Shown piece after piece: positions 1 to 21,458 of a stretch of DNA of 21,458 nucleotides. The notes under the pieces were generated by a model. The model saw nothing but the letters and a program-made list of their open reading frames with translations, was not told the DNA's origin and searched no databases. The DNA lies in the IMG/VR virus record IMGVR_UViG_3300030943_000188, positions 1 through 21,458 of that record; one strand, given 5' to 3'. Positions within the stretch are counted from its first letter, which is position 1. The number at the start of each line of letters is the position of its first letter. This DNA comes from a virus. The position numbers and the translations under genes are program-made.

Positions 1-527
1 CCTGTGGATGTTCTATCTAACCTTGTTTGAAGATGTGATGCAGGATTAAAAAAGTCAGAACCTATATTAAAATCAAAATTCAAAGCGGTTTCTGTCAATA
101 ACATTCCCCTTATAGTTTCGACAGTTTCACTTGCATTTTCGGGTGTTATTTTAGTCATCTTCATATATGAAATGGCCTTACGCATAACACTGTCAAGATT
201 TCTTACCTGTAACCAAGGTTTGACATTATTATCTAACCATTCACTATCATACTCTGCGAGTTTTTCCTTTGTATTATAAATTGTGGTTATGATATCTTCA
301 TTGATCTTCGAAGCTGCACCCTTTATTCTTACTATTTCAGATAATTGTTCCTTAGAAGGAGGACTTTTATATTTCAATGTATGTTCCTTTGAAATATCAA
401 ACAGCTCCTTTAATATAGGAGATGAAAAATATTCTGACTTTGTGTTAGATGTTAACATCATATCACCCAGGATATAATGATAGAATACTATCTCTTGATA
501 ACTATTTATGCCTACTTCTGAACTCAT
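1..527 (-). CDS. T4 gp41-like replicative DNA helicase (DnaB family), N-terminal part, cut by window edge
   Basis: The frame is open from an ATG at 527 to the left edge, giving 175 residues of a longer protein. The visible part matches the N-terminal domain of T4 gp41. It has SEYFSSPILKELFDISKEH near residue 32, like the T4 segment SEYFESGPAKNTFKLIKSH. A helical segment with DSEWLDNNVKPWLQVRN follows, and then FNIGSDFFNPASHLQTR just before the expected linker to the RecA-like motor. The ATPase motifs lie outside the window. By family knowledge this is the hexameric 5'-3' helicase that unwinds the fork. It follows uvsX on the same strand, as in T4. A TATAAAAT motif lies 16 bases before the ATG, and a hairpin separates it from the upstream unit. 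The assignment rests on remembered similarity, not a search. Confidence 0.8.
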   Translation of the reverse strand, partial: MSSEVGINSYQEIVFYHYILGDMMLTSNTKSEYFSSPILKELFDISKEHTLKYKSPPSKEQLSEIVRIKGAASKINEDIITTIYNTKEKLAEYDSEWLDNNVKPWLQVRNLDSVMRKAISYMKMTKITPENASETVETIRGMLLTETALNFDFNIGSDFFNPASHLQTRLDRTST

Positions 528-543
528 ATTGATTATTGATTTA

Positions 544-551
544 ATTTTATA
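544..551 (-). promoter_or_regulatory. Promoter-like TATAAAAT motif before the helicase gene
   Basis: On the minus strand the sequence reads TATATCTTAATATAAAAT, and TATAAAAT ends 16 bases before the helicase ATG. The same octamer sits at the same 16-base distance before the uvsX N-gene. In both, the shared stretch extends to ATATAAAATTAAA. It resembles a -10 box or a T4-late-type TATAAATA element. The function is inferred from its recurrence at operon starts. Confidence 0.45.
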
Positions 552-579
552 TTAAGATATAGCCGTTTTGTTTTGATCC

Positions 580-629
580 ATACAAATGAAAGGCCGTTAC
601 TTAAATAGTTAACGGCCTTTCATTTGTAT
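580..629 (-). terminator. Long perfect hairpin, likely terminator of the uvsX unit
   Basis: Bases 580-599 and 610-629 form a perfect 20-bp stem around a 10-base loop, with the GC-rich core GGCCGTTA/TAACGGCC. It lies 17 bases beyond the stop of the 647-934 gene and before the helicase leader. No T-tract follows on either strand, so it is not a textbook intrinsic terminator. It could stop transcription, protect the mRNA 3' end or be a processing site. A protein-binding palindrome is also possible. Confidence 0.6.
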
Positions 630-646
630 ATTTAAAAATGTTTAAT

Positions 647-934
647 TTATAACTTTAAAAATAACCTTTTTAGATTTTCATCATTTGACCGTGTTATTTG
701 AGGTTCCGAATCATCTAAATTAACAGAATCGACATACACTGGCAAAGTCGGTTTCATTTTTTTCAATGTTCCTTCTTGTGCAGAATATTTAACACCATTG
801 TAGGCAAATTCAAACCCGCTATCTCTCATACATATTATAAACTCTTCATTTGTTTCCGATATTAAAACAAGAGGTTCAAATACTTCTGTTAATTGGAACC
901 TTCCAAACTCATTCGTTTCTATTTTCATACCCAT
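647..934 (-). CDS. Hypothetical small phage protein (95 aa)
   Basis: I do not recognise a family. The protein is acidic in its C-terminal half and begins with alternating hydrophobic and polar residues suggesting a small beta-rich fold (FGRFQLTEVFEPLVLISE, then EEFIICMRDSGFEFAYNG). It overlaps the end of the upstream 925-1203 gene by ten bases, so the two are probably translationally coupled. Met1 (934) and Met3 (928) are both plausible starts, and the nearest SD-like sequence is absent, as elsewhere here. It is the last gene of the uvsX unit, just before the hairpin at 580-629. Position alone hints at a replication or recombination accessory role, but nothing in the sequence shows it. Confidence 0.7.
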   Translation of the reverse strand: MGMKIETNEFGRFQLTEVFEPLVLISETNEEFIICMRDSGFEFAYNGVKYSAQEGTLKKMKPTLPVYVDSVNLDDSEPQITRSNDENLKRLFLKL

Positions 935-1203
935 AAATGTTTTATAACTTCATAACTCGAATATTTCAGTTTTTTAATATAACCGAGTTTTTCTAATTCC
1001 GCTAGATCATCATCCAATTCCCCTGATTTAGCTATACGTACTCTAGTTTTCAAAGATACATCTCTAGTTTTAAACTCACCATCGTATCTTTTCTCTTGAT
1101 CAAGCATAAAGACAATCTCAAATAGAAGGTCTTCTATTTGAGGTGTCTCTATAATTCCTATCAAGTTTTTGATTTTAACAATGTTAAAATTTATAGGTGT
1201 CAT
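925..1203 (-). CDS. Hypothetical small protein with possible winged-helix-like C-terminus (92 aa)
   Basis: The ATG at 1203 shares a base with the TGA of the uvsX C-gene (TGATG), which supports this start over the TTG one codon earlier and points to coupled translation. The N-terminal half is helical and hydrophobic (EDLLFEIVFMLDQEKRY). The C-terminal part, with DDLAELEKLGYIKKLKYSSYEVI, has the helix-then-strand pattern of the recognition end of a winged helix, where a leucine-rich helix is followed by a beta-hairpin. That resemblance is only suggestive. T4 has gene 40 between uvsX and 41, but I see no similarity to it. Confidence 0.7.
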   Translation of the reverse strand: MTPINFNIVKIKNLIGIIETPQIEDLLFEIVFMLDQEKRYDGEFKTRDVSLKTRVRIAKSGELDDDLAELEKLGYIKKLKYSSYEVIKHLWV

Positions 1204-2825
1204 CAATCTTTAAAATGTTCGATTGAATTTCCTTCTAACGCATCAATAAATGATGTATCAATTTCAGCGTTTGTAACCATTGGAGCATCATTATCAGTAT
1301 CATCTTTCATTGAAGCTCTTTCAAGTTCCTCTGTCATTTCGAGTATATCATCATGACTGTTAACATCAGGTAGTTCAAAAGTTTTCTTTATCACTTTATC
1401 ATCAAGTTCTCTCAATACTTCATCTGTGAATACCTTTGCAGTAAAAAGTTCTATCAGAGGAATTTCTCCACCAAGATGTTTACATACTAACGTTCTTGCT
1501 GTTTCCTTTGGAAGAGCGAAAAGTAATTTACCATCTAGACTAGAAAATTCATGACAAGTTTTTTGTTCAGCTGGAGAGAGTTTAGAATGTTCCTTCTCTG
1601 TTAACGCCTTTCCTCTCACAACTCCACAATTCTCCCAAGATACAAAATTTTCTAATCCAACATATTTATTGATTGGTTTATAAAATGGAATATGAAATTG
1701 TACTTTAATTGGTTTTGCAAAACGATTTTTATTTGGAGTAACTGTTACAATGATGCCAACTTTTGCCTTTTCAACATTTTTTGATTTTGCAATTTCTTCA
1801 GCTTCCTTATCTTCCATCTTTGATTTAGATAACATGAATATGATTGAAGCATTATATTTAAGACCTCCGCCGCCTGCGATCGTGTTTGAAGGAAAATAAC
1901 CACCTATAACTGCATACGTATGAGCCAAATAGATACATGGGATACCATTCATTGCACAATCATTACCGACAACTCTAAAGGTTCTACGAATAGCCTGTTG
2001 TTTGGTCATATCTCGTTTATCATTTCCTTCAGTAGTATCTGTTTTTTCTTTATTTGAAGAAAGGTTACCCAATGAGTCAAGAACCACAATTACCTTCGGC
2101 GGAATTTTACCTTCCTTTTTCATATTGAAGAAGGTTTCATTTAACTTTGCCATATACGTAGCAAACTCCTCTATTGTTGCTATAGGTTCATGTCGAAGTT
2201 TGGCAGGATCAACACCAATTTTAGATACAAACTTTAAATCTATTGCACCTTCTGTATCAAAATAGATTGGGGTATACCCCATCATCTGAGCTTCGCGACA
2301 TATACTTAAAGCAATGAATGTCTTGCCTGTATTATGGCTGCTTATTCCAGTGCCTGACCAATATCTGTGGTTATCATGTTTTACCTCAAAATCATAAACC
2401 ACCTCATTTATACATTTTGTGATATTTACAACTCTTTGATACCCTGAAAGTGTTAACAAAAAATCTTCTTGTGTCAATTCTTTTGCAAACTTCCATTCTG
2501 TCATCGTTTCAAATTTATGATCCTCAGAACATTTAGTTTTAAAATCGAATTCTGTGGTAATATCATAAATAGGGCGCGAGTGTTTAATATAAAAATCCCC
2601 TACTTCATTATAACCATCAGGTGTAGCAATAAGGAATGACTTTTCTTGATAATTTTCAATTAAATCCTTAATTTTAATTTTCTTTGAGTTTGTTGATGCG
2701 TACTCATTAAATTTCATCCTAATGATTTCTTCTGAAGATTCAGAAATAGGTTTTCCTAAAAATGTTTTAAGTTCATTAGCATTAAAAACATATTCGAGTT
2801 CCTTTTTAATTTTTTCGATTTCCAT
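1203..2825 (-). CDS. uvsX: UvsX/RecA-like recombinase, C-terminal part, fused behind a split-intein C-fragment
   Basis: The first 165 of 540 residues are an intein C-fragment and the rest is recombinase. Visible intein blocks are a block-B-like TEFDFKTKCSEDHKFET (about 91-107, with the SxDH histidine), block F VVYDFEVKHDNHRY (142-155) and block G ending SSHN (162-165). There is no room between blocks B and F for a homing endonuclease. Thr166 would be the +1 nucleophile and begins TGKTF, the second half of the Walker A loop. The recombinase continues with a DTEG segment (190-193), Walker B VIVVLDSLGNL (245-255) and a Gly-rich GGGGLKYNAS loop. Joined to its N-part it would be about 449 residues, against 391 for T4 UvsX. 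It would form the presynaptic filament for strand exchange. Residues 1-60 are an unusual extension. The start is in frame with the upstream gene, three bases after its TAA. Confidence 0.9.
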   Translation of the reverse strand: MEIEKIKKELEYVFNANELKTFLGKPISESSEEIIRMKFNEYASTNSKKIKIKDLIENYQEKSFLIATPDGYNEVGDFYIKHSRPIYDITTEFDFKTKCSEDHKFETMTEWKFAKELTQEDFLLTLSGYQRVVNITKCINEVVYDFEVKHDNHRYWSGTGISSHNTGKTFIALSICREAQMMGYTPIYFDTEGAIDLKFVSKIGVDPAKLRHEPIATIEEFATYMAKLNETFFNMKKEGKIPPKVIVVLDSLGNLSSNKEKTDTTEGNDKRDMTKQQAIRRTFRVVGNDCAMNGIPCIYLAHTYAVIGGYFPSNTIAGGGGLKYNASIIFMLSKSKMEDKEAEEIAKSKNVEKAKVGIIVTVTPNKNRFAKPIKVQFHIPFYKPINKYVGLENFVSWENCGVVRGKALTEKEHSKLSPAEQKTCHEFSSLDGKLLFALPKETARTLVCKHLGGEIPLIELFTAKVFTDEVLRELDDKVIKKTFELPDVNSHDDILEMTEELERASMKDDTDNDAPMVTNAEIDTSFIDALEGNSIEHFKD

Positions 2826-2828
2826 AAA

Positions 2829-3131
2829 TTATGATTTAATTATTTTATGATTTTGAGTTAAATCAGATTTTAATTCGTATATTCGTACAAATTCATCGCC
2901 AACCAAACATCCTTCCTCTCCAGCAAGCGCCAAAGACCTACGGTTTGGTAATCCTCCAAATAAGCTGCCGCTCAAAGCCGCATTTAAAATATAACTACCG
3001 GTGCCAATATATTCATCTATTTTACAGAAAGGGGAATCTATAAGCATATCCCCATTAGGACTCACCTTATTGAGTATCTCATTCAAATCTGAAAAACTCG
3101 ACTGACTTGTTGCTGCAACTTTTTTTGCCAT
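2829..3131 (-). CDS. uvsX: UvsX/RecA-like recombinase, N-terminal part, ending in a split-intein N-fragment
   Basis: This 100-residue protein has 74 residues of recombinase N-terminus followed by 26 residues of intein. The extein part ends GGLPNRRSLALAGEEG, the first half of a P-loop (GEEG/TGKT). Cys75 starts the intein with CLVGDEFVRIYELKSD, a typical block A with catalytic Cys1. The gene then stops with TAA at 2829-2831. After one codon (TTT) the C-gene begins in the same reading frame. An N-fragment this short is atypical: most split inteins break at the endonuclease site and leave about 100 residues. It resembles the short-N class reported for AceL-TerL and for environmental UvsX inteins. 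Alone the protein cannot bind ATP, so function should require trans-splicing. It is the first gene of its unit. Confidence 0.9.
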   Translation of the reverse strand: MAKKVAATSQSSFSDLNEILNKVSPNGDMLIDSPFCKIDEYIGTGSYILNAALSGSLFGGLPNRRSLALAGEEGCLVGDEFVRIYELKSDLTQNHKIIKS

Positions 3132-3147
3132 GTGTTTAAAATGTTTA

Positions 3148-3155
3148 ATTTTATA
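3148..3155 (-). promoter_or_regulatory. Promoter-like TATAAAAT motif before uvsX
   Basis: TATAAAAT on the minus strand ends 16 bases before the ATG of the uvsX N-gene, in the short gap after the terminator of the upstream unit. The wider match to the helicase leader (ATATAAAATTAAA) and the identical spacing support a common regulatory element. No clear upstream box is visible. Confidence 0.45.
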
Positions 3156-3180
3156 TGTCTGAAAACTGAAAAGGTTTTAA

Positions 3181-3215
3181 ACAAAAAAAACGGGCATCTT
3201 GGTTAGATGCCCGTT
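3181..3215 (-). terminator. Strong intrinsic terminator ending the 6650-3245 unit
   Basis: On the minus strand an 11-bp perfect stem (3205-3215 with 3189-3199, core AACGGGCATCT) encloses a five-base loop and is followed at once by a run of eight T residues that overlaps the stem's end (3181-3190). This is a classic Rho-independent terminator. It lies about 30 bases after the stop of the 3245-3643 gene and separates that unit from uvsX. Confidence 0.9.
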
Positions 3216-3244
3216 GGGTTGGGTTAGTTTGTGTAGGATTTCAA

Positions 3245-3643
3245 TTATCCTACCAATTCTCTTAATGCGTCAGATTGATATTCTAATTTAAGATTCAACT
3301 CTTTAAATCTTGATATGATATTTGACATCATAGAAACAAAATCTGGTGAATCTGTTGCTGGTGATTTTTCATTTTTGTCATCTTTAATATATCTTGAATC
3401 AATATGTCCTATTAACAATTCAATTTTATCAACTGAATTTTTCATTGTATATATTTCTTCGCCTAAAATAGATACAATTTTCAAAAATTCAGAATCAAAT
3501 CTTACAGGTTCGTCCAACATCTTTTCATTTTCTTTTTCATATCCTGATGGTGTTAAAAAATCACCAGATTTACTTTTGCAACTGCATTCTTGACATCCCA
3601 TTTTTGTTTCCATTTCACTTGTTGGTCTTCTAAAATCTTTCAT
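3245..3643 (-). CDS. Hypothetical protein with N-terminal cysteine cluster and coiled-coil tendency (132 aa)
   Basis: I do not recognise a family. Near the N-terminus is GCQECSCKSKSG (residues 16-27), with three cysteines in CxxCxC spacing that could bind a metal, although no second cysteine pair exists in the protein. After a charged linker, residues 50-80 (FLKIVSILGEEIYTMKNSVD) and 105-130 (MMSNIISRFKELNLKLEYQS) look like amphipathic helices able to form coiled coils. It is the last gene of its unit, before the terminator at 3181-3215, and follows the 3653-4114 gene by nine bases. Confidence 0.7.
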   Translation of the reverse strand: MKDFRRPTSEMETKMGCQECSCKSKSGDFLTPSGYEKENEKMLDEPVRFDSEFLKIVSILGEEIYTMKNSVDKIELLIGHIDSRYIKDDKNEKSPATDSPDFVSMMSNIISRFKELNLKLEYQSDALRELVG

Positions 3644-3652
3644 AGTATATTT

Positions 3653-4114
3653 TTAAAAAGTTATTTCCATATCTGATGTGTCAACTACAATACTTGCTTT
3701 TCTTAATGTTTCAAAATATCCTATCCAAAACGCCATCATCCGATATTCGTTACCATTATCGAGCACGAATTTTAATTCCAATTCTGCATCTTGTAAGTCT
3801 GGTCGGTATTCCCAATTTCCTTCACCTACCCTAGCTTTATCTTTTTCATCTATTGCGTTACCGGAACTAATACAAAATAATCTTGGGACATTTACGAACC
3901 ATTCCTTATTAAGATATTCTTTAATTATATCGTAATTTTTCTTTCTATATTCCCAAGAATGCAATCTATTATACATTTCATGATGCTCTTTAATTCTTTG
4001 AAGATTGACCTTCGCTAAATTAATATCTTCCCATTCTATTTCTAAAAGATCAGAGGTATCATAATTATGTTCGCTATCACCTGTCTGATAATCAATTTTA
4101 ATTTTATATACCAT
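3653..4114 (-). CDS. Hypothetical phage protein (153 aa)
   Basis: The ATG at 4114 (MVYKIKIDYQTGDSEHNYD) is preferred over one 39 bases upstream, because the longer form would overlap the preceding gene and add a non-conserved-looking tail. I recall similar uncharacterised proteins from large phages of Bacteroidota, with the pattern IDYQTGDS, then LEIEWEDINLAKVNLQRIKEH, a central NVPRLFCI segment and a C-terminal MAFWIGYFETLRKASIV. No catalytic motif is evident. The alternating strands and helices suggest a compact globular alpha/beta protein. It shares the VPRLF/VPNIYG style of segment with its upstream neighbour, which may be chance. Confidence 0.75.
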   Translation of the reverse strand: MVYKIKIDYQTGDSEHNYDTSDLLEIEWEDINLAKVNLQRIKEHHEMYNRLHSWEYRKKNYDIIKEYLNKEWFVNVPRLFCISSGNAIDEKDKARVGEGNWEYRPDLQDAELELKFVLDNGNEYRMMAFWIGYFETLRKASIVVDTSDMEITF

Positions 4115-4130
4115 TGTTTTAATAAAGTTT

Positions 4131-4775
4131 TTAGTCGATGAATAAATTATCAATATCTTTTATAAATTTAGAATACCAATATATCATAACGGGATTTGGC
4201 GGATCAATTCTCTTTATTGTAGCCTCCTTGATCATATTTGTTTTTTCAACCAAAGAACATATTAAGGTGTTATCCTTGACTATAGGAAAATTATATTTTT
4301 CCTTACAACACACCATACTTCCAGATGGATATGGCATTTCATGAACTCCATATATATTTGGTACATTCACATAACATCCATCACATTGATTTATTTCAAA
4401 ATCAACATATATAAATGGATTATGCTCTTTAATCCATTCTTTAACAAAATCAACATTTAAAGTTGGGATCCCTGAAAATTCTGGGTAAACACCAATTATT
4501 TTATCATTGGAAATATAATCTGACCGTTCAGATTTCATTATTGTATTATCAAACCCAGTTAACCAATAATCTCCACATTTAATTGTTCCTTGGTGTGTAA
4601 CTATTAATTGGACATATTGATAGTTACAAAAACTATTATAATGTGCCTTAGTTGTATATGTTTTTGCATCTTTATCATCATCTAAAAATAGAAAATTATC
4701 ATATACATTAACAATATTTCCTTTATATAAGGTGTTTTTCCTTTGTATTGCATTTATTTTAATTAATTTCTTCAT
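4131..4775 (-). CDS. Hypothetical protein (214 aa)
   Basis: No function is recognised. The protein has an N-terminal KKLIKINAIQRKNTLYKGNI segment, a central aromatic region (GDYWLTGFDNTIMKSERSD) and an IYVDFEINQCDGCYVNVPNI region containing CDGC. Near residue 152 it has SMVCCKEKYNFP. The four clustered cysteines (CxxC and CC) might bind a metal, but the spacing is not a standard zinc finger. The start at 4775 overlaps the end of the upstream membrane-protein gene by 17 bases. It belongs to the same unit as the lipoprotein and the SEC-C protein, and looks like a phage accessory protein. Confidence 0.7.
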   Translation of the reverse strand: MKKLIKINAIQRKNTLYKGNIVNVYDNFLFLDDDKDAKTYTTKAHYNSFCNYQYVQLIVTHQGTIKCGDYWLTGFDNTIMKSERSDYISNDKIIGVYPEFSGIPTLNVDFVKEWIKEHNPFIYVDFEINQCDGCYVNVPNIYGVHEMPYPSGSMVCCKEKYNFPIVKDNTLICSLVEKTNMIKEATIKRIDPPNPVMIYWYSKFIKDIDNLFID

Positions 4776-4977
4776 TCTTTTTAATGTTATTTAAAAACCA
4801 TTTATTAAAAATTTTTATCTTTTCAATAACTTCCAATGATATGATAATAAACCAAATAACCAAAAAAATTAAAAGCCAACCGTTAATATTTTTTATTAAT
4901 GGAGCAATAATCATAACTGGTGCGAACACCAACAAAAAATAAATAACAAGATTAATTAAAAACATTATTAATTTCAT
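4759..4977 (-). CDS. Small membrane protein with two predicted transmembrane helices (72 aa)
   Basis: Nearly the whole protein is hydrophobic. Residues 3-27 (IMFLINLVIYFLLVFAPVMI) and 33-52 (GWLLIFLVIWFIIISLEV) are long enough to span a membrane, and a short loop, IKNINGW, joins them. The C-terminal 20 residues are charged (EKIKIFNKWFLNNIKKNEE) and likely cytoplasmic. It begins four bases after the 4982-5275 stop. Small phage membrane proteins near lipoproteins are sometimes superinfection-exclusion or lysis factors, but nothing here distinguishes those roles. Confidence 0.75.
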   Translation of the reverse strand: MKLIMFLINLVIYFLLVFAPVMIIAPLIKNINGWLLIFLVIWFIIISLEVIEKIKIFNKWFLNNIKKNEEIN

Positions 4978-4981
4978 TTTT

Positions 4982-5275
4982 TTAATTTTTTAAGTGAATT
5001 CTATTTAAAATCTCAATTATAGAAATATCCATAAGATAATCATAGTCAAATTTTATACGGCAATGATAATTTTCCAATAACCACCAACATACGCTTTGGT
5101 ACAGCGGAGCTGCGACACAATTTGGTATAGTAATAGATGAATTTTTTAATATCATACCGTGTTTATAACTTTGATTATATTTTCCTTCTAGATTATAAAA
5201 CCCATAACATGGTTCATTAAAACCTAATTCATTTAATTTTCTAGCTATTTCAACAGGTACAATTGGGCTATTCAT
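4982..5275 (-). CDS. Member of the tandem accessory family (APLYQ subtype), separated copy (97 aa)
   Basis: This is a relative of the genes at 7005-8896. Shared features are an N-terminal PVEIARKLNELGFNEPCYGF motif and a central CVAAPLYQSVCWWLLENYH motif, close to APLYQQVIEWLMLNHG in the 8507-8896 gene. It lacks the C-terminal TYEEALE helix of the other subtype and ends in IIEILNRIHLKN, which may be its equivalent. I recall many uncharacterised proteins of this pattern in Bacteroidota phages and prophages, but no known activity. It starts two bases after the lipoprotein stop. Its separation from the main array by about 1.7 kb suggests duplication followed by dispersal. Confidence 0.8.
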   Translation of the reverse strand: MNSPIVPVEIARKLNELGFNEPCYGFYNLEGKYNQSYKHGMILKNSSITIPNCVAAPLYQSVCWWLLENYHCRIKFDYDYLMDISIIEILNRIHLKN

Positions 5276-5277
5276 CT

Positions 5278-5634
5278 TTAATTTATTTCGTAATTTGTTA
5301 CATCTATATCAGATGTTGATAAAATAAGATCATTTTTATAAGGATCCATTGCGTAATATAATCTCTTATATATGGTGATGTTGGTAATAATTACATCACC
5401 GGATTTAAGATTATATTTTTTATAATAATAACCACTATTGCCATTATTTATTTCTAATTTTATTCCTTTATAATAAATATACCCCTGAACCTTTGAATAC
5501 TTAAATGTTGATACTTTTGTTATATAACAATTAGTGTTTATATTTTCTACAATTTCATATTCAGAATGATTTGAAGAACATCCGTAAGCAATGAATAATA
5601 AAATTATAATGAAGAATGTATTTACTTTTTTCAT
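5278..5634 (-). CDS. Predicted phage lipoprotein (118 aa)
   Basis: The N-terminus is a lipoprotein signal: MKK, then a hydrophobic core (FFIIILLFIAY), then a lipobox-like IAYGC with Cys19 as the acylation site, followed by SSNHSE. The mature part of about 100 residues is Tyr- and Asn-rich and probably beta-rich (CYITKVSTFKYSKVQGYIYY). No enzyme motif is seen. Phage-encoded lipoproteins are known to act in superinfection exclusion or to alter host surface receptors, and that is a reasonable but unproven reading. It lies between the SEC-C protein gene (three bases) and the array paralogue (two bases) in one unit. Confidence 0.8.
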   Translation of the reverse strand: MKKVNTFFIIILLFIAYGCSSNHSEYEIVENINTNCYITKVSTFKYSKVQGYIYYKGIKLEINNGNSGYYYKKYNLKSGDVIITNITIYKRLYYAMDPYKNDLILSTSDIDVTNYEIN

Positions 5635-5637
5635 ATA

Positions 5638-6099
5638 CTAAACATGTAAAAATCTATTTAAACAACATTTTTTGTATTTCTTACCACTACCACAAGGACA
5701 AGTCTCATTTCTATCAGTGTTAGAGAATTTTTCCTTGTATTCACGTTTAAGTTCTTTGTGCTCCTCTATTTTTTTATTTAAAAGATCTTTCCTGCGTTGA
5801 TCAATTGCCTTCTGTCCTGCATCTGTTTCATGAATTTCAACATTAGGATTTTCCGCCAAAATATCTATATTTGAATTTGAAAGAGTTAACATACTCTGAT
5901 AAAAACCCATCATTTTTTTGGATTTTGCTCTCTTGTATCTTTCTCTTTGTTCCATTAATTTTTCAAGAGGGACATCTTTTAAAAAATATTCAGATGTTAC
6001 TGTTCCGCAAATTGTACAACCTCCATCTTCACCTACTTCATGTAATGTGTATTCCTGACACTTTGTACACCAAAATCTATTCAATCTTCTAGATGGCAT
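5638..6099 (-). CDS. Protein with N-terminal zinc ribbon and C-terminal SEC-C motif (153 aa)
   Basis: The N-terminus has CTKC (11-14) and CTIC (28-31), a two-knuckle zinc ribbon. The middle is long and highly charged, with helices such as LEKLMEQRERYKRAKSKKMM and DLLNKKIEEHKELKREYKEK that could form a coiled coil. The C-terminus is a clear SEC-C motif, RNETCPCGSGKKYKKCC (130-146), with C134, C136, C145 and C146. This zinc-binding motif was first described at the C-terminus of SecA. It occurs in many bacterial and phage proteins as a protein- or nucleic-acid-contact module. With no catalytic domain, an adaptor role is plausible. It starts two bases after the DUF262 gene stop. Confidence 0.85.
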   Translation of the reverse strand: MPSRRLNRFWCTKCQEYTLHEVGEDGGCTICGTVTSEYFLKDVPLEKLMEQRERYKRAKSKKMMGFYQSMLTLSNSNIDILAENPNVEIHETDAGQKAIDQRRKDLLNKKIEEHKELKREYKEKFSNTDRNETCPCGSGKKYKKCCLNRFLHV

Positions 6100-6101
6100 A
6101 A

Positions 6102-6650
6102 TTATGATTTTAAATTATTAAGATGTTCAATATCTTGTGGAGTGCCGGCGAAGTTAATCATTTCAAACCAAACGATCTTATCATCATCTGATATCATCTG
6201 ATCAGGGTATTCATAAACTCGTTGACACCTAAACATCAATGAATTGAAAACATATTGAGATTCTGAATCTAAATCATTGAAAAAATATTCTTCACCATCA
6301 ACGATTATAGGAAATTGGTTATCAAAGAAAGACATAACGGCAGATATTCTTTGTTTGCCATCAATGATTTTGATGATACGAATATTTGGCTGAACAGTAT
6401 CATCTCTAAATTGGATGATGGATACTGGCGGAACTTCAAGACCTTTAAGTATTGAAAGTATAAGCTCTTGTTTTTGAGATAGTGTCCAAACAAATCCTCT
6501 TTGAAGATTCTTTCCCCTTGAAGGAAGAAATACATCAAAATCGACAACATCTCCGTAATGACTTGTTTTAAGATCTAAAATATCTAATGCTCCTACGGCT
6601 ATTTTAAATGGTAAATTTTTACGAACTTGAGAAATATTAAGCTTCTTCAT
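6102..6650 (-). CDS. Stand-alone DUF262 (ParB/GmrSD-N-like) protein (182 aa)
   Basis: The protein has the two hallmark motifs of DUF262: LQRGFVWTLSQKQELI (49-64), with the QRGxxW signature, and IIDGKQRISAVMSFF (95-109), with the DGxQR signature. These form the ParB/sulfiredoxin-like nucleotide-binding site seen in GmrS and related restriction and defence proteins. At 182 residues it corresponds only to that core, without the DUF1524 HNH nuclease domain of complete GmrSD enzymes. It could be an NTP-dependent nuclease, a regulator or a decoy subunit. The family fit is strong but the role in the phage is inference. It is first in its unit, nine bases after a TATAAAAT motif. Confidence 0.88.
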   Translation of the reverse strand: MKKLNISQVRKNLPFKIAVGALDILDLKTSHYGDVVDFDVFLPSRGKNLQRGFVWTLSQKQELILSILKGLEVPPVSIIQFRDDTVQPNIRIIKIIDGKQRISAVMSFFDNQFPIIVDGEEYFFNDLDSESQYVFNSLMFRCQRVYEYPDQMISDDDKIVWFEMINFAGTPQDIEHLNNLKS

Positions 6651-6659
6651 ATCTGCATT

Positions 6660-6682
6660 ATTTTATAAGGCAAATATAACTA
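6660..6682 (-). promoter_or_regulatory. Promoter P1 before the DUF262 unit
   Basis: On the minus strand the leader reads TAGTTATATTTGCC then TTATAAAAT, ending nine bases before the ATG at 6650. The same arrangement of about 23 bases recurs at 11303-11325 and 16199-16222. TATATTTG fits the Bacteroidota -7 consensus TAnnTTTG. TATAAAAT itself could alternatively be the recognised element. No matching -33 TTTG is clear. Confidence 0.65.
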
Positions 6683-6715
6683 AAATATCTGATCCATAAA
6701 AATAAAAGCGAGTTT

Positions 6716-7000
6716 TTATGACTTTAATGTTATTTTTATTGTTCCTGAACTATTATCAATTGATATTTTTTCTGATAATTGTTTTTGATATTCTAACATG
6801 AAAGTATGTTTTATCTCAAGAGCCAATTCATATCCTCTACCATCATCAAATATTTCAATACTCTGTCCTTTTTGCAATGCATTAACACCTTCAATTAGAT
6901 TTTTATCATATGCGGATTGTCTCCAATTATCTGAAAAATCAGGGACAGGTACAATATTTTCAACGTGTTTTTCTCTCTTAAATATTTTAAATATATCCAT
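6716..7000 (-). CDS. Hypothetical protein (94 aa)
   Basis: I do not recognise a family. The N-terminus is basic (MDIFKIFKREKHVEN), the middle is acidic with ALQKGQSIEIFDDGRGYELALEIKH, and the C-terminus is a likely beta-hairpin (KISIDNSSGTIKITLKS). The pattern of a long helix followed by a Ser/Thr-rich strand pair looks like a small soluble alpha/beta protein. It follows the array paralogue at 7005 by four bases and is the last gene of its unit, just before promoter P1. An AT-rich 8-bp inverted repeat (6695-6702 with 6713-6720) overlaps its stop codon. Confidence 0.7.
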   Translation of the reverse strand: MDIFKIFKREKHVENIVPVPDFSDNWRQSAYDKNLIEGVNALQKGQSIEIFDDGRGYELALEIKHTFMLEYQKQLSEKISIDNSSGTIKITLKS

Positions 7001-7004
7001 AATT

Positions 7005-7379
7005 TTATAAAGATAAAATTATTAATGCATTTTTCAATCCTTTTTCAAGTGCTTCTTCATAAGTTTTAAATCTAGTTGCAATATCACCACAATCTTCACC
7101 AATCTTTGTATTAATTCTATACATCCATGACACATAATGAGGATCTGAATAATAGTATGAAGAAGTTACTTCAACAGAAATTTCATGTTTTTCTCTTAAC
7201 CATTTCTGGAGAAGAGATTGAGTAACTGCTGCAATTGCTTTTTTATTACAATAATCAAGCAAATAATCAAAAGATAATTCACCTGAAGATATTAGATAAC
7301 CATTATTACAATCCTTTTGATAAAAATCAGTATGTGTTAATAATTTAGCTGTGTCAAAACTTATTAATTGTTCTTTCAT
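7005..7379 (-). CDS. Tandem accessory-family paralogue 1 (LLQKWLRE subtype, 124 aa)
   Basis: The family core is visible in three places: N-terminal EQLISFDTAKLL, central AVTQSLLQKWLREKHEISVEV and C-terminal FKTYEEALEKGLKNALIIL. The segments between them (a Tyr/Asn-rich stretch before the centre and a strand-rich one after it) differ in length and sequence from the other copies. This suggests a conserved scaffold with variable surfaces. No catalytic residues stand out. It overlaps no neighbour (two bases from the next copy), consistent with one polycistronic array. The function is unknown to me. Relatives are common as uncharacterised proteins in Bacteroidota phages. Confidence 0.85.
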   Translation of the reverse strand: MKEQLISFDTAKLLTHTDFYQKDCNNGYLISSGELSFDYLLDYCNKKAIAAVTQSLLQKWLREKHEISVEVTSSYYYSDPHYVSWMYRINTKIGEDCGDIATRFKTYEEALEKGLKNALIILSL

Positions 7380-7381
7380 AA

Positions 7382-7762
7382 TTATAAAAGTTTTAATGTT
7401 TCTTGTAATGCTTCTTCTAATGCTTCTTCATAAGTTTTAAAATTTTTATTTGAAGTATTGATAAAATAATAATTTGAGCTACTTTTTATTAAATATTGAT
7501 AAAAAGCTACTTTTATTGTTTTATTAATATAATTATTTTCAGTGATACAATCTATATGAATTTCAATTTGATGTATATCTCTTAACCATTTCTGAAGAAG
7601 AGATTGTGTAGTACAATACAAATAATTAGGACGTCCAACCTCACTATAAATTATCTTTTCATTTTCATAGTAAACATTGCCTCTTCTTTGAGCATAACAT
7701 TCTGAAAATCCTTTACAATCTGCTAATTTTGCGGTTTCAAAGCTTATTAATTGTTCTTCCAT
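7382..7762 (-). CDS. Tandem accessory-family paralogue 2 (LLQKWLRE subtype, 126 aa)
   Basis: It shows the same three landmarks: EEQLISFETAKLADCKGF at the N-terminus, TTQSLLQKWLRDIHQIEIHI in the middle and FKTYEEALEEALQETLKLL at the C-terminus. The first landmark is followed by a CYAQRRGNVYYENEK variable part, and the second by Asn/Tyr-rich strands. It is closest to paralogue 1 in the first dozen residues and in the final helix. It directly abuts paralogue 3, whose stop is adjacent to this ATG. Short stretches of near-identical DNA encode the LLQKWLR block in the two genes, which fits fairly recent duplication. Confidence 0.85.
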   Translation of the reverse strand: MEEQLISFETAKLADCKGFSECYAQRRGNVYYENEKIIYSEVGRPNYLYCTTQSLLQKWLRDIHQIEIHIDCITENNYINKTIKVAFYQYLIKSSSNYYFINTSNKNFKTYEEALEEALQETLKLL

Positions 7763-8083
7763 TTAAAGTGATTTTAAGATTTCCTGTAATCTATGTTCAA
7801 GAGCATCTTCATATGTGTTAAATAATTCATTCCGATCCCATGATAATTTACCTCTAAAAATATAGTATTTTTGTTCATCGGAAGGAATTAAACATGGCAG
7901 TATGGCGACATGCATATTATATTTTTCCCTTAACCATTTTTGAAGAAGCGATTGTGGTACACACGGTAAATCGGTAAAATCACCATTTTTCCTCTTATCA
8001 ATATAGAAATCTGAGTGTTTTTCATCAAACCCTTTATCTTTTGCAACCTCAGCGGTTTCATAACTTATTAATTGTTCAGTCAT
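7763..8083 (-). CDS. Tandem accessory-family paralogue 3 (LLQKWLRE subtype, 106 aa)
   Basis: This is the shortest of the subtype. It has TEQLISYETAEVAKDKGFDE at the start, CVPQSLLQKWLREKYNMHVA in the centre and FNTYEDALEHRLQEILKSL at the end. The variable segment before the central block is shortened to about 15 residues, which accounts for most of its smaller size. It shares an ATGA overlap with paralogue 4, so they are coupled. The conserved helix-strand core and lack of enzyme motifs suggest a binding protein, but this is inference. Confidence 0.85.
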   Translation of the reverse strand: MTEQLISYETAEVAKDKGFDEKHSDFYIDKRKNGDFTDLPCVPQSLLQKWLREKYNMHVAILPCLIPSDEQKYYIFRGKLSWDRNELFNTYEDALEHRLQEILKSL

Positions 8084-8505
8084 AAATAAGTAATATTTTT
8101 AAGTGCATCTTCTACTCCATATTCCAAAGCATCTTCATATGATTCAAACTCTGGACAATTTTTATCATCTACTCTTTTATTTAATATATCACCATTTACA
8201 TTAACATAATAATAATGCAAGATTGGATCATAGAATGCGTAAACATGAATATTTTGAGTTTCTCTCAGCCATTTTTGTAAAACAGACAAATATGGGGCGG
8301 GTATTGAATATTTATGACCACCACCCCATCTTTCTATTTCAAAATCATAATTATTCGCAAACAGATGGTGTGTCGCAACATGTTGTTTATTAATAACGTA
8401 ATTTTCCAAAAGAAGACCATAATTATAATGATAAAAACAATCTTCCTCGAATCCTTTAAGTAAGGCTAAATCTGCCACTTCTGACTTTACTATTTTATCT
8501 TCCAT
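8080..8505 (-). CDS. Tandem accessory-family paralogue 4 (LLQKWLRE-like, 141 aa)
   Basis: A more divergent copy. The N-terminus is KSEVADLALLKGFEEDCFYH, the centre reads APYLSVLQKWLRETQNIHVY and the C-terminus is FESYEDALEYGVEDALKNI. It carries a longer variable region before the centre, including a His- and Gly-rich stretch (HVATHHLF, WGGGHKYSIP). The APYLSVLQKWL sequence is intermediate between the SLLQKWLRE and APLYQ subtypes, supporting common descent of both. It is separated from paralogue 5 by one base. Confidence 0.85.
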   Translation of the reverse strand: MEDKIVKSEVADLALLKGFEEDCFYHYNYGLLLENYVINKQHVATHHLFANNYDFEIERWGGGHKYSIPAPYLSVLQKWLRETQNIHVYAFYDPILHYYYVNVNGDILNKRVDDKNCPEFESYEDALEYGVEDALKNITYL

Positions 8506-8506
8506 T

Positions 8507-8896
8507 TTAAATGAGTTTTAAAGCTTCTATGATTGCTTCATTATATCCTTCGTTGAGTTTATTAGTGTCATGCCACTCATTATAAAATAAAGCATCATGA
8601 TTATAATCTTTTACACCCTTTATCATCAATCTATTATCATTAAAGAATACGGGTATCCACCATATTTTAATACCATGATTTAACATTAACCACTCAATTA
8701 CTTGTTGATATAGTGGTGCTAATATATATTTATTTTTATGAATAAGTGGAAAACCATAATTTACTCCTCCATAATTACACATATCGTCAGCAATTCTAAA
8801 CACATTAAGTTTTCCGTAATATCCTAGACAATTTTCATCAAATCCTTTTTCTTTAAGCGCTATTGCTATTTCATAAGGAACGAATAATTCTTTCAT
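8507..8896 (-). CDS. Tandem accessory-family paralogue 5 (APLYQ subtype, 129 aa)
   Basis: I place the start at the ATG at 8896 (MKELFVPYEIAIALKEKGFD), because that is where homology with the other copies begins. The longer frame to 8968 would run into the zinc-protein gene upstream. The centre is ILAPLYQQVIEWLMLNHGIKIW and the end is LNEGYNEAIIEALKLI. It is the upstream-most array member and, with the 4982-5275 gene, defines the APLYQ subtype. It begins 17 bases after the stop of the 8914-9177 gene. Confidence 0.85.
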   Translation of the reverse strand: MKELFVPYEIAIALKEKGFDENCLGYYGKLNVFRIADDMCNYGGVNYGFPLIHKNKYILAPLYQQVIEWLMLNHGIKIWWIPVFFNDNRLMIKGVKDYNHDALFYNEWHDTNKLNEGYNEAIIEALKLI

Positions 8897-8913
8897 AAAA
8901 AATAAAAATAATG

Positions 8914-9177
8914 TTAATAAGTTGTGTTTGAAAAATTGTCTGTAGAAAATTTTCGAAGTTCCCCACAATGTTTACATTCTTGAATATATAATAAAGAACT
9001 GAAACAACTGTTCCTAGTAAAAGCATTAGATTGTGAAAGAGTATTTATAACAAGCCATTCATGCCCACATTTTTGAGGATCCGGAATCCCTACACACACC
9101 GACTTGCCACACTTTTCACAATATTGATATCCATTTTTATCTACTTTACCATAAATATGGTAACAAAATAATTTCAT
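8914..9177 (-). CDS. Small zinc-binding protein (87 aa)
   Basis: Paired cysteine motifs suggest two zinc sites or one composite site: YCEKCGKSVC (19-28), CGHEW (37-41) and ECKHCGELRKF (67-77). The N-terminal MKLFCYHIYGKVDKNGYQ leader resembles small uncharacterised phage proteins in which a C-H-C-C knuckle is followed by a CNHKW segment. I do not know a function. DNA, RNA or protein contact is typical of such ribbons. It precedes the paralogue array in the same unit and follows the 44-residue gene at 9193 by 15 bases. Confidence 0.75.
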   Translation of the reverse strand: MKLFCYHIYGKVDKNGYQYCEKCGKSVCVGIPDPQKCGHEWLVINTLSQSNAFTRNSCFSSLLYIQECKHCGELRKFSTDNFSNTTY

Positions 9178-9192
9178 ATCTTTATTATTTAA

Positions 9193-9327
9193 TTATAAAT
9201 ATTCACTTGCTCTATATCTACAATATTCGGCAACTCCATAATAATATGATTGCCAACTATAATTTTCAGCTTGTTTACAGGCTCTTTCTGCTACAGATAT
9301 CCACCACATATATGTAAATGGTTTCAT
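9193..9327 (-). CDS. Very small aromatic-rich protein (44 aa)
   Basis: This 45-codon frame fills the gap between 9178 and 9328. Its ATG (9325-9327) lies one base after the TAA of the 9329-9766 gene, the spacing typical of this unit. The peptide begins MKPFTYMWWISVAERACKQA and continues through NYSWQSYYYGVAEYC to ASEYL. It is rich in Trp and Tyr, has two Cys and reads as one or two amphipathic helices rather than a membrane span. The position and clean fit support a real gene. The function is unknown. Confidence 0.6.
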   Translation of the reverse strand: MKPFTYMWWISVAERACKQAENYSWQSYYYGVAEYCRYRASEYL

Positions 9328-9328
9328 T

Positions 9329-9766
9329 TTAATATACTCTATAATTCAATTGTTTTCCGCACACAGTGCATTCATCCCATTCACAATTATCTCCATACGG
9401 AAAACAATTTAGTTTTCTGTGATGTTCAAATGTTCCAATACATGTACATATAAATGGTTTTGGCTCTTGAGTCATCTCACCATCTTCTTTATAAATTTTA
9501 TCAATACTCCAATTAAGAATTTCCTTTATATGTTCTTTTTCTAAGGAATCTTTCATTTCTGTATCGATTTTTAAAATATCGGCAGTTATAAGATTTGTAT
9601 ATGTTTTTTTATTTAACTTTATCATTTTTGGTTTATTATTTTCTAATAATTTTTCTATTTCATCTATAATAAAATGATACATTTCAAAATCACTTGTTTT
9701 TTCATTCTCAGATTTCGGATATCTATTATCTATGATCCATTGAGCAATTTCTTCTTTCGATTTCAT
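9329..9766 (-). CDS. Hypothetical protein with C-terminal cysteine cluster (145 aa)
   Basis: The first 90 residues are charged and helical (KEEIAQWIIDNRYPKS, FIIDEIEKLLENNKPKM). The last 40 contain cysteines in the order CTC, C, C, C, C (FICTCIGTFEHHRKLNCF, then GDNCEWDECTVCGKQLNYRV), likely a zinc ribbon together with the HH pair. The same combination of short helical domain and zinc knuckle is seen in other small genes of this unit. Its first 41 bases overlap the upstream membrane-protein gene, a longer overlap than usual here. The next Met is at residue 29, so the start is somewhat uncertain. Confidence 0.7.
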   Translation of the reverse strand: MKSKEEIAQWIIDNRYPKSENEKTSDFEMYHFIIDEIEKLLENNKPKMIKLNKKTYTNLITADILKIDTEMKDSLEKEHIKEILNWSIDKIYKEDGEMTQEPKPFICTCIGTFEHHRKLNCFPYGDNCEWDECTVCGKQLNYRVY

Positions 9767-9974
9767 TTTTGTTTTCCTTTATTAATAAAAGTATAAAAAA
9801 TATTATAGCATCAATAAATAATATTCCTGCTGACCACAATCCTGACCAAAAAAGATGAATTTCCCAAACACATAATATGTTAAGAAAATTTATCATAAAA
9901 AATCCCAAAAGGAGTATAAAAATTATAAACCCTTTTAAAAAATCAAATAACCATTTTAAAAATATCCTTACCAT
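9726..9974 (-). CDS. Small membrane protein with two predicted transmembrane helices (82 aa)
   Basis: Residues 13-34 (LKGFIIFILLLGFFMINFLN) and 45-64 (LWSAGILFIDAIIFFILLLI) are strongly hydrophobic. They are joined by a short Trp-containing loop (VWEIHLFWSG), and a basic tail (KENKNEIERRNCSMDHR) follows. A hairpin with both ends in the cytoplasm is likely. The tail is encoded within the 41-base overlap with the next gene, and the start overlaps the previous gene by seven bases. No family is recognised. It is one of three small membrane proteins in this window. Confidence 0.75.
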   Translation of the reverse strand: MVRIFLKWLFDFLKGFIIFILLLGFFMINFLNILCVWEIHLFWSGLWSAGILFIDAIIFFILLLIKENKNEIERRNCSMDHR

Positions 9975-10171
9975 CCTAATTGTTTTGAAATTTCTGGTGT
10001 AAAACCACCAAAATGATTGAACAATCTATGTGAAAAGGATTTTGAGATTTCCTTCGTATTATCGAAATAATCTGGGTTGCCAACATGAAATCTCCACATA
10101 TAACACATCTGATATTGTGTAAGTTCATTAAGTATTTCTATCTGTTCAGATAGAGTTAATTCTTTCTTCAT
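9968..10171 (-). CDS. Hypothetical small protein (67 aa)
   Basis: The N-terminus is a helix (LTLSEQIEILNELTQYQMCY), followed by a central aromatic stretch MWRFHVGNPDYFD and a C-terminal FNHFGGFTPEISKQLGW. I do not recognise it. The start overlaps the TGA/ATG junction with the 10168-10722 gene by four bases, giving good support for translation. No catalytic or binding motif is evident. Confidence 0.7.
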   Translation of the reverse strand: MKKELTLSEQIEILNELTQYQMCYMWRFHVGNPDYFDNTKEISKSFSHRLFNHFGGFTPEISKQLGW

Positions 10172-10722
10172 GACTTAAGTTTTAATAATTCATCCTCCAA
10201 TTTTTTAATTTGTCTTTCCTTATAATCTTCTTTATTTAAAACAAAGTATTTTTTCATTATATCATCAAAAATATTGAAAATATCCTTTGCATTATCCATA
10301 GAAAAATATAAAGATGAATTATGACTATCTACATATTTAGGATTATATATTTTTAATTCTTGAAATAATTTTTGGAATAATTCTACAGGATAATGTTCAC
10401 CAAATATATAGGCACCTGTCGGAAAACTATATTGGAGTAATATTTCATTTTTTGGTTGTTTACCATTGTCAGGCCATGATATTGTCCTACGATGTTTTTC
10501 TCCCCATATTCCAATACTCGCAAATTCCCCAAATCTAATCCAATCTGTTGATTCTATATTTTTCGGATTAATATTAAGACCATATTTTTCTTTCAATTCA
10601 ATACCAAATAAATGATATTTGGCCTTTCTTTCTAAATCATCAATATCAATATTACAGATATCTTTATGTTTTTTTAATACTTTAAATATTTCAGAATAAG
10701 CTTTTTCAGTTGTATTTTCCAT
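10168..10722 (-). CDS. Hypothetical protein (184 aa)
   Basis: I place the start at the ATG at 10722 (MENTTEKAYSEIFKVLKKHK), since it lies four bases after the upstream stop. The longer frame adds a hydrophobic leader that overlaps the neighbour. The protein has an N-terminal helical region (IDIDDLERKAKYHLFGIELK), a central WIRFGEFASIGIWGEKHRRT and an SFPTGAYIFGEHYPVELFQK segment. A charged C-terminal helix ends it (ERQIKKLEDELLKLKS). The composition suggests a soluble alpha/beta fold. I know no homologue with a function. Confidence 0.72.
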   Translation of the reverse strand: MENTTEKAYSEIFKVLKKHKDICNIDIDDLERKAKYHLFGIELKEKYGLNINPKNIESTDWIRFGEFASIGIWGEKHRRTISWPDNGKQPKNEILLQYSFPTGAYIFGEHYPVELFQKLFQELKIYNPKYVDSHNSSLYFSMDNAKDIFNIFDDIMKKYFVLNKEDYKERQIKKLEDELLKLKS

Positions 10723-10726
10723 ATCT

Positions 10727-11035
10727 TTATTTTTCTGATTGTAAATTATTGTGAATAAAATTAGCAAGTTTATTAGCCTCTTCAGGATTCATAATAAGTT
10801 GATCATCATGCATCTTACCAGATTTCATATATCTCCAAGCTATTTTTAATTTTTCTAAAAAAGTAGGTTGTTCCCTGTATTCACCATAAGAAAACATTGA
10901 AAGATAAAATTGTTGATTATATCTTTCAGGATTATCATCTTCTTTAAAAAAATCTGTTTCACTTTGAATCTGTAATAGGTGAACGCAACATTCACATTCA
11001 ATTATAGTTTTTTTTGTTTCGCTTCTTTCTATCAT
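10727..11035 (-). CDS. Hypothetical protein with CxCC motif (102 aa)
   Basis: The N-terminus contains TIIECECCVHLLQIQ, a CxCC cluster followed by His (residues 14-19). The middle, QFYLSMFSYGEY, and the C-terminal EEANKLANFIHNNLQ helix match a pattern I recall in uncharacterised phage proteins: a C-x-C-like start, a central YLS-aromatic strand, a KLKIAWRYMKSGK helix and a final NxxEAxxLAxFI helix. No activity is known to me. It starts one base after the stop of the 11037-11297 gene. Confidence 0.72.
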   Translation of the reverse strand: MIERSETKKTIIECECCVHLLQIQSETDFFKEDDNPERYNQQFYLSMFSYGEYREQPTFLEKLKIAWRYMKSGKMHDDQLIMNPEEANKLANFIHNNLQSEK

Positions 11036-11036
11036 T

Positions 11037-11297
11037 TTATTTTTTTTCTTTTAAATATTCATATGCGGCCTTTAAATTACCATAAAATTCCCATTCTTCT
11101 TCTGAAATAACTCTTAATACCTTTTCATATGAATGGTTACCAGCATCAACCATTCCCATGATAACATAAACGTTATCATTTCCTATAGTTTGAATGTCCA
11201 ACCATTCTTTATCATGAACTATAGTTTTCATAAGTTCTAACAAAACATTTGATGGATCGACATCTACATCAACTAGTGAATATCCTCTTACTTTCAT
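11037..11297 (-). CDS. Hypothetical protein, first gene of its unit (86 aa)
   Basis: The N-terminus is strand-like and acidic (VRGYSLVDVDVDPSNVLLEL). It is followed by a helix (MKTIVHDKEWLDIQT), a strand (NVYVIMGMVDAGNHSYEKVL) and a final helix (EEEWEFYGNLKAAYEYLKEK). The repeated strand-helix pattern suggests a small ferredoxin-like or similar alpha/beta protein, which is inference. It leads a long unit of small genes, five bases after the TATAAAAT of promoter P2. Confidence 0.72.
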   Translation of the reverse strand: MKVRGYSLVDVDVDPSNVLLELMKTIVHDKEWLDIQTIGNDNVYVIMGMVDAGNHSYEKVLRVISEEEWEFYGNLKAAYEYLKEKK

Positions 11298-11302
11298 TTT
11301 TT

Positions 11303-11325
11303 ATTTTATAAGGTAAATATAACTA
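11303..11325 (-). promoter_or_regulatory. Promoter P2 before the 11297-6716 unit
   Basis: The minus strand reads TAGTTATATTTACC followed by TTATAAAAT, ending five bases before the ATG at 11297. It differs from P1 by a single base over the conserved stretch (TATATTTA instead of TATATTTG). The very short distance to the start implies either a near-leaderless transcript or that the upstream TATATTTA box, not TATAAAAT, sets the start site. Confidence 0.65.
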
Positions 11326-11343
11326 TTATTTTTCAATTTTATA

Positions 11344-12147
11344 CTACAATTCAGATAATATTAACATTTCTTTATCCCAAGCACCTAAAATCTGCCAATA
11401 AAATCCAAATGGGCTTTGTACTAAAAGAATTGGATCTCTTTTATCATATGATTTTCTGAAGAGGTCTTCATCAGCGATAACATAAAAATACGGTTTCTTA
11501 TCGCAAATTTTTGCAACTTCTTCAGTGTATTCTGTCATAATCTTTATTGCTTCAACTGGAAATTCAGGCACAAAAATATCTGATGTTTTCATAACCAACT
11601 CATACTTTTTCAATAAGTTATCGATTTTTTCGTCGGTTGTATTTGAAAATCTTTCAAAAAATTCCTTAGATTCTAAATATTTCTTTCTATTTTCCATCCT
11701 TTCAATCAAGGCGTCAACCTCACGTTTTGCATAAGATTGAGTGATCAATTTTGATTTGTCCTTTAATATCGAAATCTTTTCGTCAATCAATGTAAGTGTA
11801 AATGGTGTAGGAACAGTTTCGAGTTCGTTTAAAACGTCGATGGGTTTCACCTTTATCTTAAGTGGAGTTGGTTGTTTATCAGAAGGAGAATTATCATCAT
11901 TCATTCCTTGTGTTGGAACGCTATTTAAATCCATATTAGTATCGGTATTAAAGAAAACCGTTCCACCGTTACCTGAATATTGTGATTGATAATTTTTAAA
12001 ATCAAACAGATAATTATCCATATAAAGAGCTCCATCAATTGATGGCACATTTATACCATAGAGGCTAGCATTTTCTACCTTAATCGGTAGATCCTTAGAA
12101 TCTATACCGGTTAAAAATTTAAAGATGATCTTTCTTAGACTTTTCAT
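11344..12147 (-). CDS. Uncharacterised phage protein with charged helical centre (267 aa)
   Basis: I start it at the ATG at 12147 (MKSLRKIIFKFLTGIDSKD), one base after the stop of a 58-codon gene. A longer frame to 12219 would simply read that gene out of frame. Residues 1-60 have short strands (ASLYGINVPSIDGALYMDNY). A low-complexity Asn/Gly/Ser/Pro linker runs to about 95, and a long charged helical region (ISILKDKSKLITQSYAKREV and DALIERMENRKKYLESKEFF) follows. A conserved-looking globular end contains PYFYVIADEDLFRKSYDKRD and LLVQSPFGFYWQILGAWDKE. That end is reminiscent of uncharacterised phage proteins. No catalytic motif is seen. It closes its unit before promoter P2. Confidence 0.78.
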   Translation of the reverse strand: MKSLRKIIFKFLTGIDSKDLPIKVENASLYGINVPSIDGALYMDNYLFDFKNYQSQYSGNGGTVFFNTDTNMDLNSVPTQGMNDDNSPSDKQPTPLKIKVKPIDVLNELETVPTPFTLTLIDEKISILKDKSKLITQSYAKREVDALIERMENRKKYLESKEFFERFSNTTDEKIDNLLKKYELVMKTSDIFVPEFPVEAIKIMTEYTEEVAKICDKKPYFYVIADEDLFRKSYDKRDPILLVQSPFGFYWQILGAWDKEMLILSEL

Positions 12148-12148
12148 A

Positions 12149-12325
12149 TTATTTGAATAAATGTTTAGTTTTTTGTAATTCTCCAATTGTTGATTTAAGA
12201 AGACGCTGTTCTTTTGCAAGATTGTTTATGGCCCCCTTATTTCTATTTAATTTACCATAGGCCACTCTAATTTCATTATCTATAATAGCCTTCATTTTTT
12301 CATATACTTCTTTCTTTACGTTCAT
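12149..12325 (-). CDS. Small basic helical protein (58 aa)
   Basis: The ATG at 12325 opens 58 codons ending in TAA at 12149-12151, one base before the start of the 11344-12147 gene. The protein begins MNVKKEVYEKMKAIIDNEIR, continues GKLNRNKGAINNLAKEQRLL and ends ELQKTKHLFK. It is rich in Lys, Glu, Asn and Leu and looks like one long helix or a coiled coil. It fills a gap that would otherwise be unusually long for this unit. No function is recognised. Confidence 0.7.
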   Translation of the reverse strand: MNVKKEVYEKMKAIIDNEIRVAYGKLNRNKGAINNLAKEQRLLKSTIGELQKTKHLFK

Positions 12326-12328
12326 AAT

Positions 12329-12577
12329 TTATTTAGTATTTATTTTACAACGTTTAGACATCATATCAATTTCAATATTCTGAACATTATCTAGAATACA
12401 TTCAGTTAAATCATTATATCCAATAAGCCGTATCTTATTATTTTTCGTAAAAAACTTATAATTTACTCTTTTCTTACGAAAAAGATTACCAATATCGGAA
12501 AAGGAGGCCCACCCATCAGATTTAGTACACTTTGATACTATTTTCGTTATTTTTTTGGAATACGCATCTTTATACAT
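12329..12577 (-). CDS. Hypothetical basic protein (82 aa)
   Basis: The protein is very rich in Lys (KKITKIVSKCTKSDGWASFS, then LFRKKRVNYKFFTKNNKIRL), with a more acidic strand-helix end (NVQNIEIDMMSKRCK). Net positive charge suggests nucleic-acid contact. The SDGWASFSDIGNLFRKK segment could be a small helix-turn-helix, but the pattern is weak. It lies three bases after the 71-residue winged-helix-like gene's stop and three bases before the 58-residue gene, within one unit. Confidence 0.68.
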   Translation of the reverse strand: MYKDAYSKKITKIVSKCTKSDGWASFSDIGNLFRKKRVNYKFFTKNNKIRLIGYNDLTECILDNVQNIEIDMMSKRCKINTK

Positions 12578-12579
12578 TT

Positions 12580-12795
12580 TTATAATTTATTTTGTTTGTT
12601 TATAAATTCGATTTCATCTACACCTTTATCTGTAAGTTCCCAGAATTCTCCATTTGCATACCACCTTGTTGTTACGAGATTTTTAAAATATAGAGAATTC
12701 ATAGTATTACCATTCACTTTCTTGGATCCAAGTTCAATGATTCTTTCTTCATTTAGAATGTATAAAGCATTCTGTTGATTTAAAGTTAGTTTCAT
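12580..12795 (-). CDS. Small winged-helix-like protein (71 aa)
   Basis: The sequence follows a compact winged-helix pattern: helix LTLNQQNALYILNEERIIEL, then a recognition-helix candidate (NGNTMNSLYFKNLVTTRWYA), then the wing and terminal helix (GEFWELTDKGVDEIEFINKQ). The WELTDKG ending, where a strand leads to a Thr-x-Lys-Gly turn, is typical of MarR/PadR-like and phage DNA-binding wHTH domains. A phage transcription or replication regulator is plausible. It overlaps the previous gene by four bases. The fold call is from pattern reading only. Confidence 0.72.
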   Translation of the reverse strand: MKLTLNQQNALYILNEERIIELGSKKVNGNTMNSLYFKNLVTTRWYANGEFWELTDKGVDEIEFINKQNKL

Positions 12796-13070
12796 TTGTT
12801 GTGTGTTACCTCATTGATAGAAAAAACAACTTCAGCATCTGACCAATATTCAAGATCTACTTGATGTTTAATACCCTTACTATTAAAAACAAACATTGCA
12901 AGTTGATTATTTTTCTTGCGAATTTCAATGTATTGCTGTGATAAACTCCAATTTGTTATACATAATCCTGCACAATCCTTCAAAGAAGAAATATCGACAA
13001 AATTATGAATATCTGAAGAATATTTCGTTTCAACTCGGGTTCTTTCAGAACCATGTAAAATTATATCCAT
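12792..13070 (-). CDS. Hypothetical protein (92 aa)
   Basis: No family is recognised. The sequence shows alternating strands (MDIILHGSERTRVETKY, QYIEIRKKNNQLAMFVFNSK, AEVVFSINEVTHNK) with a central DISSLKDCAGLCITNWS loop containing two cysteines. A small all-beta protein is likely. Its end overlaps the winged-helix-like gene by four bases and it starts one base after the MazG-like gene's stop. Confidence 0.7.
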   Translation of the reverse strand: MDIILHGSERTRVETKYSSDIHNFVDISSLKDCAGLCITNWSLSQQYIEIRKKNNQLAMFVFNSKGIKHQVDLEYWSDAEVVFSINEVTHNK

Positions 13071-13071
13071 T

Positions 13072-13461
13072 TTAGAATTTTTTATCGTGTTTGTGTGGTC
13101 TTAACGCATTATATTTTAACTTTTGATTTGCGTGCCAGGCGAGATCTATATTTTTATACGCTGCGTAATCAAGTAATCTGATAAATGCATCTGCAATCTC
13201 ATCCTCATGTGTGTCCTTTATATTATTTTCAAAAAGGGTTTTAAAATCTATATCTTCTGAATGTTTATAATAATATTCAAATTGTTTAATATTTGAATAT
13301 TTATCATGTCTAAGAGCTTCCATAGACTCACATAATTCAGAATTGATCAACATAAGAAGAGTTCCATCTTCCCTTTGATTATCATAAAAACCTTTAGCAA
13401 CTTGATCTTTATGAATTTCTTGAGAAAGTTCATTAAGATTTTCAAATAATTTTTTATCCAT
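13072..13461 (-). CDS. MazG-like NTP pyrophosphohydrolase (129 aa)
   Basis: The two acidic helices of the all-alpha NTP-pyrophosphatase superfamily are present: LLMLINSELCESMEALRH (35-52) with E42, E45 and E48, and DTHEDEIADAFIRLLDYA (83-100) with E88 and D91. These are the Mg-binding ExxE and ExxD pairs. The family cleaves NTPs or dNTPs to the monophosphate plus pyrophosphate. In phages it is thought to alter nucleotide or (p)ppGpp pools, or to remove aberrant nucleotides. The length is normal for single-domain phage versions. It sits beside a HAD phosphatase, suggesting a nucleotide-metabolism group. Confidence 0.87.
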   Translation of the reverse strand: MDKKLFENLNELSQEIHKDQVAKGFYDNQREDGTLLMLINSELCESMEALRHDKYSNIKQFEYYYKHSEDIDFKTLFENNIKDTHEDEIADAFIRLLDYAAYKNIDLAWHANQKLKYNALRPHKHDKKF

Positions 13462-13464
13462 TGT

Positions 13465-13875
13465 CTATTTTATAAGTAATTTTAATCGTAAAATTTCCTC
13501 CATCCTTGTCCAATTTATAAATTGTCTCCTTGAAAGCAATGGATCATATGACATTGGGCATCCTGCTGCAGCATCATCAATAATTAGTTGTCCATATGCT
13601 TTAGATGATGTAGTCCATTCGTGTTGTGATGGGTTTATTTGAACACCATATAAAGGAATTTCATTATCATTAAACCAATTTACTGCATCCGTTAAAAATG
13701 TAACTTCCTTATCTCCATTGCCGGGAAGAATTCCATCACATCTCATAGTGAATAAAATCAAATTATGGCCGGCGGCTACAAGTTTTTTTAAAACAGGAAC
13801 AGCTCCAATATCTTTACCAACACGTGGGTAGTCATGTGTCACAACTGTCCCATCAAAATCAATCACTATATCCAT
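13465..13875 (-). CDS. HAD-superfamily hydrolase/phosphatase (136 aa)
   Basis: I start the gene at the ATG at 13875, which gives MDIVIDFDGTVVTHDYPRVG, a canonical HAD motif I with D6 and D8 directly at the N-terminus. The longer frame would run through the upstream gene. Motif II is LILFTMR with T43, motif III is probably SSKAYGQLIIDD with K92, and the DD pair at 100-101 is motif IV. I recall close relatives in many phages and Bacteroidota, also ending near this length, annotated as HAD hydrolases without a known substrate. A phosphate ester, possibly a nucleotide, is expected. It is preceded by a 61-base gap without a gene. Confidence 0.9.
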   Translation of the reverse strand: MDIVIDFDGTVVTHDYPRVGKDIGAVPVLKKLVAAGHNLILFTMRCDGILPGNGDKEVTFLTDAVNWFNDNEIPLYGVQINPSQHEWTTSSKAYGQLIIDDAAAGCPMSYDPLLSRRQFINWTRMEEILRLKLLIK

Positions 13876-13936
13876 AAATAAATATGTATTATTATTATAA
13901 GCTTTTTGTTTATATGTTTTTAATAAAAAACAACCT

Positions 13937-14281
13937 TTAAAAATTAATTTTTTCAAGTTTACAAGGATCAGAAAGCCATAATTCCTTAACATTCTCCCTT
14001 AAAATTCTTAAATCATGTTTCATTATATTAATGATTTTTTGAAATTCTTCATCAGATTTCTGTTCAACATGATCTAACTTATATTTTTGCAAATATCTAT
14101 TATAAGTCATAAAAATTTCAATATCTTTTCTATTGAAAAAATGTATAACAAAACTCGTTTTAGGTTGATATGGATTAATTTGCTCTGATTTAAAAAAATG
14201 AAAATTATCATCAGAATATATTTCCCCTATACGATCTATTTTTTTCGTATCTACTTCGTAGCCATCAATAATTACTTTCAT
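13937..14281 (-). CDS. Hypothetical protein (114 aa)
   Basis: The N-terminal part looks beta-rich (MKVIIDGYEVDTKKIDRIGE, then SFVIHFFNRKDIEIFMTYNR) and the C-terminal 45 residues are helical and charged (DEEFQKIINIMKHDLRILRE). I do not recognise it. It begins three bases after the 14285-14581 stop. The 61 bases after it, before the HAD gene, contain no convincing promoter or hairpin. Confidence 0.7.
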   Translation of the reverse strand: MKVIIDGYEVDTKKIDRIGEIYSDDNFHFFKSEQINPYQPKTSFVIHFFNRKDIEIFMTYNRYLQKYKLDHVEQKSDEEFQKIINIMKHDLRILRENVKELWLSDPCKLEKINF

Positions 14282-14284
14282 ATA

Positions 14285-14581
14285 TTATAAATTAAATTTT
14301 TTCTTGAAATATAAATAAGTATCTAAATATTTAACTGGATTTAAATCTGACATGTTATCAATGGAAAAAATCAATAATTTAAAAAGATCAAATTCTAAAG
14401 GAGACAAACTAAAATTATTAACAGTTTGAAATTTATTAAAATTTGCAATCATCCTTTCTTTTACATCATCTGAAATAAGTTTAGGGTTCTCTATGGCTTT
14501 TAAGAATTTTTTAGCATCTTTACCATAGAGAACCGGTGTATCCTTAAATGGAAATTTTTTAGAGTTAATTCGTGTGTCCAT
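14285..14581 (-). CDS. Hypothetical small phage protein (98 aa)
   Basis: I choose the ATG at 14581 (MDTRINSKKFPFKDTPVLYG), which overlaps the upstream phosphoesterase gene by 17 bases. The frame has another ATG nine codons earlier. The segment DTPVLYGKDAKKFLKAIENP followed by KERMIANFNKFQTV recalls small uncharacterised phage proteins with a P-V-L-x-G-K-D-A-x-x-F motif. The C-terminus (SPLEFDLFKLLIFSIDNMSD) is helical. It has no enzyme signature. It may interact with its neighbour, the phosphoesterase. Confidence 0.7.
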   Translation of the reverse strand: MDTRINSKKFPFKDTPVLYGKDAKKFLKAIENPKLISDDVKERMIANFNKFQTVNNFSLSPLEFDLFKLLIFSIDNMSDLNPVKYLDTYLYFKKKFNL

Positions 14582-15182
14582 TATCATTTGGATCATGGTG
14601 ATCAACAACTAAAATTTCCTTCAATCTCATTATCTCCTTAATCTCAAAATAATTATAAGGTCTAAATTCAGCCCAATCAATACCTACATCAAAACAACGC
14701 CTTTTTAGATATGTTAAATCCTTAAGTGTATTATGACAATGACCAAATAACATCCATGAACCTCTTTGTGAATTTTCCCAAGAAAAAATAGGATAATGAG
14801 ACAGAATGATCTCCTTTTTTCCTACCATTAATTTTTCATAATAACCTTGAAATTTTAATTTAGGATGTGTGCATTCTTTTAAGAGATTGATGTTATCATG
14901 GTTTCCGTAGATCACATAGATATTTTCACAATCAATAAGATCAAAAAATCTATCATAATGTTTATCGCCAAACATTAAATCACCTAAAATAAATAGATGT
15001 GAAGTTTTGCTTGCACATTTATTTATGTTTGTCGTGATCATTTTATTCATCTCATGAACTGTAGGAAAATCTCTTGTACTTTCAAGGTTTTGCCAGACAC
15101 TTACACCACGACACATATTATTATGTGAAACGTGGGGGTCTGAAGTAAACCAGATATCGTCAGTTTCTTTAAGCTTTATCAT
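14565..15182 (-). CDS. Calcineurin-like metallophosphoesterase (205 aa)
   Basis: All metal-binding motifs of the family are visible: D15-x-H17 in FTSDPHVSH, GD at 67-68 in LFILGDLMFG, GNHDN at 93-97, H129 in ILSHYP and GHCH at 147-150. This order and spacing match the small phage and bacterial phosphoesterases that hydrolyse phosphomonoesters or phosphodiesters (including cyclic nucleotides and nucleic-acid ends) using two metal ions. The substrate cannot be read from sequence. The last residues (DHHDPNDNGHTN) are encoded within the overlap with the next gene. Length and motif positions are typical, so it is probably active. Confidence 0.92.
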   Translation of the reverse strand: MIKLKETDDIWFTSDPHVSHNNMCRGVSVWQNLESTRDFPTVHEMNKMITTNINKCASKTSHLFILGDLMFGDKHYDRFFDLIDCENIYVIYGNHDNINLLKECTHPKLKFQGYYEKLMVGKKEIILSHYPIFSWENSQRGSWMLFGHCHNTLKDLTYLKRRCFDVGIDWAEFRPYNYFEIKEIMRLKEILVVDHHDPNDNGHTN

Positions 15183-15351
15183 TATATTTTGATATTTTAT
15201 CTTTATGAATTAAAAAAGGGTATGCACAGGAAAAATACAGAGGCTTTAATTTAACAAAACCATCTGTATCGTAACCTATGAATATCATTTTTGTTGTAGA
15301 ACCGTTGAGATATTTCATTACAACAATTTCATTTTCAATAAATTCGCCCAT
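15169..15351 (-). CDS. Hypothetical small protein (60 aa)
   Basis: The start at 15351 (MGEFIENEIVVMKYLNGSTT) lies four bases after the upstream stop, whereas the longer frame to 15423 overlaps the previous gene by most of its extra length. The protein is a likely beta-barrel-like fragment (KMIFIGYDTDGFVKLKPLYF, then CAYPFLIHKDKISKYN). It overlaps the phosphoesterase start by 14 bases. No family is recognised. Confidence 0.65.
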   Translation of the reverse strand: MGEFIENEIVVMKYLNGSTTKMIFIGYDTDGFVKLKPLYFSCAYPFLIHKDKISKYNDKA

Positions 15352-15355
15352 AAAA

Positions 15356-15625
15356 TTACTGGAGAGATGATTTAAAAATTGAAATTGACTTGATTGTCTC
15401 AGATATTGTTGTGATTGCATCACTTATATTTCTATTGCTATGCATTCCGTAACTCGTTTCCAAGAGTTTTTTAAGTTCCTTCGCATCATCTAAACTTTTA
15501 TTGATGTTTGCGATAAAATCCTTGCGAGCTGCTTCATCCATCTCAGCGCGTTCTTCAGGTGTAGTTTTTAAAATTACAGCTCTATCATATAGTACTGCGT
15601 AACTTGAATTCATTTTAATTTCCAT
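15356..15625 (-). CDS. Hypothetical helical protein (89 aa)
   Basis: The sequence is almost entirely helix-forming: TTPEERAEMDEAARKDFIAN, then INKSLDDAKELKKLLETS, then DAITTISETIKSISIFK. A three-helix bundle or coiled coil is likely. The N-terminus (MEIKMNSSYAVLYDRAVILK) offers a second start at Met5. No known family is evident. It starts five bases after the 52-codon gene at 15631. Confidence 0.7.
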   Translation of the reverse strand: MEIKMNSSYAVLYDRAVILKTTPEERAEMDEAARKDFIANINKSLDDAKELKKLLETSYGMHSNRNISDAITTISETIKSISIFKSSLQ

Positions 15626-15630
15626 AACTT

Positions 15631-15789
15631 TTATTTTTTTCTTTGGGTTTCTTTGGCAATTACTAGATTATAAACATTTCTTAAAAGTTCCATTTTTCTT
15701 AGAAATCCTTCATAATCCTCCTTTTCAAGATCAACGATGTTGACATGTTCTCCATCAATTTCAACAAATATGTTTGTTATTGTTTTCAT
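15631..15789 (-). CDS. Small hypothetical protein (52 aa)
   Basis: The ATG at 15789 overlaps the TGA of the 15786-16190 gene in the ATGA arrangement, and the frame runs 52 codons to TAA at 15631-15633. The protein reads MKTITNIFVEIDGEHVNIVD, then KEDYEGFLRKMELLRNVYNL and a basic tail ending QRKK. A strand-helix mini-domain is likely. The coupling and the complete filling of the gap give good support. The function is unknown. Confidence 0.7.
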   Translation of the reverse strand: MKTITNIFVEIDGEHVNIVDLEKEDYEGFLRKMELLRNVYNLVIAKETQRKK

Positions 15790-16190
15790 ACTCCGACATT
15801 CCAATATGAAACTGTGATCTTTGTTAATTCTCCTTTAGGATTTTTTACAATCAATGGATATCTTGAACTTCTTGGTGCACATCCAATTAAAGTATACTTC
15901 GTGCCCATTATATTCTTTGTTGTTGTCAAATCAGTTTTCTTCAAACCATATTGGAATGCATACCTTAAAAAATCTTCACGATATTTAATTTCCATTGGAT
16001 TTTCTGATGGATTTGAAACATCATCTATAACAGCTGTTAGTTTTCCGTGAAATGATTTGCCAGAAAAACGAACATTTCCTAAACTTACCTTTACGCCAGT
16101 TTCTTCAAAAATACCCTGGACAGCTTTTTCAAAGATTGTCCTAAACTTTTTAATGTTAGCTTCTGAGAATGAATCATATTTCGTTTCCAT
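15786..16190 (-). CDS. Uncharacterised phage protein (134 aa)
   Basis: A helical N-terminus (EANIKKFRTIFEKAVQGIFE) is followed by strands (VKVSLGNVRFSGKSFHGKLT) and a C-terminal module containing FLRYAFQYGLKKTDL, GTKYTLIGCAPRSSRYPLIV and KNPKGELTKI. I recall this C-terminal pattern (GL-x-x-x-D, then Y-x-I-x-G-x-x-P-R-x-x-x-Y-P) in short uncharacterised proteins from many tailed phages. No catalytic role is known. It leads the second unit, eight bases after the TATAAAAT of promoter P3. Confidence 0.8.
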   Translation of the reverse strand: METKYDSFSEANIKKFRTIFEKAVQGIFEETGVKVSLGNVRFSGKSFHGKLTAVIDDVSNPSENPMEIKYREDFLRYAFQYGLKKTDLTTTKNIMGTKYTLIGCAPRSSRYPLIVKNPKGELTKITVSYWNVGV

Positions 16191-16198
16191 ATCTAATA

Positions 16199-16222
16199 AT
16201 TTTATAAGGCAAATATAAACTA
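16199..16222 (-). promoter_or_regulatory. Promoter P3 before the 16190-11344 unit
   Basis: On the minus strand the sequence is TAGTTTATATTTGCC followed by TTATAAAAT, ending eight bases before the ATG at 16190. It matches P1 except for one extra T. The first bases of the motif include the TAG stop codon of the 16220-16369 gene, so the promoter overlaps the end of the upstream gene. TATATTTG fits the Bacteroidota -7 box. Confidence 0.65.
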
Positions 16223-16369
16223 TTTTCTTGATATGGTAACATTTTTTACCTTATATTTTTCAATTATTTTTTTAAGAGCAATCATATAATCCATATTTTG
16301 ATTTTCATCATGAAGATTTATCATCCTAAGATAGATCCATTCTAATTTTTCAACTTCGTCTTTGTTCAT
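16220..16369 (-). CDS. Small hypothetical protein (49 aa)
   Basis: The ATG at 16369 overlaps the TGA of the methyltransferase gene (ATGA). The frame runs 49 codons to TAG at 16220-16222, inside promoter P3. The protein begins MNKDEVEKLEWIYLRMINLH and ends with a basic IIEKYKVKNVTISRK. It is probably helical. It is the last gene of the polymerase unit, and the junction type matches the other small genes here. The function is unknown. Confidence 0.65.
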   Translation of the reverse strand: MNKDEVEKLEWIYLRMINLHDENQNMDYMIALKKIIEKYKVKNVTISRK

Positions 16370-16911
16370 TCCTTTATTCTATAAAAATTTGTAAATAATC
16401 GTGTCCTAACCTTATCAAGGCTCATTTCATTTTTTATAAGCCATCCCCACTCATCTTTAACTATCGGCCTTTTATGTGGAGATATTATTAATAACTGGTC
16501 AGATATTTGAGATAATTTATATAGAAATATTGGCAATTTTGATTTCTCTAATAGATGCATCGCAAAACTACATATCACTATTGAATAATGTCTATCATCT
16601 AATTTTCCTTTTATTATGTCATCAAATGTTAAAGTTTCACACTTACGTTTGATATTCCTTTCATAATATTTATGTGAATATGCATCAACAGCATCAATAT
16701 TTTCATACCCTAATTTCAAAAGAATTTTAGTTATTTCACCTGTGCCGCAGGCTAAATCCAAAGCTTTACTGAAATCAACCTCCCATAATTTTTCAGCAAC
16801 TTCTATAGATTTGTGTATTATAGGTTCATGAGGGTTTTCATGTTCCTCAAAATAATTTTCATAGAAAGTATCTACACCATATTTTTCATATTTTGATCGT
16901 ATACTATCCAT
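16366..16911 (-). CDS. Class I SAM-dependent methyltransferase (181 aa)
   Basis: Motif I is clear in KALDLACGTGEITKILLKLG (49-68), with the glycine-rich SAM-binding loop. An acidic residue at the end of the second strand (D76 in NIDAVDAYSH) would hold the ribose hydroxyls. A fourth strand with YSIVICSFAMHLLE (motif IV-like) and a fifth with LLIISPHKRP complete a Rossmann-type domain. No target-recognition domain or NPPY/DPPY motif of DNA base methylases is visible. The substrate is more likely a small molecule or protein, although this is uncertain. It starts two bases after the ADP-ribosyltransferase-like gene's stop. Confidence 0.87.
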   Translation of the reverse strand: MDSIRSKYEKYGVDTFYENYFEEHENPHEPIIHKSIEVAEKLWEVDFSKALDLACGTGEITKILLKLGYENIDAVDAYSHKYYERNIKRKCETLTFDDIIKGKLDDRHYSIVICSFAMHLLEKSKLPIFLYKLSQISDQLLIISPHKRPIVKDEWGWLIKNEMSLDKVRTRLFTNFYRIKE

Positions 16912-16913
16912 GA

Positions 16914-17462
16914 TTAATATTTTAAAAATGATTTATCAGGAACAACAGCAGAAATAGAACCTTCATCTTCAGCATCATTAATATAATAAAACCCCGATTT
17001 TGCATTTCCTTTTTTCAAACTTCTATACATTAAACTATTAGCCATAGTATCAGAATGAGGAGAATATTGAGAATTGGACATTTTTCCTACAATAACAACC
17101 GGAAATATAGTAGGTAGACAATTTATATCTATATATGATCCATCACTATATTTTGGCAATTCATTTCTTTGTGATGGATAATATGCAACATCAGGTACAT
17201 CCTTATCACAATTATAGCCAGTTGCTTCTGATCCTGATAGTGTATTTTTTCCTCTTAATAAAGTCTTTCCATAAACTTTTGTTCCATCCCAATCTCCATC
17301 CAAAGGCACTCCTATTCTTGCATTTAACGCTTGTTTACACGCTTCATATGTACCAATATGTATGCCATGTTTGCCATTTAAATTTTTATCTGTACCACCA
17401 TGATAAAATACATCTACTTTTTTTGTAGAGATTTCATATAAAGTAGTTCTTACTATTTTCAT
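16914..17462 (-). CDS. Possible ADP-ribosyltransferase-fold protein (182 aa)
   Basis: I recognise this only tentatively. The N-terminus, VDVFYHGGTDKNLNGKHGIH followed by IGTYEACKQALNARIG, recalls the YHGT...G.HFGT start of ART-fold proteins, where the first His/Tyr strand binds NAD. The C-terminus, FYYINDAEDEGSISAVVPDK, recalls their final strand pair (Y-x-N-x-x-D...S-x-x-V-x-D-P). The middle has KVYGKTLLRGKNTLSG and PVVIVGKMSNSQYSPHS. A complete catalytic triad (R-S-E or H-Y-E) cannot be assigned. If real, it would modify host or phage proteins, as T4 Alt and Mod do. The start overlaps the upstream stop (ATGA). Confidence 0.55.
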   Translation of the reverse strand: MKIVRTTLYEISTKKVDVFYHGGTDKNLNGKHGIHIGTYEACKQALNARIGVPLDGDWDGTKVYGKTLLRGKNTLSGSEATGYNCDKDVPDVAYYPSQRNELPKYSDGSYIDINCLPTIFPVVIVGKMSNSQYSPHSDTMANSLMYRSLKKGNAKSGFYYINDAEDEGSISAVVPDKSFLKY

Positions 17463-17695
17463 CGTTCAAATTTTATATTTGCTATCACAAAATCCTTTAT
17501 ATAGGATTTATTTTCCTCAACAAATTCAGCTTTCTGAAGATCATCTAATTTTGAAACATATTTCTTAATCGCGTAATCAACAACAATTTCAAGATCAACA
17601 TCATCTATATATTCAAGATTTAACTGTGATGTTTCTGTTATAACCTTCGTTATTTCCTCTGATATATCCATCAGATAAGCTTTTATCTTTCCCAT
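17459..17695 (-). CDS. Hypothetical acidic helical protein (78 aa)
   Basis: The protein is helix-rich and acidic: KAYLMDISEEITKVITETSQ, then YIDDVDLEIVVDYAIKKYVS, then DLQKAEFVEENKSYIKDFVI. No family is recognised. It overlaps the ADP-ribosyltransferase-like gene by four bases, which raises the possibility of a paired function such as a partner or inhibitor, though there is no direct evidence. It starts 17 bases after the stop of the small membrane protein at 17713. Confidence 0.7.
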   Translation of the reverse strand: MGKIKAYLMDISEEITKVITETSQLNLEYIDDVDLEIVVDYAIKKYVSKLDDLQKAEFVEENKSYIKDFVIANIKFER

Positions 17696-17712
17696 TTTTT
17701 AAAAATTAATTA

Positions 17713-17838
17713 TTAACATTTATATTCCAAATAAATAAAACTACACAACAAAAATAAAAATAAAATAATGAAGTAAAACACAACCCTTAACATAAAATGA
17801 TAGTGCCTTATAAAATTATCATAATCGTTATACGGCAT
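17713..17838 (-). CDS. Very small single-span membrane protein (41 aa)
   Basis: The ATG at 17838 shares one base with the TGA of the polymerase gene (TGATG). The frame runs 41 codons to TAA at 17713-17715. After a polar N-terminus (MPYNDYDNFIRHYHFMLR) comes a strongly hydrophobic run, VVFYFIILFLFLLCSFIYL, long enough for one membrane span, and then EYKC. Translational coupling to the polymerase fragment is likely. The function is unknown. Confidence 0.65.
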   Translation of the reverse strand: MPYNDYDNFIRHYHFMLRVVFYFIILFLFLLCSFIYLEYKC

Positions 17839-18803
17839 CAAAATAGGTTTTTTGCATAAATTAAATTGGAAGGTATTTCCTGAAAACCCATTGTTTTGAT
17901 ATACCTATTGAAAGGTTCAACAATTACCTTTGCAAACTGAGCATCATAATTTATTGGCGGTGCAAATTCGTATGGAAGATCTCCTGGTAGGTAAGCAAAT
18001 ACCTCGCATTCTGCAGAAGTTGCATAAAATTTTACCTTATCAGATGTTCGTATATGTCTGTATTTTCCCTTCCATTTTGAATTATTCAATTGATAGTTAT
18101 AATTAGCACCACCTCTTACATGGTAAGGACATTTACTTGCAAGTTTAACTGAATTCTTATCATCAAGAACAAATTTTTCATAATCTCCAAGGCTCATCAC
18201 TTTACTTATATCCTCAGGACTTTGCATTATAAAATCCTTTTTATATTCCTTTAGCTTACGTACAAGATCAACATACCTAATGGTTTTTTGTTCCCTTAAA
18301 AGTTGAATGATAAGTTCATTGAGTACCTTCTTTGCAAATTTTGGTGTAGAACCTTGTGCAATTTCTATACCTACACATTTTATCTTTGTTTGTGGCGGGA
18401 ATCTCATACCTGGGTCTTTCCATGCAAGATCCAATATATATTTTTTCTTTGCGATCATCATAACAGAGTGTGATATCTTTTCGAGTTCCAATACTTGTAA
18501 ATTTTCAGTGTTGAATTTCTTTGCGTATTCATCAAATTTTTCATCCAACATTCCATCTAATCGATATTCCTTTATTTTCAATATGAAAGCAACACCATCT
18601 ACTTTCTCAGAAGGTACAAACCCACATGAATCCATCACTGGTTTAAATGTTACATATGAAGAATTATGTACTAAAATATCATTTGCTATAAAGGTATGAA
18701 ATTCATCAGCTACCTCTATATCATATACAAATTCATCAGAAAATTCTCCTATTTGCTCACAACTTTCAATATCTTCAATTATGTATTTTTTTTCTATATT
18801 CAT
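17838..18803 (-). CDS. Family B DNA polymerase (T4 gp43-like), C-terminal part, fused behind a split-intein C-fragment
   Basis: Residues 1-47 are an intein C-fragment: block F EFVYDIEVADEFHTFIAN (24-41) and block G DILVHN (42-47), ending in His-Asn. Ser48 is the +1 residue. The rest (48-321, 274 residues) matches the end of T4 gp43 after catalytic motif C. It has SSYVTFKP at the junction (motif C would be GDTD/S), IAKKKYIL like the KxY motif (117-124), GIEIAQGSTPKF (145-156) and CPYHVRGGANYNY (225-237). The length agrees with the roughly 280 residues following motif C in RB69/T4. The exonuclease, fingers and most of the palm are missing and must come from another gene whose product ends with an intein N-fragment. 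That gene is not in the window. Upstream is a non-coding region and then plus-strand genes. Confidence 0.9.
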   Translation of the reverse strand: MNIEKKYIIEDIESCEQIGEFSDEFVYDIEVADEFHTFIANDILVHNSSYVTFKPVMDSCGFVPSEKVDGVAFILKIKEYRLDGMLDEKFDEYAKKFNTENLQVLELEKISHSVMMIAKKKYILDLAWKDPGMRFPPQTKIKCVGIEIAQGSTPKFAKKVLNELIIQLLREQKTIRYVDLVRKLKEYKKDFIMQSPEDISKVMSLGDYEKFVLDDKNSVKLASKCPYHVRGGANYNYQLNNSKWKGKYRHIRTSDKVKFYATSAECEVFAYLPGDLPYEFAPPINYDAQFAKVIVEPFNRYIKTMGFQEIPSNLIYAKNLF

Positions 18804-18808
18804 TAATC

Positions 18809-18860
18809 TTTTTATATGTTATATAATGTAAACCAATATATGTTTCGAGATGTAAATATA
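18809..18860 (-). promoter_or_regulatory. Candidate promoter before the polymerase C-half
   Basis: On the minus strand a TTATATTTACATC stretch (TATATTTA at 18853-18860) resembles the first half of P1-P3. TATAAAAA (18809-18816) lies five bases before the ATG, like their second half. Here the two parts are about 37 bases apart instead of adjacent, so the match is weaker. Either could be the true promoter element. Confidence 0.4.
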
Positions 18861-18900
18861 ATTAAAATTCGAACAAAACTCATATGTTTTAATTTTTCTC

Positions 18901-18990
18901 TCCCTATAGTTTTTTAAAAGGGGGATGAAGTTACTACTTATACTCCTGCCGTGGGAAAGGTTTTGCATAGTTTAGTTAAAAAATGTTAAA
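18901..18990 (+). repeat. Direct repeat, copy 1
   Basis: This copy starts TCCCTATAGTTTTTTAAAAG. It includes a 31-base block (18920-18950) that is identical in copy 2 and begins GGGGGATGAAGTTACTACTT. It ends in an identical 20-base block, TTTAGTTAAAAAATGTTAAA (18971-18990). The spacing between the two blocks is the same in both copies, while the bases between them differ. A short CCCT/AGGG pairing flanks the T-rich start. Confidence 0.85.
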
Positions 18991-19137
18991 TTTATATAGT
19001 GATCCAGGGTGATTTTTTAATGATTGGAAGTGTGTAATAAGTTACACCAACAAATGAATTTATATACACGTGGGTTATTCGAGGTGAAACGGATAATTGA
19101 TAAAATATATGATTTAAAGTATAAATTTCTCACCCGC

Positions 19138-19226
19138 TCCCTTAAGTTTTTTAAAGGGGGATGAAGTTACTACTTATACTCCTGCCACGAGAAAGGTTTC
19201 GTCTTATTTAGTTAAAAAATGTTAAA
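19138..19226 (+). repeat. Direct repeat, copy 2
   Basis: This copy starts TCCCTTAAGTTTTTTAAAGG. It has the identical 31-base block at 19156-19186 and the identical 20-base block at 19207-19226, each offset by 236 bases from copy 1. One A is missing before the G-run. Differences between the copies concentrate after CTGCC and in the following GTTT region. It ends about 50 bases before the glycosyltransferase ATG. Confidence 0.85.
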
Positions 19227-19261
19227 AAATAATAGGTGGTTTTTTGATGTAATTGAGTATA

Positions 19262-19269
19262 TATAAAAT
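19262..19269 (+). promoter_or_regulatory. Promoter-like TATAAAAT before the glycosyltransferase
   Basis: TATAAAAT on the plus strand ends eight bases before the ATG at 19278, at the same distance as in the minus-strand P3 leader. It follows a GAGTATA stretch and lacks the TATATTTGCC half of P1-P3. Confidence 0.45.
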
Positions 19270-19277
19270 AAAAACAA

Positions 19278-20330
19278 ATGAAAACAAATAAAATTCTATT
19301 TATATTGAAGAAAAGAAGCGATTATGATCTTACACAAAATTATAATGAGAGTTTAAGCACAGGCTTATATAATTCAGCAAAATTTGTGGATCAAATGCTT
19401 TATTTTGCAGGTATTGAATCAAACATGGTTGTAGTTAATGATAATAATGATATTGATAGAGAGGTAACAAAATATAAACCAACACATGTTATCATTGAAG
19501 CTCTTTGGGTTGTTCCAGAAAAGTTTCAAATACTTCATAAACTTCATCCAAACGTAAAATGGATAATACGCATGCATAGTGAAATCCCATTTATTGCTAA
19601 TGAAGGAAATGCAATGACATGGCTTAGTGAATATGTAAAATATGATAATGTTATAATAGCCTTTAACGCTAAAAGAATTTTTGAAGATTTTAAATTTTAT
19701 ATAAATACACAAAATGATTGGTCATACAAAAAAGATGATAGAGTGATATATTTACCTAATTATTTTCCTCAGGATTATAAAATCAAAAGATTTAATAAAA
19801 ATAATGAAGTTATTAATATAGCATGTTTTGGTGCAATTAGGCCTCTTAAAAACCAACTAAATCAAGCAATAGCAGCCATAAAGTTTGCTGAATGTGTTGG
19901 CAAGATACTTCATTTTCATATCAACATAGGCAGATATGAAATGAAAGGCGATTCTGTTCATAAAAATTTAATCGGACTATTCCAAGAATTGTCAAACCAA
20001 AAACATAAATTAATTGAACATACTTGGATGCCAAGAGAAGAATTTTTGGAATTATGTGAAAGTATGGATATTGGTATGCAAGTATCATTCTCAGAAACTT
20101 TCAATATTGTTGGCGCTGATTTAATAAGCAAAGGTATTCCATTGGTTGGATCACAGGAAATTGGATGGATGAATCCGATATTTATGTCAAACCCAACAAA
20201 TACAAACAGTATTTCATTTAAATTATGGCTTACATATTTTTTATCAAAATTTAACGTGTTAACAAATCAATATCTATTAACATATTATACAAATAAAACT
20301 AAGAAAATATGGGTTAACTATTTTAAATAA
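19278..20330 (+). CDS. GT-B-fold glycosyltransferase (GT4-like, 350 aa)
   Basis: The N-terminal half has Rossmann-like features: KTNKILFILKKRSDYDLTQN, then KPTHVIIEALWVVPEKFQIL, and NVKWIIRMHSEIPF, resembling the acceptor domain of GT4 enzymes. The C-terminal half has IACFGAIRPLKNQLNQAIAA (181-200), where the donor domain typically starts (G-x-x-R-P-x-K-N), and a donor-site segment FSETFNIVGADLISKGIPLV (271-290), close to the usual E-x7-E region. The predicted activity is sugar transfer from a nucleotide sugar. In phages this may decorate DNA, virion proteins or host glycans; which one is unknown here. It starts the plus-strand block and is followed by two hairpins, so it may be a single-gene transcript. 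Confidence 0.82.
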   Translation: MKTNKILFILKKRSDYDLTQNYNESLSTGLYNSAKFVDQMLYFAGIESNMVVVNDNNDIDREVTKYKPTHVIIEALWVVPEKFQILHKLHPNVKWIIRMHSEIPFIANEGNAMTWLSEYVKYDNVIIAFNAKRIFEDFKFYINTQNDWSYKKDDRVIYLPNYFPQDYKIKRFNKNNEVINIACFGAIRPLKNQLNQAIAAIKFAECVGKILHFHINIGRYEMKGDSVHKNLIGLFQELSNQKHKLIEHTWMPREEFLELCESMDIGMQVSFSETFNIVGADLISKGIPLVGSQEIGWMNPIFMSNPTNTNSISFKLWLTYFLSKFNVLTNQYLLTYYTNKTKKIWVNYFK

Positions 20331-20395
20331 TCTATAATAGATTATTATAGATTTTTGATGCCGAGGTAACTTTATGTTTATTTCGGCATTATTTT
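20329..20395 (+). terminator. Two tandem hairpins after the glycosyltransferase
   Basis: The first hairpin is a perfect 11-bp AT-rich stem (20329-20339 with 20343-20353, three-base loop) followed by TTT. It begins inside the TAA stop. The second pairs ATGCCGA (20358-20364) with TCGGCAT (20383-20389) around an 18-base loop and is followed by TATTTTT. The second, with a GC-containing stem and a T-run, looks like an intrinsic terminator. The first may add to it. Confidence 0.65.
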
Positions 20396-20418
20396 TAAAC
20401 AAATCATCTTCTCGGATA

Positions 20419-20426
20419 TATAAGAT
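20419..20426 (+). promoter_or_regulatory. Promoter-like TATAAGAT before the structural gene
   Basis: TATAAGAT lies 11 bases before the ATG at 20438, directly after the terminator region. It is a one-base variant of the TATAAAAT motif found at the other unit starts and close to the T4 late TATAAATA element. It is the only candidate in this leader. Confidence 0.35.
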
Positions 20427-20437
20427 AAAAGCATTAA

Positions 20438-21458
20438 ATGAATAATATAAGTAAATATATCGCTATATCTGATTTTTGTTTGGTTGAATATGAGATGAAC
20501 CGTGATAATGTTACGTTAAATCTTTCTACATTAGGAGCAAAAATAGCTACAACTAAATTAGGAACTAAACAATATTTCAATACCAATAAACCAAATTCAT
20601 TAGGTATAACAAATAATGTGCTTGAATTTAATGCTGAACCTTCAAATTCTTTAAGAACCTCATGGTGGATAAATCCGTTAGACATAACACAATATGTTAA
20701 TTTGTTCGATTCATCTATAAATGTATCAAGTGTAGGACAATATAATCATGATACAATAAAATTACACTTTGTTTCAGGATATAATTTTGACGATATCGCT
20801 GGTTTTTTATGTCAGATAAGAGCGATGAGTGAATCTGGGAACCTTGTGGATCTTTCAAACTTTACATATATAAAACAAGCGGATGCATTAACATCATCCG
20901 CAGTTGTTCAATTTTCATCAAATGTTTTACATCTAGGTAATAAATTTTACGATAAATATATTCTATTTAAAATACCTTCTGTGCAAGCTTTATCATCAGA
21001 TAGGTCTACACTTTTAGGAAATTCATTATTAATAAACGCTTTAAGTGATATTTATATAACATATAGTGAAATAGAAAGCGTAGTAAACAATACATTTATT
21101 GCCAATGAATATTCAAATGTTCAAATACCGGTATCAAGTGTGGCCGATAATTTTAATTGTATCATATATGAATCTACATATGGCGATTTTATTGAATACT
21201 ATGCAACCTGGGCAGATGATGTTATAGGACAACATATGGCAGATATAGAAAGCGGTAGAATAAAATTATATACATCAAATAATCCAAACGATAATTATCA
21301 AGAATTCGCTGATATTTATGGTGAAGCATCTGCCAAGTGGGTGTTAATGCATGAGATATATGTTTATGAAAGTATGATTGGAAACGGTGGTGGAGCATCA
21401 TTATTAACACAAAAATTTGTTTTTACACAGGAGGATAATTTTGCAAGTTCAAATATGT
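20438..21458 (+). CDS. Probable virion structural protein, N-terminal part, cut by window edge
   Basis: An open frame from the ATG at 20438 to the right edge gives 340 residues of a longer protein. The N-terminus reads MNNISKYIAISDFCLVEYEM, with no signal peptide. The body is Ser/Asn/Thr-rich and strand-rich (LRTSWWINPLDITQYVNLFD, then LHFVSGYNFDDIAGFLCQIR). A Gly-rich NGGGASLLTQKF lies near the edge. I recall similar uncharacterised virion proteins in large Bacteroidota phages, beginning NxISKYIAISDFxLLEYExN, but cannot name the part. Tail, neck or baseplate are all possible. The composition and position after the strand switch fit a structural module. A TATAAGAT motif precedes it. Confidence 0.65.
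   Translation, partial: MNNISKYIAISDFCLVEYEMNRDNVTLNLSTLGAKIATTKLGTKQYFNTNKPNSLGITNNVLEFNAEPSNSLRTSWWINPLDITQYVNLFDSSINVSSVGQYNHDTIKLHFVSGYNFDDIAGFLCQIRAMSESGNLVDLSNFTYIKQADALTSSAVVQFSSNVLHLGNKFYDKYILFKIPSVQALSSDRSTLLGNSLLINALSDIYITYSEIESVVNNTFIANEYSNVQIPVSSVADNFNCIIYESTYGDFIEYYATWADDVIGQHMADIESGRIKLYTSNNPNDNYQEFADIYGEASAKWVLMHEIYVYESMIGNGGGASLLTQKFVFTQEDNFASSNM

What the first reader, a model, noticed from the sequence alone, without database searches (positions are those of the whole stretch)
1203..3131. UvsX is split inside its P-loop by a split intein with a very short N-fragment
The upstream gene ends with GEEG followed by an intein block A of only 26 residues (Cys1 in CLVGDEFVRIYELKSD). 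The downstream gene starts with a 165-residue intein C-fragment ending SSHN, followed by TGKT. Joining the exteins restores GEEGTGKT, a Walker A loop. Most natural split inteins break at the endonuclease site. A 26-residue N-fragment places this one with the rare short-N class (AceL-TerL and some environmental UvsX inteins). It could be a new natural trans-splicing pair with a short N-part.
Basis: partly seen in the sequence, partly recalled or inferred. Interest (0 to 1): 0.92.

Follow-up and report, generated by a model that had tools for sequence, protein, structure and literature searches.

The report
VidaL-type split intein in phage UvsX
A large phage makes its DNA-recombination protein UvsX in two pieces that are predicted to weld themselves together through a self-removing split intein with an unusually short front half; the kind is already known (the VidaL intein, in the same gene at the same spot), but this copy carries an extra three-helix piece, lacks the homing nuclease that usually sits between the halves, and helps show how split and unsplit inteins turn into one another.

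Summary
ORF 2829-3131(-) is the first 74 residues of UvsX plus a 26-residue Int-N. ORF 1203-2825(-) is a 165-residue Int-C (ending SSHN) plus the remaining 375 residues of UvsX. The splice would restore GEEG|TGKT, the uninterrupted Walker A loop found at this position in related phages. Only TAA-TTT separates the two ORFs, in one frame; three other IMG/VR contigs carry the same junction.

It is a natural atypically split intein of the VidaL type (split after strand beta2), not AceL-TerL type. VidaL (PDB 6VGV) is the closest solved relative by sequence and fold and sits at the same UvsX site. About 50 relatives at this site (mostly UvsX, also PhoH and AAA genes) occur in three states: split around a homing endonuclease (HEN), split without HEN (four with HEN remains in the gap), or fused (cis). 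The window's two nearest relatives are one HEN-bearing split and one cis intein, so it is best read as a split intein that lost its HEN.

New here: a three-helix subdomain at the split point, the smallest gap seen (3 nt), and the mixed-state clade. Splicing itself was not tested. New variant of a known kind; interest moderate.

The parts
2910..3131 (-). N-extein: UvsX residues 1-74, ending ...LALAGEEG (first half of the Walker A loop)
   Evidence: ORF; PHROG_97 UvsX 4e-9 at profile 13-84; uninterrupted homologues L082-L092 etc.
2832..2909 (-). Int-N, 26 residues CLVGDEFVRIYELKSDLTQNHKIIKS: block A core (about 16 residues, with Cys1) plus a 10-residue tail
   Evidence: profile of relatives' Int-N E 7e-7, top of 790 segments; same length and same KS* end as L017 Int-N
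2826..2831 (-). junction TAA-TTT: stop of the N gene and 3-nt spacer, in the same frame as the ATG of the C gene
   Evidence: unchanged in L001-L003
2691..2825 (-). N-terminal extension of Int-C (about residues 1-45): three-helix subdomain inserted at the split point, starting at ATG 2825
   Evidence: AlphaFold2 helices 31-41, 44-51, 60-73 of the joined chain, pLDDT mostly 96-98; homologous in L016-L020, L033, L078, absent from VidaL
2331..2690 (-). HINT core of Int-C (residues 46-165): block B His103, block F Asp145, His164-Asn165 at the splice junction
   Evidence: alignments A2, A5; Pfam Intein_splicing 2.8e-5, below its cutoff; VidaL 4.7e-13
1203..2330 (-). C-extein: UvsX from TGKT (Thr at +1) to the C-terminus, 375 aa, with stop codon
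   Evidence: PHROG_97 1.1e-38 at profile 83-306; Pfam RecA 4.1e-8; PDB 9GBG phage UvsX 6.3e-38

Best explanation
UvsX is encoded as two adjacent genes whose products are joined by protein trans-splicing. Inferred steps: the 26-residue Int-N at the end of the N polypeptide completes the HINT fold of the 165-residue Int-C; Cys1 makes the thioester, Thr+1 takes over the acyl chain, Asn165 cyclises with help from His164 and the block B and F residues, and GEEG is ligated to TGKT, restoring the P-loop without which UvsX should have no ATPase. The intein is a VidaL-type natural split intein (S1 split) at the homing site that VidaL relatives use. It is best read as the HEN-less descendant of a 'fractured gene' in which a homing endonuclease ORF lay between the halves. 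When the HEN was deleted, the Int-N stop and the Int-C start were left 3 nt apart. In the relative L016 the halves are fused into a cis intein. Shown: the genes, their homology, the homologous fragment ends in L017, the catalytic residues, the predicted fold, relatives with an empty site, and HEN remains in other members. Inferred: splicing itself and the order of HEN loss.
For: Closest solved relative by sequence is VidaL (profile 1.8e-43, window Int-C alone 4.7e-13) and by fold VidaL 6VGV (E 3e-11, rmsd 1.2 A); its construct is flanked by ESG and SGK, i.e. the same site. AlphaFold2 of the joined chain: pLDDT 94.8, pTM 0.87, with the split in the weakest-confidence stretch. Cys1, block B His, Asp145, His164, Asn165 and Thr+1 present. 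Uninterrupted GEEG|TGKT in close relatives. L017 has an Int-N of the same length ending KS* and an Int-C with the same extension and start, 1.2 kb apart around a HEN. Clade window+L016+L017 supported 99/88 and 99/96; L018, L019, L020, L078 are all split with HEN. HEN remains in the gaps of L022, L063, L065, L039.
Against: No splicing was observed. Int-N without extein and with a broad profile is only weakly recognised (E 0.44), though best-ranked and in register. The order within window/L016/L017 is unresolved (AU p 0.35 for L016+L017). Int-C is only 36% identical to VidaL (42 of 116). No HEN remains can be seen in the window's 3-nt gap, so HEN loss here is by inference from relatives.
Confidence: 0.92

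Rival explanations
1. It is really a cis intein interrupted by one in-frame stop codon: the TAA is read through (or is an assembly error), and one long precursor splices in cis.
For: The two ORFs share a frame with only TAA-TTT between them. The near relative L016 is a cis intein of the same design, so a fused chain is tolerated.
Against: L017's Int-N stop and Int-C start are homologous to the window's and lie 1.2 kb apart around a HEN. TAA ends 30 of 42 ORFs in this contig, gaps of 0-4 nt between genes are usual here, and the ATG has an AT-rich leader like its neighbours. Four contigs agree on the junction.
Confidence: 0.06
2. The intein no longer splices and uvsX is a dying, split pseudogene.
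For: The N gene encodes only 74 aa of UvsX and no HEN is adjacent, so homing cannot maintain the element.
Against: Catalytic residues and +1 Thr are intact; both exteins align along their length without frameshifts; four contigs show no decay; HEN-less split and cis members are common in the family.
Confidence: 0.03
3. The two pieces work as a non-covalent two-subunit UvsX and the intein is bypassed.
For: None direct (no call bears on it).
Against: The break lies inside the Walker A loop, and the 26 and 165 extra residues form a complete HINT domain with all catalytic residues.
Confidence: 0.01

Closest known systems
VidaL split intein (PDB 6VGV/6VGW)
   Same: same fold, same split position (after strand beta2), flanked by ESG|...|SGK, i.e. 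the same UvsX P-loop site; block A, B, F, G residues shared
   Different: Int-C core 36% identical; VidaL has a 16-aa Int-N and lacks the three-helix extension; the window's Int-N has a 10-residue tail and +1 is Thr, not Ser
Pseudomonas phage PA5oct UvsX (gp276 / gp275 / gp274)
   Same: same gene, same insertion site and split point (17-aa Int-N; L010)
   Different: a 477-aa HEN ORF lies between the halves; no helical extension; in a different branch of the tree
PolB16 OarG intein
   Same: natural S1 split, 15-aa Int-N and 168-aa Int-C (PMC10189870)
   Different: in PolB, with Ser1 and Ser+1 (cysteine-independent)
AceL-TerL and GOS-TerL split inteins
   Same: natural split with a short Int-N (25 aa in AceL-TerL)
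   Different: split after helix alpha1 (S2; PMC13014065); in the window alpha1 belongs to Int-C
Fractured genes with split inteins and a HEN (Dassa et al. 2009, from memory; paper not held)
   Same: relatives L017-L020, L033, L078 and PA5oct have exactly this arrangement
   Different: the window lacks the HEN and the halves are 3 nt apart

Membership tests
Inteins (HINT domain, class 1 residues) | HINT fold | tested here: met
   AlphaFold2 pLDDT 94.8; top PDB matches are inteins
Inteins (HINT domain, class 1 residues) | Cys1/Ser1, block B His, block F Asp/His, C-terminal His-Asn, Cys/Ser/Thr at +1 | tested here: met
   C1, H103, D145, H153, H164, N165, T+1 in alignment A5
Inteins (HINT domain, class 1 residues) | extein rejoined across the insert matches intein-free homologues | tested here: met
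   GEEG|TGKT uninterrupted in L082, L086, L087, L090, L091, L092
VidaL-type (S1) natural split intein | Int-N ends after strand beta2, before helix alpha1 | tested here: met
   model: strand 7-12, chain break at residues 26-28, alpha1 at 80-86
VidaL-type (S1) natural split intein | two separate genes | tested here: met
   in-frame TAA then ATG; same junction in three other contigs
VidaL-type (S1) natural split intein | inserted at the UvsX P-loop GxxG|[ST]GK[ST] | tested here: met
   VidaL construct flanks ESG/SGK; window GEEG/TGKT
VidaL-type (S1) natural split intein | trans-splicing activity | not testable with these tools
   reported for VidaL in the literature (PMC13014065, PMC10264447), not for this pair
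AceL-TerL-type (S2) split intein | Int-N includes helix alpha1 | tested here: not met
   alpha1 (KIKIKDLIENY) is in Int-C
Fractured gene with HEN | free-standing HEN ORF between the intein halves | tested here: not met
   3-nt gap; no match to L017's HEN anywhere in the window

The most novel reading that the evidence does not exclude
The window is a frozen step in a natural split-to-cis conversion: HEN deletion left the halves of a split intein 3 nt apart and in frame, and in the relative L016 the same halves have fused back into a cis intein, so that at this homing site split inteins repeatedly re-fuse once the HEN is gone.
Probability: 0.55. Interest if true: 0.7.

Novelty: new variant of a known kind. 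Interest (0 to 1): 0.55.

Why it matters
Short-N split inteins are used for protein semisynthesis, and few natural ones have been characterised (15-37 aa Int-N; PMC13014065). This locus and its relatives give dozens of natural P-loop inteins, many of them split pairs, including a subgroup with a helical module at the split point for which I found no report.

More generally, one homing site shows split-with-HEN, split-with-HEN-remains, split-without-HEN and cis inteins side by side. That makes the question of how split inteins arise and revert directly testable, by comparison and by adding or removing one stop codon in this pair.

Tried and rejected
Considered and dropped:
- Recoding of TAA: TAA is the normal stop of this contig (30 of 42 ORFs). 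The distantly related Lak phages use code 15 (TAG=Q), not a TAA code.
- Assembly error: three other contigs agree.
- AceL-type (S2) filing: rejected by the model.
- Horizontal transfer argued from a conflict between intein and UvsX trees: the first intein tree paired window with L016 (100/96) while the UvsX tree groups L016 with L017 and intein-free genes, but the AU test does not reject L016+L017 for the intein (p 0.35), so I do not claim it.
- Function of the three-helix extension: only a sub-threshold Pfam hit (DUF3781, E 0.0025); left open.
- HEN family: no Pfam match above cutoff, PHROG_22677 of unknown function; a model of L017's HEN (pTM 0.41, C-terminal domain mostly over 90 pLDDT) gives only weak PDB matches, among them AbaSI and Vsr (E 0.05-0.4), so 'Vsr-like' is a suggestion.
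- Bacterial genome collection: one weak partial match, no host information.
- Literature on this UvsX site: none found in the held library; the MIJ3 paper describes only the PolB split intein.

Full report
1. What is there. On the minus strand, ORF 2829-3131 (100 aa) and ORF 1203-2825 (540 aa) are consecutive and share a frame; only TAA-TTT lies between the last codon of the first and the ATG of the second. The first is 74 residues of UvsX ending LALAGEEG, then CLVGDEFVRIYELKSDLTQNHKIIKS. The second is a 165-residue intein C-part ending SSHN, then TGKT and the rest of UvsX. Three other IMG/VR contigs carry the same stretch at 99.96-99.97% identity, with no difference at the junction.

2. It is UvsX. 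PHROG_97 (UvsX) matches the two genes at consecutive profile positions (13-84, 83-306). The nearest solved relatives of the extein are phage UvsX and RecA proteins. Many close relatives have no insert and read ...AGEEG|TGKT... across the site (in the UvsX tree the window lies in a 13-row clade, 99/98, ten of whose rows are intein-free).

3. It is an intein. A profile of relatives' Int-C, window excluded, finds the second ORF at 7.6e-40; N-extein plus Int-N gives 1.8e-19. Int-N alone, against a profile of its subgroup, gives 7e-7 and ranks first of 790 segments. The joined chain (TAA read as Q only to let both halves be folded together) is predicted at pLDDT 94.8, pTM 0.87; the weakest block is residues 21-30, exactly around the natural break. 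Foldseek's best PDB match is VidaL, 1.2 A rmsd, followed by gp41-1 and DnaB inteins. Cys1, His103, Asp145, His153, His164, Asn165 (Int-C numbering except Cys1) and Thr+1 are present.

4. Which kind. Published short-N splits fall after strand beta2 (S1: VidaL, 16 aa; PolB16, 15 aa Int-N and 168 aa Int-C) or after helix alpha1 (S2: AceL, GOS TerL) (PMC13014065, PMC10189870). Here strand 7-12 is followed by the tail and break, and alpha1 (residues 80-86) lies in Int-C: S1. The VidaL construct in the PDB is flanked by ESG and SGK, which is the UvsX P-loop site; so VidaL and this intein occupy the same bond of the same gene. Their Int-C cores are 36% identical (42 of 116).

5. What differs from VidaL. 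The window's Int-N has a 10-residue tail after the block A core. Its Int-C starts with a roughly 45-residue extension that the model folds confidently as three helices, inserted between strand beta2 and the following strand. The extension is homologous in L016, L017, L018, L019, L020, L033 and L078 and absent from VidaL and the larger branch. Its function is unknown; since the cis relative L016 keeps it, it is probably not merely a fragment-docking device.

6. The family. A scan of IMG/VR with the Int-C alignment gave 65 loci, two more came from a second scan, and PA5oct and Salicola phage SCTP-2 from phage records. At the same site they occur as: split with a HEN-sized ORF in a gap of about 1.1-1.5 kb (L017-L020, L024, L027, L029, L031, L033, L036, L041, L055, L068, L074, L078, PA5oct); split without an intact HEN (window 3 nt; L058, L061, L079, L065, L039, L063, L022 about 29-251 nt; L073 141 nt); and cis (22 rows, e.g. 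L016, L023, L028, SCTP-2). Most hosts are UvsX, but L020 is a PhoH-like ATPase and L073 an AAA-like ATPase, always inside a P-loop. On the tree the states need 17-18 changes, so they interconvert often.

7. Direction. In four HEN-less splits the gap still encodes the C-terminal end of the HEN (L022 2.5e-34, L063 2.5e-9, L065 1e-6, L039 1e-6); L022's intein is almost identical to those of L024 and L025, which have a HEN ORF in a 1.2-kb gap. So HEN deletion leaving a split intein is seen directly in the family. In the window's own clade (window, L016, L017: 99/88, and 99/96 with full-length inteins) L017 is split with a HEN that overlaps both halves, L016 is cis, and the neighbouring L018, L019, L020 and L078 are all split with HEN. 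The window's Int-N has the same 26-residue length and KS* end as L017's, and the Int-C starts correspond. Hence the window's stop and start are best read as the original fragment ends, brought together by HEN loss, and L016 as a re-fusion. The branching order of the three is not resolved (AU p 0.35), so one or two HEN losses are both possible; root and direction are inferred by parsimony.

8. Expression. Gaps of 0-4 nt between genes are usual in this contig and starts mostly have AT-rich leaders without an obvious Shine-Dalgarno motif; ATG 2825 fits. Occasional readthrough of TAA would give a cis precursor that, judged from L016, could splice too; the two routes are not exclusive.

9. What is not shown. 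No splicing was observed; AlphaFold2 on a joined chain says nothing about affinity of separate halves. The Vsr-like nature of the HEN is only a weak fold match. The host is unknown. The papers that first described VidaL and the fractured genes are not in the library; statements about them rest on citing papers or memory, marked as such.

10. Verdict.

Noticed in passing
window 17838-18803 (-): C-terminal part of DNA polymerase B beginning with a 47-aa Int-C (18663-18803) at the YxDTD|S motif: a second split gene in the same contig. No PolB N-part was found in the window; in L016's phage the same PolB is one ORF with a cis intein (L160 805-2445), in L017's phage N and C parts are separate.
   Followed up: partly
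L010 (NC_071039.1, Pseudomonas phage PA5oct) 1251-4257: uvsX of PA5oct is split at the P-loop by a VidaL-type intein: gp276 carries the N-extein and a 17-aa Int-N, gp275 is a HEN-like ORF, gp274 Int-C plus UvsX. Annotated as hypothetical proteins and a UvsX-like recombinase.
   Followed up: partly
L012 (LR756500.1) 704-3966 and L020: PhoH-like ATPase gene split the same way inside its P-loop, with HEN and with the same helical Int-C extension.
   Followed up: partly
L073 3750-7355 and L062: AAA-like ATPase genes with the same intein family in the P-loop; in L073 split, with +1 Cys.
   Followed up: no
L008 (MK250024.1, Lak-B5) 1521-4654: Lak-B uvsX is a fractured gene at another site: a longer Int-N of roughly 100 aa, a 463-aa ORF, then Int-C plus UvsX C-part.
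   Followed up: no
L013 2830-4815 and L079 4995-6720: UvsX with a second intein at a downstream site (SGG|C... / SHN|SG), cis in SCTP-2 and split in L079.
   Followed up: no
window 18911-18990 and 19147-19226: 80-nt direct repeat (89% identical, 236 nt apart) in the non-coding stretch upstream of the PolB C-part; no Rfam match.
   Followed up: no
window 7005-8968 and 4982-5275 (-): Array of related small proteins of unknown function (motifs like SLLQKWLRE and TYEEALE; DNA repeats).
   Followed up: no
L022 4669-4922: Truncated HEN C-terminal end between the halves of a split UvsX intein: a HEN in the course of being lost.
   Followed up: yes
window 5638-6650 (-): GmrSD_N domain protein (6102-6650) next to a gene ending in a CPCGSGKKYKKCC (SEC-C-like) motif (5638-6099).
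   Followed up: no

What the first reader, a model, noticed from the sequence alone, without database searches (positions are those of the whole stretch)
17838..18803. Polymerase C-half carries a second, different split intein, and its partner gene is elsewhere
The gene opens directly with a 47-residue intein C-fragment (YDIEVADEFHTFIAN, DILVHN) and Ser+1, followed by gp43-like sequence. The insertion point lies in catalytic motif C (GDTD/S), so neither half alone can be active. Upstream is 474 bases of non-coding DNA and then the opposite strand, so the N-half must be at a distant locus. Rhodothermus phage RM378 also has a two-gene polymerase, as I recall, but without this intein arrangement.
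Basis: partly seen in the sequence, partly recalled or inferred. Interest (0 to 1): 0.9.

Follow-up and report, generated by a model that had tools for sequence, protein, structure and literature searches.

The report
Dispersed split-intein half of phage polymerase
This huge-phage gene encodes only the last part of a DNA-copying enzyme, fused to half of a self-splicing protein element, so the enzyme must probably be stitched together from separately made pieces; the kind of element is known, but finding its two halves apart in a phage is unusual.

Summary
ORF 17838-18803 (minus strand, 321 aa) is a 47-residue intein C-fragment, Ser+1, then the palm/thumb end of a gp43-like family B polymerase. 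The insertion point, directly after the motif C aspartate, is proved by two relatives with an empty site (L209, L210). In relatives the partner N-fragment begins with Ser, not Cys, and carries the Arg-His pair reported for cysteine-less inteins; the nearest solved structure is the Aes123 PolB1 split intein. So this is a known kind: cysteine-less split PolB inteins, published from Aeromonas phages, phage MIJ3 and a sheep-gut metagenome.

Unusual: (1) in this phage group the polymerase has a further, intein-free break, so three chains should give two. (2) In 104 of 107 related loci the intein N-region lies within 2.2 kb upstream; it is absent from this record and from one other 44-kb contig (L032). 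(3) Near relatives show empty, uninterrupted, split-with-endonuclease, split-with-decayed-endonuclease and apparently dispersed states of one site.

'N-half elsewhere' is inferred: the record is a 21-kb fragment and a misjoin just upstream is not excluded, although both flanks match the same phage lineage. Splicing was not tested.

The parts
17838..18803 (-). Polymerase C-piece gene: intein C-fragment plus gp43-like palm/thumb end
18663..18803 (-). Intein C-fragment, residues 1-47, ending HN
   Evidence: F21 E24 V26 Y27 D28 E30 H36 F38 N41 L44 H46 N47 S48 invariant in 28 aligned C-pieces
18660..18662 (-). Ser+1, first residue of the C-extein (aligned to RB69 gp43 Ser624)
17841..18659 (-). Remaining C-extein: rest of palm and thumb, ends ...AKNLF
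18804..19277 (.). 474-base non-coding spacer where relatives carry the middle piece (and often an endonuclease-like ORF)
   Evidence: no endonuclease or N-piece remnant found
18911..18990 (.). 80-nt direct repeat, copy 1, inside the spacer
19147..19226 (.). 80-nt direct repeat, copy 2 (89% identical)
   Evidence: 31-nt core twice in window, 0 in shuffles; 23-nt core not in viral contigs
20438..21457 (+). Divergent gene beyond the spacer, same phage lineage (56% identical to a gene of record G014)

Best explanation
The gene makes the C-terminal piece of a gp43-like family B replicative polymerase of a huge phage, headed by the C-fragment of a cysteine-less (Ser1/Ser+1) split intein. Elsewhere in the genome the phage should encode the intein-free N1 piece (exonuclease, first part of the palm) and a middle piece (end of fingers, palm up to the motif C Asp) ending in a roughly 120-residue intein N-fragment that starts with Ser. 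The two intein fragments associate, fold into a HINT domain, splice by oxyester chemistry and Asn47 cyclisation, and join ...DTD to SSYVTF..., rebuilding motif C. N1 then assembles non-covalently with the spliced chain. In this phage the middle piece has been moved away from the C-piece, probably by a rearrangement with a breakpoint in the spacer. Shown: C-fragment with all splicing residues, exact insertion site, purifying selection, absence of the N-fragment from the record. Inferred: existence, place and sequence of the partner, splicing, and assembly with N1.
For: Splice-junction and block F/G residues invariant across 28 C-pieces; polymerase homology starts exactly at Ser48, aligned to RB69 Ser624; empty-site relatives L209 and L210 with one uninterrupted middle+C ORF; partner N-fragments in relatives: Ser1, the Arg-His of motif NX and the Thr-x-Asp-His-Ser of N3 invariant in 11 of 11 (motif NX from PMC10189870, passages). 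AlphaFold model of the uninterrupted relative L109 has a beta-rich domain at the intein (119-275); best PDB match Aes123 PolB1 split intein, TM 0.82 by target, 31% identity. pN 0.20-0.29 against pS 0.50-0.79 between window and L024/L109/L120, in intein and extein alike. Intein N-region within 2.2 kb upstream in 104 of 107 C-anchored loci, but none in the window and none in the 44-kb contig of L032. Both sides of the window's spacer match record G014 at 54-58%, where the two genes are 75 kb apart on one strand. N1 in a separate gene in 13 of the 21 different records searched with phrog_262; of the other 8, one (G002) has N1 and middle in one ORF and 7 show no N1 (contigs of 13 to 91 kb).
Against: The N-piece of this phage was not found; the record is 21 kb of a genome that is probably several hundred kb. 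No other contig shows the same junction. The spacer contains an 80-nt repeat pair, a place where assemblies can misjoin. Among 67 N-anchored loci none is a clear N-piece without a C-piece downstream (6 without: L127 and L135 end within 600 bases, L171-L174 weak matches), so dispersed N-pieces have not been seen. No experiment.
Confidence: 0.7

Rival explanations
1. The split intein is real but the halves are adjacent in the true genome: the window is misjoined in the spacer, and the middle piece lies 1-2 kb upstream as in the relatives.
For: 104 of 107 C-anchored loci have the intein N-region within 2.2 kb, including the three nearest intein-bearing relatives L024, L109 and L120; the spacer holds two 80-nt repeats; no second contig has this junction; in G014 the flanking gene is 75 kb away.
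Against: Both flanks belong to the same lineage; G+C is even across the junction, 0.27-0.30; no remnant of endonuclease or N-piece in the spacer; L032 is a second contig with a C-piece and no N-piece.
Confidence: 0.22
2. The C-piece is an orphan: the partner was lost and another polymerase copies the genome, so this gene is a remnant.
For: No N-piece in the record.
Against: Full-length intact frame, all splicing residues kept, pN well below pS in intein and extein; lies in the conserved replication module with UvsX and DnaB.
Confidence: 0.05
3. The intein C-fragment does not splice; the pieces work as a non-covalent multi-subunit polymerase.
For: This polymerase already tolerates one intein-free break between N1 and the middle piece.
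Against: Conservation of His46, Asn47 and Ser48, which splicing needs; the related Aes123 PolB1 and PolB16 OarG inteins splice in vitro (PMC11923092, PMC10189870, passages); an unspliced intein at motif C would sit in the active site.
Confidence: 0.03

Closest known systems
Aes123 PolB1 split intein (T4-like Aeromonas salmonicida phages; PMC11923092, passages; PDB 9hth)
   Same: PolB-type phage polymerase gene, cysteine-less Ser1/Ser+1, typical split (120 + 39 aa), same fold
   Different: About 30% identity to the intein of relative L109 in the structural alignment; no report in the passages read of separated halves or of the extra N1 break
PolB16 OarG split intein (sheep gut metagenome; PMC10189870, passages; PDB 8cpn/8cpo)
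   Same: Cysteine-less intein of a PolB gene; sequence match to window residues 6-50
   Different: Atypical split with a 15-residue N-fragment; the window has the short typical C-fragment
Pseudomonas phage MIJ3 split PolB intein (PMC6892783, passages)
   Same: Jumbo phage, Ser block A, block G ending HNS, PolB
   Different: orfs 153-155 adjacent, HNH endonuclease ORF between the halves
Tenacibaculum phage PTm1 ORF-239/240/241 (AP019524) and Lak megaphages
   Same: Same C-piece (34-43% identity), N1 + middle + C pieces, Ser after DTD; PTm1 ORF-239 is annotated as an intein-containing split polymerase precursor
   Different: Middle piece about 1-2 kb upstream of the C-piece on the same strand
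Nanoarchaeum equitans Neq Pol split intein (named in PMC10189870; genomic details recalled, not looked up)
   Same: Archaeal family B polymerase with split intein, genes recalled as far apart and inserted at motif C
   Different: Archaeal, thermophilic, no third polymerase piece recalled

Membership tests
Inteins (class 1), C-terminal fragment | Blocks F and G with penultimate His, terminal Asn and nucleophilic +1 residue | tested here: met
   TIGR01443 27 bits, cut-off 15.6; H46 N47 S48 invariant in 28
Split inteins | Gene starts within the intein; N-fragment encoded in a separate gene | tested here: inconclusive
   Starts within the intein; separate N-fragment gene seen in relatives, not for this phage
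Cysteine-less (Ser1/Ser+1) PolB split inteins | Ser+1 at the C-junction | tested here: met
Cysteine-less (Ser1/Ser+1) PolB split inteins | Ser1 and motif NX Arg/Lys-His in the N-fragment | tested here: inconclusive
   Met in 11 of 11 relatives aligned; the window's own N-fragment is unknown
Cysteine-less (Ser1/Ser+1) PolB split inteins | Trans-splicing activity | not testable with these tools
   needs expression
gp43-like family B DNA polymerase | C-terminal palm/thumb homology continuing motif C | tested here: met
   empty-site alleles
Fractured genes (adjacent halves, endonuclease between; definition recalled, paper not held) | N-half, free-standing endonuclease and C-half next to each other | tested here: not met
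   No N-half or endonuclease upstream in the window; met in L024 and others

The most novel reading that the evidence does not exclude
A phage replicative polymerase made from three separately encoded chains, two of which are joined by a split intein whose halves have become unlinked in the genome (predicted about 75 kb away on the + strand if a single inversion relative to record G014 is responsible), as the end of a series empty site > uninterrupted intein > split with endonuclease > endonuclease decayed > dispersed that can be read among close relatives, at PolB and in part also at UvsX.
Probability: 0.5. Interest if true: 0.66.

Novelty: new variant of a known kind. Interest (0 to 1): 0.5.

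Why it matters
Split inteins are usually seen in only one state. Here five states of the same polymerase insertion site occur in phages whose polymerase C-parts are 58-79% identical, so the steps from mobile intein to obligate trans-spliced gene can be ordered and tested by experiment. If the halves are truly unlinked, one recombination with an empty allele can no longer remove the intein, and the phage's replication depends on protein splicing. The group is also a source of cysteine-less split inteins for protein engineering.

Tried and rejected
Single-sequence search of viral contigs with the window protein found no relative. The Pfam polymerase model in the own record found only this gene. 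The window's 23-nt repeat core was not found in viral contigs. Nearest-clade N-pieces in genome contigs: none. Rfam on the window: none. The repeats do not fold better than shuffles. The gene 19278-20330 (glycosyltransferase-like by eye only; no Pfam match) has no match in phages or in 5 relatives' records. Idea that the window is a chimera of unrelated organisms: rejected, because the right-hand gene 20438-21457 has its homologues in the same huge phages. Idea that the UvsX stop is a recoded codon: the stop is TAA, so the TAG=Q code used for the Lak relatives would not remove it. Paper searches without results. Dassa et al. 2009 is not held; it is cited from recall and from the reference list of PMC6892783.

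Full report
1. What is there. On the minus strand, 17838-18803 encodes 321 aa. Residues 1-47 are an intein C-fragment ending in His-Asn, residue 48 is Ser, and the rest is the C-terminal part of a gp43-like family B polymerase. The homology to RB69 gp43 starts at residue 48, aligned to Ser624, i.e. directly after the catalytic motif C aspartate (identity of that aspartate recalled). The intein C-fragment is not like that of the UvsX gene in the same window.

2. Exact insertion site. Two related records have no intein: L209 9992-11179 reads ...VVVYNDTD|STYITFDPLLKSCDA..., L210 9977-11173 reads ...IYMDTD|SCYVTFDPVLKSCDY... in one ORF. The window's ...HN|SSYVTFKPVMDSCGF... aligns to these directly after the junction. 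The site is therefore motif C, between DTD and S.

3. The missing partner. The record is the whole 21,458-base virus record and contains no other polymerase or intein N-fragment. In relatives the N-fragment sits in a middle-piece gene: L024 216-926, L120 7992-8690, LR756500 (L002) 7533-8303. It starts with Ser in 11 of 11 aligned, with invariant Arg-His (motif NX, described in PMC10189870, passages) and Asp-His-Ser.

4. How unusual the separation is. Of 107 loci found with C-piece alignments, 80 have the intein N-region in a separate ORF upstream, 24 in the same ORF as the C-piece (at least one of these, L085, is an atypical split with most of the intein on the C side), and 3 have none; the largest distance is 2,115 bases. 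Of the 3, L045 and L097 start within 1.1 kb of a contig end; L032 has 9.9 kb upstream, and its 44,426-base contig, scanned in overlapping stretches, has none. The 107 include near-identical contigs. From the other side, 61 of 67 N-anchored loci (L108-L174) have a C-piece downstream; 2 of the 6 others end within 600 bases and 4 are weak matches. So the window and L032 are the outliers.

5. A series of states. Among the nearest relatives (C-pieces 58-59% identical to the window) the same site is empty (L209, L210), filled by an uninterrupted intein (L109 8001-9641), split with an endonuclease-like ORF between the halves (L024 976-2124), split with a 187-base gap in which one frame still reads IIKHGEEKGLKIWNDYYN, by eye like the repeats of those ORFs (L120), or reduced to the C-piece (window). 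The ORFs between the halves are related to each other, but the two scanned (L024's PolB ORF and L120's UvsX ORF) match no endonuclease model of Pfam, nor does L024's match NCBIfam; the name endonuclease rests on PTm1's annotation 'VSR endonuclease', whose ORF they resemble (L005 rows). UvsX shows a similar series at its P-loop: empty in L024, L209 and L210; uninterrupted in L109; split with such an ORF in L120; split by one in-frame TAA and three bases in the window.

6. A polymerase in pieces. In this group the polymerase also has an intein-free break: an N1 gene ends near phrog_262 position 497-518 and the next piece begins near 469-497. N1 was found as a separate gene in 13 of 21 different records. 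Distances from N1 to the C-piece range from about 6.6 kb (Lak-B5) to 231 kb (Lak-C1); in the intein-free G014 and G015 N1 is 40 and 58 kb from the middle+C gene. So the base state is two genes, and with the split intein three. I found no paper describing this in the library searched (listings only for most papers); the Lak paper PMC8346664 has no occurrence of 'intein', and PMC12363816 reports polymerase genes split by endonuclease sequences in Jug phages (passages).

7. Which side moved. The gene on the far side of the spacer, 20438-21457 (+), is 56% identical to a G014 gene at 104547-105527 (+), in a cluster of genes all on that strand, while the G014 polymerase middle+C gene is at about 180.7-181.9 kb, also +. 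In LR756500 the two are 36 kb apart on one strand. In the window they are 1.6 kb apart and divergent. A single inversion with one breakpoint between middle piece and C-piece would give this and would place the middle piece some 75 kb to the right of the window on the + strand. That is a prediction, not an observation; a misjoin at the 80-nt repeats would give the same picture.

8. Selection. Between window and L024, L109, L120: pN 0.26-0.28, pS 0.65-0.76 over the gene; intein part alone pN 0.20-0.23, pS 0.50-0.60. Synonymous sites are near saturation, so no exact ratio is claimed, but both parts look to be under purifying selection.

9. Structure. The AlphaFold model of L109's 546-aa protein is good only in the intein (mean pLDDT 66.5; much of the extein below 50, as expected without N1). 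Best PDB match: Aes123 PolB1 split intein 9hth, TM 0.82 normalised by the target, 31% identity; RB69 polymerases appear lower in the list.

10. Mechanism. Shown: sequence anatomy, site, conservation. From established knowledge of class 1 inteins: Ser1 N-O acyl shift, transesterification to Ser+1, Asn cyclisation, O-N shift. Inferred: partner, splicing in this phage, non-covalent assembly with N1.

11. Verdict. A genuine split-intein polymerase C-piece of a known kind, with an uncommon and not yet proved dispersal of its halves.

Noticed in passing
window 1203-3131 (-): UvsX is interrupted at the P-loop (GEEG|TGKT) by a Cys1/Thr+1 intein split atypically: N-fragment 26 aa, C-fragment 164 aa, separated only by an in-frame TAA and three bases before the next ATG. 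L109 has it uninterrupted, L120 split with an endonuclease-like ORF, L024/L209/L210 lack it.
   Followed up: partly
L085 5183-9613: PolB intein with a very short N-fragment (after GDTD: SCAYSTLIDVIF), an endonuclease-like ORF, then a long C-fragment: resembles the atypical split of PolB16 OarG.
   Followed up: no
L003 3659-4489: In Lak-C1 the intein N-fragment contains a TAG right after DTDS that must be read as an amino acid (code 15), so the split intein there also depends on stop recoding.
   Followed up: no
window 18911-18990 and 19147-19226: Two 80-nt direct repeats, 89% identical, in the divergent intergenic region; no Rfam match, no stable fold, core not found in viral contigs.
   Followed up: partly
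L032 9938-10930: Second polymerase C-piece with an intact intein C-fragment and no N-piece anywhere in its 44-kb contig.
   Followed up: partly
L002 50-3357: LR756500 also carries a split intein in what looks by eye like a ribonucleotide reductase gene, with an ORF between the halves.
   Followed up: no
window 7005-8505 (-): Four consecutive short genes with similar starts (M..EQLISFETA / EDKIVKSEVA) and a shared LQKWLR motif, apparently a tandem paralogous family (seen).
   Followed up: no
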